From positions 62,001 through 126,000 of the forward strand of contig JAOARD010000052.1 in NCBI GenBank assembly GCA_025210735.1: a DNA stretch of 64,000 bases, given 5' to 3'. How positions within the stretch are numbered: the first letter of the stretch is position 1; each line of letters opens with the position of its first letter. Positions 1-64,000 of the stretch are shown here, in pieces. The notes beneath the pieces are model-generated. The model saw only the letters and a program-made list of their open reading frames with translations, searched no databases and had not been told where the DNA came from. This DNA is from Bacteroidales bacterium (GTDB lineage Bacteria; Bacteroidota; Bacteroidia; Bacteroidales; UBA6680). A program made the translations under genes and the position numbers.

Positions 1-1296
1 ATTACAACACAACGAGTTAAAAATGCTCTTAAAAAAGCATTTAAATGGTACAACATTATACCTGCCTGTACATTAAGATTATTCTCAAAGAAAGTAAAAA
101 ATGCAATCCTAGAACAGGTAAATGAGCACTCAAATATTATCAACCTATTATCATTTATGGGTAGCTCCTATAAGGATAACTTCCTTCTTATTGAACACTT
201 TCTTAAAACTAAAGATTCTCTTGTTGAGAATAACAAACTTAAGCTGAATAATACATCATACGATAAACTTGTTATATGTCCGCTAATAATGGACTTTGGT
301 ATGAAAAATCAGAATATGGACAACATATTTTACAATATACCAACACGTAAACCTGTGCATGATCAGATAGTAGACCTTCTTAACTCTATAAACTACTACT
401 ATACTCACGAATACAGATATGATGAGAGCGACAATAAATACAGAATTCATAAAAGCAATACAAATAAAAAAGAAAGATTGCTTGAGATATATCCATTCAT
501 GGGAATGAATACACAGAATTACTCTATCAGAGCAATTGAGAAAATACTGGACAGATATTTTGAAGGATTTGAGAATGATACTCCTGAAGAGAGATATAAA
601 AAACTACAGAATAAAATGGGTGATTTTGCTAACAGCAGTCTGGAAAGAGAACTGAACCCAGATTACGACTTCAGATATCTGTTTGCCGGTATAAAGGTAT
701 ACCCTCCTCTTGGATTCTCTCCATGGCCAAAAGACAAAATTGATGAACTTGAAAAAGTAAAACTACTTTACAAAATTTGTTCAGAACGTAGAATACCAAT
801 AATAACGCACTGTAGCGATGGAGGATTCAAAACTGTAAAAAGAGCTCAGGATTTCTCCAACCCGGGAAACGAATGGAAAGAGGTATTAGAGAACTATCCT
901 GATCTGATAGTTAACTATGCACATCTGGGAAATCAGGACAAGAGTAATGAATGGGAAAATCAGATAATTGATTATGCTACTGATAACAGTAAAAAGATAT
1001 ATACAGATATATCATGCATGGCAAAAGATGACGATTACTATAAAAAAGTGAGTAATATTATCGAGAAACACCCCGATATGGAAGATAAAATACTATTCGG
1101 AACTGATTTTGTTATAAACCTAATATGGTCAGAATCATACAACGAATATCTTAAAGCTCTTAGCCAAACAAATCATCTAAGCGATAATCAGAAACAGAAA
1201 TTATGTAGCCATAATGCCGAAAAGTTCCTGTACGGAGGAGTTATTGATTACGGCAACATAGAGAAAAAAGAAGAGGTAGTTACTGAAACTGTATAG
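1..1296 (+). CDS. Amidohydrolase-family protein (5' end outside window)
   Basis: The frame is open from base 1, so the true start lies upstream; the first in-frame ATG (157) is probably internal. The protein resembles amidohydrolase_2-type TIM-barrel hydrolases. It has a THCSDGG segment, an NYAHLGNQ segment near the predicted metal site and a FGTDF motif near the C-terminus, where the family carries its catalytic Asp. The substrate cannot be told from sequence. No signal peptide is visible in the part present. It is followed by a strong hairpin and then by an unrelated ArsR operon, so it is probably the last gene of its transcript. Confidence 0.75.
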   Translation: MTTQRVKNALKKAFKWYNIIPACTLRLFSKKVKNAILEQVNEHSNIINLLSFMGSSYKDNFLLIEHFLKTKDSLVENNKLKLNNTSYDKLVICPLIMDFGMKNQNMDNIFYNIPTRKPVHDQIVDLLNSINYYYTHEYRYDESDNKYRIHKSNTNKKERLLEIYPFMGMNTQNYSIRAIEKILDRYFEGFENDTPEERYKKLQNKMGDFANSSLERELNPDYDFRYLFAGIKVYPPLGFSPWPKDKIDELEKVKLLYKICSERRIPIITHCSDGGFKTVKRAQDFSNPGNEWKEVLENYPDLIVNYAHLGNQDKSNEWENQIIDYATDNSKKIYTDISCMAKDDDYYKKVSNIIEKHPDMEDKILFGTDFVINLIWSESYNEYLKALSQTNHLSDNQKQKLCSHNAEKFLYGGVIDYGNIEKKEEVVTETV

Positions 1297-1310
1297 TAAT
1301 AAAAAATAAT

Positions 1311-1350
1311 CCGGGTTACACATTATAAGATTCTGTAATGAGTAACCCGG
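1311..1350 (+). terminator. Hairpin terminator after amidohydrolase
   Basis: A 9-bp perfect stem CCGGGTTAC/GTAACCCGG (1311-1319 and 1342-1350) with a 22-nt loop lies 14 bp after the stop codon. A long T run does not follow, so it may be a weak or 3'-protecting terminator. Confidence 0.6.
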
Positions 1351-1456
1351 TTAAACAAAATATACAGAACAATCAATACAGCAATCAATTCTGGACACAA
1401 ATCCAAATTCAGAGCATTTTTTTACCATTTTTTATCTACTCTAAAGAAAAATCAAC

Positions 1457-1482
1457 TATCTTTGTTCGGCATTAAACGAACA
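1457..1482 (+). promoter_or_regulatory. arsR promoter with ArsR operator 1
   Basis: The palindrome TGTTCG-N8-CGAACA occupies 1463-1482, five bases before the arsR start codon. It overlaps a Bacteroidota -7 box TATCTTTG at 1457-1464. Binding of a repressor here would block promoter access, consistent with autoregulation. The same 20-bp site occurs at 1802 and 2121. Confidence 0.8.
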
Positions 1483-1487
1483 TACAG

Positions 1488-1784
1488 ATGAGTAAAGAGG
1501 TTCTTACAGAGAAACAGAAGAGAGCTGCCAGATATGCAAAAGCTATGGGGCACCCAATACGTATGTATGTATTGGAGCTGCTATCTAAACAGAGCTGTTG
1601 CTATAGTGGCGATCTTACCGCAGAACTTCCGATTGTAAAATCGACTCTCTCTGGCCATCTTAAAGAGTTAAAAGATGCAGGACTTATTCAGGGACAGATT
1701 GAAGGTCCTAAGATTAAATATTGTATAAATAAAGAAAACTGGAAAGAGGCTCAACAACTTTTTAAACAGTTTCTGGATATATAA
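1488..1784 (+). CDS. ArsR-family metalloregulator
   Basis: A 98-residue winged-helix repressor. The N-terminal half has the ArsR hallmark of a helix followed by a Cys-containing segment (QSCCYSGDL, about residues 36-44), where canonical ArsR proteins carry ELCVCDL. The recognition helix region reads KSTLSGHLKELKDAGL. The paired cysteines suggest thiol coordination of a soft metal or metalloid such as As(III) or Sb(III); the inducer is inferred only. Operators precede this gene and the next two, so it probably represses itself and the permease cluster. The ATG at 1488 is five bases after the operator. Confidence 0.9.
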   Translation: MSKEVLTEKQKRAARYAKAMGHPIRMYVLELLSKQSCCYSGDLTAELPIVKSTLSGHLKELKDAGLIQGQIEGPKIKYCINKENWKEAQQLFKQFLDI

Positions 1785-1801
1785 AAATTTTTTACAGTTA
1801 T

Positions 1802-1821
1802 TGTTCGTTGTTTCACGAACA
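1802..1821 (+). promoter_or_regulatory. ArsR operator 2
   Basis: TGTTCG-N8-CGAACA lies between arsR and the thioredoxin-fold gene. It is followed by an extra half-site (ACGAACA, to about 1828). Operator half-sites are identical to those at 1463 and 2121, while the 8-bp centre differs. Confidence 0.8.
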
Positions 1822-1851
1822 ACGAACATATTAAGGAATAATAAAAAAAAT

Positions 1852-2085
1852 ATGGAGATAAAAGTATTAGGAACAGGATGCTCTAAATGTAAGACATTAG
1901 AAAGAGTTGTTAATGAGATTGTAGAGAACACAAGCATAAATGCCACAGTAACAAAAGAGGAAGATATAGTTAAAATAATGGAGTATGGCGTAATGGCAAC
2001 CCCTGCAATGGTTGTAGATAATCAGGTAGTAGCAAAAGGAAGAGTACCTTCAGCAAAAGAGATTACAAAACTATTAACAGAATAG
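1852..2085 (+). CDS. Small thioredoxin-fold redox-active disulfide protein
   Basis: A 77-residue protein beginning MEIKVLGTGCSKCKTL. The CSKC motif at residues 10-13 is the CxxC of the glutaredoxin-like 'redox-active disulfide protein 2' family; VMATPAMVV is the cis-Pro loop of the thioredoxin fold. I chose the ATG at 1852 rather than 1801 because the protein is then full length for the family and the upstream ATG lies inside the operator. Such proteins commonly sit beside DUF318 permeases in metal(loid) operons, where they may deliver reducing equivalents or bind the metal. That role is inferred. Confidence 0.85.
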   Translation: MEIKVLGTGCSKCKTLERVVNEIVENTSINATVTKEEDIVKIMEYGVMATPAMVVDNQVVAKGRVPSAKEITKLLTE

Positions 2086-2120
2086 CAGTACAACATATTT
2101 CTAAAAAAATTTACAATACA

Positions 2121-2140
2121 TGTTCGGCAAATAACGAACA
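2121..2140 (+). promoter_or_regulatory. ArsR operator 3
   Basis: TGTTCG-N8-CGAACA lies 20 bp before the permease ATG, with the same half-sites and spacing as operators 1 and 2. The centre (GCAAATAA) is close to that of operator 1 (GCATTAAA). Confidence 0.8.
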
Positions 2141-2160
2141 ATATAAAAAATTCAATCAAT

Positions 2161-3282
2161 ATGTTTAACATCTTAACAAAAAACAGAAGCAAAGCCACAG
2201 CAGTTGCTTATACTCTGGAAAACACCGATACAACAAACGAGGTTAAAAAAAGCAGAGTGCGATTAATAGTATCAATATCGGTTATATTACCTCTTCTGGT
2301 AGCACTTTATCACTACCTGCCTGGGCTTGTTGATTCATTCACCTACAATTTACTATCACTTAGTCCAGAATCGCATCTGGGAGAGGCTGTAAACTTCTTC
2401 TTCTACGATACAATAAAGATCCTTATTCTGTTATTCCTTATCAGTAGTTTAATGGGAGTAATTAACGCCTATTTTCCTGTAGACAGATTACGAGTATATC
2501 TTACAACAAAAAAACTATACGGGCTGGAATACTTCTTTGCATCGTTCTTTGGTGCAGTAACACCGTTCTGTTCATGTTCATCTATTCCACTATTCATTGG
2601 TTTTGTAAAAGGAGGAATACCCCTTGGTGTAACATTCTCGTTTCTTATAACCTCGCCACTGGTTAACGAGGTTGCCGTAGCAATGTTTTTAGGACTATTC
2701 GGATTAAAAGCAACTATAACATATGCCGGAACAGGAATACTAATGGGTATGCTCGGAGGATTCCTTCTAGGTAAACTAAAACTGGACAAATATCTCAGCG
2801 ATTGGGTAAAACAGATACAAAAAGACTCTATACAGGAGAATGAAGAGTGGAAAGGCGAAAAAACACCATTTATTGACCGTCTGCCAACAATTATAAAAGA
2901 CGGATGGAGCATTGTAAGAAAAGTTGTTCTGTACGTAATAATAGGTATAACCATTGGAGCAGTTATACATGGATATATACCTGAAAACTTCTTTGCAGAA
3001 TTTCTGGCAGCAGATAAATGGTACGCTGTGCCACTGGCAGTAATACTTGCTGTACCAATGTATGCCAATGCAGCAGGAATTGTACCGGTTATTCAGGTAT
3101 TTGTTGCCAAAGGAGTACCACTTGGTACAGCCATAGCATTTATGATGGCGGTTGTTGGTCTGTCGTTACCGGAAGCAACGCTGCTAAAAAAGGTTATGAA
3201 ATGGAAACTTATAGGAATATTCTTTGGTACCATAAGCTTATTCATAATAGTTCTGGGATATCTGTTCAACTTAATACTGTAA
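2161..3282 (+). CDS. DUF318/ArsP-type permease
   Basis: A 373-residue inner-membrane protein with about eight hydrophobic helices in two halves. The first half has the family signature TPFCSCSSIPLF (about residues 137-148), with Cys residues in the membrane, followed by GxPLGVTFSFLITSPLVNE. The second half repeats it weakly as VPVIQVFVAKGVPLG. Family members export organoarsenicals or heavy metals. The neighbouring ArsR regulator supports metal(loid) efflux; the exact substrate is unknown. The long loop around residues 215-245 is charged and probably cytoplasmic. Confidence 0.85.
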   Translation: MFNILTKNRSKATAVAYTLENTDTTNEVKKSRVRLIVSISVILPLLVALYHYLPGLVDSFTYNLLSLSPESHLGEAVNFFFYDTIKILILLFLISSLMGVINAYFPVDRLRVYLTTKKLYGLEYFFASFFGAVTPFCSCSSIPLFIGFVKGGIPLGVTFSFLITSPLVNEVAVAMFLGLFGLKATITYAGTGILMGMLGGFLLGKLKLDKYLSDWVKQIQKDSIQENEEWKGEKTPFIDRLPTIIKDGWSIVRKVVLYVIIGITIGAVIHGYIPENFFAEFLAADKWYAVPLAVILAVPMYANAAGIVPVIQVFVAKGVPLGTAIAFMMAVVGLSLPEATLLKKVMKWKLIGIFFGTISLFIIVLGYLFNLIL

Positions 3283-3291
3283 CAGAAAGAT

Positions 3292-4341
3292 ATGATCAGA
3301 AGATACATATTACCTATTCTGTTGATTATATCAATGCAAACATTTGCTAAATCAACAGATAGTACAACATTTAAACCTTCAGGCTCACCAATTATTCATG
3401 TTTTTGGTACCGTTTTGTACGATACAGATAATAATGGTTACGATTTTTACTCCGGACGTGCACACCTTGGTTATCAGTATCAGTTCTCTCCTAAATGGAG
3501 TGCAAAAGCAGTTATCGACAGAGGACGTGCTACCTCTGTTGGCAATATTACAGTAACCGACACCTCAGGGAATCGGTTACATGTAATAAATCAATCAAAA
3601 GAGGGAGCATACTACACTATGTACCTGAAATTTGCCACTTTGCAATACAGGGTAAACAATAAACTCACACTTCAGGCAGGATTAATACTACAGAACCACT
3701 ACATTACTCAGGAGAGGTTCTGGGGATTACGTTATGTGGCACAAACATTTCAGGATATGCACTGGAATATACCCAGTACCGATCTGGGGTTTATAGCTTA
3801 CTACAAAATAAACTCATCCATATCGTTTGATGCTGCTATAACCAATGGCGAGGGATCACGCATAAAACAGGATGATTCGGGAAATCTGAAATTTGCAGGA
3901 GGTGTAAACATCAATCCTCTCTCCAATATTCATACACGTATATACTATCACAACAAACAATCAGTGTTGGCACAAAATGAGCAGATGATATCTCTTTTTG
4001 CCGGATACAAACCAGGAAAAAGATTCAGGATTGGATGCGAATACAACTACGTAGATAATCTTAACAACAGCAATCTGAAGAGTTATGGTTTATCGATATT
4101 TACAGCTTACAAAACAGGTAAAAGAACCGAACTATTTGCCCGTTACGATAAACTACAAACAAGAAAGTCAGGAGAACATGTGCCTGAAATAAACGGCGAA
4201 GGATCAGTTATTATAGGAGGTATATCATACACCCCTGTTAAAGGAATAAATGTATCAATTAACTATCAGGGATGGATATCGGATAATAAAAGCGCAGATT
4301 CAGAGAACAACATACTCCTTAGCATGGAGTATAAATTTTAA
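3292..4341 (+). CDS. Outer-membrane beta-barrel protein
   Basis: A 349-residue protein with a cleavable signal peptide (MIRRYILPILLIISMQTFAK). It has alternating aromatic/polar strands typical of a 12-16-stranded barrel and a terminal aromatic strand (LLSMEYKF). It starts 10 bp after the permease, so it is co-transcribed with the ArsR operon. It may provide an outer-membrane exit for whatever the permease exports, but I do not recognise a specific porin family. Confidence 0.7.
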   Translation: MIRRYILPILLIISMQTFAKSTDSTTFKPSGSPIIHVFGTVLYDTDNNGYDFYSGRAHLGYQYQFSPKWSAKAVIDRGRATSVGNITVTDTSGNRLHVINQSKEGAYYTMYLKFATLQYRVNNKLTLQAGLILQNHYITQERFWGLRYVAQTFQDMHWNIPSTDLGFIAYYKINSSISFDAAITNGEGSRIKQDDSGNLKFAGGVNINPLSNIHTRIYYHNKQSVLAQNEQMISLFAGYKPGKRFRIGCEYNYVDNLNNSNLKSYGLSIFTAYKTGKRTELFARYDKLQTRKSGEHVPEINGEGSVIIGGISYTPVKGINVSINYQGWISDNKSADSENNILLSMEYKF

Positions 4342-4351
4342 AATCATTAAT

Positions 4352-4720
4352 ATGAATACAAACAGAGAAGAGTGCGCATGCAGTGCAGGCAATAAAATAG
4401 TAATTGCATGCTCCGGTGCATCAGATGTTGGATTAATATCAGATATGGTTGCACGTGGATTACAGATTGCAGGAAAAAGAAAGATGAACTGCCTGGCGAT
4501 ATTAGGTGCAGCAATCCAGAAGTCTGTAGAGAATATAAAAACAAAAGAGCTACTTATTATTGATGGCTGTCCGGTTGCATGCGGAAAGAGAATTGCAGAA
4601 CAAAACAGCATATCAGACTACAAACATATAATTGTTACCGAACATAACCTCAAAAAAGGAGACTCTCCGGCAAACGATAAAAATGTAAACACCATTCTGT
4701 CAATTGCATCAGATTACTAA
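4352..4720 (+). CDS. DGC-domain putative zinc-binding protein
   Basis: A 122-residue protein. The N-terminus has cysteines (EECACSAGNK), then IACSGASDVG, and later the IDGCPVACGKRI motif that gives the 'DGC' family its name. Conserved Cys residues are thought to bind zinc. It sits last in the ArsR operon, 10 bp after the barrel gene. Members are often found beside ArsR/permease/thioredoxin clusters, so a metal-sensing or metal-handling role is likely but unproven. The start at 4352 is preferred over 4250, which would run through the barrel gene. Confidence 0.8.
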   Translation: MNTNREECACSAGNKIVIACSGASDVGLISDMVARGLQIAGKRKMNCLAILGAAIQKSVENIKTKELLIIDGCPVACGKRIAEQNSISDYKHIIVTEHNLKKGDSPANDKNVNTILSIASDY

Positions 4721-4721
4721 A

Positions 4722-4764
4722 ATTGTGCAGCTCCGGGAATAACTCTATCACGGAGCTGCACAAT
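4722..4764 (+). terminator. Strong hairpin after ArsR operon
   Basis: A 14-bp perfect inverted repeat (ATTGTGCAGCTCCG and its complement, arms 4722-4735 and 4751-4764) with a 15-nt loop lies one base after the stop codon. No clean T run follows. It is probably a terminator or 3'-end stabiliser. Confidence 0.65.
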
Positions 4765-5388
4765 ATTTTACCCTCCTGCACCACTAAAAATACTCCTGCA
4801 CGAGTAAACAACACTACTGCACCACATTATAAGCTCCGGCATGACACAAAAGTACTCCAGCTCAGGGGCAGATTACTCCGGCATGTGAAAAAACAGGTCA
4901 TGCATAAGCTTTTATACACCAATCACAATACAAATATACTCATGCACAAGTTTCTACGCTCCAATTACAACATAAACACACTCATGCGCAGACTTTTACA
5001 CATCAATCGCAGTATAAATACACTCATGCACAAGAAAAAATGCTCTGGCGCTCCTAAAAACGGGGCATTCACAAAATTTCAATCTACAGTTATAACAATT
5101 ACAGATCATTTGTAACTAAAAAAAATATGCTCATAAATATTCTGCATCAGGAAACACTACCACACAATAAACCTCTGGTCAACACAACACTTGCAAACAA
5201 TCAAATGTGCTTACAGATATAAATTACAGTAAAAAGGTACCGATAATTACATATGCAGTAAATTTGGGCTTATATTTACACAATAAATAAAACTTAGAAA
5301 TGAGTTAAAACTTAGTTTATAATACAACCAATTTATTGTATGCAAACTACTAACTCTTTACCTGACAAGTAAAAAATCAGATAACTAT
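4765..5388. other. Gene-poor intergenic stretch
   Basis: No convincing gene is present. The only long open frame (4723-5115) runs through a hairpin and a 42-nt tandem repeat and has no family-like features. The sequence is rich in CTCC/TGCAC words similar to the preceding hairpin. A promoter for the methyltransferase gene probably lies near 5250-5380, but I cannot point to a clear -7 box. Confidence 0.5.
4897..5034 (+). repeat. 42-nt degenerate tandem repeat (3.3 units)
   Basis: Units start at 4897, 4939, 4981 and 5023, each beginning (C/G)TCATGC(A/G)(T/C)A and about 65-75 percent alike. The fourth unit is truncated after about 12 nt. The period is a multiple of three, so one frame stays open, but the differences are mostly amino-acid-changing and no selection for protein is evident. 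Confidence 0.7.
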
Positions 5389-6363
5389 ATGCACAAAAGC
5401 AACTATATATACCATTTTAACTATAACGATAACGAGAGTGACCTATGCAAATTAGAGTCGCGACATATATTTAGTACCGAGGAGCAGAATAAAATGCTAT
5501 TCTCTGATAAAAAGGTGGAGCCATCGAGCAGTGCTTTTATAAAGAAGAGAATAGACGTTATGCTATCGTCTGACCACTATCCTACCCTAATATCTGATAT
5601 AAAAAAACTGGATATACATGCAGAGGGGTTTAAGGTTGAGTACCTGGTACTACATGGTGATACAACAAAGTATAACGACAGATTAAAAAAACTAAAGGAC
5701 ATAGGATATAGCATAGAGGGCGATCCGGACTACTATAATCCTACAATTACCTATGCACTATGCTTTAACAAAGGTATCTGGTATTTTGGCATAATGAATA
5801 AAGATAACTTTGATTGGCACAAACACAAGCAGAAGCCATGCTCATATAGCAACTCTATAAATGTTAGTATAGCCAAAGCTCTTATAAACATTGCAGCAGA
5901 GGCCGATAAAGACAAAAAACTGATAGATGCATGTTGCGGTGTTGGAACAGTAATGCTTGAGGCATGTTTCTCTGGTAATAATATTGAGGGTTGCGATATT
6001 AACGAGAAGATATACAAACAGGCACAGGAGAACCTCTCCCACTTCAACTACACAGCAAACGTATACCACTCCGATATTAAAGACATTAACAAAAGATACG
6101 ACGCAGCAATTATCGATCTGCCGTACAACCTTTTCTGCTACGCCGATGATGATATAATTCTGCACATAATGAAATCTACAGCAGAGATAACTGACAGACT
6201 TGTAATTGTATCTACATCAGACATAACAGAACTATTAAGTAGCGCCGGATTGGCAGTATCTGACTACTGCAACATAAAAAAAGGACGAAAAGCAAACCTC
6301 TCAAGAAGAATATGGGTCTGCGAAAAAAATCAACCTCTGTTTAGACCAAATTCAAGAATATAA
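5389..6363 (+). CDS. TRM11/TrmG10-like SAM-dependent RNA methyltransferase
   Basis: A 324-residue Rossmann-fold methyltransferase. The SAM-binding motif I is LIDACCGVGTVMLEA (about residues 182-196), followed by an acidic GCDIN strand. The catalytic-loop motif reads IDLPYN, matching the (D/N)PP(Y/F) of N2-guanine methyltransferases. The N-terminal ~150 residues would correspond to the substrate-recognition part of Trm11-like enzymes. The likely substrate is tRNA guanosine, by homology only. The last five or six codons and the stop lie inside the hairpin-chain repeat that begins near 6344, so the native C-terminus has been replaced by repeat sequence. Confidence 0.7.
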   Translation: MHKSNYIYHFNYNDNESDLCKLESRHIFSTEEQNKMLFSDKKVEPSSSAFIKKRIDVMLSSDHYPTLISDIKKLDIHAEGFKVEYLVLHGDTTKYNDRLKKLKDIGYSIEGDPDYYNPTITYALCFNKGIWYFGIMNKDNFDWHKHKQKPCSYSNSINVSIAKALINIAAEADKDKKLIDACCGVGTVMLEACFSGNNIEGCDINEKIYKQAQENLSHFNYTANVYHSDIKDINKRYDAAIIDLPYNLFCYADDDIILHIMKSTAEITDRLVIVSTSDITELLSSAGLAVSDYCNIKKGRKANLSRRIWVCEKNQPLFRPNSRI

Positions 6364-6742
6364 TCGAGTAACGTTCAGGCTGAAAGCCTAGTTTAATATA
6401 TATAGCCCTATGCAACGCGTAGGGCAATTAATAGAATAGTAAAATCGCACTGAAAGTGCAGGTTAAAAAGTTCAGCGACAAAAACAAACCTGACCTAATT
6501 CAAGAATTTGGTCTAACGAATATCAAATTAAACAATACGTGACACACATTTCGCCTAAACAGAATATTAAAACGAAGTTACTCTCCTCCTTGGAGGAGAT
6601 ACAGAGGTGGGTAAATATATAATCGAAACATTCCATTTACACAAAACGATACTCGCAGTGTCCTCACTACTAGCTAGATCTAACAGATCTTTTAATAAAC
6701 GACATACAGACAATTGTAGCCTCTGGCTACAACAGCCGGAAA
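6344..6742 (+). repeat. Hairpin-chain repeat, copy A (complete)
   Basis: A roughly 400-nt element made of consecutive small hairpins. H1: AGGCT/AGCCT at 6377-6389. H2: GCCCTATGC/GCGTAGGGC at 6405-6425, loop AAC. H3: GCACT/AGTGC at 6447-6459. H4: 10-bp stem with one mismatch at 6492-6513. H5: TCTCCTCC/GGAGGAGA at 6582-6599. H6 at 6654-6670, partly decayed. H7: AGATC/GATCT at 6676-6690. H8: TTGTAGCC/GGCTACAA at 6714-6732. Related copies occur at 8251, 35165, 35580 and 36091. No supported gene lies inside. From 6743 to 6978 nothing else is visible apart from the upstream region of the next gene. Confidence 0.85.
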
Positions 6743-6978
6743 ATCAAACAACAAACAAAGATCAACAACCCCAAATCTCCATTTACCATTAACAATTACT
6801 CAATCCTCAGAGATTGGTAATATTCAACAAATTATAATACAACTCGTATCTAAGGCTTAAATAAGCAATAATTAACAGCAATACTGTAAATAGTTAAGGG
6901 CTGTATATATCGGTATACTTTATTATGCAGAACAATTCCGTTTATATATATTTACATCACTCTATAATAAAACACAAA

Positions 6979-7461
6979 ATGAAAAAACAAATCCAGATGA
7001 TAAAAACACGTTTTTTACTACTTGCATGCTTAATAATTATTGGCTGTTCAGATAACATTGGCGAAGTTGCTTTCACAGATAGAGACTATAACATTGTTAA
7101 CTATCACGAGAATTCCGGACTGGTATGTATATACAGACCAAACCATGAGAAGTACGAAATTATATACGAGAATATTGATGGAAAACAGTGTAGATCGATA
7201 GTTGTTAATGACATTAAAATAACACCAAAATCAAACCAGATATTCTTAATACTTGGTAATGGTAAATCATTTCTTTTAGACAAATTTAAGTTGAATAAGA
7301 AAGATATCTCTGCAATTAATAAATTTGCAAATGAGGTGAATTCAAAGTCAATATATGAAAGAAACAAACACTTTACAGAGCCTCTGAAAAAGGTATTTGG
7401 TAATCAGTTTCAGGTTGAGATAAACAAGCTAATAAAGAAACATTATCATACAGATAATTAG
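6979..7461 (+). CDS. Small lipoprotein of unknown function
   Basis: A 160-residue protein with a type II signal peptide (TRFLLLACLIIIGCSDN, lipobox ending IIGC), so it is predicted to be lipid-anchored. I chose the ATG at 6979 (MKKQIQMIKTR) because it puts the basic n-region next to the hydrophobic core; 6925 would add an unlikely leader. The mature part is mixed and basic with no family I recognise. It directly abuts the next gene (its stop codon TAG is followed at once by ATG), so the two are co-translated. The pair is flanked by hairpin-chain repeats A and B. Confidence 0.7.
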   Translation: MKKQIQMIKTRFLLLACLIIIGCSDNIGEVAFTDRDYNIVNYHENSGLVCIYRPNHEKYEIIYENIDGKQCRSIVVNDIKITPKSNQIFLILGNGKSFLLDKFKLNKKDISAINKFANEVNSKSIYERNKHFTEPLKKVFGNQFQVEINKLIKKHYHTDN

Positions 7462-8250
7462 ATGACAAGATCAGAACGTGTGGCTATTTGTAAAAACTGC
7501 AAAAAAAGGACATTTAGCCCCAAACACGGAGCAATATGTGGATTAACTAATTCTATTGCAGATTTTGAAAGCCATTGCAGTAATTTTGTACTAGACGAGA
7601 ATATATATCTTGATGAACTAAAGAAAAAAGAGCAGGAGCTCTATCACCCTAAGAATTTCAGAAAAAAGGACAGATATATGGGTTCAAGGTTTCTGGATAA
7701 AAGGTTGGTTAATTTTAATCCGGATAAAAAAGAGATAGTTATAGAGAAGAACAGAACACATATTTTTACATTTTATGGAGTTACAACTACTGCAAGTACC
7801 ATTATATACATATATACAGAGAATTATGATTTTATAGAAATGCTAAAGAATCCGGTTAACCTCATAATCTGGTTATCTATGTTAATATACCCACTGATAA
7901 AATATATTCTGCCATATCCCAAATACACACTTAATAGCACTGGTATAATATCAAGCAAAAAAGAGACTATTAAATGGGATGATATAAGCGCTATAACTCT
8001 TACAGATATTGATGATGATCGGGACGATGACAGAAGTTCATTCTACATCAAAAGATACTTTCTTAGACTAAAAAATGGCGATGTAAAGAAGTTAAATCTT
8101 AACAACTATACCATATCTGACGAGTCATACGGCATAAGTGTATCTGATATAAAAAAACTCTCAAAAGACAAACAGGATATTATTGAATCTGTTATAGCAT
8201 CATACTACGGCAGATTCAGGATAAATAACTATGAATCTACAAAAAATTAG
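7462..8250 (+). CDS. Membrane protein with N-terminal zinc ribbon
   Basis: A 262-residue protein. The N-terminus has CKNCKKRTF, then CGLTN and HCSNF, a plausible four-Cys zinc site. Two hydrophobic segments follow (around residues 103-115 and 129-150, the latter ILPYP-flanked), then a PH-like or bPH-like C-terminal region containing an acidic DIDDDRDDDR stretch. This architecture is common in Bacteroidota but has no assigned function. The gene is translationally linked to the upstream lipoprotein. Its stop codon touches the start of hairpin-chain repeat B. Confidence 0.65.
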   Translation: MTRSERVAICKNCKKRTFSPKHGAICGLTNSIADFESHCSNFVLDENIYLDELKKKEQELYHPKNFRKKDRYMGSRFLDKRLVNFNPDKKEIVIEKNRTHIFTFYGVTTTASTIIYIYTENYDFIEMLKNPVNLIIWLSMLIYPLIKYILPYPKYTLNSTGIISSKKETIKWDDISAITLTDIDDDRDDDRSSFYIKRYFLRLKNGDVKKLNLNNYTISDESYGISVSDIKKLSKDKQDIIESVIASYYGRFRINNYESTKN

Positions 8251-8364
8251 ATCAAATTCAAGAATATAATCAAGTAATGTTCAGGCTGAAAGCCTGGTTT
8301 AATATAGCCCTATGCAACGCGTAGGGCTATTAATAGAATAGTAAAATCGCACTGAAAGTGCAGG
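8251..8364 (+). repeat. Hairpin-chain repeat, copy B (left half, split by prophage)
   Basis: It matches copy A from its first base (ATCAAATTCAAGAATATAAT) through hairpins H1, H2 and H3 and stops at AGTGCAGG, exactly where the prophage begins. The continuation of copy A resumes at 35165, on the other side of the prophage. B plus C therefore reconstruct one complete element. Confidence 0.85.
8360..8364 (+). repeat. Left target-site duplication (GCAGG)
   Basis: The 5-bp GCAGG immediately before the prophage left end is repeated at 35165-35169. Five base pairs is the duplication length of phage Mu transposition. Confidence 0.75.
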
Positions 8365-8764
8365 TATAAAAAAACATGAAGAATGAGAAAGTGTATTGTG
8401 AGTGTGTTGTGTACTGAAACGCCTGTGTATAAAGAGATAGAGAGTGTGTGAGTGTGTTGTGTCCGTGTTTGAGAATCTTCCTAAAACTTCATGAAAAGTT
8501 CATATTAGAGTGTAGTGTTTTGCATTAAAAGTTCATTTAAAGCGTTTTTAAACCCTTTTTAAAACCATTTAAAGCCACATTTATAATGATTTAAACGTTT
8601 TGAACGTTGTTTTTAAAAGCAATAATGCTATTGTTTACATTTGCTATTATGGCGCATTACTACCCCCGATTTTTCAAAGCGCCAAATTACCATGTTACCA
8701 ACTGTATAACGTATTGGCTCAGAGTCTTTATTGATTTTGTAATGGGGTGGTACATGCCTTTTTA
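8365..8764. other. Prophage left end, transposase-binding region
   Basis: No gene. A 15-bp word GTGAGTGTGTTGTGT occurs exactly at 8398-8412 and 8448-8462, 50 bp apart. These are good candidates for left-end MuA-binding sites. From about 8540 to 8630 there is a series of roughly 11-bp words built on TTTAAA(C/A)(C/G), which also recur between late genes near 22490 and 26222. Confidence 0.6.
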
Positions 8765-9208
8765 TTAAGCGGATTCTTTACTAAGCCCGGTACTCTCATT
8801 ATCTTTATTCCCCTGATTATCAGCGTTACTTATGCCTAATAAGTGGTTGTTTATCCGTTTTAAATCTTCTTTATCTTGTTTTAATTCAGTTATTTGCTCT
8901 AAAAGCAATTCAATTACTTTATCCTTATCATCGTTAGAACTGTCATTTTGTTTCGTTGTAGTTGAAATTGTACTTTTCATTGTATCTTTTCCCTCAATTT
9001 CTCCTTTACCGGTAATCAACCATAACGCGTTTACGTTTTTATACGTATTTAATATTTTAATTATTAATGATAGTTTAGGGTCAGTTTTCTTTCCTGAATG
9101 ATATTCAGATACAGAAGTGTATGGTATTTCTGTAGCAATTGAGAATTTTTTTTTATTCCCATCACACAGATTGTCAATAAGATATCTAATTCGAGTTTTA
9201 AAATCCAT
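8765..9208 (-). CDS. Prophage repressor (HTH)
   Basis: A 147-residue protein with an N-terminal helix-turn-helix of the cI/Cro type (TEIPYTSVSEYHSGKKTDPK) and a C-terminal Lys/Glu-rich coiled-coil segment (around residues 90-130) suited to oligomerisation. Its position at the left end, divergent from the ner-like and transposase genes, matches Mu c. It should silence early transposition genes by binding the 9209-9329 region. I prefer the ATG at 9206-9208 (MDFKTRI) over the one 15 bp upstream because the latter lies closer to the operator palindrome. Confidence 0.8.
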   Translation of the reverse strand: MDFKTRIRYLIDNLCDGNKKKFSIATEIPYTSVSEYHSGKKTDPKLSLIIKILNTYKNVNALWLITGKGEIEGKDTMKSTISTTTKQNDSSNDDKDKVIELLLEQITELKQDKEDLKRINNHLLGISNADNQGNKDNESTGLSKESA

Positions 9209-9217
9209 AAAATAATA

Positions 9218-9259
9218 ACGCAATTGCGTTGTATATATCGTGTTTACGTTTTATATTTG
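9218..9259 (+). promoter_or_regulatory. Early promoter and operator palindrome
   Basis: A perfect 14-bp palindrome AACGCAATTGCGTT (9218-9231) overlaps the -33 TTG (9230-9232) of a rightward promoter whose -7 box is TATATTTG (9252-9259), with a 19-bp spacer. Flanking A/T words GTTTACG and AAACAAATAAACGT form a second, imperfect inverted pair. This is the expected place for repressor and Ner-type binding. Confidence 0.65.
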
Positions 9260-9329
9260 TTTAAAAGTTATCCAAAAGTAACAATTATAACCGAAATATA
9301 AACAAATAAACGTAATACCATAAATTAAC

Positions 9330-9530
9330 ATGAAACAGGAAGAGATAAAACAATGGCTAAAACATGGTGATAACAAGCTTATTGCCCGTGTATGCAAGTG
9401 TCTGCCTCAATCTGTAAGCAGAGCACTCAGCCGACCATCAAAACGCTCTACAATCCTCACTGTAGCAGAGTTATTGGCAGAGAAACGTAAAGAACAATTT
9501 AACCAAAAATTTGCCTCTGAGCAGCAGTAA
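9330..9530 (+). CDS. Small Ner-like early DNA-binding protein
   Basis: A 66-residue basic protein, the first rightward gene after the repressor, in the position of Mu ner. The segment LIARVCKCLPQSVSRALSRP could form a helix-turn-helix. Homology to Ner is not obvious in sequence; the assignment rests mainly on location and size. It probably tunes early transcription. A 46-nt structured motif begins nine bases after its stop. Confidence 0.5.
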   Translation: MKQEEIKQWLKHGDNKLIARVCKCLPQSVSRALSRPSKRSTILTVAELLAEKRKEQFNQKFASEQQ

Positions 9531-9538
9531 ACCACACT

Positions 9539-9584
9539 GCCCCGTGCATTAGCAGTAAATCTTAACATCGGAACAGATCGGGGC
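9539..9584 (+). ncRNA. 46-nt structured motif, copy 1 (transposase leader)
   Basis: The sequence is closed by GCCCCG/CGGGGC (9539-9544 and 9579-9584) and has an inner AUCU/AGAU pairing. It lies between the ner-like stop and the transposase start. A second copy at 14287-14332 differs at two positions; one change keeps inner pairing as U-G. It may be an RNA translational or termination control element, or a protein-binding DNA site. Confidence 0.55.
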
Positions 9585-9601
9585 TCAAAACATCATGAGT
9601 T

Positions 9602-11602
9602 ATGAGAATTATTGATGATAAGCTATTTATAAACATAGACAACCTGAAAGAGTCTATTAGTATAAATGCTATAAACAAAGGGCTAGATAACAATCGTAAT
9701 GGTCGTTCATCATGGGCACACCGTAAAGGTTTAGATGGTAATAAGCGCAGTGTATGGATTGATTTTGACACAATACCAGAACGCAGCAAGAGCAAATTAC
9801 CATCTAAAGAGGAGCTTTTACAGCGTGTAGAGCTTCCTATAGGTATAGAGGTTCAGGGCGATAAGATAATACGCTCAGATGTTAAGGATTTAGCACCAAC
9901 ACAATATGAGGAGCTTAGCACAAAGCAATTAGAGGTTGCAATGGCTAAATACAACATAATAAAGGAGTGCAACAGGTTTATAGCAGACAAGCCAAAGCGA
10001 GGTATAGCAATAGATGAGTTTGTATATCTGTTACATAACGGTGGTGGGCTAAAAAACGAATATGAGATACTATCAGGAAAGATATCAGATAAGAGTATAT
10101 ACAGATGGATGAAACTTTTAGAGGACAATAACTACAATATTGATGCTCTGGCACCTTCAAAACAGCGAAAAAGCAAAAGTGCCTCTTTAAAACGTCAACA
10201 TGAGGAGATACTTGTGCGCATGTATGTACATCCGAATGCACCAAAACTGAGCCAATCTATCCGTTGGGCTGTATCACTAATGGAGCAACAGGGTTTAGAT
10301 GTTCCCAGTGATGCTAAAATGCGCCGTTTTTTGAACGATTATGTTAAGCGTAATGGTGTAACTGTTACAGCAATAAGAAAAGGCGTAAAAGCGGCAAAAG
10401 ACGGATGGCTCCCATATATCGAAAAAGACCCTATGTCAATAAATTTTATGGATGCATGGGTAGCTGATGGTCATAAATTAAACTTTACAATACAACATCC
10501 TGACGACCCAAATAAACTGGTACGTCCTACCCTTATAGCATGGGTTGATATGCGCACATTAATGGTTATGGGCTTTGAGATTATGATAACTGAGAATACA
10601 ACAAATGTGCTCTCTGCGTTTCGCAATGCTCTTATAGGTGCTGCAAATGTATGTGGTGTTGATGGTGCACTGGTGCCAAAAACGCTGTATATGGATAACG
10701 GACGTGCGTTTAAGAACAAGTTTTTCAACCAAAAAGCTGACTTAGAGCATGATCTTGACGGGCTTTTTGTTCGAATGAGAGCATATGGTCTTGAACATGT
10801 TGTATATGCACAGCCATATAATGCACGTACAAAGATCATTGAGCGTATGTTCCGTGACTGGGACGAGATGGAGAAACTATCTCCTACATATGTGGGTAAC
10901 AGTATTGCTGATAAGCCTGCATATATGATGCGTAATGAGAAGTTTGCCCGCAAACTGCATGAGATAATGGTAGGTGAACATGGAGCACCAACGCTTTATG
11001 AGACTTATGACATGATATCTGCATGGGTAAATATCTACAATAACCGCATAGGTAATGGTAAATGGCTTAATGGTTCAACGCCTGCAAATATTGCAATAAG
11101 CCATATACAGCAGCTTGGTTGGGATAACTACAGCAGCCGACATATTACAGAGCAAACTACCGATTATATGCTGCAACGTACCGTTGTAAAGCGTTTGCAG
11201 CGTAACGGAATTAAAATAAATGGTATCTGGTACCTGCACCCGGATATGTACCAACTAAGTAAACATGAGGATTGGAATTTTATCGTGCGCTTTGACCCCA
11301 TGCGCCCTGATAAGATACATGTATACAACTCAGATGGTACATTCTTCTGTACTGCAAAACAATATGCCGGACAAAATGTACACGCTATGGCTGTACTTGG
11401 TTCTGATGCAGACAGGCAGAAACTGGCAGCAGCCAATAAGGTAATAAAAGATGCCGAAAAAGAGCTTCACAGCTCAATGAATGCAGTTATGGGTATAAGC
11501 GATAAGAAACGCAAAAAACAGCCTCAGAAATCGGTAAAAACAGCCGAAAAGGAGCTGCACCATAACGAGGAGGAGTTTGATTTTAAACTTTACAACAATT
11601 AA
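9602..11602 (+). CDS. Mu A-like DDE transposase
   Basis: A 666-residue protein, the size of MuA (663 residues). The N-terminal part (residues 1-250) would hold the end-binding domains. The RNase H-like core has catalytic residues at about D289 (VADGH), D365 (YMDNGRAF) and E414 (IIERMF). A basic C-terminal tail (KKRKKQPQK) would contact MuB and DNA. It joins prophage ends to target DNA, making a 5-bp duplication like the one at this insertion. It is followed after 21 bp by the MuB homologue. Confidence 0.95.
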   Translation: MRIIDDKLFINIDNLKESISINAINKGLDNNRNGRSSWAHRKGLDGNKRSVWIDFDTIPERSKSKLPSKEELLQRVELPIGIEVQGDKIIRSDVKDLAPTQYEELSTKQLEVAMAKYNIIKECNRFIADKPKRGIAIDEFVYLLHNGGGLKNEYEILSGKISDKSIYRWMKLLEDNNYNIDALAPSKQRKSKSASLKRQHEEILVRMYVHPNAPKLSQSIRWAVSLMEQQGLDVPSDAKMRRFLNDYVKRNGVTVTAIRKGVKAAKDGWLPYIEKDPMSINFMDAWVADGHKLNFTIQHPDDPNKLVRPTLIAWVDMRTLMVMGFEIMITENTTNVLSAFRNALIGAANVCGVDGALVPKTLYMDNGRAFKNKFFNQKADLEHDLDGLFVRMRAYGLEHVVYAQPYNARTKIIERMFRDWDEMEKLSPTYVGNSIADKPAYMMRNEKFARKLHEIMVGEHGAPTLYETYDMISAWVNIYNNRIGNGKWLNGSTPANIAISHIQQLGWDNYSSRHITEQTTDYMLQRTVVKRLQRNGIKINGIWYLHPDMYQLSKHEDWNFIVRFDPMRPDKIHVYNSDGTFFCTAKQYAGQNVHAMAVLGSDADRQKLAAANKVIKDAEKELHSSMNAVMGISDKKRKKQPQKSVKTAEKELHHNEEEFDFKLYNN

Positions 11603-11623
11603 TAATCATTAAACATCTTAAAC

Positions 11624-12547
11624 ATGAGTAATTTACAGCATGAATTAAAGAGTTGGTTATCATCTAACAATAGTTGGAGCCAAACAAAAGTAGCACAGAA
11701 ACTTGCACTATCCGGCGGGGCATTGTCCAGCTGGTTAAATGGCAAATACAAAGGCGATGTATCAAAGATTGATAAAGCTGTATCTGCTTTTCTTGAAGGT
11801 CAGAAAGTGGCTCAGGAGGATAGAAACACCTTTGCAAATGATTTCGAGTTCTGTGAGACCTCTGTATATCTGAAAATAGAAGAGGATGCCGATCTGGCAG
11901 AGCACAGAGGTGAGATGCGTGTAGTAACAGGTCTGTCTGGTATAGGTAAAACAACAGCTCTGAAACATATACAGGAGCAACGTACAGGAATGATCTTGGT
12001 AGAGTGTTATCAGGGAATGAACAAACAAACAATACTACGTCAGATATGCCGTCAGCTTGGTGTTGATACAAAAGGTACATATTCAGTACTTTTTGACCGT
12101 GTAACAGATAATCTTATTGACTCACATCGTCTTATAGCAATTGATGAAGCAGAGCACCTGAGCTTTTCTACTATTGATACAATACGCCGTGTACATGATT
12201 TTACTGGTTGTGGCGTGCTGATGGTAGGACACCCACGCTTTTACAGAGAGCTGAAATCTAACCAGAGAGATTATGCATACCTGTACAACAGGTTATCGCT
12301 CCCTTTACACCTTGAAACACTTAAAAAAGAGGATATAAAGCAGCTTGTAAAGACTGTATTTGATACAGATATGAACTTTGATACCTTCTTTACTGCCTGT
12401 GGTGGTATAGGACGTGATTTAAAGATAGTTGTTCGTGAGAGTATGAGAGTTGCAAAGATCAACCATGTAGAATACTCAGACAGCAAATTTGGTCAGATAG
12501 TAAACACTGTAGCAAAGCATTTAGGCAGAGCACAGCAATACGCATAA
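11624..12547 (+). CDS. Mu B-like AAA ATPase, target-DNA activator
   Basis: A 307-residue protein. The N-terminal HTH (WSQTKVAQKLALSGGALSSWLNG) is followed by a AAA+ domain with Walker A GLSGIGKTT (residues 103-111) and Walker B LIAIDEAE (170-177). This HTH-plus-ATPase order is that of MuB, which binds target DNA and activates the transposase and gives target immunity. It lies directly downstream of the A-like gene. Confidence 0.92.
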   Translation: MSNLQHELKSWLSSNNSWSQTKVAQKLALSGGALSSWLNGKYKGDVSKIDKAVSAFLEGQKVAQEDRNTFANDFEFCETSVYLKIEEDADLAEHRGEMRVVTGLSGIGKTTALKHIQEQRTGMILVECYQGMNKQTILRQICRQLGVDTKGTYSVLFDRVTDNLIDSHRLIAIDEAEHLSFSTIDTIRRVHDFTGCGVLMVGHPRFYRELKSNQRDYAYLYNRLSLPLHLETLKKEDIKQLVKTVFDTDMNFDTFFTACGGIGRDLKIVVRESMRVAKINHVEYSDSKFGQIVNTVAKHLGRAQQYA

Positions 12548-12551
12548 TCAT

Positions 12552-12926
12552 ATGGCATATAGTGACAAGATAAAACGCATACATACACTTAAAAAGCAGC
12601 TTGGTTGGAGCGATGATATATATCGTTCAGCTTTAGAAGGCAGCTATGGTGTAACAAGTTGCAAAGAGCTCACAGAATCGCAAAAACTAGCTTTTATTGA
12701 TGCTATGAGAGCAGAGTTACCGCAGAGAGCTTCTGTACGTCAGATATGGAAAATCAAAACTGATTGGGCAAAGATAGACTATTCAAAGATGCAGGATGGA
12801 GATAAACACCTGTCATCATTTCTCTCAGTACGGTTTAAAGTAGAAAAGCCGGAAGCGCTTACCCCCAGACAGGCGCACTTATGTATACAAATCATACAAA
12901 AGATGATAAACAACAAAAACAACTAA
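12552..12926 (+). CDS. Mu gp16-like protein (DUF1018)
   Basis: A 124-residue protein with the DUF1018 pattern: IHTLKKQLGWSDDIYRSALEG near the N-terminus and LTPRQAHLCIQIIQKM near the C-terminus. In Mu-like phages this gene sits between the transposition genes and mor, as here. Its function is not established; a regulatory or DNA-binding role is usually assumed. It begins four bases after the B stop codon. Confidence 0.8.
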   Translation: MAYSDKIKRIHTLKKQLGWSDDIYRSALEGSYGVTSCKELTESQKLAFIDAMRAELPQRASVRQIWKIKTDWAKIDYSKMQDGDKHLSSFLSVRFKVEKPEALTPRQAHLCIQIIQKMINNKNN

Positions 12927-12927
12927 C

Positions 12928-13218
12928 ATGTCTGAAAGCAAATACCCTCTATCGGGTGATATGTCACTTATTGCAAGTGTAATAGGCGAAGAGAAAGCCC
13001 GCAAACTAATGGTTCATCTGGGCGGGATGAATTTGTACATACCTAAACCGGATAGCAATACAATAAAGTACTTCTATTATGAAGTGTGTTACAAGAATGC
13101 AAAGCAAACTGCCGTAATGGCTCATGTATCAGTATCGAGGGTATATAAAGCTGTAAGAGGCTCAGACAAAGCAGCGGAGACAGAGAACACAGAGTATGAA
13201 CAACAAACACTGTTTTAA
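12928..13218 (+). CDS. Mor-like middle transcription activator
   Basis: A 96-residue protein matching the Mor/C family core: LGGMNLYIPK corresponds to Mor LGGGQVYIPR, and VSVSRVYKAVRG is the recognition helix (Mor VTFNTVYKAIRR). Mor activates the middle promoter and through it the late cascade. It starts one base after the gp16 stop codon, so it is translationally coupled. Confidence 0.8.
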   Translation: MSESKYPLSGDMSLIASVIGEEKARKLMVHLGGMNLYIPKPDSNTIKYFYYEVCYKNAKQTAVMAHVSVSRVYKAVRGSDKAAETENTEYEQQTLF

Positions 13219-13220
13219 CA

Positions 13221-13361
13221 ATGAAAATCAATGTAACTAAATACAGTACCAACAAGGTTGGGCGTATTTTAAGGGTGCTTGATCTGCTCCCTTACACAAT
13301 AACCCTTAAGTGTATTAAAACCAGATGGTATATAACCATCACAAAACCCATAAAAATATGA
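13221..13361 (+). CDS. Small basic prophage protein (46 aa)
   Basis: A short frame starting MKINVTKYSTNKVGRILR with pI well above neutral. It begins two bases after the Mor stop and its TGA overlaps the next ATG (ATGA at 13358-13361). Such coupling argues that it is translated. No family recognised. Confidence 0.55.
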   Translation: MKINVTKYSTNKVGRILRVLDLLPYTITLKCIKTRWYITITKPIKI

Positions 13362-13633
13362 TCTTCCAATATCACTATACAGACACAGAGGTAAAGGAGT
13401 ACTTTGAGAGGTTTGGCTTTGAAGTAACCGAAGGCTCTGAGGAACGTCCGGTATTCTCTACTCATTCAAAAGATGACTATCACACAGTTGCTGTTCCGGT
13501 TGTATCATATGCCGGAAAAGAGCACAATGCTCAAAGGCTATTTGATGATGTATTGCGTAAGCGAATCAGTGCATTTGCCACATCAAAGCCTTTTAATGAT
13601 AAAGAGACAATTAATCAATTACTTAATAAATAG
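13358..13633 (+). CDS. Hypothetical prophage protein (91 aa)
   Basis: It begins MIFQYHYTDTEVKEYFERFGF. The ATG overlaps the preceding TGA, so I prefer it to an upstream in-frame ATG at 13325. The sequence is acidic/aromatic at the N-terminus with no recognised domain. It belongs to the middle operon between Mor and the DUF3164-like gene. Confidence 0.6.
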   Translation: MIFQYHYTDTEVKEYFERFGFEVTEGSEERPVFSTHSKDDYHTVAVPVVSYAGKEHNAQRLFDDVLRKRISAFATSKPFNDKETINQLLNK

Positions 13634-13637
13634 ATAT

Positions 13638-14279
13638 ATGAAAACAGTAAATCTTAATGATTTAAGCCCTGAGCAACGCAAAAAACTTGCTCAGGAAGCT
13701 TTAAAAGATCAGCAAAAGCTCAACGGTGAAATAGATTCGTATAAAGAGCTTATTGACTCAACTGTAACAGATTATTTTCCGTTGCTTATAAAAGCTTCTG
13801 ATATGCTTGGCACACTAAAAAGAGAGATATATGACACATTTAGTGCAGCTATGGATATGAAACAAGAGTTATTCAAGACAAAGAGTAGCCAGAACTCACA
13901 CACCTTTACAAATGCTGATAGTACAAAACGTATCATTTTAGGCTATCATGTTATAGATACTTACGATGATACAGCAGAGGAGGGAATACAAGGTGTTAAA
14001 GACTATCTGAACAGCTTAGCAGACAGCCCCAAAAGCAGTCAATTAATCAATGTTGTACTACAGTTACTTGCTAAGGATAAGCAAGGCAATTTAAAGGCTT
14101 CAAAAGTACTGTCATTAAGTAAACTTGCCGATGAATCAGGTAATAATGAGTTTATAAACAGTGTTGCCGTAATCAGATCTGCACACCGTCTGGGCAGAAC
14201 CAAGCAATATGTAATAGCACAGCAAAAGAATAAAGAGGGTAAATGGGAAAATATACCTCTTGGAATGACAGAGGTTTAA
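13638..14279 (+). CDS. DUF3164-like prophage protein
   Basis: A 213-residue protein. An N-terminal charged helical segment (LSPEQRKKLAQEALKDQQKL) precedes a long helical region and a C-terminal half with KDKQGNLKASKVLSLSKLAD and RLGRTKQYVIAQQK, similar in order to DUF3164 proteins found in the middle region of Mu-like phages. The assignment is tentative. The ATG at 13638 is chosen because the upstream frame from 13473 runs through the previous gene. Confidence 0.55.
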   Translation: MKTVNLNDLSPEQRKKLAQEALKDQQKLNGEIDSYKELIDSTVTDYFPLLIKASDMLGTLKREIYDTFSAAMDMKQELFKTKSSQNSHTFTNADSTKRIILGYHVIDTYDDTAEEGIQGVKDYLNSLADSPKSSQLINVVLQLLAKDKQGNLKASKVLSLSKLADESGNNEFINSVAVIRSAHRLGRTKQYVIAQQKNKEGKWENIPLGMTEV

Positions 14280-14286
14280 CCACATA

Positions 14287-14332
14287 GCCCCGTGCATTAG
14301 CAGTACATCTTAACATCGGAACAGGTCGGGGC
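14287..14332 (+). ncRNA. 46-nt structured motif, copy 2
   Basis: Same length and same ends as the motif at 9539-9584 (44 of 46 identical), again seven to nine bases after a stop codon and preceded by AACCACA in both cases. Outer stem GCCCCG/CGGGGC; inner stem AUCU/AGGU with a U-G in place of the U-A of copy 1. Confidence 0.55.
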
Positions 14333-14356
14333 ACAATTTAATTAATACTTATATAT

Positions 14357-14599
14357 ATGGATATTATAATAGAAGATGTAAAAAGAAAGAAGAGGATAAC
14401 CTTAAAAGCAGACCTCAGCAAAGAGCCTATTGATAAGGTTACTGCTTTAATAAGAGATATTTTATCACAAGTTCTTTCAACTCATCCAGCAATAGATCAT
14501 AAATCTGATCAGGTGCTGAAAGATTTTTTAGTGAATTATAAGAATGAGTTGAGAACTTTGATAAAGAACTCTCTGGAGAATGATCCTGTCACTGGTTAA
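14357..14599 (+). CDS. Hypothetical prophage protein (80 aa)
   Basis: A small protein starting MDIIIEDVKRKKRITLK, predicted beta then alpha, with no known domain. It is preceded by the second 46-nt motif, which may control it in the same way as the transposase. Confidence 0.55.
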   Translation: MDIIIEDVKRKKRITLKADLSKEPIDKVTALIRDILSQVLSTHPAIDHKSDQVLKDFLVNYKNELRTLIKNSLENDPVTG

Positions 14600-14632
14600 T
14601 CATTAAGAATATCACCAAAAACCAATAGTAAC

Positions 14633-15028
14633 ATGTTTGTAGAAATATTCACAACTACCCGTGATTTTAATGTGCTAAAAGCCATTATAACGGCAACCCT
14701 GCAAGAGGGTAAAATACCTGTAATAATACCTAAAAAACCTAACTCATTAGACCGATTATATCAGGTTATGAATCACACCTACCAAGTAACAAAAGAGCAA
14801 CTGAAAAGCCCTGATAACAGTGCTGAGATATCAGTATATCGTCAGGTATTTGCATACTGTGCTGTTGAGCTTTGCGGACTACACATAAATAAGGTTGCAA
14901 AGATCATAAACAGGCACAGAACAACTGTAAACTACGCACTAAAAGAGTGTAAAGAGATACCGCACAAAGTGATACTTGTAGAAGAAATTGAAAATCAATT
15001 ACAACTAAACAATAATAGTGATGAGTAG
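14633..15028 (+). CDS. Prophage protein with DnaA domain IV-like HTH
   Basis: A 131-residue protein. Residues about 72-105 read VYRQVFAYCAVELCG...KVAKIINRHRTTVNYAL, which follows the DnaA C-terminal (domain IV) pattern, including the HxTTV helix that contacts DnaA boxes. No ATPase domain is present. It could bind DnaA boxes in the host or prophage and affect replication, but this is inference. Its 3' end overlaps the next gene. Confidence 0.6.
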   Translation: MFVEIFTTTRDFNVLKAIITATLQEGKIPVIIPKKPNSLDRLYQVMNHTYQVTKEQLKSPDNSAEISVYRQVFAYCAVELCGLHINKVAKIINRHRTTVNYALKECKEIPHKVILVEEIENQLQLNNNSDE

Positions 15029-15257
15029 AAACAGAGACAACACAATTTACACAGCCAAAGAGCAGGCTATAATTGCAAGGGCTCAACTAAAGAGAAAGAA
15101 TATTGAGAGCCCACAACCCCAACAGTACAGATACCTGATAAAGACAAAACGCAGTGTATACTTTGCCAATACAGAAGCACAGCTAAACAGGCGTTTAGAT
15201 AAGCTGAAATATGCAGGCAAAGAGATAATTCAGGTAATAGATAATCTTAAAAACTAA
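15021..15257 (+). CDS. Hypothetical prophage protein (78 aa)
   Basis: A small basic protein starting MSRNRDNTIYTAKEQ and overlapping the preceding stop codon by eight bases. No domain recognised. Confidence 0.55.
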   Translation: MSRNRDNTIYTAKEQAIIARAQLKRKNIESPQPQQYRYLIKTKRSVYFANTEAQLNRRLDKLKYAGKEIIQVIDNLKN

Positions 15258-15262
15258 CCAAT

Positions 15263-15586
15263 ATGAATACTATTTTCAAAGAGGTTGAGCAGGAACGACT
15301 AAAACAAGATGCTAAATGGGGCATTCAAAACCACAGCCCTGTTGAGTGGGTTTCAATTCTAACCGAAGAGGTTGGAGAGGTAAGTAAAGAAGCTTTAGAG
15401 GCTCATTTCAGAGGTACTAAAACATGTACAGTAGAGCTTAAAAACTACAGAGAGGAGCTTATACAGGTAGCTGCCGTTGCAGTGGCTATGATAGAATGTT
15501 TAGATCGTAATAACTGTTCTGATATGGTATATACAGAAGACTGTAATGGTAAATCAATGTACTGTACAGAGATGTGCAGAGAGTAA
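15263..15586 (+). CDS. MazG-like nucleotide pyrophosphohydrolase
   Basis: A 107-residue all-alpha protein. The EERLKQDAKWG-type start (QERLKQDAKWG) and TEEVGEVSKEALE form the metal-binding EExxE pattern of the MazG/dUTPase superfamily; ELIQVAAVAVAMIE supplies the second helix. Phage copies are thought to adjust nucleotide or (p)ppGpp pools. A C-terminal Cys-rich tail (ending MCRE) is unusual and unexplained. Confidence 0.7.
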   Translation: MNTIFKEVEQERLKQDAKWGIQNHSPVEWVSILTEEVGEVSKEALEAHFRGTKTCTVELKNYREELIQVAAVAVAMIECLDRNNCSDMVYTEDCNGKSMYCTEMCRE

Positions 15587-15606
15587 TAATCAATTAAACA
15601 GACACA

Positions 15607-16011
15607 ATGAGAGAGATAATCAATAAAATAAAGGATTTAAGAGGCATAACAATAGAGCCTTTTGAGATAGGTATTAACGATTTTACAAGTACCCGTATAT
15701 CAATATTAAGTATATCGTTTACCCAATTTAAGAAAAAGCATTACAGCAGCTTTTCAATAGCTCTTTTTCATATAGGAGTATCCAAAGATCATAAAAACAG
15801 AGGGCTGATATTAAACCTGAGAATGACACTACTCTTTTTTAGAGCTTTTCAGATATACAGTTGGACTATTAAGGAGCCACTGGACAGATGTGCGTTGTGT
15901 GATGAGATATGTATAAATAAAGATTATTATCACAATGGTACTCCTCTTTGTTGCGAAGAGTGCAAAGAGTGGAAAATAGAGGAAGATCAGATATGCATAT
16001 TAAATAAGTAG
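15607..16011 (+). CDS. Hypothetical prophage protein with C-terminal Cys cluster
   Basis: A 134-residue protein with basic N-terminal half and a C-terminal segment CALCDEIC...CCEECKEW that could bind zinc. It is the last gene of the rightward middle region and ends at a bidirectional terminator. Function unknown. Confidence 0.55.
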   Translation: MREIINKIKDLRGITIEPFEIGINDFTSTRISILSISFTQFKKKHYSSFSIALFHIGVSKDHKNRGLILNLRMTLLFFRAFQIYSWTIKEPLDRCALCDEICINKDYYHNGTPLCCEECKEWKIEEDQICILNK

Positions 16012-16012
16012 C

Positions 16013-16036
16013 AAAAGCCCCGTTATTGGGGCTTTT
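16013..16036. terminator. Bidirectional intrinsic terminator
   Basis: Stem AAAAGCCCC/GGGGCTTTT (16013-16021 and 16028-16036) with a six-base loop and T runs on both sides. It ends the rightward middle genes and the leftward packaging operon. The stop codon of the leftward F gene (16023-16025) lies in the loop. Confidence 0.85.
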
Positions 16037-16832
16037 TTCTTTGTAGTAATCTCTCTAGCTGTTTAAGCTGCTTTGTCACTAACTGTTGTGCCCCTGTATC
16101 AATATTATCATACTCCTTAGCAACCCACTTAATATAGTTCTCAAACTTATTGCCTATAAATTCAGCATTCTGTAATCTGCTATTCATAACCTTTCTGTGA
16201 GACTTACTTAAGGTGTGTTTTTTCCAGTCTTTACCTGCCATCTCTGCTGTTAGTGCTACAGCAGTACATCGGCATCCAAAGCCTATAGGAGGGTAATACT
16301 CATAGTCACCAACACGGAAAATCTTACCATGCATCTTGGCGTGATCCTCCCGGGTTCTTGTATCTTTAATTGCAACATATTGCCAGAATGGGAAATCTTC
16401 TGCAACCTCTGCGAGCCTGACCATCTGACCCGCTGCAAAAGCATTGGCGGTATTTGTTCTGTATATAACCGATACACGGTGATTTGCTAAAGGTGATAAC
16501 CCTGCTTTTTCAAACTCAGAATCAACAATTTTTCTGAAAGAGAGATAACCCTCTCCACGTTTTAAACTGCCTTTTAAAGCAGCTTTAATGCGTAATCTGA
16601 GTTTTGAATCTTCAATAACTGCTGAGGTGAATGTCTGAAAGCGGAACCATTGAGTTGCTGATACAGCTCCATCCATTAGCTGTATAATATCTGAGAAGTC
16701 AGAGTTACTGAAGTTATTTGTAGCTGTCTTTACAGAGCTATGTCCTGCCCTGTATGCTTTGTAGTTCTGTAAAAACAGCGTATCTGATAGCTCTTTTATA
16801 AAGCTCTGATTAGGGGCATTTAATCTTTTTTT
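16023..16832 (-). CDS. Mu F-like minor head protein, no start codon visible
   Basis: The frame matches the phage minor head protein F (SPP1 gp7-like) family: YRTNTANAFAAGQMVRL, then WQYVAIKDTRTREDHAKMHGKIF and PPIGFGCRCTAV. The open frame runs from 16832, just inside the end of the portal gene, but the first ATG is at 16676, after family-like residues. No ATG, GTG or TTG lies in frame upstream. The upstream frame begins at an A9 run in the portal gene, so the protein may be made as a portal-F fusion by -1 frameshifting; a one-base indel is the alternative. Confidence 0.75.
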   Translation of the reverse strand, partial: KKRLNAPNQSFIKELSDTLFLQNYKAYRAGHSSVKTATNNFSNSDFSDIIQLMDGAVSATQWFRFQTFTSAVIEDSKLRLRIKAALKGSLKRGEGYLSFRKIVDSEFEKAGLSPLANHRVSVIYRTNTANAFAAGQMVRLAEVAEDFPFWQYVAIKDTRTREDHAKMHGKIFRVGDYEYYPPIGFGCRCTAVALTAEMAGKDWKKHTLSKSHRKVMNSRLQNAEFIGNKFENYIKWVAKEYDNIDTGAQQLVTKQLKQLERLLQRKKPQ

Positions 16833-18055
16833 TTAATGCTTTTCCGGTATCCGTCAAACGACTGCAAAAGAGTATACTCTTTGCTGCTTAGCTCAAAATC
16901 ATCGATAGTACTAAACTGCGTGCTTTCCTGAACTTCAGCAATAGTAAAATGCTCCTCCGGGTAGCCTCTTGATTTAAAGAACTCCGCATTAGGTCTCATA
17001 CCCATTTTAAAGTATATCTGATCTATCTCAGCCTCTTCCTTTGTTACAATACGGGGTTTAACAAGTGTAAACTCTAAGTCTTCAGGTATGGTTATACTGT
17101 TCAGATCAGCTACTATTTCAAACACTTTTAAAATAGCATCTTTTACAAGTAACTGCCCTGTAGAGAGAGCATCACCCTTAATCTGTACGCCTGTTTTACT
17201 ACTGCTATAGCCTCCTTTACCCTGTACCTGCATTGTAAGATCAGTACCACTATAAAGTTTAGTGATCTTTCGTAGCAGCATCTCGTTCACATCTTTGTAT
17301 AGTCCTGTTGATGAGCCCCGGTTCTTATTCTCAATCTTATCAACAGCCATATTCTCAGGAATTGCAGCAACAGAATCGTTACGCAACCTTACAAGCATAT
17401 CCATCAAATCATCAATCTCATCATCCGTCGCATCGGGTGAGTGTTTACCCAGTAGCTTGTCTCTTCCGTCATCTTCGGCAAAGGTTAGCATAAACTCAAA
17501 GTTACCATTAAGACCAACTGCAAGCCAATATGCAACATCTAATAACCCTGTACCGTATGGATTTTCAAGAGTAGGCTCATTCTGTATACATATAAACTTA
17601 TTAGGGTATTCATCCTCTACAATAAGCCCCTGCTTTGCTTTGGTGCTGTATATTCTCAGTTTGCGGTCACTATCAAAACCAAACATCTCAGTAGGTGCAA
17701 GCTCTATTTTTGCAGGTATTGTTTTGCCTTTATACTCCTTGTACTCTGTAATCTCCAACACCGCATAACCGTAGTCACGTGCAGCGAGTACACCACGCAT
17801 AAATTCACGCAGATTAAACTCTGATAGTATCTCACTGAATAACTCGGTACCTTTACCTGTAACCTTTGGTATAAGTTTACATATACCATCTTTATAACCC
17901 TGTACTTCGGGGTATATATCGGGGTGTTTTTCAGTCTTTTTAAACAGATTTATAACAGCCTTTTTACTCTTCAGTACTTCTGAAGGATTAGGCAGTATAT
18001 TTAATGCTTTGGTAAGCTTATGCTTAAGCGTTACCGATTCGTTTATTGTCTTCAT
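16820..18055 (-). CDS. Portal protein (Mu gp29, DUF935)
   Basis: A 411-residue protein of the DUF935 family: GVLAARDYGYAVLEITEY, PNKFICIQNEPTLENPYGTGLLD and DLTMQVQGKGGYSSSKTG are family-typical. It forms the dodecameric portal at the capsid vertex through which DNA is packaged. The gene ends ...SIKKKD with an A9 run immediately before the stop. It lies in the leftward operon gp27-gp28-G-gp29-F and starts four bases after the G gene. Confidence 0.85.
   Translation of the reverse strand: MKTINESVTLKHKLTKALNILPNPSEVLKSKKAVINLFKKTEKHPDIYPEVQGYKDGICKLIPKVTGKGTELFSEILSEFNLREFMRGVLAARDYGYAVLEITEYKEYKGKTIPAKIELAPTEMFGFDSDRKLRIYSTKAKQGLIVEDEYPNKFICIQNEPTLENPYGTGLLDVAYWLAVGLNGNFEFMLTFAEDDGRDKLLGKHSPDATDDEIDDLMDMLVRLRNDSVAAIPENMAVDKIENKNRGSSTGLYKDVNEMLLRKITKLYSGTDLTMQVQGKGGYSSSKTGVQIKGDALSTGQLLVKDAILKVFEIVADLNSITIPEDLEFTLVKPRIVTKEEAEIDQIYFKMGMRPNAEFFKSRGYPEEHFTIAEVQESTQFSTIDDFELSSKEYTLLQSFDGYRKSIKKKD
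16826..16834 (-). promoter_or_regulatory. A9 slippery run at portal/F junction
   Basis: On the minus strand the portal frame reads ATT AAA AAA AAA GAT TAA. The heptamer A AAA AAA is in the correct phase for -1 slippage, after which reading continues AGA TTA AAT GCC into the F frame. The portal stop is six bases downstream. Confidence 0.55.
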
Positions 18056-18059
18056 TTTC

Positions 18060-18491
18060 TTACCCTTTGATTGCTCTGATTAAATATTTCTCTATCTGTC
18101 TGCCATCTGCTGTTGTAATTGCTATGGCTTTACGTTGTGGTAGCTTTGTTCTTGGTTCATCACTCTGATGATACTTCAGGTAATTCATAGCTGTTATATA
18201 CAGCCCTGAATTTGTCTCAAAGTTCAGAGAGCTTTTAAGTAGCCCTGTTCTCTCCAATGGCTTATCTGTATACCCTTGTCTTATTTTCTGTTTTCTGGTA
18301 CTGTTTGCAAGCGGTTTATATGGTATGTTTCCTGCTGTAGAGTTCTCTATATTCAACTTTGCTCGTGACACAAGCAGTTGACCTGTTGAGCGTCTGAATT
18401 GTCTGTTATTCTCAGCTTTACTTATTAATATCTGTTTCTCTTTAAGCTGCTTAATAACGCTATCAATATTGTCTATTCTAACCTCTATCAT
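18060..18491 (-). CDS. Virion morphogenesis protein (Mu G-like)
   Basis: A 143-residue protein of the phage virion morphogenesis family (P2 S/Mu G). It has an N-terminal helical region and family-like SxxPYKPLANSTRKQKIRQG and LERTGLLKSSLNF segments. It is thought to act in tail completion or head-tail joining. Its start overlaps the terminase stop by four bases. Confidence 0.7.
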   Translation of the reverse strand: MIEVRIDNIDSVIKQLKEKQILISKAENNRQFRRSTGQLLVSRAKLNIENSTAGNIPYKPLANSTRKQKIRQGYTDKPLERTGLLKSSLNFETNSGLYITAMNYLKYHQSDEPRTKLPQRKAIAITTADGRQIEKYLIRAIKG

Positions 18492-19882
18492 TTTTGAAAT
18501 CCTTTTAAAAGCTTATTTAAACGACCTTTTAATTTTGCCTTGCGGGTTGTAACCTTTGGTTTATTATAAGGCTTACTGCTTGCTGCCTCACAAGCCAAAG
18601 CAGCACCCCAAAACCAGTCAGCATGTGAGTTTGTCTTATTATTAGTATCTGCTTTAAGACGAATATTACCCGCTGTAGTAACCTCTTTTTTTACACTGTG
18701 AAAATCATCATGTATTGTCTGATCATCCGGTACATTAAATATATGATCCTCTAACCATTTCTTAACTCTGAAAGCCATTGACTCCTTAACCGGGCCTGTA
18801 AATGTTACCCCTTCAATCTTTGACTTTCCATGTCTGAGCTGAAGGTAGTCTGTTAAACCAATTCCCATACCTGTCTGATCAATGCAAATTCTGCGCATAT
18901 TTGGTAACGATGCAAAAGGGTTTATTATCTCCTCTTGTCTCGGAAAATCAGTACCCTCAATAGGTCTAATAAAGCGTGTTATATAGTGCACGCTGCTAAC
19001 CTGCTCTATTACCCATAATAGTGACAGGTTCTTAAATCGACCAATATCAAGTCCGGCATACAGTGTTTTACAATCTTTAAGATCACAGAATGCCAGTAAC
19101 TCAGTGCTTGCATTAGCCTCTAATAGAGCATACGGTATAAAAGTTTCGCTCTCGTCTGCTGCTTCGCACATGAATTGTTGATCCCAAATCGTATCATCTG
19201 CAACCTCCTCTTTAACAGTATCAATATACTCCTGTCTCTCTGTATCGTTTAAAGCTCTGTCTTTTACCTTGTCGGCTAATCCTTGTGCAACAGCCTCTGT
19301 AAATGTTGTTTTGTGGTGGCTCCATCGTACCAGACCCTTTCTGACCTTCTTTAGAAAGGCATAGAACATACTGTTCTTTCCTTTATGAGTAGATATGATT
19401 CTTATAGGATAATCCCAGATCAGTGCAGCGGGCGATGCAGCTTCCCATGTTTCAGCTTCATCCTCCCTTCTGGCGAACTCATCAAGCACCATCTTACCAC
19501 CTTTACCATGGAGCTGTTCAGGAGATGATGACACAGCAGTTATTCTGCAACCATTCTTAAATTCAATACAGTATGTTTTTGCATCCTCTGTAACAGTTTC
19601 ACCGGTTACATCCTTTATTATGAGGTCTAGTGTTGATGCATAGCTTTTACAGTATCTTATATATTCACGAGCGTTAAGATCGTTATTTGAGCTAAACCAT
19701 ACATCATACATGCCATATACACCTGCATCAATAACGTCTTCAAATGATTGTGCATAGGTAATACCTATACGCCTGCTCTTTTCATATATCTTTATTTTGC
19801 TCTCATCCTCTAACCATCTGACCTGATAAGGGAGAAAGCCAAATTTCGCATAATCAATATTCTTACTAATACGTTTTCTCAT
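18488..19882 (-). CDS. Terminase large subunit (Mu gp28)
   Basis: A 464-residue packaging motor. The ATPase half has a Walker A variant EKSRRIGIT (residues 34-42) and Walker B MVLDEFARRED (130-140). The nuclease half shows the acidic GLDIGRFKNLSLLWV strand and later a CIDQTGMG segment and HADWFWGAAL, consistent with an RNase H-like fold. It cuts and packages DNA headful-wise from prophage inserts. Four-base overlap with the small terminase gene. Confidence 0.9.
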   Translation of the reverse strand: MRKRISKNIDYAKFGFLPYQVRWLEDESKIKIYEKSRRIGITYAQSFEDVIDAGVYGMYDVWFSSNNDLNAREYIRYCKSYASTLDLIIKDVTGETVTEDAKTYCIEFKNGCRITAVSSSPEQLHGKGGKMVLDEFARREDEAETWEAASPAALIWDYPIRIISTHKGKNSMFYAFLKKVRKGLVRWSHHKTTFTEAVAQGLADKVKDRALNDTERQEYIDTVKEEVADDTIWDQQFMCEAADESETFIPYALLEANASTELLAFCDLKDCKTLYAGLDIGRFKNLSLLWVIEQVSSVHYITRFIRPIEGTDFPRQEEIINPFASLPNMRRICIDQTGMGIGLTDYLQLRHGKSKIEGVTFTGPVKESMAFRVKKWLEDHIFNVPDDQTIHDDFHSVKKEVTTAGNIRLKADTNNKTNSHADWFWGAALACEAASSKPYNKPKVTTRKAKLKGRLNKLLKGFQK

Positions 19883-20292
19883 AACTTTTTACCAAACATG
19901 TTTTCAAATGCCTTTATGGTACTATCTGATACATCTCCTTTGTCTCCGTCAGCTTCCTTAGGCTCCTCTTTTCTCTCCTCTTCTGCGAATTTAAAATATA
20001 ACTTATTGAGTTTATCGTAGTTATTAAGGGTTTGAGGGCTTACCTTTTTGTTCTCTTCCAGAGCATCCTCAATTGATTTTCCAAGCCTATTGATAATACG
20101 TTTAACCCTCTCTTTCTGATCGGCTTTAAACATACTGTACTGCTCTCTTTCCACCTCCCAGTTACCCTCTTTACCCCATTTTATAAGAGTACGGACACTT
20201 ACAGGTACCTGAGTTGCAACATCTTCATATGTAAGTTGATCCTCAACATAGTGGGTTTTTGCCTTGTCGTGATATAGTGTTTTTTTACTCAT
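19879..20292 (-). CDS. Small terminase-like protein (DUF1804, Mu gp27)
   Basis: A 137-residue protein. The N-terminal HTH (LTYEDVATQVPVSVRTLIKWGKEGNW) is that of DUF1804, the Mu gp27 family, taken to be the small terminase subunit that recognises packaging sites. Its C-terminal third is acidic (EERKEEPKEADGDKGD). First gene of the leftward late operon. Confidence 0.8.
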   Translation of the reverse strand: MSKKTLYHDKAKTHYVEDQLTYEDVATQVPVSVRTLIKWGKEGNWEVEREQYSMFKADQKERVKRIINRLGKSIEDALEENKKVSPQTLNNYDKLNKLYFKFAEEERKEEPKEADGDKGDVSDSTIKAFENMFGKKL

Positions 20293-20313
20293 TGAATCTG
20301 TTTTTAACTATTG

Positions 20314-20388
20314 CAAATATACCCCTGTACGAAGCTCTATTTTAGTGTATTATTGAAGAAAGAGACAATATAATACTGTATACTTTTG
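20314..20388. promoter_or_regulatory. Divergent late promoter region
   Basis: A leftward -7 box reads TATATTTG on the minus strand (CAAATATA at 20314-20321), preceded by GGGG. A rightward -7 box TACTTTTG lies at 20381-20388. The 11-bp minus-strand word GGGGTATATTT (20315-20325) recurs at 34600-34610 before the right-end HTH gene, hinting at a common activator. Confidence 0.5.
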
Positions 20389-20416
20389 GATATCGAAATC
20401 AATAAAAAACACAGAT

Positions 20417-21331
20417 ATGATTTTACGACTATTTACCTCTGGTACACATAAAGGTTTAACCTTCAGTAATGACAATATTGATGGTATATATAATAAGACT
20501 ACTACCGGAAATATAGAGAAGATACCAGTTGTACTGGGGCATCCTAAAAATGATCTGCCTGTTGTTGGGTGGGTAAAAAAGACAGCACTAAAGCTGTACG
20601 ATGAGAAAGGTAAAAAAAGCATAGGCTTTGAGAGAGCTGATGCAGAGTTTAGCGAAGAGAGTATTGATGCTTTAAAAGAGCTTAAGCGAGACAAGATCAG
20701 TGTACGCCTTAAAGATGGAGCAATAACGCATATAGGCATGGTAAAGAATCCTGCTGTAGAGGAGAATGCATATCAGGAGTTCTCAGAAGAGGGTGAACTC
20801 TTTTTTAATGCTGTTAATGACTTCTCATTCAAAGAGCCATCTATGGTAGATACAGTACTGGACTTTTTGCAGAGTGTGGTAAACGGCAATAACAACATTA
20901 ATAATAATAACAATCAAAAACCGGATAAGAAGATGACGGAAAAAGAGAAAGAGCTTGAAGCAAAAAACAAAGAGCTACAGGAGAAACTTGACAAGAAGGA
21001 GAAACAGGCACATGAAGATGCTCAAAAAGAGAAGGTAGATGCCTTTAAAGAGGAGTTCTCAAAGGAGGAGTACAAAGGTAAAGTTGACTTTGCTCAGGTG
21101 CTCAGAATAGCAAAAGTTCTGGCAGGAGTAAAAGAGCCTTTAGAGTTTGAGAAAGAGGGCGAGACGGTAAAGAAAACGGCTATAAATGAGTTCTCAGCAG
21201 TATTAAAGTCTCTTGTAGCAAAACCTTCAAAAAAGGTAATACAGGGCAGTGTAACACAATTCTCTAAAGGAGATGGTGATGAGGGCACATCGGGTGTAGA
21301 TGAGCTAAGAGATAAATTTTCAAACCTTTAA
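20417..21331 (+). CDS. Prohead protease/scaffold (Mu I-like)
   Basis: A 304-residue protein. The N-terminal half (to about residue 130) resembles the Mu I protease domain (IPVVLGHPKNDLPVVGWV, LKDGAITHIGMVKNPAV). A Gln/Asn-rich linker follows, then a Lys/Glu-rich coiled-coil scaffold. In Mu the scaffold is also made alone from an internal start. Here an in-frame ATG at 20933 (residue 173, MTEKEKELEAK) stands exactly at the linker/scaffold boundary and could play that role. First gene of the rightward late operon. Confidence 0.8.
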   Translation: MILRLFTSGTHKGLTFSNDNIDGIYNKTTTGNIEKIPVVLGHPKNDLPVVGWVKKTALKLYDEKGKKSIGFERADAEFSEESIDALKELKRDKISVRLKDGAITHIGMVKNPAVEENAYQEFSEEGELFFNAVNDFSFKEPSMVDTVLDFLQSVVNGNNNINNNNNQKPDKKMTEKEKELEAKNKELQEKLDKKEKQAHEDAQKEKVDAFKEEFSKEEYKGKVDFAQVLRIAKVLAGVKEPLEFEKEGETVKKTAINEFSAVLKSLVAKPSKKVIQGSVTQFSKGDGDEGTSGVDELRDKFSNL

Positions 21332-21343
21332 TAATATATAAGT

Positions 21344-22264
21344 ATGTTACTACAACAAATAGCAGCAAACGATGCAACAACAAAGGAGGTATTAGACAGG
21401 GTTTTAGAATATTCTCCGCTACTGCGCAATCATGTGCAGTTCTATTCTAAGCCCGGAGATAGTTCAACAGGTAGAAAACAGCAAGGAGCTTTTACAGCTT
21501 CCAGTCGTAATCTTGATAACAAATATCCTGAGAAGATTGGTAAACCTGAATGGGTAACAGCAACACGTAAATTTATTGGTGATACAGTAAAAATAGATGT
21601 TGCAAGAGAGCGTATGGGCTTTGACATCGCCTCAGAGACAATGTCTCAACTGCTACGTACAGCACCGGGAATAGCAACACGCTTTCATAAACTACTGATA
21701 TCTGGTGATCCTTCCAAAGACTCTGAAGCTTTTAGAGGTTTAGGAGTTATGGCAAAAGCTTCTCAGACAACCAAATTGGCTACTAATGGTATGCAGGTTC
21801 TTACAGGTAATAGTGATGATGCAAAGAGTTCACAACAGGCGTTTTTAGAGGCTATTGATTATATAATAGCAACAACAAAAGGTATAAATAAGGTGGTTAT
21901 CGGTAATGGTAAGACCATTGCGAGACTTGGCACAATTGCAAGAGAGTATATCAAACATACAAAAGACTCTTTCGGGAAGCCTATTGTGCTATATAACAAT
22001 ATACCTCTTATCAATATTGAGGATTCAGGAGACACTATTATACCATTTGCAGAATCGTGCGGAACCTCAAACGATTGTGCCTCTCTATACTGCACCTCTT
22101 TTGAAGAGGAGGCGGGTTTAAGTTTCCTTACTACTGAGGATGGTTTTAAGGTATATGATCCTTCACGAGTAAGTAACTTCTATGAGACAATGGTAGAACT
22201 CATTGCCGACTCTGCACTGTTCAGAGATGAAGCAGTATCACGTCTGGCAGGTATTAAGATTTAA
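21344..22264 (+). CDS. Major capsid protein (Mu T-like)
   Basis: A 306-residue protein with the Mu major head subunit order: an N-terminal VLEYSPLLRNHVQF region, a central PGIATRFHKLLISGDPSKDSEAFRGLGV stretch, and a C-terminal HK97-like part ending VELIADSALFRDEAVSRLAGI. It follows the protease/scaffold after 12 bp, the classic capsid gene order. Confidence 0.85.
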   Translation: MLLQQIAANDATTKEVLDRVLEYSPLLRNHVQFYSKPGDSSTGRKQQGAFTASSRNLDNKYPEKIGKPEWVTATRKFIGDTVKIDVARERMGFDIASETMSQLLRTAPGIATRFHKLLISGDPSKDSEAFRGLGVMAKASQTTKLATNGMQVLTGNSDDAKSSQQAFLEAIDYIIATTKGINKVVIGNGKTIARLGTIAREYIKHTKDSFGKPIVLYNNIPLINIEDSGDTIIPFAESCGTSNDCASLYCTSFEEEAGLSFLTTEDGFKVYDPSRVSNFYETMVELIADSALFRDEAVSRLAGIKI

Positions 22265-22268
22265 GGTT

Positions 22269-22478
22269 ATGGGCAGAATAGACATAATTGTTTTAGGGTT
22301 AAATCGCTCAGTTGTTACCGATAAGGTAACGGCTGAGCAAGCTGCCAGAAGTGTTGCAGAGGAGATGAATTTTAACATGTCTGATAAGGAGCTTAAAGAG
22401 GCAGTTAAGAGATATCAATCTGATAAACCAAAAAAGAGCCATACAGACGATAACTCACAACAAAAGGAGATACACTAA
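22269..22478 (+). CDS. Small protein downstream of capsid
   Basis: A 69-residue protein starting MGRIDIIVLGLNRSVVTDKVTAEQAARSVAEEM. It has a short beta-strand then a helix-rich region and a Lys-rich C-terminus (DKPKKSHTDDN). Similar small genes lie between capsid and gp36 in Mu-like phages. The role is unknown. The ATG at 22269 is five bases after the capsid stop. Confidence 0.6.
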   Translation: MGRIDIIVLGLNRSVVTDKVTAEQAARSVAEEMNFNMSDKELKEAVKRYQSDKPKKSHTDDNSQQKEIH

Positions 22479-22563
22479 ACGTATTCTTTTTTAAACGGTT
22501 TTGAACGCTTTTAAACGGGTATTAAACGGTATACGATACAGAGTAAGAATATAAAAAACATAA
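22479..22563. repeat. TTTAAACG-type word cluster between late genes
   Basis: Four close words (TTTAAACGG, TTTTGAACGC, TTTTAAACGGG, TATTAAACGG) lie within about 45 bp. Related clusters sit at the left end (8541-8630) and between sheath and tube (26222-26245). Function unknown. Confidence 0.45.
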
Positions 22564-22569
22564 GTGGAT

Positions 22570-23007
22570 ATGATTTATACAACAGAGCAGGGGTTTAAAA
22601 CGCATGTAGGTAATGAGTTTTTTGAGGTTTATTGCACCAATGAGGATGGTACAACAGACAATAAGGCAATAGAGGATATAAACAAAGATGCTGTTAGTGA
22701 AATAGAGTTGTATCTGAGAGGGGTTTACCCGCTACCTCTGCAAGAACCTGACAGAATAGTAACAGTTCTGACCTGTGATATAATGAAATTCCGCTTTTAC
22801 AAGAAACGGGATGAAGCAAATATACCGGATAATATTGTAGCTCTGTATAAGGGATCATTAAAGACATTAGAGAAGATAAAGAGCAGAAGCCTTGTACTTA
22901 AAATGCCTGAAGAGTCGCAAACAGATAACCCGGTAAAAAAATCAAGAATAAAATACACTACCTCATCACGCAAATTTGGTGCAGGATTTACAGGCTATTT
23001 AAAATGA
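22570..23007 (+). CDS. Mu gp36-like head completion protein (DUF1320)
   Basis: A 145-residue protein of DUF1320 type: AVSEIELYLRGVYPLP and TCDIMKFRFYKKRDEANIPDNIVALY are typical. It lies at the head-tail interface in Mu-like phages. A GTG at 22564 could add two residues; ATG at 22570 is preferred. The stop overlaps the next ATG (ATGA). Confidence 0.8.
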   Translation: MIYTTEQGFKTHVGNEFFEVYCTNEDGTTDNKAIEDINKDAVSEIELYLRGVYPLPLQEPDRIVTVLTCDIMKFRFYKKRDEANIPDNIVALYKGSLKTLEKIKSRSLVLKMPEESQTDNPVKKSRIKYTTSSRKFGAGFTGYLK

Positions 23008-23168
23008 CAAATAAGGATATAATAAGTGCAATAATATCTGCTATAGGTGCAGGCATAAGCTGGCAGGATGTACATACAATACTCTCTATAACTGCAACAC
23101 TTGTAGCCATAATAGCGGGTATATACTCAATAATGGTAAATAGAAATAAACTAAAAGAGAAGCAATGA
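23004..23168 (+). CDS. Small holin-like membrane protein (54 aa)
   Basis: A short gene coupled on both sides by ATGA overlaps. It encodes MTNKDIISAIISAIGAG...SITATLVAIIAGIYSIMVNRNKLKEKQ: a hydrophobic helix and a basic C-terminal tail. Size, topology and position directly before the endolysin argue for a holin or pinholin. Confidence 0.65.
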   Translation: MTNKDIISAIISAIGAGISWQDVHTILSITATLVAIIAGIYSIMVNRNKLKEKQ

Positions 23169-23593
23169 ATAACGACATGGTAAAACTGGCTCTTAGTCAG
23201 TATGGTATCAAAGAGATACCCGGATCAGTAGATAACCCTCAGGTAGTAAAATATTTCTCAGAGATCGGTCACTCATGGGTTAAAGACGATGAGACGGCAT
23301 GGTGCTCGGCGTTTGTTAACTGGGTTGCAAAGCAGTCAGGATATGAGTACACAGCAAAGTTAAATGCACGTTCCTGGTTAAATGCAGGCGTAGAGGTATC
23401 AACTCCTCAGATTGGAGATATAGCGGTGTTCTGGCGTAAAGGCAGACACAGTGCATACGGACATGTGGCAATCTATATAAATGAGGATAGTAACAATGTA
23501 TACGTACTGGGTGGCAATCAGAGCAATCAGGTATGTATACAAGCATATCCAAAAAGCAGATTACTGCAATACAGAAGATTAAACAGAATATAA
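23165..23593 (+). CDS. CHAP-like endolysin (TIGR02594 type)
   Basis: A 142-residue cell-wall hydrolase. The catalytic Cys is in DETAWCSAFVNWVA, and the His-containing segment is YGHVAIYI, followed by GGNQSNQVCI. This Cys-His arrangement is that of TIGR02594/CHAP-like amidases. It has no signal peptide and relies on the upstream holin for release. Confidence 0.85.
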   Translation: MNNDMVKLALSQYGIKEIPGSVDNPQVVKYFSEIGHSWVKDDETAWCSAFVNWVAKQSGYEYTAKLNARSWLNAGVEVSTPQIGDIAVFWRKGRHSAYGHVAIYINEDSNNVYVLGGNQSNQVCIQAYPKSRLLQYRRLNRI

Positions 23594-23612
23594 ACCTTTT
23601 AAAATAAGTATA

Positions 23613-24281
23613 ATGACAGATCGTATATTCAAAAACTGGAAAACTACACTACTGGGAGCAGTACTAATATTAACAGGCTTTGTTCTTGTATTCTTTGATA
23701 AGGCAACACTTACAGGTTTAGCAGCTTTCTTTGCCTCTGCAATGCCTCTGTTTTTTGCTAAAGATAAGATTAAAGAGAATTTTAAAGGTAAATCAAATGT
23801 ACCAGTAGTGATATTGCTGCTTACTGGTACCATGATGATGTCAAGCTGCGCAACATCACGCAGTACCAATGTACAAACTAAGGAGACTATAAGAGTTGAT
23901 ACACTTGTAAAACATGTACCTGTTCATATTACAAAGGTTATACAGCATACAGATACATTAATACAAAAAGGTGATACGATTATTATATATAAAGATCGTG
24001 AGAACATAATAAATACACCTCCTCTGATTCTTGAAAATGAGTTTGCAAAGGCTACAGCCGGAGTAAAGAACAACAAGCCATATTTAGAGCTACAGGCTAA
24101 AGAGGTTAAAATTGATACCACTGTATATCTTAAACAGATAGAGGTGCTAAAAGAGCAGATAAAGGAGTATAAAGAGACAAAAACCATCACAAAACCATGG
24201 TGGCGTAATGAGTGGTTTATACTCTTTATAATCATTGCTTCTATAAGCACACTGTTTATACTTAAAAGGGTATTCCGATGA
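23613..24281 (+). CDS. Probable unimolecular spanin with N-terminal membrane domain
   Basis: A 222-residue protein. Two hydrophobic segments lie near the N-terminus (about residues 11-30 and 34-48). A lipobox-like sequence VILLLTGTMMMSSC follows (Cys near residue 81), then a periplasmic-length helical region with Lys/Glu repeats, and a C-terminal membrane helix (FILFIIIASISTLFIL) ending in RVFR. Lipid anchor plus C-terminal helix is the design of unimolecular spanins, which fuse inner and outer membranes at lysis. An internal ATG at MPLFFAKDK could make a shorter lipoprotein form. The fused N-terminal holin-like domain is unusual. Confidence 0.6.
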   Translation: MTDRIFKNWKTTLLGAVLILTGFVLVFFDKATLTGLAAFFASAMPLFFAKDKIKENFKGKSNVPVVILLLTGTMMMSSCATSRSTNVQTKETIRVDTLVKHVPVHITKVIQHTDTLIQKGDTIIIYKDRENIINTPPLILENEFAKATAGVKNNKPYLELQAKEVKIDTTVYLKQIEVLKEQIKEYKETKTITKPWWRNEWFILFIIIASISTLFILKRVFR

Positions 24282-24703
24282 TTCAGGATTTTGAGGATAC
24301 TATAATAGATACTTTAAAGGATGTTGTTAACGGATCAGTGAAAGCGTACCCTCAAAACCCGAACAAGTACTTTTTACAGTCTGCTGTTGGTGAGGTTCTG
24401 GTACGTTACGCAGGACGGGCTCCAAAAGAGACTGATCTGGCAGGTACACTGATCAGGCAGGAGTACATATTTGAGATAGTATTTGTCTACAGGAATCTAA
24501 GAGGCGATAAAGGAATATATACAGCCCTGAATAAAGCATATGAGACATTACAGGGTGCTCAGGTGGCAGAGAGTGCAAAGCCTTTAGAGTTTAACGATGA
24601 GCGGTTTTTAGATGAGAACAACGGAGTGTGGCAGTTCGGGCAGAAGTGGAAGTTTATAAACTCAGAAATAAATACTATAAAAGATGGCTACTCTGAAGTT
24701 TAA
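24278..24703 (+). CDS. Mu gp37-like protein (DUF1834)
   Basis: A 141-residue protein beginning MIQDFEDTIIDTLKDVV with the DUF1834 pattern (RAPKETDLAGTLIRQEYIFEIVFVYRNL). In Mu this protein acts in tail assembly or head-tail connection. Four-base overlap with the spanin gene, 20-base overlap with the next gene. Confidence 0.75.
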   Translation: MIQDFEDTIIDTLKDVVNGSVKAYPQNPNKYFLQSAVGEVLVRYAGRAPKETDLAGTLIRQEYIFEIVFVYRNLRGDKGIYTALNKAYETLQGAQVAESAKPLEFNDERFLDENNGVWQFGQKWKFINSEINTIKDGYSEV

Positions 24704-24992
24704 GCAAAGTGGAGAACCTGACGTACAGCAGCAGTTAGATATACTATTTAACACACAGATGTACTCTGTACCTTTTCGTGAGAATCTTGGTTTAGATGCA
24801 CCTGCTCTTTTAGACAGTGCATCTGACCTTGATATTAAGACATCTGTAATAGATCAGGTTACTACATATATAAAAGAGATAGACCTTAAAAAGGTTGAGG
24901 TTGTAAGTGATGGTGTAGGACGCAAAAAAGTGATTATAACCTACAAATACAGCAACCTGATAAATACAAAAGAATTAACCATTAATAACTAA
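24684..24992 (+). CDS. Possible gp25-like baseplate wedge protein
   Basis: A 102-residue protein with QQQLDILFNTQMYSVPFRENLGLDAP, then a helix and a terminal beta-strand (RKKVIITYKYSN). The pattern resembles GpW/gp25 proteins (LxTxxGExPxxPxFG then helix). This gene is expected between the spike and J genes but is absent there, and this one lies before the sheath. I would not exclude another identity. Confidence 0.45.
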   Translation: MATLKFKQSGEPDVQQQLDILFNTQMYSVPFRENLGLDAPALLDSASDLDIKTSVIDQVTTYIKEIDLKKVEVVSDGVGRKKVIITYKYSNLINTKELTINN

Positions 24993-24996
24993 TAAC

Positions 24997-26220
24997 ATGG
25001 GTTACTTACACGGTATAACAGTAAAAGAGGGTGAAAAACCCGTTATCCTTGCATCTGGTGATACGGTAATAGCTGTTGTTGGTACAGCTTCAAAAGGCGA
25101 TACCAATTCAGCAAAACTGGTTACATCAAAGAAGCAGGCAAAAGAGCTGTTTGGTGATAACATAGGAGGTTTTACACTTCCGGGAGCACTGGAGATAATA
25201 TTTACACATGCAAAAGTAAAGGTAATTGCAATTAATGTTCTTACAACTGCTGAGGCAACGGCTCTTATTACTTCAGGTAAAATGACAAAAGATGAACATG
25301 GTAACTGGGCATCTAATATAGGTAAAAAGACACTGCCAAGTGCAGTAGACTTTACCTCTAAAATTACAGCAGGTATTGAGTTATTGAATATAGCAGAGAC
25401 TGATTTTGGGCTAAAACCAAATGTAATTATTGCACCGGGATACTCACAGGTTGTTGCTGTAATGAACAAGCTTGATGATATATCTGCAAAGCTTAATGCT
25501 ACAGCAATATGTGATATTGCTGCTGATAGTGTAACAGCAGCTTTAACAGAGCGAAACAGTACATATAACCTGAGTAAAACGAATGTTATTTACACCTTTC
25601 CTGAGCTTATGTATTATAATGAGCATGAGAGTGAGCAACAACCTTTTGCACTGTCTGCTTTTGAGGCAGCAGGTAAAGCTGCACGTGATGCAGAAACAGG
25701 TTTTTGGAACTCACCAAGTAACTACCAGTTAACTGGCGTTACAGGAATGAGTGTAAAGATAACAGCTTCGTTGCAAGACTCTACAGCAGATACAAACCTG
25801 TTAAATGCTCAGGGTATAGTTACAGTTCTGCGCCTGGCTAAATCTGGTTACAGGCTTTGGGGAAACTGGACAAGTGCATTTCCTGCAACAGAGTTAAGCG
25901 ATGCAATGATATCATGCTCTGCTGTTAAGCAGAATATTACAGAGGCTCTGTTTTCAGGAGCGTTAAAGTTTGCGGATAAGACAATTACACCTCTTGTTAT
26001 TGACCTTATTCTGGATACTGTAAATGCACATCTGCGCAATATGGTTGGTAAAGGTGTAATAATAGCAGGTGAGTGTATTGTAGATAAAGATGATAACCCA
26101 CCGCAAGAGGTTGCAAAAGGTAAATTATCCTTTAAAAACATCATCACATATGCACCTAGTTTGGAGCAAATAACCTTTGAACAGGTGGTAGATATTGATA
26201 AGCTTAAAAGCATCTTTTAA
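24997..26220 (+). CDS. Tail sheath protein (Mu L-like)
   Basis: A 407-residue contractile tail sheath subunit. The N-terminal GVTVKEGEKP-like start (GITVKEGEKPV) and VIAVVGTASKGDTNSAKLVTSKKQAKELFGD are typical. A central VIIAPGYSQVVAVMNKLDDI and a C-terminal part with VRNMVGKGVI-like segment (LRNMVGKGVIIAGECI) match the sheath core. Confidence 0.9.
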   Translation: MGYLHGITVKEGEKPVILASGDTVIAVVGTASKGDTNSAKLVTSKKQAKELFGDNIGGFTLPGALEIIFTHAKVKVIAINVLTTAEATALITSGKMTKDEHGNWASNIGKKTLPSAVDFTSKITAGIELLNIAETDFGLKPNVIIAPGYSQVVAVMNKLDDISAKLNATAICDIAADSVTAALTERNSTYNLSKTNVIYTFPELMYYNEHESEQQPFALSAFEAAGKAARDAETGFWNSPSNYQLTGVTGMSVKITASLQDSTADTNLLNAQGIVTVLRLAKSGYRLWGNWTSAFPATELSDAMISCSAVKQNITEALFSGALKFADKTITPLVIDLILDTVNAHLRNMVGKGVIIAGECIVDKDDNPPQEVAKGKLSFKNIITYAPSLEQITFEQVVDIDKLKSIF

Positions 26221-26253
26221 GCACGTTTAAAACCCTTTTAAAAAGTCTTTAAT

Positions 26254-26757
26254 ATGATTAATAAGATATCAAACGCAAATGTATATATAAATGGTGTCAA
26301 CCTGCTTGGTAAACTGGAAGAGATAAACCTTCCGACTATTAAACAGAAGATGGCAGAGTTTAAAGCTCTTGGTATGTATGCAACTGTTGAGCTTCCCGTA
26401 GGACTTGAAAAGATGGAGGCTAAACTTAAGTGGAATAGTTTTTACCCTGAAGTGTTGGCGGGGGCAAACCTTACAACAGCAACAAACTTGGTGTTACGTG
26501 CCAATGTAGAGAAATACAATCCGGGTGGGCAGTTAACACAGGAACCTCTTACATGTATTATCAACGGTGTATTTAAAAGTATCCCTTTAGGTACGTTTAA
26601 GCCGGGTGATAAAGTATCAGGTATTGAGCACACAATGAGTGTATACTATTTAAAGCAGGCTATAGGTGATCTGCAAATAGTAGAGGTTGATGTATGGAAT
26701 AGCATTCTGGCTATTGGTGCTATAGATCAACTATTCATGTTCAAAGTTAATCAGTAA
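26254..26757 (+). CDS. Tail tube protein (FII/gp M-like)
   Basis: A 167-residue protein with the major tail tube pattern: VYINGVNLLGKLEEINLPTIKQK and GMYATVELPVGLEKMEAKLKWN, ending with a beta-rich KPGDKVSGIEHTMSVYYLKQAIG. It forms the inner tube of the contractile tail, directly after the sheath. Confidence 0.88.
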   Translation: MINKISNANVYINGVNLLGKLEEINLPTIKQKMAEFKALGMYATVELPVGLEKMEAKLKWNSFYPEVLAGANLTTATNLVLRANVEKYNPGGQLTQEPLTCIINGVFKSIPLGTFKPGDKVSGIEHTMSVYYLKQAIGDLQIVEVDVWNSILAIGAIDQLFMFKVNQ

Positions 26758-26762
26758 CAGTT

Positions 26763-27329
26763 ATGGGTAAGATTGACGAAAGCGGAGCAGATACATTAAA
26801 CTGGAATAACAGCGAGGTTTACCAGATAGAGGAGAATGATCCTGTGCAGGGTGGAGCTGATGGTATTTCAAACAAACAGGCAAAGGAGCTTGCTAAACGT
26901 ACAAGTAATCTTAACCTGAGAGTAGCAGATATTGAGATGCTTGTGCGGGAGAATCCTGACGGTGTTGTTAATACACTTGTTGAGATGATTAACGCTTTTA
27001 AAGCATTCCCTGAAGGTGAGCAGGCTCTTGCCAATGCTCTTGCCAGTAAAGCAACAAAAGCAGAGTTAACATCTGGTTTGGCAAGTAAGGCAGATAAGAA
27101 CGGTGACATTAATCAATCATTTTCAGCTTATTCAATACAAACGAAAGGTGTTAATAATCTTACAAACTCTGTAAATGAGTTCAACTTTATTGGTTCTGGT
27201 TATTCAGAATCAACACTGTTCATTAATTATAAAGGTGCATCCAGTCCAATATCTACATATTACTTATGCAATGGACAAGGTAATAATATGGCTGGATTAG
27301 TAGTAAAATCGTTAAAAATAGTACCATGA
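26763..27329 (+). CDS. Phage tail-fibre-like protein
   Basis: A 188-residue protein. Residues about 80-115 carry two KATKAELTSGLASKADKNGD-type heptads typical of trimeric tail fibres. A C-terminal beta-rich part (STLFINYKGASSPISTYYLCNGQGN) would be a receptor-binding tip. It lies between tube and chaperone, not at the end as in Mu. The stop overlaps the next ATG. Confidence 0.55.
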   Translation: MGKIDESGADTLNWNNSEVYQIEENDPVQGGADGISNKQAKELAKRTSNLNLRVADIEMLVRENPDGVVNTLVEMINAFKAFPEGEQALANALASKATKAELTSGLASKADKNGDINQSFSAYSIQTKGVNNLTNSVNEFNFIGSGYSESTLFINYKGASSPISTYYLCNGQGNNMAGLVVKSLKIVP

Positions 27330-27835
27330 CAACACTTAGCGCAGGTGGTTTTTATCTTGAAGATGCATATACTCTTTTTGGTGTAACAGACTTTAGAGAG
27401 ATTTTTTACAATGCAAACGGATCAGCTAAAACAGAGGCTGAGGTAAAGGCTAAAGTGGGCGGTATTTTCGATAGTCGTTACTGCTCAGGTATCAGTGATT
27501 TTATTGCTAAAAAAGATGCCCGGTGTTTACTTGGTTATGTACATAATGTGCTAGACATTACACCGGATAGTGTAAGTCTGTTTCACCTTATAGGAGCACA
27601 AACAAATATAACCATCGTGGCATCACATCCGTGGAGTGTAGAGAGTGTAGATTTTTTCTACACCGTTAACCCTCCAACAGGAGGTATAGGAAGTACAAAC
27701 GTGGTAATAGAGGCTAAAGGAACCAACGATACAGACTACAATTTTACAGGGCAATTTACTGTACGTACATCGCAAAAAACAGCAACAGTTAATGTACGTC
27801 AGGATTGTAATCCAACAGGAAGAGTAAGAGGATAA
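27326..27835 (+). CDS. Phage structural protein with BACON-like domain
   Basis: A 169-residue protein. Residues about 92-165 read ITIVASHPWSVESVDFFYTVNPPTGGIGSTNVVIE..., which follows the BACON pattern (bulky W after a short strand, PxxGxxG loop, terminal ATVNVRQ strand). BACON domains are proposed to bind mucin or carbohydrate. The N-terminal 90 residues are specific. It is probably virion-exposed and may help adhesion. Confidence 0.6.
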   Translation: MTTLSAGGFYLEDAYTLFGVTDFREIFYNANGSAKTEAEVKAKVGGIFDSRYCSGISDFIAKKDARCLLGYVHNVLDITPDSVSLFHLIGAQTNITIVASHPWSVESVDFFYTVNPPTGGIGSTNVVIEAKGTNDTDYNFTGQFTVRTSQKTATVNVRQDCNPTGRVRG

Positions 27836-27861
27836 TTTAAAACTTAAAACAATAATAAAAG

Positions 27862-27948
27862 ATGAAACGAAGCATGAGAATGGTCATTCACACACACGAG
27901 GATGATTATAATGCGGAGTTCCATCTGGCAAATAAAAAACAATTATAA
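27862..27948 (+). CDS. Possible 28-aa microprotein
   Basis: A short frame MKRSMRMVIHTHEDDYNAEF... fits between the BACON gene and the chaperone, with its stop five bases before the next ATG. No independent support beyond position. Confidence 0.35.
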   Translation: MKRSMRMVIHTHEDDYNAEFHLANKKQL

Positions 27949-27952
27949 ACAG

Positions 27953-28261
27953 ATGAAAATAACAGTAGCAAAAGATGAAAAAAACTACAAAGAGGTAGTT
28001 ATAAGAAAAGGTACAGTAGAAGATATTATAAGAGCAGCGCAACTTGCCGGATCAACAGCCGGAGAGGTTGAGCAAACAGCAGCTCTTTTATCAGTATTAG
28101 CAACTTTTGACGGACAACAAATACCATACGAGGAGGTGAAAAAACTGCCTTTTGCGGATTTTTTGCAATTACAGGAGGCTTTAACCTCAAAGGGTTTGAT
28201 CATGTCTCAAAAGCAGTTTTCCTCATTGTCAAAGAAGGCGGGTTTACCAGTACAGAAGTAA
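27953..28261 (+). CDS. Tail assembly chaperone, short form
   Basis: A 102-residue protein, the zero-frame product. It has an N-terminal mixed region, EEVEQ-type helix (TAGEVEQTAALLSVLATF) and LPFADFLQLQEALTSKG, typical of tail tube/chaperone genes upstream of the tape measure. A second product is predicted by -1 frameshifting at 28159-28165. It lies between tail-fibre genes and the tape-measure gene, as in nearly all contractile-tailed phages. Confidence 0.75.
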   Translation: MKITVAKDEKNYKEVVIRKGTVEDIIRAAQLAGSTAGEVEQTAALLSVLATFDGQQIPYEEVKKLPFADFLQLQEALTSKGLIMSQKQFSSLSKKAGLPVQK

Positions 28262-28347
28262 AAAAAATGTCAGTTCAGGAGCTGACATTCTGGATTGATA
28301 AACTCAACTGGTACACCGAGCTGAGTAAACAAGATCAGGAGGAGTAG
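27953..28347 (+). CDS. Tail assembly chaperone, frameshifted long form
   Basis: Predicted join of 27953-28165 with the -1 frame from 28165 to 28347. That frame is open from 28111 to the TAG at 28345-28347 and encodes sequence such as FDHVSKAVFLIVKEGGFTS and then MSVQELTFWIDKLNWYTELS. This would be the analogue of lambda GT, which recruits tape measure. The slip site T TTT TTG fits the X XXY YYZ rule. Confidence 0.6.
28159..28165 (+). promoter_or_regulatory. -1 frameshift slippery heptamer T TTT TTG
   Basis: In the zero frame GAT TTT TTG CAA. Positions 28159-28165 form the canonical heptamer. A re-pairing of both tRNAs in the -1 frame needs no mismatch in the first two codon positions. Confidence 0.6.
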
Positions 28348-28539
28348 CTATTTAGCTTTCCTCCTGTTAATCCTCCTCTGCTTTCTACGTTTACGGCGTT
28401 TGCGCTTTTGCTCAATCTCTTCAGGAGTTGTTAAAAGATGACTGGCTCCTTTTCCTAATAAGCCCAATATCTTAAAAAGATAACTGACAAAGTATAAAAT
28501 CACAATACCAGAAAACAAATACAACAAAAATGTAGTCAT
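28348..28539 (-). CDS. Antisense small cationic membrane protein (moron candidate)
   Basis: A 63-residue protein. It opens with MTTFLLYLFSGIVILYFV, a single hydrophobic helix, then a strongly basic tail (KRKRRKRRKQRRINRRK). On the minus strand it starts within the CATG that also contains the tape-measure ATG (28538) and stops one base after the chaperone stop (28347). It therefore exactly fills the gap between these genes. This layout, opposite to late transcription, fits a moron expressed in the lysogen. Confidence 0.5.
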   Translation of the reverse strand: MTTFLLYLFSGIVILYFVSYLFKILGLLGKGASHLLTTPEEIEQKRKRRKRRKQRRINRRKAK

Positions 28540-30571
28540 GTCAGAAACGTTAAGTTTAAAAATAATATTCGATGCTGCTAATAACACCGGGGGTGTGTTT
28601 AGCAATATTAACCGTAAAGTTAATCAATCTGCAACAGGTGTACAAGCTCTGAACCGTCAATTTAACTCTATGAAGCAGTTGGCTGTAGGTGGTTTTGTTG
28701 CTAATATGGCTAAAGGTTTCTTTAATCTGGGTGCAAGTCTTGAAAATACTCAGGTCGGTTATGAGGTAATGCTGAAGGGGGCTGAACAGGCTCACCATAT
28801 GATAACTGCAATTAATACAAAAGCCAATAAAACACCTTACGACAATACAGACCTTTACAAAGTGTCTGAAACACTATTAGGTTTTGGTGTAGCTCATAAG
28901 AAGGTAATGCCATATATGAGTATGTTAGGCGATATTGCACGTGGTAATAAAGAGAGATTATCAGGTTTGGGGCTTGCTTTTGCACAGGTGCAGAGTGCGG
29001 GTAAACTATCAGGGCAGGATCTGCTACAGATGATTAATAGTGGCTATAACCCGCTAAAAGATATTGCTGCTCTCACTGGTAAGAGTATGGCACAGCTTAA
29101 AGTTGAGATGAGTAAAGGAGCAATATCAGCCGATATGGTTGCAAATGCAATGCAGAGAGCTACCAGTAAAGGAGGGCTGTATTACAAAATGTCTGAGAAG
29201 ATTGCCCAGACAGGATCAGGTGTTGCCTCTACAGCTCTTGGTAAATTTAAACTAGCCGTATCGGAACTAAGTATATCTGCTATGCCTGCAATGACTCAGG
29301 CAATAAAAGATGTTACCAAGTATATAGATATACTCGGTAAGTATGCAAAGAATAATGGTGATGCTGTAAAAACATTAATATCTGTTGCTATAAAAGGTGT
29401 TGTTGCTATTGGTGCATACAAGGTTATAACATTAGGAACAACATTAATAAAGAGTGTTATATCAACAGTTGGTGCATTCAGAAAGTTTCTTGGTGTATTC
29501 AGGTTAATGAATATAGCAATGGCACGTAATAATGTGGGGCAGGCAGCACGTTTAGTACGTCTGTTTGGCACTAGCGCGAAAAGAGCTGCCGAGTTTATCT
29601 GGGCAAAGAACAGAGCTCTTTTAATAGGTAACAGGATACTGAAGCTTTTCAGAAAACAGACATGGTTAGCTGTAGGTGCAGCATTAAAACATGGTATTGT
29701 ATCAAAAGCAGGAGCTGCTTTTATGTGGCTTAAAAATGGTGCCATGATAGCAGGTAGTACAATATCATCTATATATAGTAGTGCTACACTGGCAACAACA
29801 GCACTTATGATGAAACAGGGTGTTGTTACAGCAGCTCTAACAGTAAAACAGTGGGCATTAAATGTTGCAATGAATGCAAATCCAATAGGTATTATAATAA
29901 GCCTTATTGCTGCATTGATTGGAGGAGTAGTCTACTGTTACAATGAGTTTGCTGAGTTCCGGGCTGTTTTAGATACAATGTGGGATACTATAAAAGGTTT
30001 TGGTGAGTCTATTATTGATTTTATTATAGCTCCTTTTGAGTTCCTGTGGGAGCTTATTAAAGGTATAGGCAATGCCATTGGTTCTCTGTTTTCAGGTGAC
30101 GGACTGGAAGGTGCAGGAGATGCAATATCAGAGGGATTTGATAAAGGTGTAGAGGCAGGTTCTGCACGATTAGAGAAGTCGTGGGATAAAGCAAAAGATA
30201 CAGCTTTATCAATTGGTGATAACTACGACAAGCATTTAGCTGAAGAGGAGGCAAAGGAAGCTGCTGAAGAGGCTCAAATGAATCCTCAACTACCTGACAT
30301 TTCAAAATTTGACAGCTCAAATATAGGTGAGTACGATTATACTGCTGAGCTTGGTAATATGAATACAAACATTGCAGCTAACTCATTCACCTCTGCTGAG
30401 CAGGTAAGAGAGGTACAGGTAAACTATCAACCTACAATAAATGTGTCTGGTGATATGACAGAGAAGAGTAAAAGAGATTTATTACAGCTCCTTAAAGATC
30501 AAAAAAACGAGCTTGTAAAGCTTGTTAAAGAGGAGTTAAAACGAGAGCAAAGATTATCATATGCAAGGTAA
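28538..30571 (+). CDS. Tail tape measure protein
   Basis: A 677-residue protein. Long helical stretches, Ala/Gly-rich parts and the family-like segment GYEVMLKGAEQAHHMITAINTKA and YDNTDLYKVSETLLGFGV are seen. Hydrophobic segments around residues 430-470 fit a membrane-inserting region. Length fits a tail of about 100 nm at 1.5 Angstrom per residue. It ends overlapping the next gene. Confidence 0.88.
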   Translation: MSETLSLKIIFDAANNTGGVFSNINRKVNQSATGVQALNRQFNSMKQLAVGGFVANMAKGFFNLGASLENTQVGYEVMLKGAEQAHHMITAINTKANKTPYDNTDLYKVSETLLGFGVAHKKVMPYMSMLGDIARGNKERLSGLGLAFAQVQSAGKLSGQDLLQMINSGYNPLKDIAALTGKSMAQLKVEMSKGAISADMVANAMQRATSKGGLYYKMSEKIAQTGSGVASTALGKFKLAVSELSISAMPAMTQAIKDVTKYIDILGKYAKNNGDAVKTLISVAIKGVVAIGAYKVITLGTTLIKSVISTVGAFRKFLGVFRLMNIAMARNNVGQAARLVRLFGTSAKRAAEFIWAKNRALLIGNRILKLFRKQTWLAVGAALKHGIVSKAGAAFMWLKNGAMIAGSTISSIYSSATLATTALMMKQGVVTAALTVKQWALNVAMNANPIGIIISLIAALIGGVVYCYNEFAEFRAVLDTMWDTIKGFGESIIDFIIAPFEFLWELIKGIGNAIGSLFSGDGLEGAGDAISEGFDKGVEAGSARLEKSWDKAKDTALSIGDNYDKHLAEEEAKEAAEEAQMNPQLPDISKFDSSNIGEYDYTAELGNMNTNIAANSFTSAEQVREVQVNYQPTINVSGDMTEKSKRDLLQLLKDQKNELVKLVKEELKREQRLSYAR

Positions 30572-31253
30572 GATATATGCAAAGTTTGGTGATATTGAAC
30601 TCACCAACACAGACGGCTTAACAGCTTTTGATGAGAGTGTAAACTCTACAGAGGTGGAACACCCGCTTATAAAAGGTGCTCCTGTAACTCAAAGCATGGG
30701 TAAAGAGTTAAGAAAGATTAAACTTACATTATCATTACACTACGGTGTAGGTCATAATATAGAGCAGATACTCTCTTTACTCGATGAGATATTAGAGACT
30801 CAGCAACCTCAACACTTTATGTTTGCCGATGGCAGATATAAAGGAAAATATACACTATCATCAATTAATACTACTGTTCAAAAGACTGATGCTAAAGGTA
30901 AGTTATACGCTGCTGATATCTCAATAGTGATAACAGAGTATATACCCCGCAAAGTTATTGAATACAGAAAGATTGAGGAGGTTAAAAAGCAACCTAAAAA
31001 GGAGATAAGAAAAAAGGATGATACTCAGTACTACATTACCAGAGAAGGCGACAGGTGGCACCTTATTAGTATAATGGCTTACGGATCATCCGAACACGTG
31101 TTTGATTTACGTATGGCAAATCCTTCAGTAAAAGAAGACCCTGTATTTGCTATAGATGGAGGAATTGAAATTGTATTGCCTAAAGTAAAAAAGAAGAAAA
31201 AGACCTTAAATAATGCACCATGGATCAAGTCATCAATCAACCCGAATTTATAA
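30561..31253 (+). CDS. Baseplate/tail protein: U-like plus X-like (LysM) fusion
   Basis: A 230-residue protein. Residues 1-135 (FGDIELTNTDGLTAFDESV...) resemble P2 U-type tail terminator or Mu N-type fold. Residues about 152-210 (YYITREGDRWHLISIMAYGSSEHVFDLRMANP) match the P2 X (LysM-like) tail protein. Fusion of the two in one frame is not the textbook arrangement. It overlaps both neighbours. Confidence 0.65.
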   Translation: MQGKIYAKFGDIELTNTDGLTAFDESVNSTEVEHPLIKGAPVTQSMGKELRKIKLTLSLHYGVGHNIEQILSLLDEILETQQPQHFMFADGRYKGKYTLSSINTTVQKTDAKGKLYAADISIVITEYIPRKVIEYRKIEEVKKQPKKEIRKKDDTQYYITREGDRWHLISIMAYGSSEHVFDLRMANPSVKEDPVFAIDGGIEIVLPKVKKKKKTLNNAPWIKSSINPNL

Positions 31254-32194
31254 TAACATACAATGATAGTGATGTGACAAAGGATTTTACTCCTCTGTTA
31301 GAATCAATCATTTTTAAAGACTTTTTAGAGTCACGTGCTGCTGAACTGGAACTAACATTTGAAGATGAGCAGCGCAACTTTATGAATGACTGGTATCCTA
31401 AAAGCACCGATAAGGTATCTGCACAGTTGGGATATGAGAATACAGCTTTACTTGATTGCGGGCTGTTTTTTGTATATGAGGTTGTGCTTACTGGCAGCAG
31501 ATCAGCGGGCGATGTCTGTTCTATTCGCGCAGCTTCTGTAAATCGCAATAGCGTGAATAAGCCCATAAGAACTAAGCATCACAAATCTGTAGCAATAAAA
31601 AAAATTGCTGAAGATATTGCTTCAGAACTTGGTCTTACAGTTAAAGGTGAGACAGATGGAACATACAGCGGAGAGCAGAAACAGAAAGATATTGCTTTTA
31701 TGGAGTATGTGGCACGCAAAACAGGTAAGATATTTAAGATAGAGGGCAATGATCTTATACTGTATAACCTTGATTCAATTAAGAAAGCAAGCCACTATAT
31801 AGAGATAGACCTAGATAATGTTATTGATTATTCATTCAGCGATAAATCAGACGGCAAATACAGCAAGTGTACATGTAAGTGGTATGATGAGAAGAAAAAG
31901 ACTACATACATAGGCACAGCCACAAGCAGTAATGATGGTGGTGATGCTGTGATCTGGCAAGAGGTAGACAGTAACTCAGCAGCTCAAAAAGCAGCATCGG
32001 ACTGGCTGAAAGATATAGCTAAACAGGAACTTGAATTAGAACTTACTGTTGTTGGCAATGTAGGCTGTAGAGCAGGTATGAAGTTAAGGCTGATAAATGC
32101 CGGACGTTTCTCAGATGACTACTATATAAAGGAGTCAGAGCATGAGATATCAAGATCAGGAGGATATACAACTAAAATACTTATAGCAAAATGA
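31220..32194 (+). CDS. Baseplate hub protein (P2 D/Mu gp44-like)
   Basis: A 324-residue late control D-type hub: an N-terminal DFTPLLESIIFKDFLESRAAELELTFED, then a central DIAFMEYVARKTGKIFKIEGNDLILYN and a beta-rich C-terminus ending in HEISRSGGYTTKILIAK. It forms the hub at the tail tip into which the spike inserts. Confidence 0.85.
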   Translation: MDQVINQPEFIITYNDSDVTKDFTPLLESIIFKDFLESRAAELELTFEDEQRNFMNDWYPKSTDKVSAQLGYENTALLDCGLFFVYEVVLTGSRSAGDVCSIRAASVNRNSVNKPIRTKHHKSVAIKKIAEDIASELGLTVKGETDGTYSGEQKQKDIAFMEYVARKTGKIFKIEGNDLILYNLDSIKKASHYIEIDLDNVIDYSFSDKSDGKYSKCTCKWYDEKKKTTYIGTATSSNDGGDAVIWQEVDSNSAAQKAASDWLKDIAKQELELELTVVGNVGCRAGMKLRLINAGRFSDDYYIKESEHEISRSGGYTTKILIAK

Positions 32195-32715
32195 TAGAAT
32201 TTGGAGAGATAAAAGAGGTTAAAGAGGTTACTGTTGTGGTCAGTTTTCCCGCTTTGGATAGTGATATAGAGTGCAATATGTTGTACCCATATACTACAGA
32301 ACAGCAATTGTATTATAAACCAAAAGTTGGTGAGTCTGTAGCGTGCCACCTTGGTGCCAGAAAAGTATGTTTAGGTGCAATGTTTAATGACCAGGATAAA
32401 GCACCCAATACTGAAGGCACAATATATAAATCTGATACCACAGAGGTTATAAAAAGTTCTGAAGGTGTAGAGATTAAAAAGGGTGATGTAACAGTAAAAG
32501 TATCTGATAAGGTGGAGATTAAAAAAGGTAATACACAATTCAATGTATCAGATAAGATTGAGATAAAAGGAGCATCAACAGACCTAAAAACGGTACTGGA
32601 TAAAATTATTGATCAGTTATCTGGTCTTAAAACAGTTAAAGGCGATACTATATCACCTGATGCAATACCTCAACTGCAATTATTAAAACAACAATTATCT
32701 ACACTTCTAAAATAG
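32191..32715 (+). CDS. Baseplate spike protein (gpV-like)
   Basis: A 174-residue protein with an OB-like N-terminal part (SFPALDSDIECNMLYPYT) and three repeats (VEIKKGDVTVKVSDKVEIKK, TQFNVSDKIEIKG) that make a beta-helix needle. It punctures the outer membrane. Overlaps the hub gene by four bases. Confidence 0.82.
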   Translation: MIEFGEIKEVKEVTVVVSFPALDSDIECNMLYPYTTEQQLYYKPKVGESVACHLGARKVCLGAMFNDQDKAPNTEGTIYKSDTTEVIKSSEGVEIKKGDVTVKVSDKVEIKKGNTQFNVSDKIEIKGASTDLKTVLDKIIDQLSGLKTVKGDTISPDAIPQLQLLKQQLSTLLK

Positions 32716-32721
32716 AGTACT

Positions 32722-33549
32722 ATGCACGAGTTTATTGATAAAGACCCGGAAAAGATTATAACAAATACAGTTGCTCATATAGAGCAAAAGTACGGACAGA
32801 AGATATCTGAAGTATCACCAGAACGTATACTTGCAGATGTATTTGCATACAGAGAGCTTAATATACGTATAGATATGGAGCAGCTTATGCAACAGAACTT
32901 TGTACAGACGGCTACAGGTGTAGCCCTAGATAGATGGGGTGAGCTCTTTGGATATACCCGCAGTACTGGTGAGACCGATGATCAGTACCGTAGCCGTATA
33001 ATAAAGACGTATGCTGTTGTTGTAAATGGTACAAAGCAGGCATATGAGAGCAAGGTAAAGGCAATACCTGAGGTTCTTGATGCCTTTATAATGTCAAAAA
33101 GAGAGGACAAAACATTGCCTCCGGGAGTGCTAAAAGTTACAATACTTGAAAAGTCAGAGACTGACGGTATTGTATCAGGCAAAGTTCCTGACAGTGATGT
33201 GCAGCTTAAAGTAAATCAAACGCTGTTAAATCCCTCATTTGGTATAATAGGTGATGATATCACATTTAAAGCACCTGTAACTGTACCTGTTAATGGCTCT
33301 GTATCTATTTTAAAGCAGTTAGGTTATGACGATGCTGAGCTACTTAAAAATATTAACTTTCAACTCAGCAGTTATTTTGGTAAACTATCGCAGTCATTCA
33401 GCTCCTCTTTTGGTGTTTATGATCTTGAAAAAGAGCTCTTGAAAGCAGGAGGAGTATCACAGGTTACAGCTCTTGCATTTACAAACGTCCCAACACTGAA
33501 AGTTGGTGAGTTTTATATCAAAGGAACTATTAACATTTCAACACATTAA
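32722..33549 (+). CDS. Baseplate wedge protein J (Mu gp47-like)
   Basis: A 275-residue protein with the J signature TATGVALDRWGELFGYTRSTGETDDQYRSRI and a later PPGVLKVTILE strand. It forms the wedge/rim of the contractile baseplate. Confidence 0.85.
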   Translation: MHEFIDKDPEKIITNTVAHIEQKYGQKISEVSPERILADVFAYRELNIRIDMEQLMQQNFVQTATGVALDRWGELFGYTRSTGETDDQYRSRIIKTYAVVVNGTKQAYESKVKAIPEVLDAFIMSKREDKTLPPGVLKVTILEKSETDGIVSGKVPDSDVQLKVNQTLLNPSFGIIGDDITFKAPVTVPVNGSVSILKQLGYDDAELLKNINFQLSSYFGKLSQSFSSSFGVYDLEKELLKAGGVSQVTALAFTNVPTLKVGEFYIKGTINISTH

Positions 33550-33551
33550 TT

Positions 33552-34064
33552 ATGTTACCTGATAGTATAAAAACAGATTTTACAAATGCTCTTTATTCGG
33601 TCTTTAATGACCGTTTAAAACAGCTTAATATTGAAAGCCTGAAGATTGACCCACAAAACGAAAAAGATATCTATAAGCTTGATTTATGGTTGCAAATGTT
33701 TGGTATACCACGTGAGATATTACCCTCTGATCTGTCAGCTATAAGCCTGCGTGCTTTCCTTCAAAAGATTCAGACTATTACCCGCCAAGCAGGCACGCCA
33801 CGCTCAGTAGAATTGCTTTGCGAGGCTATTGGTGCCAGTAAAGCAACTATTAAATATGAGTATGTTAACAGGCACAATTCAGAGAGCAGATATAACTCTC
33901 AGCAAAAATATGATGCAGGAGCACAATACAAAAAGTTTGCAATAACAGTTGAGGTGTCTGGTGTTGAGAGCAGCCGGAGAGATTGGTACAAAACAACATT
34001 AGAAAAGATGTTCTTGCTGTTCATCCCGGCACGGATATACCTAGAAGTGTTAACGTTTATTTAA
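33552..34064 (+). CDS. Tail protein I-like (Mu gp48/DUF2313)
   Basis: A 170-residue protein with IYKLDLWLQMFGIP and QAGTPRSVELLCEAIGASKATI, similar to P2 I/Mu gp48 proteins that connect baseplate wedge and fibre. It is the last gene of the late operon and ends at a strong terminator. Confidence 0.7.
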   Translation: MLPDSIKTDFTNALYSVFNDRLKQLNIESLKIDPQNEKDIYKLDLWLQMFGIPREILPSDLSAISLRAFLQKIQTITRQAGTPRSVELLCEAIGASKATIKYEYVNRHNSESRYNSQQKYDAGAQYKKFAITVEVSGVESSRRDWYKTTLEKMFLLFIPARIYLEVLTFI

Positions 34065-34068
34065 AAGA

Positions 34069-34096
34069 AAGGCTCTCATTGTGAGAGCCTTTTTTA
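34069..34096. terminator. Intrinsic terminator at end of late operon
   Basis: Stem AAGGCTCTCA/TGAGAGCCTT (34069-34078, 34082-34091) with a TTG loop and T7 tail on the plus strand. The stop codon of the leftward gene (34094-34096) lies in the T run. Confidence 0.88.
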
Positions 34097-34582
34097 TAAC
34101 ATCTTAACCTCTTTATTATAGAACCTTGTAGCAACAACATCGTTAACACCAATTAGCCTGACAAACAAATCAATACAATATTCAGGTTTCTTAATTATGT
34201 CTTTATAGTCTTTCCACAACGTTTGCCATAACGTCTCACAATCCTCAACCTTTAAGCTTACCAGACGCAGGTATATATCCATGTATCTTGTATAAAACTC
34301 ATCCTTTGACCATACAGATGACTGTCTGTGCTTTCTGTATTCTTCTACAGATATAGTTCTGATGTTCTTTGCCTCAATATCAGCAATTATATTAAAGTAC
34401 TTTGCAAGGTTCTGCTTTGCAGTTATAAGTACTAGCTCCTCAACCTGATCATTATACCTGTCACCCTGTAAAATATTCTCTATAGTCTTCTTACTCTTAC
34501 CTGTGTGCAAAGCTATGTTTTCTTTGTCTTCCTTGCTTAAAAGCTTTCTAAGAGCCTTTATCTGTGTAGTAGTGATATTCAT
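34094..34582 (-). CDS. HTH-like prophage protein near right end
   Basis: A 162-residue protein. The N-terminal part (MNITTTQIKALRKLLSKEDKENIALHTGKSKKTIENILQGDR) is a probable HTH; the rest is helical with TRPs (VWSKDEFYTRYMD). I chose ATG 34582 (MNITTT) over 34717, whose leader would include a membrane segment with no signal. Its promoter has the word GGGGTATATTT (minus, 34600-34610), shared with the gp27 promoter. It may regulate late genes or give a lysogen trait. Confidence 0.55.
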   Translation of the reverse strand: MNITTTQIKALRKLLSKEDKENIALHTGKSKKTIENILQGDRYNDQVEELVLITAKQNLAKYFNIIADIEAKNIRTISVEEYRKHRQSSVWSKDEFYTRYMDIYLRLVSLKVEDCETLWQTLWKDYKDIIKKPEYCIDLFVRLIGVNDVVATRFYNKEVKML

Positions 34583-34620
34583 GTGTTTATGTTTGTGGTA
34601 AATATACCCCAAAAGTAAAG

Positions 34621-35095
34621 TGAAAATACTGTATATCCAAGCGATGAGGACACCCTTTTTTATTAAGTATAAGAGGCTTTGCCATATGTACTCAGGTATG
34701 TTGCTTTGATCGTTCAATGCTAATACAGCAGCTTGTTATGTGTGTATATGGTGATATATTGGAAATATTGATATATATAATGGGGTGCTTTTACCCCAAT
34801 AGTAGTAAGGTTTTGGAGTTGTTTAAGAGGTGCTGATCTGCTGCTTTTCTGAGAACATGAAAAATAATGTATATTCCAGAACCTGAGAGAGCCGTTTTTA
34901 TTAGGTATAAGAGGCTTTGCCATATGTACTCAGGTATGTTGCTTTAATCGTTCAATGTTAATACAGCAGCTTGTTATGTGTGTATATGGTGATATATTGG
35001 AAATATTGATATGTATAATGGGGTGCTTTTACCCCAATAGTAGTAAGGTTTTGGAGCTGTTTAAGAGGTGCTGATCTGCTGTTTTTCTCAAAATT
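34621..35095. repeat. 238-bp tandem duplication near prophage right end
   Basis: Copy 1 is about 34621-34857 and copy 2 about 34858-35095, offset 238 bp and about 93 percent identical over the core (TATAAGAGGCTTTGCC at 34666 and 34904, then GGTGCTTTTACCCCAATAG). No gene is supported. Copy 2 runs directly into the right-end repeats. Confidence 0.8.
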
Positions 35096-35145
35096 TGTCA
35101 AAAAATCTCACGTCAAACTGTCTCAAAATTTGTCAAAAAATCTCA
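35086..35145. repeat. Right-end 25-bp direct repeats, transposase sites
   Basis: Two identical 25-bp units at 35086-35110 and 35121-35145, starting TCTCAAAATTTGTCAA and spaced 35 bp apart, end 19 bp before the prophage terminus. They are candidate right-end MuA-binding sites. Confidence 0.7.
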
Positions 35146-35164
35146 AATTGCGGTGCAAATTATA

Positions 35165-35169
35165 GCAGG
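35165..35169 (+). repeat. Right target-site duplication (GCAGG)
   Basis: Second copy of the 5-bp GCAGG that also precedes the left end at 8360-8364. Pre-insertion sequence would read ...AGTGCAGGTTAAAAAG, as in copy A. Confidence 0.75.
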
Positions 35170-35450
35170 TTAAAAAGTTCTGCGATAAAAAGCGAACCTG
35201 ACCAAATTCAAGAATTTGGTCAAACGAATATCAAATTAAACAATACGAGACAATACATTTCACCTAAACAGAATATTAACACGAAGTTACTCTCCTCCTT
35301 TGAGGAGATACAGAAGTGGGTAAATATATAATTGAAACATTCCATTCATACAAAACGATACTCGTAGTGTCCTCACTACGAATTAGATCTAACAGATCTT
35401 TTAATAAACGACATACAGACAATTGTAGCCTCTGGCTACAGCAACCGGAA
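35165..35450 (+). repeat. Hairpin-chain repeat, copy C (right half of split copy)
   Basis: It begins with the GCAGG duplication and continues the copy-A sequence: a 6-bp CAGGTT/AACCTG stem, H4 as a perfect 10-bp stem GACCAAATTC/GAATTTGGTC (35200-35221), H5 with one mismatch, H6 as CGTAGTG/CACTACG (35363-35380), H7 and H8. With copy B it rebuilds one complete element. Confidence 0.85.
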
Positions 35451-35579
35451 CAAATTCAAGAATTTAAGCTAACGATCTGCATTGGATAACTGAGTACAAT
35501 ATCAAACTGGACTGTAATTACATGCAAAATATCCCTTCAAGACGAACCTTAAATAATAGGTTAATTTTATTGTAAATCA

Positions 35580-35812
35580 TAATATAACAGGCTGAAAGCC
35601 TAGTTTAACAAACAGTCCGATGCAGAGCATCGGGTCATTAAATAATCGAAAGATCGCACTGAAGGTGCAGCTTAAAACATAGCAAGTACAACAATTACGA
35701 GGCAGAACAATTCGCATTAAGTAATGCACAATCACGAAGATACCCTCCTCCTCGGAGGAAACTCAGAGGTGGGTAAATATATAATCGAAACACTCCATTT
35801 ACACACTACCAG
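35580..35812 (+). repeat. Hairpin-chain repeat, copy D (variant)
   Basis: H1 at 35589-35601. H2 reads TCCGATGC/GCATCGGG (35616-35634) with a GA-type loop; it differs from copy A in sequence but not in pairing (a T-A to G-C double change). H3 at 35656-35668 and H5 TCCTCC/GGAGGA at 35746-35759. H4, H6, H7 and H8 are missing. Confidence 0.8.
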
Positions 35813-36090
35813 ATTAGAATAGTTGCATGAATTCTAACCATTTATCTAATACTTTTTTCAATAGCAAAAAAAGTATTCAAAAATGCCACCGTCACATAAA
35901 ATGCTTAACGCTTTTTCCTGAACGATATTTACTAAATTTTGTGATCTCCCTTCGGTCAAACAGCACAAAATTCTTAACGCAAATCCCATTCAAAAAACCT
36001 ACATTTTATGATACGGATTATAGAACTACTAAACATTATACTGAATACATATAATTATATTAGTTCACCATACTTCTTGAAAAATACTAT

Positions 36091-36128
36091 ACAAACAATT
36101 GTAGCCTCTGGCTACAGCAACCGGAACA
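36091..36128 (+). repeat. Hairpin-chain repeat fragment E (H8 only)
   Basis: Matches the 3' end of copies A and C: GTAGCC/GGCTAC hairpin followed by GCAACCGGAAC. Nearby (35935-35972) is another unrelated 9-bp stem AATTTTGTG/CACAAAATT. The rest of 35813-36263 shows no gene. Confidence 0.65.
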
Positions 36129-36263
36129 ACACAACCCCGCAAAACAGTAAATTATTTTAAACCGAACTATACAGTTTAGCATGCTTATATGCTTCTCTGG
36201 CATATCATAAATGAACTTCATAATAATTCAAAAGATCTGACCATTAAAAAGAAAAATAAACAG

Positions 36264-37178
36264 ATGAATAAAGACAAAAAGACTAAGCTTACTTCTATCT
36301 ATTATATTAATGGTGATTATGACATGTACCTCAATCATAGTAAAAGAAGATATATATATTCAGGCAAAAAAGATCTGTTTCAAGAAAGGGTTGTAATCCT
36401 TGAAGGATCACACAATTTAAGAGATGTTGGTGGATTAAGGAACAGCGAAGGAAAACATATTAAGAAAAGTGTACTTTATAGATCAGACAAATTGAGTAAC
36501 CTTACTACCGATGATTTAATTAAACTGGAAAGGCTTGGTATAAACAAAATTCTGGATTTTCGGAGCATAAACGAGATTAATTTGAGCGCGGACAGAATGC
36601 CACGCGAAGCATGCTTCTTTCACAGACAGACTGGAGTAGATAGTGTAAATCCGAATGAGTTTAACAGAAAAATAGTTGAAGGTGAATACAACGCTGAAAA
36701 CTTTACAAAGATGATGATTAAAGGAACCCAAACTACGGTCGATGATATAAAGGATCTTGTTCCTATGATTTTAAAAGATATACTTAGCAATAAAACAGGT
36801 ACTACACTTTATCACTGTGCCGGAGGAAAAGACCATACCGGTATTATAACAGCCATTATTCTATCTATTTTAGAAGTAGAACGTGAAGTAATATTCAGAT
36901 ATTACCTATACACAAATATTCAACGTAAATCACATGATCAGAAAAAACGAGATATACTTAAAAAAATATGTGTTAAACCCTTTGGAGATGATATGTTTGA
37001 GGCTATGAAAGCAAACAGAAAGTATTTGCAAGCAGCATTTACCAAAATAGATTCACAATACGGAGGTCTTAACAAATATGTAAAAGATTGTCTGAGCATA
37101 GATAATAACAACATTAATACATTAAAAAACAAAATGTTAGAACAAACAGAAAATCTTTACAATTTGTCCAATATTTAA
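36264..37178 (+). CDS. Tyrosine-phosphatase-like protein with altered active site
   Basis: A 304-residue protein of the bacterial tyrosine phosphatase family (Y_phosphatase3 type). The N-terminal NLRDVGGLRN (about residues 52-61) and LYRSDKLSNLT motifs are canonical. The P-loop reads HCAGGKDHTG, where HCxxGKDRTG is expected, so the Arg of CX5R is His (CAT codon). The catalytic Cys remains. It could be a pseudophosphatase or lipid/PIP-binding protein, or have weak activity. ATG 36264 is preferred over 36189 because it follows an AT-rich leader and gives a compact start (MNKDKKTKL). Confidence 0.75.
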   Translation: MNKDKKTKLTSIYYINGDYDMYLNHSKRRYIYSGKKDLFQERVVILEGSHNLRDVGGLRNSEGKHIKKSVLYRSDKLSNLTTDDLIKLERLGINKILDFRSINEINLSADRMPREACFFHRQTGVDSVNPNEFNRKIVEGEYNAENFTKMMIKGTQTTVDDIKDLVPMILKDILSNKTGTTLYHCAGGKDHTGIITAIILSILEVEREVIFRYYLYTNIQRKSHDQKKRDILKKICVKPFGDDMFEAMKANRKYLQAAFTKIDSQYGGLNKYVKDCLSIDNNNINTLKNKMLEQTENLYNLSNI

Positions 37179-37675
37179 TTGTATTACCAGAAAGTCGCAT
37201 CCTGAAAATAACAATAGTTCTAAATTAGCCTTACAAAATACAACTATCATTTACAACACTATTTTGTATGGCAATCACGTTTTTCTAAAAACACTAAAAA
37301 CAAAACAGATAGACAAAAAGAGCACATCTAAAACAGTGTGAATATAGGTTTTATTTCAAGTAACTATATAACCGTTATTTAACACAAATAATCACTGACC
37401 CACAAAAACACCTTGTTATTAACAATTGCTTATCAGCCACTTACAAAGTAAAGAGATATTTAACAATTCAAATCATTTTCATGCAAGACTACACATTGCA
37501 GTATACATTATAAATATATAATATATATTTGTTTTTAACTAAACTATAATACCAGTATCATTTAAACCATCAGAAATAGTTTACTCATACAAATTTACTG
37601 ATAGAAGTTAATTAAAATGGTACAGCATAAACGCCATATAGGTATTTATTATATGTAACATAAAAAACTAATATT
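37179..37675. other. AT-rich intergenic stretch, possible promoter
   Basis: No gene supported. A -7-like box TATATTTG is at 37524-37531, about 145 bp before the radical SAM start, so a long leader is possible. The region is unusually AT-rich, as is the following gene, which suggests horizontal origin. Confidence 0.4.
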
Positions 37676-38605
37676 ATGAATTATCAAAAAATACCCAAAA
37701 GTCATTGGAGTAGATATTTAAGTTTTATTAAGTATGCTTCTTTAAAAAAGATCTTAAACTTTATAAAATCGTTGTATTTTTGGAAGATTGGAAGAGAGTT
37801 TGTTACAACGAAACCATCATTTCTCAAAGTTGAAATAAGCAGAAAATGCACTATTAATTGCTTATATTGTTGTGATAAGAGAGAAGATGTTTTTTATCCT
37901 TTTGAATTATATAGAAAATTAATTGAAAAGTTAAAAGATAATTTGTTTCTAGTATCATTATATGATATTGGAGAACCATTACAAAACACCGACGTATTAA
38001 AATATATAAAATATGCCAACGAAAATAGAATTGGTACTATTATTTCAAGTACTTTATCAATTGAAAAAGAAGATATTTTTTGGGAAAATATTGTAACTTC
38101 AGGATTGACCAAACTTATTGTTGCAATTGATGGTGTCACTGACAAAATATATAACAAATACAGAAGAAATGGAAATTTAGAATTAGCAATGTCAAATTTA
38201 ACTAAAATCCTAACTTACAAAAAGATACACAGAAGCAAATTAATTATAGAGTGGCAAATGCTAAATCTTCCGTGGAATATTCAAGAACAAAAATCAGCTA
38301 AAAAATTAGCAACTCAAATGGGATGTAATACATTCCGATTAATTAAAGAGGCAAATTCTCAAAGATTAAACTACAAAAAATTAAATAAGTTAAGAAAAAG
38401 AAATTGTTTACTTCCCTATATAATATTAATTGTTACAGCTTATAACAAGGTCAGACCTTGCTATAAGATATATAATGAGCCAATGGAAATCGGCAACTTA
38501 GATTATAGTAGTTTTGATGAAATTTGGAACGGTAAAGAGATATACAAAATCAGAAATAAGAAAAAAATCCAAAAAAGGAATGGATGTAAAACATGTATCG
38601 AATAA
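37676..38605 (+). CDS. Radical SAM protein with SPASM-like C-terminus
   Basis: A 309-residue enzyme. The CTINCLYC motif (about residues 60-67) is the CxxxCxxC site that binds the [4Fe-4S]-SAM cluster. The C-terminal part has CYKIYNEPMEIGNLDYSSFDEIWNG and a final CKTC, the pattern of a SPASM auxiliary cluster domain. Such enzymes modify peptides or sugars. No precursor peptide or partner gene is visible beside it. Codon use is more AT-rich than neighbouring housekeeping genes. Confidence 0.8.
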   Translation: MNYQKIPKSHWSRYLSFIKYASLKKILNFIKSLYFWKIGREFVTTKPSFLKVEISRKCTINCLYCCDKREDVFYPFELYRKLIEKLKDNLFLVSLYDIGEPLQNTDVLKYIKYANENRIGTIISSTLSIEKEDIFWENIVTSGLTKLIVAIDGVTDKIYNKYRRNGNLELAMSNLTKILTYKKIHRSKLIIEWQMLNLPWNIQEQKSAKKLATQMGCNTFRLIKEANSQRLNYKKLNKLRKRNCLLPYIILIVTAYNKVRPCYKIYNEPMEIGNLDYSSFDEIWNGKEIYKIRNKKKIQKRNGCKTCIE

Positions 38606-38827
38606 TAGACATTACGATTGACTCTGAGACTTGCCTGATCCAAAGCTAAGTTACTCTACATCTACAAGCCTTATATTAAGTCTCTGTTCATTAGAACCAT
38701 GACTTTTATAATGGTTTCCTTCATTGGATCTCCTCAACACCCTTGCTAATTGCTAGTTCTTCCTGCCAACTGGGCGAACTCAAAAACTTTTCATCTCGGT
38801 AACATTTTACAATGTTCGACATCCAAA

Positions 38828-38858
38828 AAAGAGCATAGTAACCATACCTATGCTCTTT
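38828..38858. terminator. Bidirectional hairpin terminator
   Basis: AAAGAGCATAG/CTATGCTCTTT (38828-38838, 38848-38858) separates the rightward SAM gene from the leftward housekeeping operon. The stretch 38606-38827 holds no supported gene but has a small AACCAT/ATGGTT stem and may be a decayed transposon remnant. Confidence 0.7.
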
Positions 38859-38879
38859 ATGTATATCATTTATAGAAAT

Positions 38880-40061
38880 TCACTCCACATACAACACCAA
38901 TCCTTTAAGATAATCTCCTTCAGGATGGTATATGTTTACAGGGTGGTCTGCGGGTTGGTTTAGCTGGTGTAGTATTCGTACTTTGCGACCGGTGTTGGCT
39001 GCTGCTACAAATACTGAGCGTCTGAAGTTCTCTTTTGATACTACCTGCGAACATGAGAATGTAAACAGGATACCTCCCGGCTTAATCTGCTGTATAGCCT
39101 TCTGGTTTATCCTCTTGTATGCCTGCAGGGCATTGTTCAGCACATTCATATGTTTTGCAAATGCAGGAGGATCAAGTACAATAAGGTCAAATTTCTGATC
39201 TATATTGTTCAGGTAATCAAACGCATCTACTGCCACGGCATCGTGGTTTGGTGAGTCGCCAAAGTTCTCCTCTATATTTGTATTAGTAAGATCAATAGCG
39301 CGTTTTGATATATCTACCGATTGCACTGTTTTTGCACCACCACGCATTGCATATACAGAGAATCCTCCGGTATATCCAAACACGTTAAGAACATCCTTAT
39401 TTTTTGAGTAGCTCTCAAGCAGTTTACGATTCTCGCGCTGATCTATAAAGAATCCTGTTTTCTGCCCCTTCTCCCAGTTTATCTTAAATCTGTTACCATA
39501 CTCTACAGCAAACTGCTCTTTTGGTTCGCCATACAGGTACTCATCTTTTACATTCAGGTTTGCCTTGAACGGCAGTGTATTCTCGCTCTTGTTATATATT
39601 GCAACAAGTTTGTCGCCAAACAGGTTGTGCAGTGCCTCAACAATCATCTCCAGATCTCGATACATTCCTACAGAGTGCAACTGCACCACAGCTACCCCTG
39701 CATACATATCAATTATCAATCCCGGTAGAAAATCGCCCTCGCCATGTATAAGACGATATGTATTATTCTGTTCGCCATTATCCAGACCAAGACTTTTACG
39801 CAGTGCATATGCCTGCTCTAATCGTTCTGTATAAAAAGCTGTTGTAATCTCTTCATTGTTTACCGTAAGAACTCTAATTGCTATTGAGCCTATCTGGTAG
39901 TGCCCTTTTGCCAGAAACCCTCCTTCTGAGTCGTACACCTCAACCAACGAACCCTCTTGCGGATTCTTTTCAGACATCTTCTTAATAGCTCCCGAAAAAA
40001 TCCACGGATGCAGTCTCTTAACCGACTGCTCTTTACCACGTTTAAGAGTAATAGTAATCAT
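38880..40061 (-). CDS. rlmI: RlmI-like class I rRNA methyltransferase
   Basis: A 393-residue protein with an N-terminal PUA domain (VKRLHPWIFSGAI) and a Rossmann methyltransferase domain (VLNVFGYTGGFSVYAMRGG, then VDISKRAIDLT). The catalytic FDLIVLDPPAF motif and FSCSQVVSKENF are typical of 23S rRNA m5C1962 methyltransferases. It is the last gene of a leftward run with the exonuclease and DUF5063 genes. The symbol rests on family resemblance. Confidence 0.8.
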   Translation of the reverse strand: MITITLKRGKEQSVKRLHPWIFSGAIKKMSEKNPQEGSLVEVYDSEGGFLAKGHYQIGSIAIRVLTVNNEEITTAFYTERLEQAYALRKSLGLDNGEQNNTYRLIHGEGDFLPGLIIDMYAGVAVVQLHSVGMYRDLEMIVEALHNLFGDKLVAIYNKSENTLPFKANLNVKDEYLYGEPKEQFAVEYGNRFKINWEKGQKTGFFIDQRENRKLLESYSKNKDVLNVFGYTGGFSVYAMRGGAKTVQSVDISKRAIDLTNTNIEENFGDSPNHDAVAVDAFDYLNNIDQKFDLIVLDPPAFAKHMNVLNNALQAYKRINQKAIQQIKPGGILFTFSCSQVVSKENFRRSVFVAAANTGRKVRILHQLNQPADHPVNIYHPEGDYLKGLVLYVE

Positions 40062-40080
40062 TCAGATATGTTATATAAAT

Positions 40081-40662
40081 CTAGTTATTGCAAATTAATC
40101 TGTTGTATATCTTATATGCCGCCCAGGCATCTGTTGCAGCGTATTTCTGCTGTGCTGCCGAAAGATCTTCCGACTCCCAGTTTGAGAGACGTTGTGCTTT
40201 AGATACCTTTATATTAAGTATAAGCGCAGCAAGTTTTTTCAGGCTCTTGCACTCTATCTCATACTTCTCTACAAAGCTCTGTAGCTCAACAAAGCCTTTA
40301 GGCTCAATACGTGCAAGTTGTTTTATCTTTATTAAATCGTCGTGTATGGCAACACCTATCTTAAGTACTTTTGGGTTCGACAGGATATCGCAAACATATC
40401 CGGGAACCCCGGTTTTGTTAAGTCTGAACAGCCAAGCTGTATCCTCTGTAGCAAGCTGTAGCAATGCAACTTTGTTTATCTGTCCTTTTTTAAACGAAGG
40501 TTTTGTCTCTGTGTCAAACCCAATTATATTCGCAGATCTTAGTTCGTTCTCTGCTCTGTTCATCAACTCGTCTGAATCTACAACAACTATCTTTCCTTCA
40601 AAACCTCTGAGTGGTAATTTCTCAATTTCCTCAGTACTAATGTCTTTTTTTGTCATCTGCAA
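40081..40662 (-). CDS. 3'-5' exonuclease (DEDD, RNase D-like)
   Basis: A 193-residue DEDD-family exonuclease. Exo I is IGFDTETKP, Exo II is VGVAIHDDL-like (IGVAIHDDLI), and Exo III is YAATDAWAAYKI (DEDDy type with Y before the last D). It lacks HRDC, so it resembles the Bacteroidota single-domain type. Role in RNA or DNA trimming is inferred. Confidence 0.85.
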   Translation of the reverse strand: MQMTKKDISTEEIEKLPLRGFEGKIVVVDSDELMNRAENELRSANIIGFDTETKPSFKKGQINKVALLQLATEDTAWLFRLNKTGVPGYVCDILSNPKVLKIGVAIHDDLIKIKQLARIEPKGFVELQSFVEKYEIECKSLKKLAALILNIKVSKAQRLSNWESEDLSAAQQKYAATDAWAAYKIYNRLICNN

Positions 40663-40670
40663 TATTCCCT

Positions 40671-41342
40671 CTAGTAAAGATCTAAATCGTTCTCCTTTTC
40701 GTCTTCCTCTTCTTTATAATCGCGCTGACGTTTACTGATAATCCAGTTATCAGATATATTACGCTGTATTGTCTCCTCCTCGTTAAAGTCGGCAAAGTTA
40801 TCAGCCATGTTGTCAGCATATTCCGAATTGTGGTGTACCAAATAATGAACTGCTCTTAACGCATTTACCAGATGTTGTCCCCAATATCTGTCAAAATTCA
40901 TCTTTACCTCCCAGATAGCATCATTCATTATCTCATCAGTACTAATTCTGTAAAGCATCAGAAAATCTTTAATGTCCTGATATATATCAGAAAGATTCTC
41001 TGAGATAGAGCTCACCTTCTCTTCATACTCAACCGGTTGATTAGGATCAAATATATCCGGATACTCATCAAATCGTCCGGTAAGTTTATGCACCTTGTTT
41101 TTTATAAAAAACCAGTCGCCCTCACTAACAAACTTCTCGTTTCCATCTTCAAAGTTTGGCTCAACAGTTGGCAAAAGCGATGCTTTAAGATATAGTAGTG
41201 GTAATATCTTCATCAGTTTATCCATAAAATCGGACACCTCTAATGAATCGCACTGCTCTAAAAACGAACATGTTTCGTTTGCAACTGTAACAAACTCAAT
41301 AACCTCTTTTGAGTATAATGTAGAATCTAATTGATGCTCCAT
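40671..41342 (-). CDS. DUF5063 family protein
   Basis: A 223-residue acidic helical protein (VTVANETCSFLEQCDSLEVSDFMDKLMKILPLLYLKASLLP). It matches the DUF5063 pattern, a Bacteroidota-specific unknown family that is regularly beside the exonuclease gene. No catalytic motif is evident. Confidence 0.7.
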   Translation of the reverse strand: MEHQLDSTLYSKEVIEFVTVANETCSFLEQCDSLEVSDFMDKLMKILPLLYLKASLLPTVEPNFEDGNEKFVSEGDWFFIKNKVHKLTGRFDEYPDIFDPNQPVEYEEKVSSISENLSDIYQDIKDFLMLYRISTDEIMNDAIWEVKMNFDRYWGQHLVNALRAVHYLVHHNSEYADNMADNFADFNEEETIQRNISDNWIISKRQRDYKEEEDEKENDLDLY

Positions 41343-41496
41343 ACCTAATATTTATTCAGTATACAAAGGTATACAATAATACTACCGCAACAAGCAAATA
41401 TAGTACAGTTTTTAATTTATAAACAGATGATTTACACTACTGCATTAATTGTATTGGTGACTCTATAAGGTTGTTTACACCAACATTAGCAATTGG

Positions 41497-43383
41497 TTAA
41501 CAGAGACTAAAGCCATCGTTATTTTTGATTATCAGACCTCTGTCTATCATATCGTCAAGAACCAGCATCAGTTTTTTGTGTGTAACCTTTATTGTGCGAG
41601 CAAGGTAATCGGCATCGCATACCTGCTCTCTGAGTTCATTTATAACCTGCTCCTCTATATCCTTCTGGTTCAGATCTGATGTATCTATACAGATATCGCA
41701 ACGTTTACACTCATCACTCTCCTTCTCGCCAAAATATGCCAACAGAATCTCGCTACGGCACTTATCCTTTCGTGTTGCATACTCTATAACCGAGTCAACC
41801 CTCTCCTGCTCTGCTTTACGTCTTATATCAAAATCAACCTTTGATATAAGCAACGATTCCGGACGCAGACGTTCATATGTAAGTACAATCTGTGGTCCTG
41901 TGCGTCTTGGTATATAGTGTATAATGCCTGCTTTATCCAGATTATTCAGATAGTTGTATATAACCTCCACTGTAACCCCTGCACGTCTGGCAAGATCATC
42001 CTCATTAATACGTGTATAAACAGAGAACATACCGGTATATGAGCGCAGCAGCAGTTTTATAAATGCATCGAATCTTGTATTTGCAACCTGATATTTATAC
42101 AGAGCATCACGATCTACCACAAAGTGCACTCTCGACGGGTTAGCCACCTCCTCTGACATTACCAGATAGCCCTCTGTCTGCAAATATTTAAGTGAGTAGA
42201 AAGCGGTTATAAGATCGAACTTAAAGTTACGTGCAAACTCGTTTATATTAAAGTCAAACGACATTCCTTTTCCTCCGCCATACGGGATATTCAGATAGTT
42301 GCACAACGACTGGTATACTCGCTTCATTACATCTATCTCAGGGAACATCTGCTCACTCTTCTTATTTATATTAGCCAGATCGGTATTATTAAACAGCAAC
42401 ACAGCATAGCTCTTTAGTCCATCGCGTCCGCCACGTCCAGCCTCCTGATAATATCCTTCAAGCGAATCGGGCAGATTCAGGTGTACAACAAATCGCACAT
42501 CTGGTTTGTCAATACCCATACCAAATGCATTTGTAGCAACAATTACACGTGTACTACCACGCTGCCATCTGTCCTGTTTATCGGCACGCAGATTGTTCGA
42601 CAGCCCTCCGTGGTAATAATCTGCACGTATACGTTTCTGAGCAAGTATCTGAGCAACCTCTTTTGTACGCTTTCTGGTACTCACATATACAATACCTGTA
42701 CCTTTTACGCTGTTGCATATCTTTACAAGCTGCCCAATCTTATCGTTGGTCTCGCGCACCACATATACAAGATTGTCTCTGAAAAAACTCTTCTTTATTA
42801 CTGTAGGGTTTTCAAGCTTCAGAAACTCAATAATATCCTGCTGTACCTTTGGTTTTGCCGATGCAGTAAGTGCCAGAAATGGTATATCAGGTATCAGCTC
42901 GCGTATCTCTGCAATCTTCAGGTACGATGGTCTGAAGTCGAACCCCCATTGCGATATACAGTGTGCCTCGTCTATTGCCACAAGATTCACCGGCATCTTT
43001 ACCAGTCTCTCTCTGAACAGTTTTGTCTCAAGACGCTCAGGCGATACATACAGAAATTTATAGTCGCCATATATGCAGTTATCCAACGTAAGCGATATCT
43101 CTGCCATAGACATACCGGAGTGTATTGCTGCTGTTTTAATCTTACGCTTCTGCAGGTTCTCAACCTGATCTTTCATAAGTGCAATAAGCGGGGTAACAAC
43201 AATGCATATACCCTCTTTAGCCATTGCCGGAACCTGAAATGTTATTGATTTACCACCACCTGTAGGTAGCAGTGCCAGAGTATCATTACCACTATGGGCA
43301 CTCCTCACAATATCAAGCTGCAGGGGTCTGAACTCCTCATATCCCCAGTTCTCTTTAAGTATCTTATGAAATTCGGTCATCAA
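41497..43383 (-). CDS. recQ: RecQ-family ATP-dependent DNA helicase
   Basis: A 628-residue helicase. It has Q motif GYEEFRPLQ, Walker A LLPTGGGKS, DEAHCISQWGFDFRPSY, motif III ALTASAKP, motif V GTGIVYVSTR and motif VI QEAGRGGRDG. A C-terminal zinc-binding CxxCxxC (CRSEILLAYFGEKESDECKRCDIC) and winged helix follow. The HRDC domain is missing, typical of shorter RecQ. It unwinds forked DNA in recombination and repair. Confidence 0.9.
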   Translation of the reverse strand: MMTEFHKILKENWGYEEFRPLQLDIVRSAHSGNDTLALLPTGGGKSITFQVPAMAKEGICIVVTPLIALMKDQVENLQKRKIKTAAIHSGMSMAEISLTLDNCIYGDYKFLYVSPERLETKLFRERLVKMPVNLVAIDEAHCISQWGFDFRPSYLKIAEIRELIPDIPFLALTASAKPKVQQDIIEFLKLENPTVIKKSFFRDNLVYVVRETNDKIGQLVKICNSVKGTGIVYVSTRKRTKEVAQILAQKRIRADYYHGGLSNNLRADKQDRWQRGSTRVIVATNAFGMGIDKPDVRFVVHLNLPDSLEGYYQEAGRGGRDGLKSYAVLLFNNTDLANINKKSEQMFPEIDVMKRVYQSLCNYLNIPYGGGKGMSFDFNINEFARNFKFDLITAFYSLKYLQTEGYLVMSEEVANPSRVHFVVDRDALYKYQVANTRFDAFIKLLLRSYTGMFSVYTRINEDDLARRAGVTVEVIYNYLNNLDKAGIIHYIPRRTGPQIVLTYERLRPESLLISKVDFDIRRKAEQERVDSVIEYATRKDKCRSEILLAYFGEKESDECKRCDICIDTSDLNQKDIEEQVINELREQVCDADYLARTIKVTHKKLMLVLDDMIDRGLIIKNNDGFSLC

Positions 43384-43551
43384 ACAAAAATATATATTTT
43401 TTCCCTTCTCTTAGTTATAAGAAAAGTTTTTACTCATATTTCGTCTCACATATCATAAACCATAAAATACTTTCTGATAGCCATCAGAAAAAATATAGCG
43501 TTTAAATCTATATTTTTTACTATTTTGTTGTTGATTAGTTAAATAATCTGA

Positions 43552-43610
43552 ATAAAAAGCATTAAGCATATATAAAAAGTGCTTTTTATGAACTTTATTA
43601 ATTATTTTTG
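43552..43610 (+). promoter_or_regulatory. Hairpin-flanked promoter of the ATPase/RloB module
   Basis: A 10-bp inverted repeat ATAAAAAGCA/TGCTTTTTAT (43552-43561, 43580-43589) precedes the -7 box TATTTTTG at 43603-43610. A second 8-bp stem TTTCTGAT/ATCAGAAA lies at 43471-43490. Both could be operators for defence control. The 43384-43639 region holds no gene. Confidence 0.5.
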
Positions 43611-43639
43611 TAATTGATTTACAAAAACAGACTCAAAAA

Positions 43640-44956
43640 ATGATAGTAAACTTCGCTATACAGAATTTTCGATCAATAAAAGACAGAGTACATTTATCTT
43701 TTGAAGCAACTAAATCAGATGATTTAGAGGAGTATTATGTTAACAGAGTCGGTTCTGAGAAAAACATAAGATTATTAAAGCTCGGATTAATATATGGGGC
43801 AAATGCCTCTGGTAAAACAACAGTTCTTGAGGCTTTAGATTTCTTAAGAGATATTGTTATAGATCCTTTTGAAAAGAAAACAGAGCAGTTTAAGTATAAA
43901 ACGTTCTTATTTGACAGCAATACTGTTAACGAAAACACTCTTTTTTCTATTGAGTTTGTCCAAAACGGTATTAAATATCTGTATGATGTTGAGTTGAACA
44001 AAAGCGCCATTATAAATGAGAAGATGTATTTCTATAATCCTAATAAGGCTCTGGTTTTTGAGCGTGTAACTGATGAATCAAAACAGTTAGCCAAAATTCA
44101 GTTTGGCAGTAAAATTAAGATCAATAAGGAGTATAAATCTATTCTGGAGGCAAATACATTATGGAATAATAGTGTATTGGGCGGATACCTGAAGACCAAT
44201 TTTGAATCTAAAGAACTTAAAGAGACAACAGATTGGTTTGAGAACAAACTTAAACCTCTGATAAAACCTCAGACCGATCTGTTTACATATGTTTCAGAAA
44301 GATTGGAAAACGAAGAGATAGATAAGAAGAATGTTATCAGTCTGTTAAAAAAGGCAGATTTCAATATTTCAGATATTATAATAAAAAAAGGTAGTAAAGA
44401 GATATCTTCTGAACTTATTGAGGTTATATCTAAAAGCGTTTCTATTCCGGACGAAGTTATTTCAGAGATGAAACAGACCAAAACAGTATCGGGCAGGGAG
44501 ATACAGTTTCAGCATACTTTTAAGGATAATAAACCATATTTTCTTCCTTACATGTCTGAATCTGCCGGAACTCAACGCTATTACCAGTTCAGTGGCCTTA
44601 TTGATTTAATGATAAGAAGTGAAAGTATATTTACAATTGACGAACTGGAATCGTCTTTACACCCTGATTTGTTTAAACACTTTCTGCTGACATTCTTAGT
44701 AAATAGTAATAATTCTCAATTAATAGCTTCAACACATCATCGTGAGTTATTAATGGAGAAAGATATCTTTAGAAATGATGTGATATGGTTTACAGAGAAG
44801 AACGAAGATGGAAGTTCTGATTTGTTCTCTTTAGTAGATTTTGATTCATCTGTAGTAAGGAATACAAGTTCTGTTTATAATGCATATAAAATTGGTAAAT
44901 TGGGTGCTGCTCCAAACTTAAACGATTACTATATTGAGTATGAGAAGAAGTCATAG
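43640..44956 (+). CDS. AAA15-family ATPase, RloA-like
   Basis: A 438-residue protein. Walker A YGANASGKTT (about residues 52-61) and a C-terminal Walker B FTIDELESSLHPDLF with a STHHRELL (D-loop/H-loop) are visible. A long inserted coiled region lies between. Such OLD-like ATPases pair with RloB or TOPRIM effectors in abortive infection (AbiL, PARIS-like). It overlaps the next gene by 23 bases. Confidence 0.8.
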   Translation: MIVNFAIQNFRSIKDRVHLSFEATKSDDLEEYYVNRVGSEKNIRLLKLGLIYGANASGKTTVLEALDFLRDIVIDPFEKKTEQFKYKTFLFDSNTVNENTLFSIEFVQNGIKYLYDVELNKSAIINEKMYFYNPNKALVFERVTDESKQLAKIQFGSKIKINKEYKSILEANTLWNNSVLGGYLKTNFESKELKETTDWFENKLKPLIKPQTDLFTYVSERLENEEIDKKNVISLLKKADFNISDIIIKKGSKEISSELIEVISKSVSIPDEVISEMKQTKTVSGREIQFQHTFKDNKPYFLPYMSESAGTQRYYQFSGLIDLMIRSESIFTIDELESSLHPDLFKHFLLTFLVNSNNSQLIASTHHRELLMEKDIFRNDVIWFTEKNEDGSSDLFSLVDFDSSVVRNTSSVYNAYKIGKLGAAPNLNDYYIEYEKKS

Positions 44957-45569
44957 TCAACGAAAAGGAACAGGAAAGAGAACTATCTCTATTATATTAG
45001 ATGGTAAAACAGAGATTTGGTATTTACAGATGATGAAGAAGAATGAATCTTTAAACACTGTTAATATTAAACCTGAATTACCAAAAAAGAAGCAACTAAA
45101 AGAGCTTTATGGCTATGTTATTGAGAATAGCAGAGATTACAATGAGGTTATTTGGATTATAGACTTTGATACAATACTTAAAGAGGATAAAGAGAGAGCC
45201 AGCAAATCAAAATCAAAGATTGTTGAACTTAAAGAGTATTTAGATAGAATAAAAATGATGAGTAATGTTACAGTTTTGATTAATACACCATGTTTAGAAT
45301 ATTGGTATTTACAACATTTTAAGGAGTCAGGTATATTCTTCGAAAATTGTAGTAAAATAGATAAAGAGTTTAAAAATACTGTTCTGAAAGATTATGAAAA
45401 AAGTGAACGTTATTACAAACGGAGTAGTTGTGATATATACCAAATGCTGAAGCCTTACAAAGACAACGCTATAAAACATTCCAAAAAACTTGGCGATTTT
45501 AATATTGAATCTCCTAAACAGGGAAAAGCTGAAATGTATAAGATTTTCGACATACTAAATATCAATTAA
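44934..45569 (+). CDS. RloB-like protein
   Basis: A 211-residue protein of the RloB family: an N-terminal basic region, an ISIILDGKTEIWYL segment (E in a TOPRIM-like site), WIIDFDTI (DxD), and CLEYWYLQHF. RloB-like proteins are proposed TOPRIM-like nucleases activated by the partner ATPase. Alternative start at 44940. Confidence 0.75.
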   Translation: MSMRRSHSQRKGTGKRTISIILDGKTEIWYLQMMKKNESLNTVNIKPELPKKKQLKELYGYVIENSRDYNEVIWIIDFDTILKEDKERASKSKSKIVELKEYLDRIKMMSNVTVLINTPCLEYWYLQHFKESGIFFENCSKIDKEFKNTVLKDYEKSERYYKRSSCDIYQMLKPYKDNAIKHSKKLGDFNIESPKQGKAEMYKIFDILNIN

Positions 45570-45639
45570 TCTGACAAATAACATTAACATAGATACAATT
45601 ATAATAAACTATCACTAAAATAATTAAAACAACGCATAT

Positions 45640-47598
45640 ATGAAGATCACGCAACTAATATTGGCTTTACTAATCTCTGCCACGGCGCTTGCCGATGAAA
45701 ACAAACCCAAAGCCCTTTTCTCTATTGGTAAGGATACTGTTTTTACCGATGAGTTTATAAGGATGTACAATAAGAACATAAAAAACACACTTGAAAAGAG
45801 ACAAACAGTTGATGAATATCTTGAACTGTATATAACATTTAAACAGAAAGTTGCTGATGCCAAAGCAAACAGTCTGGACTTGCAGATGTCGTTCATTAAT
45901 GAGTACAGCCATTACAAAAATCAGGTACTTACAAATGCAATTATAGATTCAGCATTCTTCAACAACGAGTTGATAAATGCTTATAACCGATCTAAGAACG
46001 AGGTTAATGCCAGTCATATTCTTATATCTGTATCGCCCGATGCCCCTGCCAGCGATACGCTTACAGCATATAATAAGATTATGGCGATAAGAGATAGTAT
46101 TGTTGGTGGTGAGAATTTTGGCTCAATGGCAAAATTATTCAGTAACGATCCATCGGCAAAGATGAATGAGGGTAATCTGGGTTATTTTGGTGCTTTCAGA
46201 ATGGTATTTCCTTTTGAGAAAGCTGCTTTTGAAACAGCTAAAGGAGATGTATCTATGCCTGTAAGAACACGTTTTGGTTACCATATAATAAAGATTAATG
46301 ATATAAGACCTACAATAGGCAGAATTAAAGCTTCGCATATATTATTGCTTACAAATAAGAACATGACTCCTGATAAACTTAAGGAGATAAAAGATAAGAT
46401 TGAAACTTTATACAGTGATCTTAAAAATGGTGCCGATTTTGCAGAGTTAGCATCAAAATATTCAGAAGATCGTGGATCGGCAAAGGCTGGCGGTGAGCTA
46501 CCATGGTTTGGCAGCGGAAGAATGGTACCGGAATTTGAAGCTGTGGTAACAAGTTTAAAGAAGGGGAATATATCTGAACCTTTCAGAACCCAATACGGAT
46601 GGCACATTGTAAAATTGACAGACAGAGAGGTTCCTGGAACATTTGACGAAGAGCGTAATAATATAGCAGAAAAATTATCAAAAACTATTGGTGGCGAATT
46701 TGCACGCAATAAGGAGATTAAGAAATTTATAAAACAGAATACAACATCTGAAGATATTGATGCGGTTAATAACCTTGCTCCTATAATTGACTCATTGATA
46801 ACAGATATTGAGGTAACTGACAACAAGATTATTAATACTAAAATACTTAAGCTAAACAATAAGCAGTACACTGTTAAGAGTTTTATAGATTATATTGTAA
46901 AGAGCAAAGAGCGCCCTACTACTAATAACGATAATATCTTCTTTGTTAAGAAGAAGTATATTGATTTTAAGAAACATCTTGCCACAGAGATGATAAAAAC
47001 TAAAATTGAAGATGGTAGCAGAGATATGCAGTTGTTGCTTAAGGAGTATTATGAGGGCATACTTATGTTCAATATTATGGATAAAAGGGTATGGTCTAAA
47101 GCATCAAACGATTCGACCCTGATAAGTAATTTCTTTGAGCGTAATAAGAATAAGTATGTATGGACTGAGGTTGCCGATGTAGATATACTTGAAGCGGATG
47201 GTATAAGCAGCGATGATTTGAATAAGATTGCAGCAAAATGCCTGAAAAAGAGATCTAAAAAAGAGAAGTACGTAGCAAAGTATAACAAACGTAATAGCAA
47301 TAAAATTAAGTTAACCAGTTATATAAAACCACAAAACTCAACAACAGCTCTTAAGGAGACTGACTGGAAAAAAGGTATATCAAGAGTTGTTGAGACTGGT
47401 GATACAAAAAGAGTTGTTATTATTCACGATATGCTTACTAATTATCCGAAAACAATTACAGAGGCAAAAGGGATTATGATTAATGATCTGCAAAAGGATC
47501 TTGAAGAGGCATGGATAAGTGAATTAAAGATAAGATATCTGCCAAAAGTGAACAGAGAGGTGCTTGAAGAGCTTAAAAAAGCACATAATTTGCATTAA
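45640..47598 (+). CDS. PpiC-type peptidyl-prolyl isomerase, double domain
   Basis: A 652-residue secreted protein (signal peptide to about ALADENK). It carries two parvulin domains (about residues 122-225 and 230-330): HILISVSPDAPASD, NEGNLGYFGAFRM, and HILLLTNKNM, GELPWFGSGRM. The remaining C-terminal half lacks a recognised domain. It likely assists folding of outer-membrane proteins; it heads an assembly-related gene set. Confidence 0.82.
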   Translation: MKITQLILALLISATALADENKPKALFSIGKDTVFTDEFIRMYNKNIKNTLEKRQTVDEYLELYITFKQKVADAKANSLDLQMSFINEYSHYKNQVLTNAIIDSAFFNNELINAYNRSKNEVNASHILISVSPDAPASDTLTAYNKIMAIRDSIVGGENFGSMAKLFSNDPSAKMNEGNLGYFGAFRMVFPFEKAAFETAKGDVSMPVRTRFGYHIIKINDIRPTIGRIKASHILLLTNKNMTPDKLKEIKDKIETLYSDLKNGADFAELASKYSEDRGSAKAGGELPWFGSGRMVPEFEAVVTSLKKGNISEPFRTQYGWHIVKLTDREVPGTFDEERNNIAEKLSKTIGGEFARNKEIKKFIKQNTTSEDIDAVNNLAPIIDSLITDIEVTDNKIINTKILKLNNKQYTVKSFIDYIVKSKERPTTNNDNIFFVKKKYIDFKKHLATEMIKTKIEDGSRDMQLLLKEYYEGILMFNIMDKRVWSKASNDSTLISNFFERNKNKYVWTEVADVDILEADGISSDDLNKIAAKCLKKRSKKEKYVAKYNKRNSNKIKLTSYIKPQNSTTALKETDWKKGISRVVETGDTKRVVIIHDMLTNYPKTITEAKGIMINDLQKDLEEAWISELKIRYLPKVNREVLEELKKAHNLH

Positions 47599-47903
47599 AA
47601 TTGATTATTTACAGATAAATTGCAGGAGAGAAATCTAAAAAAGAGTTAAAAATTGATTTCTCTCTGGCTGTTTTTAATAGAAAATATATTTTTGTAATTA
47701 GCATAAGCTATATAATATTATTTTTTTGAGGTAAACACTCAATAATTTTGAAACAGAGGTGTGCGGCAATTTAGTTTGCTGTATCTTATATTTAAAAGAG
47801 GAACAGACCCAATGAAACGGGCATGAGTAATAATTTTCACCCACATCAGGAGAATTTAAACATGCAGGTTACATATGGCAACACAAAAGGAGAACAATAA
47901 CAT
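47599..47903 (+). other. Intergenic leader region before second chaperone gene
   Basis: A GAGAGAAATC/GATTTCTCTC stem (47626-47635, 47655-47664) could end the upstream transcript. A -7 box TATTTTTG is near 47688-47695. A 25-codon frame (47823-47900) and a 10-codon frame overlapping the next ATG could be leader peptides. No conserved riboswitch is recognised. Confidence 0.4.
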
Positions 47904-48755
47904 ATGAAGATTAATACTATACTAATTGCATGTATAGCCATACTGTCACTAGTATCATGCCAGAACAGAAAAGACGATATTATTGCTAAGGTAGATGATA
48001 AATATCTGTACAGACAGGAGCTGATATCGCTTATACCAGAAGGGACATCGAAGCTGGACAGTCAGCTAATAACCAATAACTACATTAATAAATGGATTAA
48101 GACTCAACTGTTACTTAACAAAGCGGAGAGCAATCTGGTTGATGAGGAGATGGATATCGAGAGAGAGATTGAGGAGATGCGTGCCTCTTTGCTTATATAT
48201 AAATACAAGCAGAAGTTTATAAAGCAGAAGCTTGATACTGTAATTACAGAGACTCAGATAAAGGATTATTATGATGGTAACCCACAGAGTTTTACCCTTG
48301 CAGATTGTATTGTTAAAGGTACGTATATTAAGATTCCTAAAGACTCACAATACTGGGATCGTATAAAGCGCATATACAAGTCTAATAATCCGGACGATAT
48401 TAAGGAGCTTGATGGGTTATGCTCACAATTTGCAACTAAGTACGATTACTTTAATGAGGATTGGGTATCGTTCAGATTGATTAATAACAATATTCCTGAA
48501 CCAATATCTGATGTAAAAGGGTTCTTGTCGCGTAATAAGTTTTATGAGACAAGCGATGAAAACTTCTACTATGTTGTAACTGTTAAGGAGTACAGAGCAA
48601 AAGGAGAGATTGCTCCGTTAAATCATGTTTACAGAGAGATTTCAAATATTATTCTTGAGAAGAGAAAATTTACGCTTCTTAAAAATTTGGAAAATAATTT
48701 ATATAAAGATGCGGTAAAGCATCATAAATTTAGCATATTCGAACCGAAAAAATAA
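47904..48755 (+). CDS. SurA-like lipoprotein without isomerase domain
   Basis: A 283-residue protein with a lipobox (ILSLVSC). It has the helical N-terminal chaperone shape (LITNNYINKWIKTQLLLNKAE) but no parvulin domain. It lies between two SurA/PpiC-type genes, spaced 6 bp from the next. This is a usual Bacteroidota triplet. It probably assists outer-membrane protein transit. Confidence 0.75.
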   Translation: MKINTILIACIAILSLVSCQNRKDDIIAKVDDKYLYRQELISLIPEGTSKLDSQLITNNYINKWIKTQLLLNKAESNLVDEEMDIEREIEEMRASLLIYKYKQKFIKQKLDTVITETQIKDYYDGNPQSFTLADCIVKGTYIKIPKDSQYWDRIKRIYKSNNPDDIKELDGLCSQFATKYDYFNEDWVSFRLINNNIPEPISDVKGFLSRNKFYETSDENFYYVVTVKEYRAKGEIAPLNHVYREISNIILEKRKFTLLKNLENNLYKDAVKHHKFSIFEPKK

Positions 48756-48761
48756 TCGTTC

Positions 48762-50114
48762 ATGAGATACACAAAGAAAACACTATTAGCTACTGCAATA
48801 TTAACCTTAGCATGCTGGGTAAACAGTTCGGCGCAAAAAGTTGTCATCGACAAAAATATTGCGACTGTTGGTAGCGATGTAATATTACTGTCGGAGCTTG
48901 AAGGGCAGGTAATGCAATATCGTGCACAGGGAATGTTTGCTGCAAAAGATATACACTGTAAGGTACTTGAAGAGATGCTTGTGCAAAAACTGCTTATTAA
49001 TCAGGCAAAGATTGACTCTATTGAGGTAACTCAGTCGCAGGTTGATCAGCAACTTGATCAGCGTTTGAACTACTTTATAAGTAATATCGGTTCTAAAGAG
49101 GCTGTTGAGAGATACTTCAACAAAACCATGTACGATATAAAGAAGGATTTGAGAGATGCAATTAAAAAGCAGATGCTTGCTCAAAGGGTTCAGATGGGAT
49201 TGGTTGAAAATATAGATATATCACCTATTGATATTACAAGATTCTATAGTAAAATTGATAAGGATTCGCTGCCTATTATTCCTGAGCAGTATGAGATACA
49301 GCAGATTACTATGCATCCTGAGAGAACAAAAAAAGCTATCTACGATGTTAAACAGAAGCTTCTTGATTTGAGAAAGAGAATTATTGATGGTGAGAGATTT
49401 GAGACTCTTGCTGTACTTTACTCAGAAGATCAGGGATCGGCAACTAGAGGTGGTGAGCTTGGTTTCAGATCTAAAAACGAGTTTGTAAAACCTTTCTCAG
49501 ATGCAGCATGGTCGTTACGTCCGGGACAGGTATCTAACATTGTTGAGACTGAGTTTGGTTACCATATAATTCAGGTAATTGACAAGAAAGATGATAGATT
49601 AAATACCCGTCATATTCTTATGAAGCCAAAGGTTAAGCCTGAAGCTATTCAGAGAACAAAAGAGAAGCTTGACAGTATTGCTTCTGCTATCAGAATGGAC
49701 TCTATATCGTTCAAACACGCTGCATACAGATTCTCTGACGATAAAAAAACATATCTGATGGGTGGTCTGCTTGTGAATCCATACACAAACAGTACACGTT
49801 TTGAAAAAGATCAGCTACCTGCTTCTGAGGCTTTTATTATTGGAAGACTAAAAGAGGGTGAGGTATCAGATCCATTCCTATCTAAAGATCAGCATGGTAA
49901 AGATGTTTATAAGGTATTATCTATAAAATCTAAGATTAAGACTCATACGGCAAATATTGACGAAGACTACGATGTATTTATTAATATGGCCAAAAAGGAG
50001 AAACAGGATATGATTCTTAAAGAGTGGATTGCTGATAAGATAACCACAACATTTATCAAGATTGATCCGGAGTATGGTAAGTGTGAATTTGAACACGAAG
50101 GCTGGTTTAAATAA
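48762..50114 (+). CDS. SurA-like peptidyl-prolyl isomerase
   Basis: A 450-residue periplasmic chaperone with signal peptide (MRYTKKTLLATAILTLACWVNSSAQ). It has the SurA N-terminal helical domain (ATVGSDVILLSELEGQVM). One clear parvulin domain follows at about residues 175-280 (GGELGFRSKNEFVKPF; FGYHIIQVID), plus a degenerate second (HILMKPKVKPEA). Confidence 0.85.
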   Translation: MRYTKKTLLATAILTLACWVNSSAQKVVIDKNIATVGSDVILLSELEGQVMQYRAQGMFAAKDIHCKVLEEMLVQKLLINQAKIDSIEVTQSQVDQQLDQRLNYFISNIGSKEAVERYFNKTMYDIKKDLRDAIKKQMLAQRVQMGLVENIDISPIDITRFYSKIDKDSLPIIPEQYEIQQITMHPERTKKAIYDVKQKLLDLRKRIIDGERFETLAVLYSEDQGSATRGGELGFRSKNEFVKPFSDAAWSLRPGQVSNIVETEFGYHIIQVIDKKDDRLNTRHILMKPKVKPEAIQRTKEKLDSIASAIRMDSISFKHAAYRFSDDKKTYLMGGLLVNPYTNSTRFEKDQLPASEAFIIGRLKEGEVSDPFLSKDQHGKDVYKVLSIKSKIKTHTANIDEDYDVFINMAKKEKQDMILKEWIADKITTTFIKIDPEYGKCEFEHEGWFK

Positions 50115-50125
50115 AAAGCAGATAG

Positions 50126-51970
50126 ATGCGTAAAAATATTATATCGATATTTATCGGGCACATAACTTATGTTACGAGTTTTGTGCTCGTTCTTTTTATG
50201 TGTAGTAATGTTGCTGCTCAAAAGAAGAAAAAAATTGAGATAATTAATGCCGATAACATGTATCCTGTATCAGGTCGTCTTATAGACAATGTGATACTGA
50301 AGCATAAAGAGGTACTGATGTATTGCGATAGTGCCCACGTAAACAATAAAACCAACAGTTTTAAAGCATATGGTAATGTTCATATGAATCAGGGCGATAC
50401 CCTGCATCTCTATGGAGATTCGTTACGTTATAACGGAAATACATCTGTTGGCCATGTAAGAGGCAAGGTTAAACTTGTTGATAAAGAGACTGTTTTAACA
50501 ACTGAGTTTCTTGATTTTAATACAGAGACAAGTGTTGCGGAGTACTTTAACAGAGGTGTTATAGTTAATAACGAAAATGTTCTTAAAAGTGTTATTGGTT
50601 ACTATTATGCTAATCAGAAAGAGTTTTTTTATAAGGATAGTGTAGTTCTGTATAATAATGATTATACAATGTATACCGATTCGCTTAAGTACAATACCAG
50701 ATTGGCTATTGCATACTTTAACGGACCTACGCATATATATAGCGAAGAAGAGTATAGTTATTGCGAAAATGGGTGGTATAATACCAATTTTGATACATCG
50801 GAGCTTATAAAGAATGCTCTGGTAAAGAATAAGGATAATACGCTTAAGGCAGATACAATATATTTTGATAAACAGAAGATGAAAGGTTATGCACGTAATA
50901 ACATAACCATTATTGACTCTGTAAATCAGAGTGTGATAAAAGGACATTTTGCCAGATATCAGAGTAATCCGGACAAATACCTTGTTACAAAACGTGCTAT
51001 GTTTATAAAAGAGACTGCCGAAAAAGATTCTCTGTTTCTGCACGCTGACACGCTGTATGCTCATACGCTTCCAAGAGAGATTATTAAAGATACAATACCT
51101 GAACCTATTGCGGGTAAACTAACTCCAATTGATTCATTATCGTCTGGTCAAGAGCTACAACAAGTTGACACTCTTGACCTGTATGGCAATGCAGATACAG
51201 CAACACTAAAGGTTAATGTATACGATGATAAATCTATGGCTAAGAGAGAGCAGGACACTATGTACAGAGAGGTTAAGCTTTATCATGGCGTAAGATTCTG
51301 GAAAAAGGATATTCAGGGTGTCTGTGACTCTCTATTCTACTCTACTCTGGATTCTATTATTGAGCTACATGATAAACCAGTAATGTGGTCTGAAAAGAAT
51401 CAGATGAGTGCAGATTACGTTGAGATATTTACTGAGAATAATGCCGTTAGTAAAATAGAGTTTGTTAACTCAGCAATAATGATTAATCATGACAGTCTGC
51501 AATACTATAATCAGATTGGCGGTAAGAATATAACTGCATTTATAGAAAATAATGAGGTAGACAGGGTTATTGTTGATGCAAATAGTCAGACACTATTCTT
51601 TAATAAGGATAACGGTGAGTTTGTGAGCGTAAACAATACATTCTCTGACAAAATTAAGATTACATTTAAGGATGGTGATATATATAAGATAAAGTATGAT
51701 ACAAAGCCAAAAGGAGAAGAGACTCCAATACAGGATGCTACTGCAGAGCAGACACAACAGCGCAACTTTGTATGGTACCCTTTTGCCCGTCCGCTAAGTA
51801 AGTTTGATCTGTTCAGAAAAACAGACTACACAACAACAAAAGATAAGGATAAAAAGAAGAAGGATCTTAAAAAGGTTGATCCGGAGAGTAGGGATACAGA
51901 TAAAAACACCACTCTTCCTGAAAATCTAGGCTCCGAGATGGGAGTTGAAGAGAATATTGGTTTCAAATAG
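50126..51970 (+). CDS. OstA/LptA-like protein
   Basis: A 614-residue protein with signal peptide (VTSFVLVLFMCSNVAAQ) and OstA-like repeats (KAYGNVHMNQGDTLHLYGDSLRYNGN; GKVKLVDKETVLTTEFLDFNT). The C-terminal ~90 residues are low complexity and charged. It should take part in LPS transport to the outer membrane; it follows the chaperone genes after 11 bp, as commonly in Bacteroidota. Confidence 0.82.
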   Translation: MRKNIISIFIGHITYVTSFVLVLFMCSNVAAQKKKKIEIINADNMYPVSGRLIDNVILKHKEVLMYCDSAHVNNKTNSFKAYGNVHMNQGDTLHLYGDSLRYNGNTSVGHVRGKVKLVDKETVLTTEFLDFNTETSVAEYFNRGVIVNNENVLKSVIGYYYANQKEFFYKDSVVLYNNDYTMYTDSLKYNTRLAIAYFNGPTHIYSEEEYSYCENGWYNTNFDTSELIKNALVKNKDNTLKADTIYFDKQKMKGYARNNITIIDSVNQSVIKGHFARYQSNPDKYLVTKRAMFIKETAEKDSLFLHADTLYAHTLPREIIKDTIPEPIAGKLTPIDSLSSGQELQQVDTLDLYGNADTATLKVNVYDDKSMAKREQDTMYREVKLYHGVRFWKKDIQGVCDSLFYSTLDSIIELHDKPVMWSEKNQMSADYVEIFTENNAVSKIEFVNSAIMINHDSLQYYNQIGGKNITAFIENNEVDRVIVDANSQTLFFNKDNGEFVSVNNTFSDKIKITFKDGDIYKIKYDTKPKGEETPIQDATAEQTQQRNFVWYPFARPLSKFDLFRKTDYTTTKDKDKKKKDLKKVDPESRDTDKNTTLPENLGSEMGVEENIGFK

Positions 51971-51992
51971 ACACAGTATATAATATCATTAG

Positions 51993-52021
51993 AAAGACAG
52001 CTTCAGAGCTGTCTTTTTTTT
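51993..52021 (+). terminator. Intrinsic terminator after OstA operon
   Basis: AAAGACAGCT/AGCTGTCTTT (51993-52002 and 52007-52016) with a TCAG loop and a long T run. Confidence 0.9.
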
Positions 52022-52092
52022 ATCTATATAACTCTTTTTACCATTTGGTAAATTATATTCCATGGATTATAATTTACTTTGCACTGAACAAA

Positions 52093-53169
52093 ATGTTATT
52101 TGTTATGACTGTTAAAAGAGCTATTTATGTTATTGTATTATTGTTGAGTATTACAGCATTAACACTATTTGCAAATAATTCTTCGTATAAGATGAGTACT
52201 GAAATCAATAATAAACCTCTGCCAGCAAACTATGGCAATAAAATTATACTTCATCATACTGCCGGATCGCCATATGCTGAAAAAATCAGGTTAATGCTTG
52301 GATATACCAATACAGAATGGTTATCGGTTATTGCTCCGTCGAATACTGTTGAAAGACCTGTACAGGAAAAACTTGTTGGTGGATATAGCAGACGAATACC
52401 TATAATGCAGATAGGATCTGATATCTTTTGTGACTCATATATAATTACAGAAGAGCTGGCAAAGTTGACAAGCAGACCAGAACTTGGAACATCGGGCTCT
52501 TCAGACAAGGTAAAGGAGTTTATAAGTGATGAAGGAACCTATAGGTATAAGATTTTCCTTAACTCTTTAAGAAAAAGAGAGATTGCATTTGCATACTTCA
52601 GAAGTATGCCATTTAAGGAGTTCCGTATATTTATAAAAGGGAGATTAAAAGCAACAAAAGATGCAGATCTTACAAAGATGAAGTATAGTGTAGCTGTAGA
52701 AAAGAGAAACAGGTATATTAACAGTCTGGATAGTATGTTAAACACACATGAGTTTATTCTGTCTGACTCCTCTCCCACTCTTGCAGATTTTTCAGCATAT
52801 CACATGCTATGGTGGTATCTTAGATTACATAAGTCACCAATCAGTGATAATCAGACTAATCTTGAAAGGTGGTACAATAAAATGAGTCAATTTCGCAAAG
52901 AAGATGGTACAGAACTGATACCTGAACAGTCTCTACAGATAGCAAAAATGACACAACCACTAGAGGTTCCTGCTCATATGAAAAAATCAGCAAATATTGG
53001 TAAACAAGTATCCATTTTACCTAACGATTATGTTAAGGGTGCCACATTACCAGTTAAAGGTATTCTTGTAGGTGAAGATGATACCAGATATATTATACGA
53101 AGAGAAACTCCTGAGACCGGAGTAGTGCATATACATATGCCAAAACATGCCTATGGAGCCTGTTTATAA
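52093..53169 (+). CDS. Membrane-anchored glutathione S-transferase-like protein
   Basis: A 358-residue protein. An N-terminal hydrophobic helix (AIYVIVLLLSITALTLF) anchors a GST-like domain: LHHTAGSPYAEKIRLMLGYTNTEW, PIMQIGSDIFCDSYIITEEL, and a helical C-terminal domain (SPTLADFSAYHMLWWYLR). A final ~70-residue extension is unfamiliar. The SPYAEKIR motif replaces a thiol site of CPYC type. Starts at 52045 or 52105 are possible. Substrate unknown; many Bacteroidota lack glutathione. Confidence 0.65.
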   Translation: MLFVMTVKRAIYVIVLLLSITALTLFANNSSYKMSTEINNKPLPANYGNKIILHHTAGSPYAEKIRLMLGYTNTEWLSVIAPSNTVERPVQEKLVGGYSRRIPIMQIGSDIFCDSYIITEELAKLTSRPELGTSGSSDKVKEFISDEGTYRYKIFLNSLRKREIAFAYFRSMPFKEFRIFIKGRLKATKDADLTKMKYSVAVEKRNRYINSLDSMLNTHEFILSDSSPTLADFSAYHMLWWYLRLHKSPISDNQTNLERWYNKMSQFRKEDGTELIPEQSLQIAKMTQPLEVPAHMKKSANIGKQVSILPNDYVKGATLPVKGILVGEDDTRYIIRRETPETGVVHIHMPKHAYGACL

Positions 53170-53252
53170 CTAATAAAATTGTAACTATCTTGTCATCGTA
53201 ATTCATATAAACCAGCATGAATATAGATTATAAGACGCAATGATTACATAGT

Positions 53253-53609
53253 ATGACAAATAATAGATATATGGAACGAAAGCTTTTATTATATATTGGT
53301 ATACTTCTGCTTGTAAGTGGAATAGCATTAAAAAGTTTTACTGGTTACAGTATACTTGCCTGGCTGACGATTGGAACAGGAGCTCTGGCAAAGATATTAT
53401 ATATCATCGGGAAGATAAAAAGCAGGTCGTACAAGCCAGGATACGAGATGATATGTCTGTATCTGGGTCTATCAATATTCTTTACAGGAATGTATGTAAA
53501 GGCGGATCTTGTTACAGAGCATAAGTCTCTGTTTATCTATACAGGTATTGGCTTAAAAAGCCTGTTTGTGTTTCTCTTCATCAGAAAAATGAGATCTATA
53601 AATAAGTAG
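53253..53609 (+). CDS. Small membrane protein, four helices
   Basis: A 118-residue protein with four predicted membrane helices (LLYIGILLLVSGIALKSF, ILAWLTIGTGALAKILYIIG, CLYLGLSIFFTGMY, IGLKSLFVFLFI). Start may be 53271 (MERKLLLY). Resembles a GldL-N-like Bacteroidota family only weakly. Followed by an imperfect hairpin (53630-53690). Confidence 0.55.
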   Translation: MTNNRYMERKLLLYIGILLLVSGIALKSFTGYSILAWLTIGTGALAKILYIIGKIKSRSYKPGYEMICLYLGLSIFFTGMYVKADLVTEHKSLFIYTGIGLKSLFVFLFIRKMRSINK

Positions 53610-53752
53610 TATCACAAAATATTGTTTGCCAACAATAGGTGTTTCGCGGTTTGGTTTATTTCGTCATATGCCGCGATTCACCACTATTGGTCAGAGTAGA
53701 TGGAAAATGATGTTTGACTGATGGGATGTTGGAGGTTGCGGCTTTGAATAAT

Positions 53753-54807
53753 GGTTCTGTCAACGAAAATGGTTGGTATTGTATCTCTCTGGTCTCATAG
53801 CCCTTACCAACACTGTCTCCGGGGTAATACTAAAGTCAAACTCATCCATCTCACGATACCACGATAAATAATTATGCAGATATTTGGTTGCAACACCTCT
53901 GAATCTTATCATCCAAACTTGTAGATTAAACTGATACAGAAGTACATTATTAATATGTACAACATCTTTCTTTACAGACTCTCCTTTAGACATATTCAGG
54001 ACACCATGTCTTACTCTGTTCTCCTTAGTGTATTTAAGGTATGCTGCTTTATTATGACTACAAAAGAGTGTATCCTTCTCAATTAAAGAAGATAAATCAG
54101 ATCTTATATGTTCTGCACTAAACTTATTCAGAATATCATCAAACATATTTTTGCTTCTATCCCTGCAAAAAAGAGTAAAAACCCTGTTACTTGAAGGTAT
54201 ATGTTTCGGCGATCTGTATCCCTTTTTTCTGGGTTTTCTCTTCAGTTTCTTACTTCCCTTTTCTGATTTTGCAAATATCAATTCATTTACCTCAACTATA
54301 CCGGATAATTTATCAGGTTTAATATGATTTGCATTCTGTAAAAATCGATGCCTCCACCTAAAGGATGTATTTCGGTGAACACCACACTCAGCGGCTGCTT
54401 TTCTGATGCTTAACCCATCAATAAGGCATTGTGCATAGCTCAACCATCGCCCTTTCTTATGTAAATTAGCTAAAGGAGTACCTGTTAAAACATTAAATGT
54501 CTTTACACACTCTTTACATTTATAGCGTTGTAAATCATTTCGTATACCCCATTTATGAATAGATTCTGATTTACAATACGGGCAACACATTTTGTTATTA
54601 TCATTATTCAGAAGATACGATACAAACTTTACAGAATCTCTCTTTTCTATCGCCTCTTTCAGACGTGAATAACTCTTTGTATCCAGATCTTTAACGGCAT
54701 CAATAAGTTTCACTATGCTCTGAGTTCTCATGCTATTGGTTTTTTGATTGTTCTGAGAGTTTACGAAACAGTTTAGAATAAGTTACACCCAACTTGCTGA
54801 CAGAACC
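53753..54807. mobile_element. IS1595-like insertion sequence
   Basis: About 1055 bp with inverted ends GGTTCTGTCA (53753) and TGACAGAACC (54798-54807). It contains one transposase-like gene. No 8-bp target duplication is evident: left flank TGAATAAT, right flank CACAGGAG. It may have recombined or be old. Confidence 0.7.
53760..54731 (-). CDS. IS1595-type transposase, catalytic residues replaced
   Basis: A 323-residue protein. N-terminal zinc ribbon CPYCKSES...YKCKEC and an HTH (LSIRKAAAECGVHRNTSFRWRH) are typical. The VEVDET-type motif reads VEVNELIFAKSEKG, so the first Asp is Asn. The second TDG-type motif reads CSHNKAAYLKY, where Asp is His. The frame is nevertheless intact. The protein may be inactive as a transposase or work in trans. 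Confidence 0.8.
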   Translation of the reverse strand: MRTQSIVKLIDAVKDLDTKSYSRLKEAIEKRDSVKFVSYLLNNDNNKMCCPYCKSESIHKWGIRNDLQRYKCKECVKTFNVLTGTPLANLHKKGRWLSYAQCLIDGLSIRKAAAECGVHRNTSFRWRHRFLQNANHIKPDKLSGIVEVNELIFAKSEKGSKKLKRKPRKKGYRSPKHIPSSNRVFTLFCRDRSKNMFDDILNKFSAEHIRSDLSSLIEKDTLFCSHNKAAYLKYTKENRVRHGVLNMSKGESVKKDVVHINNVLLYQFNLQVWMIRFRGVATKYLHNYLSWYREMDEFDFSITPETVLVRAMRPERYNTNHFR

Positions 54808-54875
54808 CACAGGAGGCTACTACTCATCAAACCACTCCCACCAAAAGATCATCCCCGGACGTACTTTACAAAAAA

Positions 54876-54902
54876 GAGGTTGAATATTTAATATCCAACC
54901 TC
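54876..54902 (-). terminator. Intrinsic terminator of ABC-F gene
   Basis: Minus strand GAGGTTG/CAACCTC stem (arms 54876-54882 and 54896-54902) followed by T6 toward 54870. Confidence 0.85.
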
Positions 54903-54928
54903 TCACAAGTATATATGTAAAACTATGT

Positions 54929-56551
<1,623 letters not shown>

Positions 56552-56726
56552 CTAATACTATGTTATCTTGATATTTTTTTAAAACAAAGGCGCAAAGGTA
56601 AACTTTTATTATTAATTGCAGCCTTTTTTTTTATTCTGTATCAATGTTTTTGATATGCGGACATTTTACAAGGCTAAATAGCCTGTATATAACTCAGAAA
56701 GATTATCATCTTTAACAAAATACAGA

Positions 56727-56753
56727 GGGTTGCCATTATAAAAACGACAACCC
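56727..56753 (-). terminator. Hairpin after first T9SS cargo gene
   Basis: Arms GGGTTG (56727-56732) and CAACCC (56748-56753) downstream of the leftward gene at 56782. It is a modest stem without a strong T tract. Confidence 0.5.
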
Positions 56754-56781
56754 ATCTGAAACAACACCACCAGCCCGATTG

Positions 56782-59166
56782 CTACTTTTTAATAATCTTA
56801 AATGTTGTTGTTTTATTATCTATTGTTGCTTTAACAATATATAATCCAACATTAAGATCTGAGCAATCTATATTATCAGAAAGAACTTCTGCCTTAACCA
56901 AAGAACCACTTGTATTATAAAACTTTACTATTCCGCTCTCACCCTCATATTCAAGGTAAAGATTATTTATAACCGGATTTGGTGCTACAGCAATAATATC
57001 TTTCTCATTTATATTATCTATTCCATTAACCACTACAGGTATATAAAAGCTAAACTTCTCCGATACACTATCTGTTCCGTCAGTTGCTACAATAGTTATT
57101 GTATACACAGTTTTATCAGATAGTTCCTTATTAATTAACAGCTTATATCCATCAATTGTAAAATATTCAGAATCGTCACCTTCCTCAATAGTAAACTCTC
57201 CTTGTTCACCATCAATATCTTTCATAAACAGTAACGAGACCTGTGTACCAACAGCCCAATCGCGTTTAACAATAAAGTTGTTCAATCCTATTGCAGTGGG
57301 AGCACTATTATCTGTAACATTTACAGGATCTATAATCTGAACATTTATACTCTTACTATATTCAGCATCGTTCTGATCCTTTACCATAATAGTAAGCGAT
57401 TCACTTCCAACCTCTTCAAAAGTAACACTTGTTTTAAGTACGTTTCTCTCTATAAAAAACTTACTGCTACTTGTTGTAAAAACAAAGTCCTTATCATCCG
57501 GATCCTGATCTACAGCAACAAGATATCCTACAATTGATCCGGGAGTATTATTTATATTAACCTTGTTTGATGACAAAACAATATCTGAAGGATTATCATT
57601 TACATCATTAACCTTTATTGTAAAATCCTTTGTAAGACTTGTACTCTCTTTTGATGCCTTAACACGAATAGAGTAGACACTCTTTGTCTCATAATCAAAC
57701 TCTGCTGCTGGCTTAATTTTGTTTCCTTCAATAACAAAATTGCTGTTATCCTTTAATTCAGGTAACTGGAATGAGAAACCCTCTACACCTACAGCTGTAA
57801 ACTCTCCTATCTCAGCAATACTGTTCTCATCTACACTATTTGCCGAAAGCAGTATATCTTTAGGAAATGCCTCTGTACTACCCTCTCCTTTTGTTACAGA
57901 CAGTGTTTTCTCTGATTTTCCTCCATATACATCGTAAGCCTCAACAATAATCTCATATGTCTCAGGGGCACCTATCGGAAACATCTCCTCTGCAGTAATA
58001 AGTGTTTTTCCCTCAATTATTCTGAACGAGCTTGCATGCTCTCCTCCTTTAATTCTGAAGTAAACCTCATCGCCATCAGCATCTGTAGCTGTAAAGTCGC
58101 CAATAACCGCAAACGATGGCATACCTGCCTGTATCGGATCATGTGATATTGTTATATCTGCCGGAGCACTATTTCCCTCCTTTGATAAAAACCTTGCAAA
58201 GTCGCCACTATAAAGCGCCCCACCCTGAAGATTAGGATTAGTAACCTTACACCTGTATACTCCCGCATTCTTCTTAGCAAAAGAGGCTACATCATACTTC
58301 TTTCCCGCTGCTAAAGGAATATCCTTTCCGTTAAGGGTCCAGTGATAAACATTGTCCTCGTGATCAAGAGAGAACTCCATTGATAATGACTCTCCTGAAT
58401 TTAACGTCTTCTCTGTATTATCACTTAAAGCCTTTTGAGGAAAACAGATAAATTTAAAATCAGGGTTTCCAGGAACATGATAGCCCATTTTAGAAGTACG
58501 TTTCTTAAGGTGTTTATATATCGGTACCAGATCTTTAAATTTCAATCTGTTGTTTTCTAATCTTACAAAGCGAGCTTTATTATCAAACCTACTATAAACA
58601 GCTGCGCCAAGATCTTCAGGAAAAAACTGTTCTTTTGTCAGCTCCGAAATCTCATTATTATGTAAGCATAACTCCATCATTCCCGAATATATATCTCCGG
58701 TAGCACTTGCCTTTCCCCACAACTCCTGATAACTCTTAAGATCAAAAGAGGTCAGGTTATTATGATCAAGCCAGACATTTAGATTGAAATACCCCTCCTT
58801 ATACGATTGTATATATGGAGTTACTTTACTGATATTGTTCCAACTTAGGTATATATCAAAATACGATCTATGTCCGTAACCTACAGTAGAAGAACCACCC
58901 TCTACACCAACAATAAAATTATCAGGCACAGATCCTTGTAGGTTATTATCTCTTAGGTCAAACAGAATTATTCCGTAACCACTGGTTTTAACACGCGGAT
59001 GCTCTGTTCTGTTCTTAAGGACTTCCAGATCATTAAAATTCCAGTTTTCTCCGTTACAACTATCTTTAAAATTCTTAAATGCATTTCTCTCAGAGTCTAC
59101 AAAATCTTGCGCATTTATATTCAATGCACACACAAACAATGCTAAAACCAAGTATAAATTCCTCAT
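56782..59166 (-). CDS. LRR/Ig/cadherin-like T9SS cargo protein 1
   Basis: A 794-residue surface protein. Signal peptide MRNLYLVLALFVCALNINAQ. Residues about 60-230 hold LRR-like units (LFDLRDNNLQGSVPDNF, MELCLHNNEISEL). An Ig-like module (YHWTLNGKDIPLAAG...GVYRCKVTN) is at about 270-315. Four cadherin-like repeats follow (ATDADGDEVYF, VNDVNDNPSDIVLSS, VDQDPDDKDF, FMKDIDGEQGEF). The last ~75 residues form a T9SS type A sorting domain (APNPVINNLYLEYEG... GLYIVKATID). It is paralogous to the next two genes. Confidence 0.85.
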   Translation of the reverse strand: MRNLYLVLALFVCALNINAQDFVDSERNAFKNFKDSCNGENWNFNDLEVLKNRTEHPRVKTSGYGIILFDLRDNNLQGSVPDNFIVGVEGGSSTVGYGHRSYFDIYLSWNNISKVTPYIQSYKEGYFNLNVWLDHNNLTSFDLKSYQELWGKASATGDIYSGMMELCLHNNEISELTKEQFFPEDLGAAVYSRFDNKARFVRLENNRLKFKDLVPIYKHLKKRTSKMGYHVPGNPDFKFICFPQKALSDNTEKTLNSGESLSMEFSLDHEDNVYHWTLNGKDIPLAAGKKYDVASFAKKNAGVYRCKVTNPNLQGGALYSGDFARFLSKEGNSAPADITISHDPIQAGMPSFAVIGDFTATDADGDEVYFRIKGGEHASSFRIIEGKTLITAEEMFPIGAPETYEIIVEAYDVYGGKSEKTLSVTKGEGSTEAFPKDILLSANSVDENSIAEIGEFTAVGVEGFSFQLPELKDNSNFVIEGNKIKPAAEFDYETKSVYSIRVKASKESTSLTKDFTIKVNDVNDNPSDIVLSSNKVNINNTPGSIVGYLVAVDQDPDDKDFVFTTSSSKFFIERNVLKTSVTFEEVGSESLTIMVKDQNDAEYSKSINVQIIDPVNVTDNSAPTAIGLNNFIVKRDWAVGTQVSLLFMKDIDGEQGEFTIEEGDDSEYFTIDGYKLLINKELSDKTVYTITIVATDGTDSVSEKFSFYIPVVVNGIDNINEKDIIAVAPNPVINNLYLEYEGESGIVKFYNTSGSLVKAEVLSDNIDCSDLNVGLYIVKATIDNKTTTFKIIKK

Positions 59167-59204
59167 ACTATATAATTTAGTTCTATAAATACTTAAATTA
59201 AGTG

Positions 59205-59231
59205 AACCACTCCGTGATATACAGAGTGGTT
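59205..59231 (-). terminator. Hairpin after second T9SS cargo gene
   Basis: AACCACTC/GAGTGGTT (59205-59212, 59224-59231) lies downstream of the leftward gene at 59241. It has the same CCACTC stem as the terminator at 62164. Confidence 0.7.
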
Positions 59232-59240
59232 ACATAAATG

Positions 59241-61628
59241 CTACTGCTTAATAATTTTAAATGAAGAGGTATTATTATCTATTGTAGCCCTTACTATATA
59301 CAAACCTGTTGTCAGATCAGAACAGTCAATATTATCAGACAGTGTAACCTGCTTTACAAGGTTACCACTTGTGTTATAAAATCTGACTACCCCTTGTGAC
59401 CCTTCATATTCCAAATACAGGTTATTTATTACAGGATTTGGTGCTGATGCTATAATATCCTTTTCGTTAATATTATCTATGCCATTAACTACTACAGGTA
59501 TATAAAGGCTAAACTTTTCCGACACACTATTGGTTCCATCTGTTGCTATAATAGTTATTGTATACACAGATTTATCAGATAGCTCTTTATTAATAATCAG
59601 TTTATATCCATCAACTCTAAAGTACTCAGAGTCGTCACCATCCTCTATTGTAAATTCGCCCTGATCACCATCAATATCTTTCATAAACAGTAACGAAACC
59701 TGTGTTCCTGCTGCCCAATCGCGTTTAACAATAAAGTTACTTAGCCCTATTGCCGTAGGAGCACTGTTCTCTGTAACATTAGCAGGATCAATAATCTGAA
59801 TATTAAAACTCTTATTGAACGTAGCATCATTCTGATCCTTTACTTTAACAGTCAGCGACTCAACACCAATTTCTTTAAATGTTTTCTTTGTTTTAAGTAT
59901 ATTATTCTCTACAAAGAATTCGTTACTTTCTGTAGTAAACTCAAATACATGATCGCCCGGATCCTGATCTACAGCAACAAGATACCCTACTATTGATCCG
60001 GGAGTATTACCTTTATTAATCTTATTTGACGATAAAACAATGTCAGATGGATTATCATTTACATCGTTAACCTTTATTGTAAAATCCTTTGTAAGGCTTG
60101 TACCTTCTTTAGATGCCTTAACACGAACAGAGTAAACGCTCTTTGTCTCATAATCAAACTGTACTACAGGCTTAATTTTGTTTCCTTCAATAACAAACTT
60201 ACTGTTATCCTTTAGTTCAGGTAACAAGAATGAGAAACCATCTACACCAACAGCTGTTAGCTCACCTATTTCGTTCATGCTATTCTCATCTACACTATTT
60301 GCAGAAAGCAATATATCTTTAGGAAAAGTTTCTGCACTACCTTCACCTTTTGTTATAGATAGTGTCTTTTCAGCTTTTCCTCCATAAATATCATACGCTT
60401 CTACAATAACCTCATATGTTTCAGGAGCTCCCACAGGAAACATATCCTCTGCTGTAATAAGAGTTTTACCCTCAATTATTCTGAACGAACTAGCATGTTT
60501 CCCCCCTTTAATTCTAAAGTAAACCTCATCGCCATCAGCATCGGTAGCAGCAAAATCACCAATAATTGCAAACGATGGTGTTCCCGGCAATATTGGATCA
60601 TGAGATATTGATACTTCTGCCGGAGCATTGTTTCCATCCTTTGATAAAAATCTTGCAAATTCGCCACTATATAACTCAACACCTTCAAGTTCAGAGTTTG
60701 TTACTTTACATCTATACACTCCGGCATGTTCTGCTGCAAATGAAGCTACAGAATAGTTCTTACCCAAAGCAAGAGGTATATCTTTACCATTAAGAGTCCA
60801 CTGATATACATTATCATCTCTTGTAAGAGAGAACTCCATATTAACAGCATCACCGGCATTAACTACCTCCTCATTATCATCACTTAACGTTTTTTGCGGA
60901 GCGCATATAAATTTAAAATCAGGATTACCTGGGGTATGATAATTAACCTTAGCGGTACGCTTCTTAAGGTGTTTGTATATAGGTATCAGATCTCTGAATC
61001 TTAATCTGTTATTATCTAATCTTACTAATCTTGCCTGATTATCGAATCTGCTGTACACTCCGTGTGTAACATCTTCTGCACAAAACTGCTCAACAGTTAT
61101 CTCAGATATCTCATTATTATGCAAACATAACTCCATCATTCCTGAATACATATCTCCTCCAGGATCTTCGCCCCATAAATCTTCATCGCTTTTTAAATCA
61201 ATAGATGTTATGTTATTATGGTCTAGCCAGATATTCTGGTTAAACTTATCATCTCTCCAGAACTGAATGTATGATGTAACTCTGGTAATATTATTCCAGC
61301 TAAGATATATATCAAACGATGTTTCATGTCCGTAACCATTCTCTGATGTACCTCCCTCTACACCAATAATAAAATTATCAGGAACAGGCCCTTGCAGGTT
61401 ATTATCTCTTAAATCGTATATTTTAATTCCATAGTTTGTAGCTTTAACACGAGGCGATTCAGATCTCTTTTTAAGAACTTCTAAATCACCAAATTTCCAG
61501 TTCTCACCATTACAACTATCCTTAAGGTTTTTAAACGAATTTCTCTCTGCATCTAAAATATTCTGTGCAGATGCATTTACTGAAAATATCAGCAAACAAA
61601 AAAGCAATAAAAGTCTATTTACTCTCAT
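59241..61628 (-). CDS. LRR/Ig/cadherin-like T9SS cargo protein 2
   Basis: A 795-residue paralogue of protein 1 with the same order: signal peptide (LLLLFCLLIFSVNASAQ), LRR-like region, Ig-like domain, four cadherin-like domains, T9SS C-terminal domain. Identity to protein 1 is high throughout. Differences cluster in the LRR and first Ig part (IYDLRDNNLQGPVPDN; WRDDKFNQNIWLDH), consistent with a receptor or ligand-facing surface. Confidence 0.85.
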   Translation of the reverse strand: MRVNRLLLLFCLLIFSVNASAQNILDAERNSFKNLKDSCNGENWKFGDLEVLKKRSESPRVKATNYGIKIYDLRDNNLQGPVPDNFIIGVEGGTSENGYGHETSFDIYLSWNNITRVTSYIQFWRDDKFNQNIWLDHNNITSIDLKSDEDLWGEDPGGDMYSGMMELCLHNNEISEITVEQFCAEDVTHGVYSRFDNQARLVRLDNNRLRFRDLIPIYKHLKKRTAKVNYHTPGNPDFKFICAPQKTLSDDNEEVVNAGDAVNMEFSLTRDDNVYQWTLNGKDIPLALGKNYSVASFAAEHAGVYRCKVTNSELEGVELYSGEFARFLSKDGNNAPAEVSISHDPILPGTPSFAIIGDFAATDADGDEVYFRIKGGKHASSFRIIEGKTLITAEDMFPVGAPETYEVIVEAYDIYGGKAEKTLSITKGEGSAETFPKDILLSANSVDENSMNEIGELTAVGVDGFSFLLPELKDNSKFVIEGNKIKPVVQFDYETKSVYSVRVKASKEGTSLTKDFTIKVNDVNDNPSDIVLSSNKINKGNTPGSIVGYLVAVDQDPGDHVFEFTTESNEFFVENNILKTKKTFKEIGVESLTVKVKDQNDATFNKSFNIQIIDPANVTENSAPTAIGLSNFIVKRDWAAGTQVSLLFMKDIDGDQGEFTIEDGDDSEYFRVDGYKLIINKELSDKSVYTITIIATDGTNSVSEKFSLYIPVVVNGIDNINEKDIIASAPNPVINNLYLEYEGSQGVVRFYNTSGNLVKQVTLSDNIDCSDLTTGLYIVRATIDNNTSSFKIIKQ

Positions 61629-62194
61629 AGTATACGTTTTAAATTAAATTTTATAATCTATTTCTACTATCAGTATGGTTTGAGTAGTTGTTATGCTATG
61701 TTAGCACAATATGATTTTAGTAACATATTGCTATAGTAACACATCACAAACATATGGTATAGATTTTACAAAATCCTGAAACAGTGTATTCAATGAGTTA
61801 GCAATCTGGTAACAGATAATTAGTATCAATAGCTTTTAAGATGCGTTTTAGCCTATATATTAAGAGATATTGAGGCAAATTGATTCAAACAATATTTTAT
61901 TGGAAAAACATCATTACAGGAAGGTATTGGAGGTTTTTGATTGTTTTTTTGTGATCATTCACCTTATATGGAGAGAGAAATTACATATCTCTGAAACGAT
62001 TGTTAGCAAAAATCAATCAAAGTAAAAACCATATGCGATGACAAAAAGTATATCTGATTATGTTATTTGAGAAAGGTTAACTATTGCACATTGTTGTAAA
62101 TCCGTTCAATATTTGCTGTCATCATATATTTTCTGAAGAGTATAATTAAAGGAAGTTAAAAAACCACTCTGCTGAACACAGAGTGGCTAAAATA
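61629..62194. other. Intergenic region between T9SS paralogues
   Basis: 566 bp with no supported gene. It should hold the promoter for protein 2 near 61629-61760 (minus strand). I found no clear -7 box and no relation to the hairpin-chain repeats. A strong terminator lies at its right end. Confidence 0.5.
62164..62186 (-). terminator. Intrinsic terminator after third T9SS cargo gene
   Basis: CCACTCTG/CAGAGTGG (62164-62171, 62179-62186) with T6 on the minus strand. The gene at 62195 ends nine bases before it. Confidence 0.85.
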
Positions 62195-64000
62195 TTATTG
62201 TTTAATAATCTTAAACGAAGTGGTATTGTTATCAATTGTTGCTTTAACTATATACAGACCTGTTGCCAGATCAGAGCAGTCAACACTATCTGATAAATCA
62301 ACCTGTTTTATAAGATTACCACTGGTATTATAAAAACTTAATATCCCATCTGATCCTTCATATTCGAGATACAAATTATTTATTACCGGATTTGGAGCTG
62401 ATGCTATAATGTCTTTATCATTTATATTATCTATTCCATTAACCAACACCGGAATATAGAAGTTAAATTTCTCTGTTACACTATCGGTACCATCTGTTGC
62501 AACAATAGTTATTGTATATACTGTTTTTTCAGACAGTTCTTTATTAATCAACAGCTTACACCCATCAACACTAAAATACTCTGAATCATCACCATCTGCA
62601 ATTGTAAACAATCCTTGATCTCCATCAATATCCTTCATAAACAGTAACGATACCTGTGTTCCTGCTGTCCAATCACGTTTAACAATAAAGTTACTCAACC
62701 CAATTGCCGTAGGTGCACTATTTTCTGTTGTACTCTCCGGATCAATAATCTGAATACTAAAGTTCTTACTATACTCGGCATTATCTGAATCTTTAACCTT
62801 TATAGTAAGCGACTCACCTCCTGTCTCTTTAAACGACATTTTGGTTTTAAGTACATTATTCTCTATAAAGAACTTACTACTGGTTGTTGTAAAGGTAAAA
62901 TCCTTATCACCCGGATCCTGATCTATAGCTGCAAGATACCCAACAACAGATCCCGGAGTATTTCCTATATTAACCCTGTTTGACGACAACATTATATTGG
63001 TAGGATTGTCATTAGCATCGTTAACCTTTATTGTAAAATCTTTTGTAAGACTTGTTTCCTCTTTTAATGCCTTTACACGAATACTATAAGCGCTCTTTAT
63101 CTCATAGTCAAGCTTCTCTGAAGTCTTAAGTTTATTACCCTCAATAACAAATTTGTTATTATCCTTTACCTCTGGTAGTTCAAAAGAGAATCCTTCTACA
63201 CCAACAGCCGTTAACTCACCTATCTCGGCAATACTATTCTCATCTACACTATTTGCCGAAAGAAGAACATCCTTTGGGAATGCCTCTGCACTTCCCTCTC
63301 CTTTTGTAATAGATAGTGTCTTCTCAACCTTTCCTCCGAACACATCATACGCCTCAATAACAACCTCATATGTTTCAGGAGCACCTATCGGGAACATATC
63401 TTCTGCTGTAATAAGTGTCTTTCCTTCAATTATTCTGAACGAACTGGCATGCTCTCCTCCTTTTATTCTGAAGTATACCTCATCGCCATCAGCATCGGTA
63501 GCTGTAAAGTCGCCAATAATTGCAAACGATGGTGTTCCTTGCTGAACAGGATCATGTGTTATAGCTATATCTATCGGTGCATTGTTCCCCTCTTTTGATA
63601 AAAATCTGGCAAAATCGCCACTATACAACTCAACCCCTTCCAAATTTGGATTTGTTATCTTACATCTGTATACTCCTGCATGTTCAGCTGCAAATGAACC
63701 TACAGAATAGTTCTCCCCAACTGCAAGAGGTACATCCTTTCCATTCAAAGTCCACTGATATACATTATCGTCTCTTGTAAGAGAGAACTCCATATTAAGA
63801 GCATCACCTGAATTTAGTATCTCCTCACTATCAGTACCAAGCGCTTTCTGCGGAGCACATATGAACTTAAAATCAGGATTTCCCGGAGCTGTGTAACTTA
63901 CATATTTTGTTAAATCCTTAAGATGATCGTTTAACGGTATAAGATCTTTGAACGACAGACGATTATTATCTACGCGCACCAACTCAGCCTTCTGATTAAT
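62195..64000 (-). CDS. LRR/Ig/cadherin-like T9SS cargo protein 3 (N-terminus outside window)
   Basis: 602 codons open to the window edge; a TTG near 63980 is not a start because homology to proteins 1 and 2 continues (NQKAELVRVDNNRLSFKDLIPL). It holds the end of the LRR-like region, an Ig-like domain, four cadherin-like domains and the same T9SS tail (APNPVINNLYLEYEGS). With 1 and 2 it forms a three-gene tandem array. Confidence 0.85.
   Translation of the reverse strand: MNQKAELVRVDNNRLSFKDLIPLNDHLKDLTKYVSYTAPGNPDFKFICAPQKALGTDSEEILNSGDALNMEFSLTRDDNVYQWTLNGKDVPLAVGENYSVGSFAAEHAGVYRCKITNPNLEGVELYSGDFARFLSKEGNNAPIDIAITHDPVQQGTPSFAIIGDFTATDADGDEVYFRIKGGEHASSFRIIEGKTLITAEDMFPIGAPETYEVVIEAYDVFGGKVEKTLSITKGEGSAEAFPKDVLLSANSVDENSIAEIGELTAVGVEGFSFELPEVKDNNKFVIEGNKLKTSEKLDYEIKSAYSIRVKALKEETSLTKDFTIKVNDANDNPTNIMLSSNRVNIGNTPGSVVGYLAAIDQDPGDKDFTFTTTSSKFFIENNVLKTKMSFKETGGESLTIKVKDSDNAEYSKNFSIQIIDPESTTENSAPTAIGLSNFIVKRDWTAGTQVSLLFMKDIDGDQGLFTIADGDDSEYFSVDGCKLLINKELSEKTVYTITIVATDGTDSVTEKFNFYIPVLVNGIDNINDKDIIASAPNPVINNLYLEYEGSDGILSFYNTSGNLIKQVDLSDSVDCSDLATGLYIVKATIDNNTTSFKIIKQ

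Follow-up and report, generated by a model that had tools for sequence, protein, structure and literature searches.

The portal and F genes of a Mu-like prophage in a Bacteroidales genome of 5.63 Mb very probably form one expression unit, in which slippage at a run of nine adenines (A9) would make both the portal and a 677-aa portal-F fusion. According to the proposed mechanism, the majority of products would end at the TAA one codon past A9 to give the 411-aa portal, and a minority would continue into F after a one-base slip at A9, yielding the fusion. The prophage lies within the window, by which we mean the whole stretch of 64,000 nucleotides that was analyzed, and both genes score well above the curated Pfam cut-offs: 137.6 bits for the portal against Portal_Mu (PF06074; cut-off 23.9) and 72.5 bits for F against Phage_Mu_F (PF04233; cut-off 29.6). 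A small gene on the minus strand separates the portal from the putative terminase ORF upstream (Table 1). Pfam detected no toxin-like C-terminal domain in the window F, which showed Phage_Mu_F alone.

The 3' end of the portal gene reads ATT AAA AAA AAA GAT TAA. The sequence-only reading had recognized that the A run places the heptamer A AAA AAA in phase for -1 slippage, and the sequence confirms this; an in-phase heptamer just before the TAA, with the next gene in -1, is the arrangement of a -1 ribosomal frameshift signal. The F frame opens at 16832 after an in-frame TAA at 16835, and, as had also been claimed, no ATG, GTG or TTG precedes the conserved F residues, the first such codon being the ATG at 16676. 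A change in the length of the A run could also join the frames: one additional A or the loss of two would give a product of 677 or 676 aa, respectively, and the loss of one A or the gain of two would merely lengthen the portal by a few residues. The search for a hairpin downstream of the window A9 found none beyond chance, the 60 nt downstream folding weakly (-8.2 kcal/mol). Just past the portal stop, the ATG at 16819 is present as described earlier, but the C4 run occupies 16816 to 16813 and not 16814 to 16817 as first given. Only two other A9/T9 runs occur in the window, one at 9146-9154, within a minus-strand frame of 161 codons, and one at 56624-56632 outside ORFs of at least 100 codons.

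Table 1 Features of the portal-F region (positions are those of the window)
Feature	Position	Strand	Remarks
Portal gene (Portal_Mu, 411 aa), zero frame	16820..18055	minus	Pfam PF06074, E 8e-40; phrog_113 portal
F gene (Phage_Mu_F/MuF minor head protein), 269 codons, -1 relative to portal	16023..16832	minus	Pfam PF04233, E 6e-20; phrog_220 minor head protein
Large ORF upstream of portal	19882-18488	minus	Taken as terminase from its place and length
A9 slippery run	16826..16834	minus	Contains the in-frame heptamer A AAA AAA at 16832-16826; kept in relatives L003 and L008
Zero-frame portal stop TAA	16820..16822	minus	One codon (GAT) past the heptamer; spacing shared with 41 of 81 clusters
First ATG in F frame (codon 53)	16674..16676	minus	No ATG/GTG/TTG earlier in frame
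F codons upstream of first ATG	16677..16832	minus	Conserved in clade; synonymous changes only in the 97.3% relative
Out-of-frame ATG just past portal stop	16817..16819	minus	ACG in the 97.3% relative
C4 run	16813..16816	minus	Unchanged in the 97.3% relative

We surveyed 133 portal-F junctions of Bacteroidota, collected from viral contigs, genomes of the phylum and annotated phages and grouped into 95 clusters at 75% portal identity. F lay in -1 relative to the portal in 71 clusters, portal and F formed one ORF in 14, and 10 were arranged otherwise; because part of the relatives came from searches with profiles that had been made from loci of this kind, these shares are not population frequencies, although the contrasts within the set stand. 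The junctions are enriched in slippery heptamers beyond chance. Of the 81 unfused clusters, 41 had a homopolymer heptamer separated from the portal stop by exactly one codon, compared with 0.28% per codon elsewhere in portals, and 56 had one within 18 nt of the portal end, compared with 14 of 297 other ORF ends at the same loci. Moreover, the heptamer and a conventional start tend to exclude each other: 57 of the 64 clusters lacking an ATG near the portal stop had a slippery heptamer, versus 2 of the 17 having one. Seven junctions (L034, L086, L070, L073, L114, L120 and L126) had neither a nearby ATG nor a listed heptamer; L070, L086 and L120 carry GGGAAAG or CCCTTTT, and L073 carries A10 slightly further upstream. 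Among the controls from outside the Bacteroidota, no heptamer was seen in Mu, B3, Pmp9, Mushu or a Helicobacter prophage, all of which have plain ATG starts, nor in KS10, whose F lies 306 nt downstream. The sequence-only reading had regarded a portal-F fusion by programmed frameshifting as unusual; the conservation of run and offset strongly supports the fusion itself, but such an arrangement is common in Bacteroidota Mu-like phages.

The junction signals are of two types. The first type comprises T TTT TTC or T TTT TTT in 33 clusters and A AAT TTT or A AAT TTC in 11, usually with a hairpin about 5-6 nt downstream (mean z of 50 nt about -2.4 for both the T6 and the A3T sites), as in TTTTTTC GATTA AGCCCCTC TGACTAC GAGGGGCT. 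The T run has a length of exactly six in 29 of the 33 clusters. In seven distinct sequences sharing one stem length, 8 of 8 hairpin pairs hold and both-sided changes occur at three pairs, where the percentage paired is biased upward since the rows were picked for pairing at 6 or more of the 8 positions. Judged by its sequence, this layout is that of textbook ribosomal -1 frameshifting. The second type, to which the window belongs, has a run of A9 or A10 in all 15 A-type clusters, whereas A7 or A8 accounts for 104 of the 108 other runs of at least seven A in these genes. A hairpin was on average not found at the A-type sites (mean z -0.3).

Downstream RNA structure is the usual stimulator of -1 frameshifting, although it is not always required. 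Whether the slip at the window A9 would be made by the ribosome, by tandem -1 slippage on A AAA AAA, or by RNA polymerase does not change the fusion product. The ribosome is a possible but less probable agent there: the heptamer is in phase, the sister lineages having T TTT TTC or A AAT TTT with a hairpin can only use the ribosome, and the A-type sites of L008, L130, L136 and L144 read A AAA AAG, but the A-type sites are all A9-A10, never A7-A8, and lack the downstream hairpin, the weak folding behind the window A9 being one instance. A run of nine A whose length is conserved among homologs has been described as a mark of purposeful transcriptional slippage (PMC1088944), and when an A or T run of about nine or more with conserved length is taken as the criterion, 15 of 15 A-type clusters have it, as A9 or A10. 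Since the run is always A9-A10, its length is conserved and on average no hairpin follows, RNA polymerase is favored at the window, and we consider it probable that in this lineage the polymerase would mostly stutter, adding one A or omitting two. The ribosome, slipping by -1 on A AAA AAA, would come second, and both may contribute; in the other lineages the same fusion would arise by hairpin-stimulated ribosomal -1 frameshifting.

The phages in which portal and F are one ORF seem to carry the same device in reverse. Fused ORFs do not form one group in the portal tree but turn up at scattered places (12 changes for 13 rows), and a slippery site followed by a -1 stop within 2-26 codons was present in the linker of 13 of the 14 fused clusters, though some chance matches are expected in linkers 150-280 codons long. 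A -1 slip in such a linker meets a stop within 2-26 codons and therefore would yield the portal alone; the retained signal would thus release the portal from the fusion. The sites are T TTT TTC with a hairpin in L012, L016 and the Porphyromonas phage013a (L147), A9-A10 in L149, L105, L019, L099, L021, L027 and L055, and A AAT TTT in L015, L002 and L121, and the type is often the same as in nearby split relatives. Within a single cluster, L081 and L032 differ by T7 versus T8 and by fused versus split state. The genome that contains the window carries a second Mu-like prophage (G000:C35; L002/L119) of this fused type: its single portal-F ORF is 851 aa long and includes A AAT TTT together with a 9-bp hairpin, and a -1 slip there would end after two codons.

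The A run and the frame offset are conserved in relatives of the window locus, the support that the sequence-only reading had looked for. L003, from a MAG of the same genus, is a 97.3% identical copy with 55 substitutions and no indels over 2056 bp, in which A9 and C4 are retained and ACG replaces the out-of-frame ATG at 16819. Upstream of the first ATG, the F frame of this copy has three substitutions (16818, 16794 and 16695), each of them synonymous, and in the whole of F a residue is changed in two codons only. In the distant relative L008, whose portal (over the matching segment) and F are 47% and 44% identical to those of the window, the junction reads CTA AAA AAA AAG AGG TAA, with F in -1 and no start nearby. 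The F residues F11, I12, A26 and G30, all upstream of the first ATG of the window, are invariant among the six aligned clade sequences. Changes in further close pairs were mostly synonymous, with synonymous to nonsynonymous counts of 25:11 in the one long pair and 2:2 in one short pair, which is only mild support because few pairs are usable. An AlphaFold2 model of F made from six sequences was poor (mean pLDDT 56) and was not used, and it therefore lends no structural support to the upstream residues.

These data make it quite improbable that ribosomes reinitiate once they have passed the portal stop and translate F separately, beginning at an internal codon such as the ATG at 16676 or at a non-standard one such as ATA or CTG. 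Mu, B3, Pmp9 and Mushu, like many Bacteroidota phages, do usually have a conventional ATG at this junction, and in the hankyphage p00 an ATG overlaps the portal stop, but a start at 16676 would remove 52 codons, which the clade conserves and in which the close relative differs only synonymously, and no ATG, GTG or TTG precedes it. The ATG at 16819 was rejected as the F start, being out of frame and lost in L003, and the plain ATG start in relatives that had been named as evidence against slippage was encountered neither in L003, which has ACG, nor in L008, which lacks a nearby start. The other explanation offered earlier, loss of one base in the C run after this ATG, conflicts with the unchanged C4, the absence of indels and the ACG in L003. 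Homopolymers are error-prone, but it is hardly credible that the reads or their assembly are wrong here or that F was broken by a recent frameshift mutation, given that independent assemblies agree (the IMG/VR contig comes from a different assembly and is identical), that L003 has the same A9 and C4 without an indel, that both the 97.3% relative and the distant one share the arrangement, and that the changes in F are nearly all synonymous.

Slippage at this junction would also bear on the annotation of known phages. The hankyphage p00 (L146, BK010646.1) carries a signal of the first type, T TTT TTC GGGAAA GCCCCG...CGGGGC, 42 nt before the portal stop with F in -1; since its annotated F begins at the ATG mentioned above, it has two possible routes to F. 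The F start is annotated 99 nt downstream of the portal stop in the Winogradskyella phage Peternella_1 (L148, MT732475.1), whose site is A10, and about 275 nt downstream in the Elizabethkingia phage TCUEAP3 (L152, OK632026.1), whose junction site is AAATTTTTTC. In both, the F frame overlaps the portal in -1, so that their F annotations probably miss the slippage. The slippage reading would explain why F is annotated so far downstream in these cultured phages. None of the annotated phage records viewed bears a slippage mark. In the open-licence literature searched, the likeliest papers included, we found no earlier report of frameshifting or slippage at portal, MuF or DUF935 genes and no earlier description of portal-MuF slippage, which is weak evidence of absence.

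The best-known frameshifts of tailed phages are those of the tail chaperones; a few further cases concern capsid and tail tube genes. The present arrangement is similar to the -1 frameshift of the lambda gpG/gpGT type (Xu, Hendrix, Duda 2004, as cited in PMC6316719) in that a conserved -1 slippage between two morphogenesis genes gives a short and an extended product at a set ratio, which is predicted here, but it differs in the genes concerned, portal and MuF, in its A9-A10 sites lacking a hairpin and in the polarity that is reversed in some phages. UUUUUUC, the heptamer attributed to SPP1 gene 17.5 (PMC6316719), also occurs in many relatives of the window locus. The length-conserved run of nine A and the two products expected resemble the A9 transcriptional slippage of Thermus thermophilus dnaX and of IS elements (PMC1088944), although here phage structural genes are involved and the slippage is predicted from sequence. 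Portal and MuF are joined in one chain also in Microbacterium phages of clusters EA3, EA5, EA8 and EB (PMC7302621), but those fusions are one ORF with no slippage described, whereas here both products would be expected from a gene pair. In SPP1, the portal gp6 binds the MuF-type gp7 and brings a few copies into the procapsid (PMC6316719); uptake of a few MuF copies via the portal is likewise what we propose, but gp6 and gp7 are two separate binding proteins and not a fusion.

We infer a role in head assembly as follows. The F protein would enter the portal vertex and the head interior because it then belongs to some of the portal subunits, and the slippage rate would set the number of F copies in the head, with the ratio of portal to fusion fixed. 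The F proteins of two slippage-type relatives end in toxin-like domains as in MuF polymorphic toxins, an ART domain (PF01129) in L008 and a CdiA_C domain (PF18451) in L020. Taking the family as a whole, we think it rather likely, though with less confidence than for the window itself, that in Mu-like phages of Bacteroidota the portal and MuF belong to a conserved unit with two products, balanced by slippage. Its means (hairpin-stimulated ribosomal slippage, or polymerase slippage at A9-A10) and its polarity would repeatedly have changed with no change in the product pair, and a few portal subunits per vertex would carry the MuF cargo, toxin-bearing in some phages, covalently.

The portal is a ring of 12 subunits. 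If our reading is true, slippage links this ring to an internal head protein, which would explain a fixed and small number of MuF copies per head. One and the same pair of products would then seem to be made by ribosomal slippage in some lineages and by transcriptional slippage in others, the one substituting for the other, which makes the family a natural experiment.
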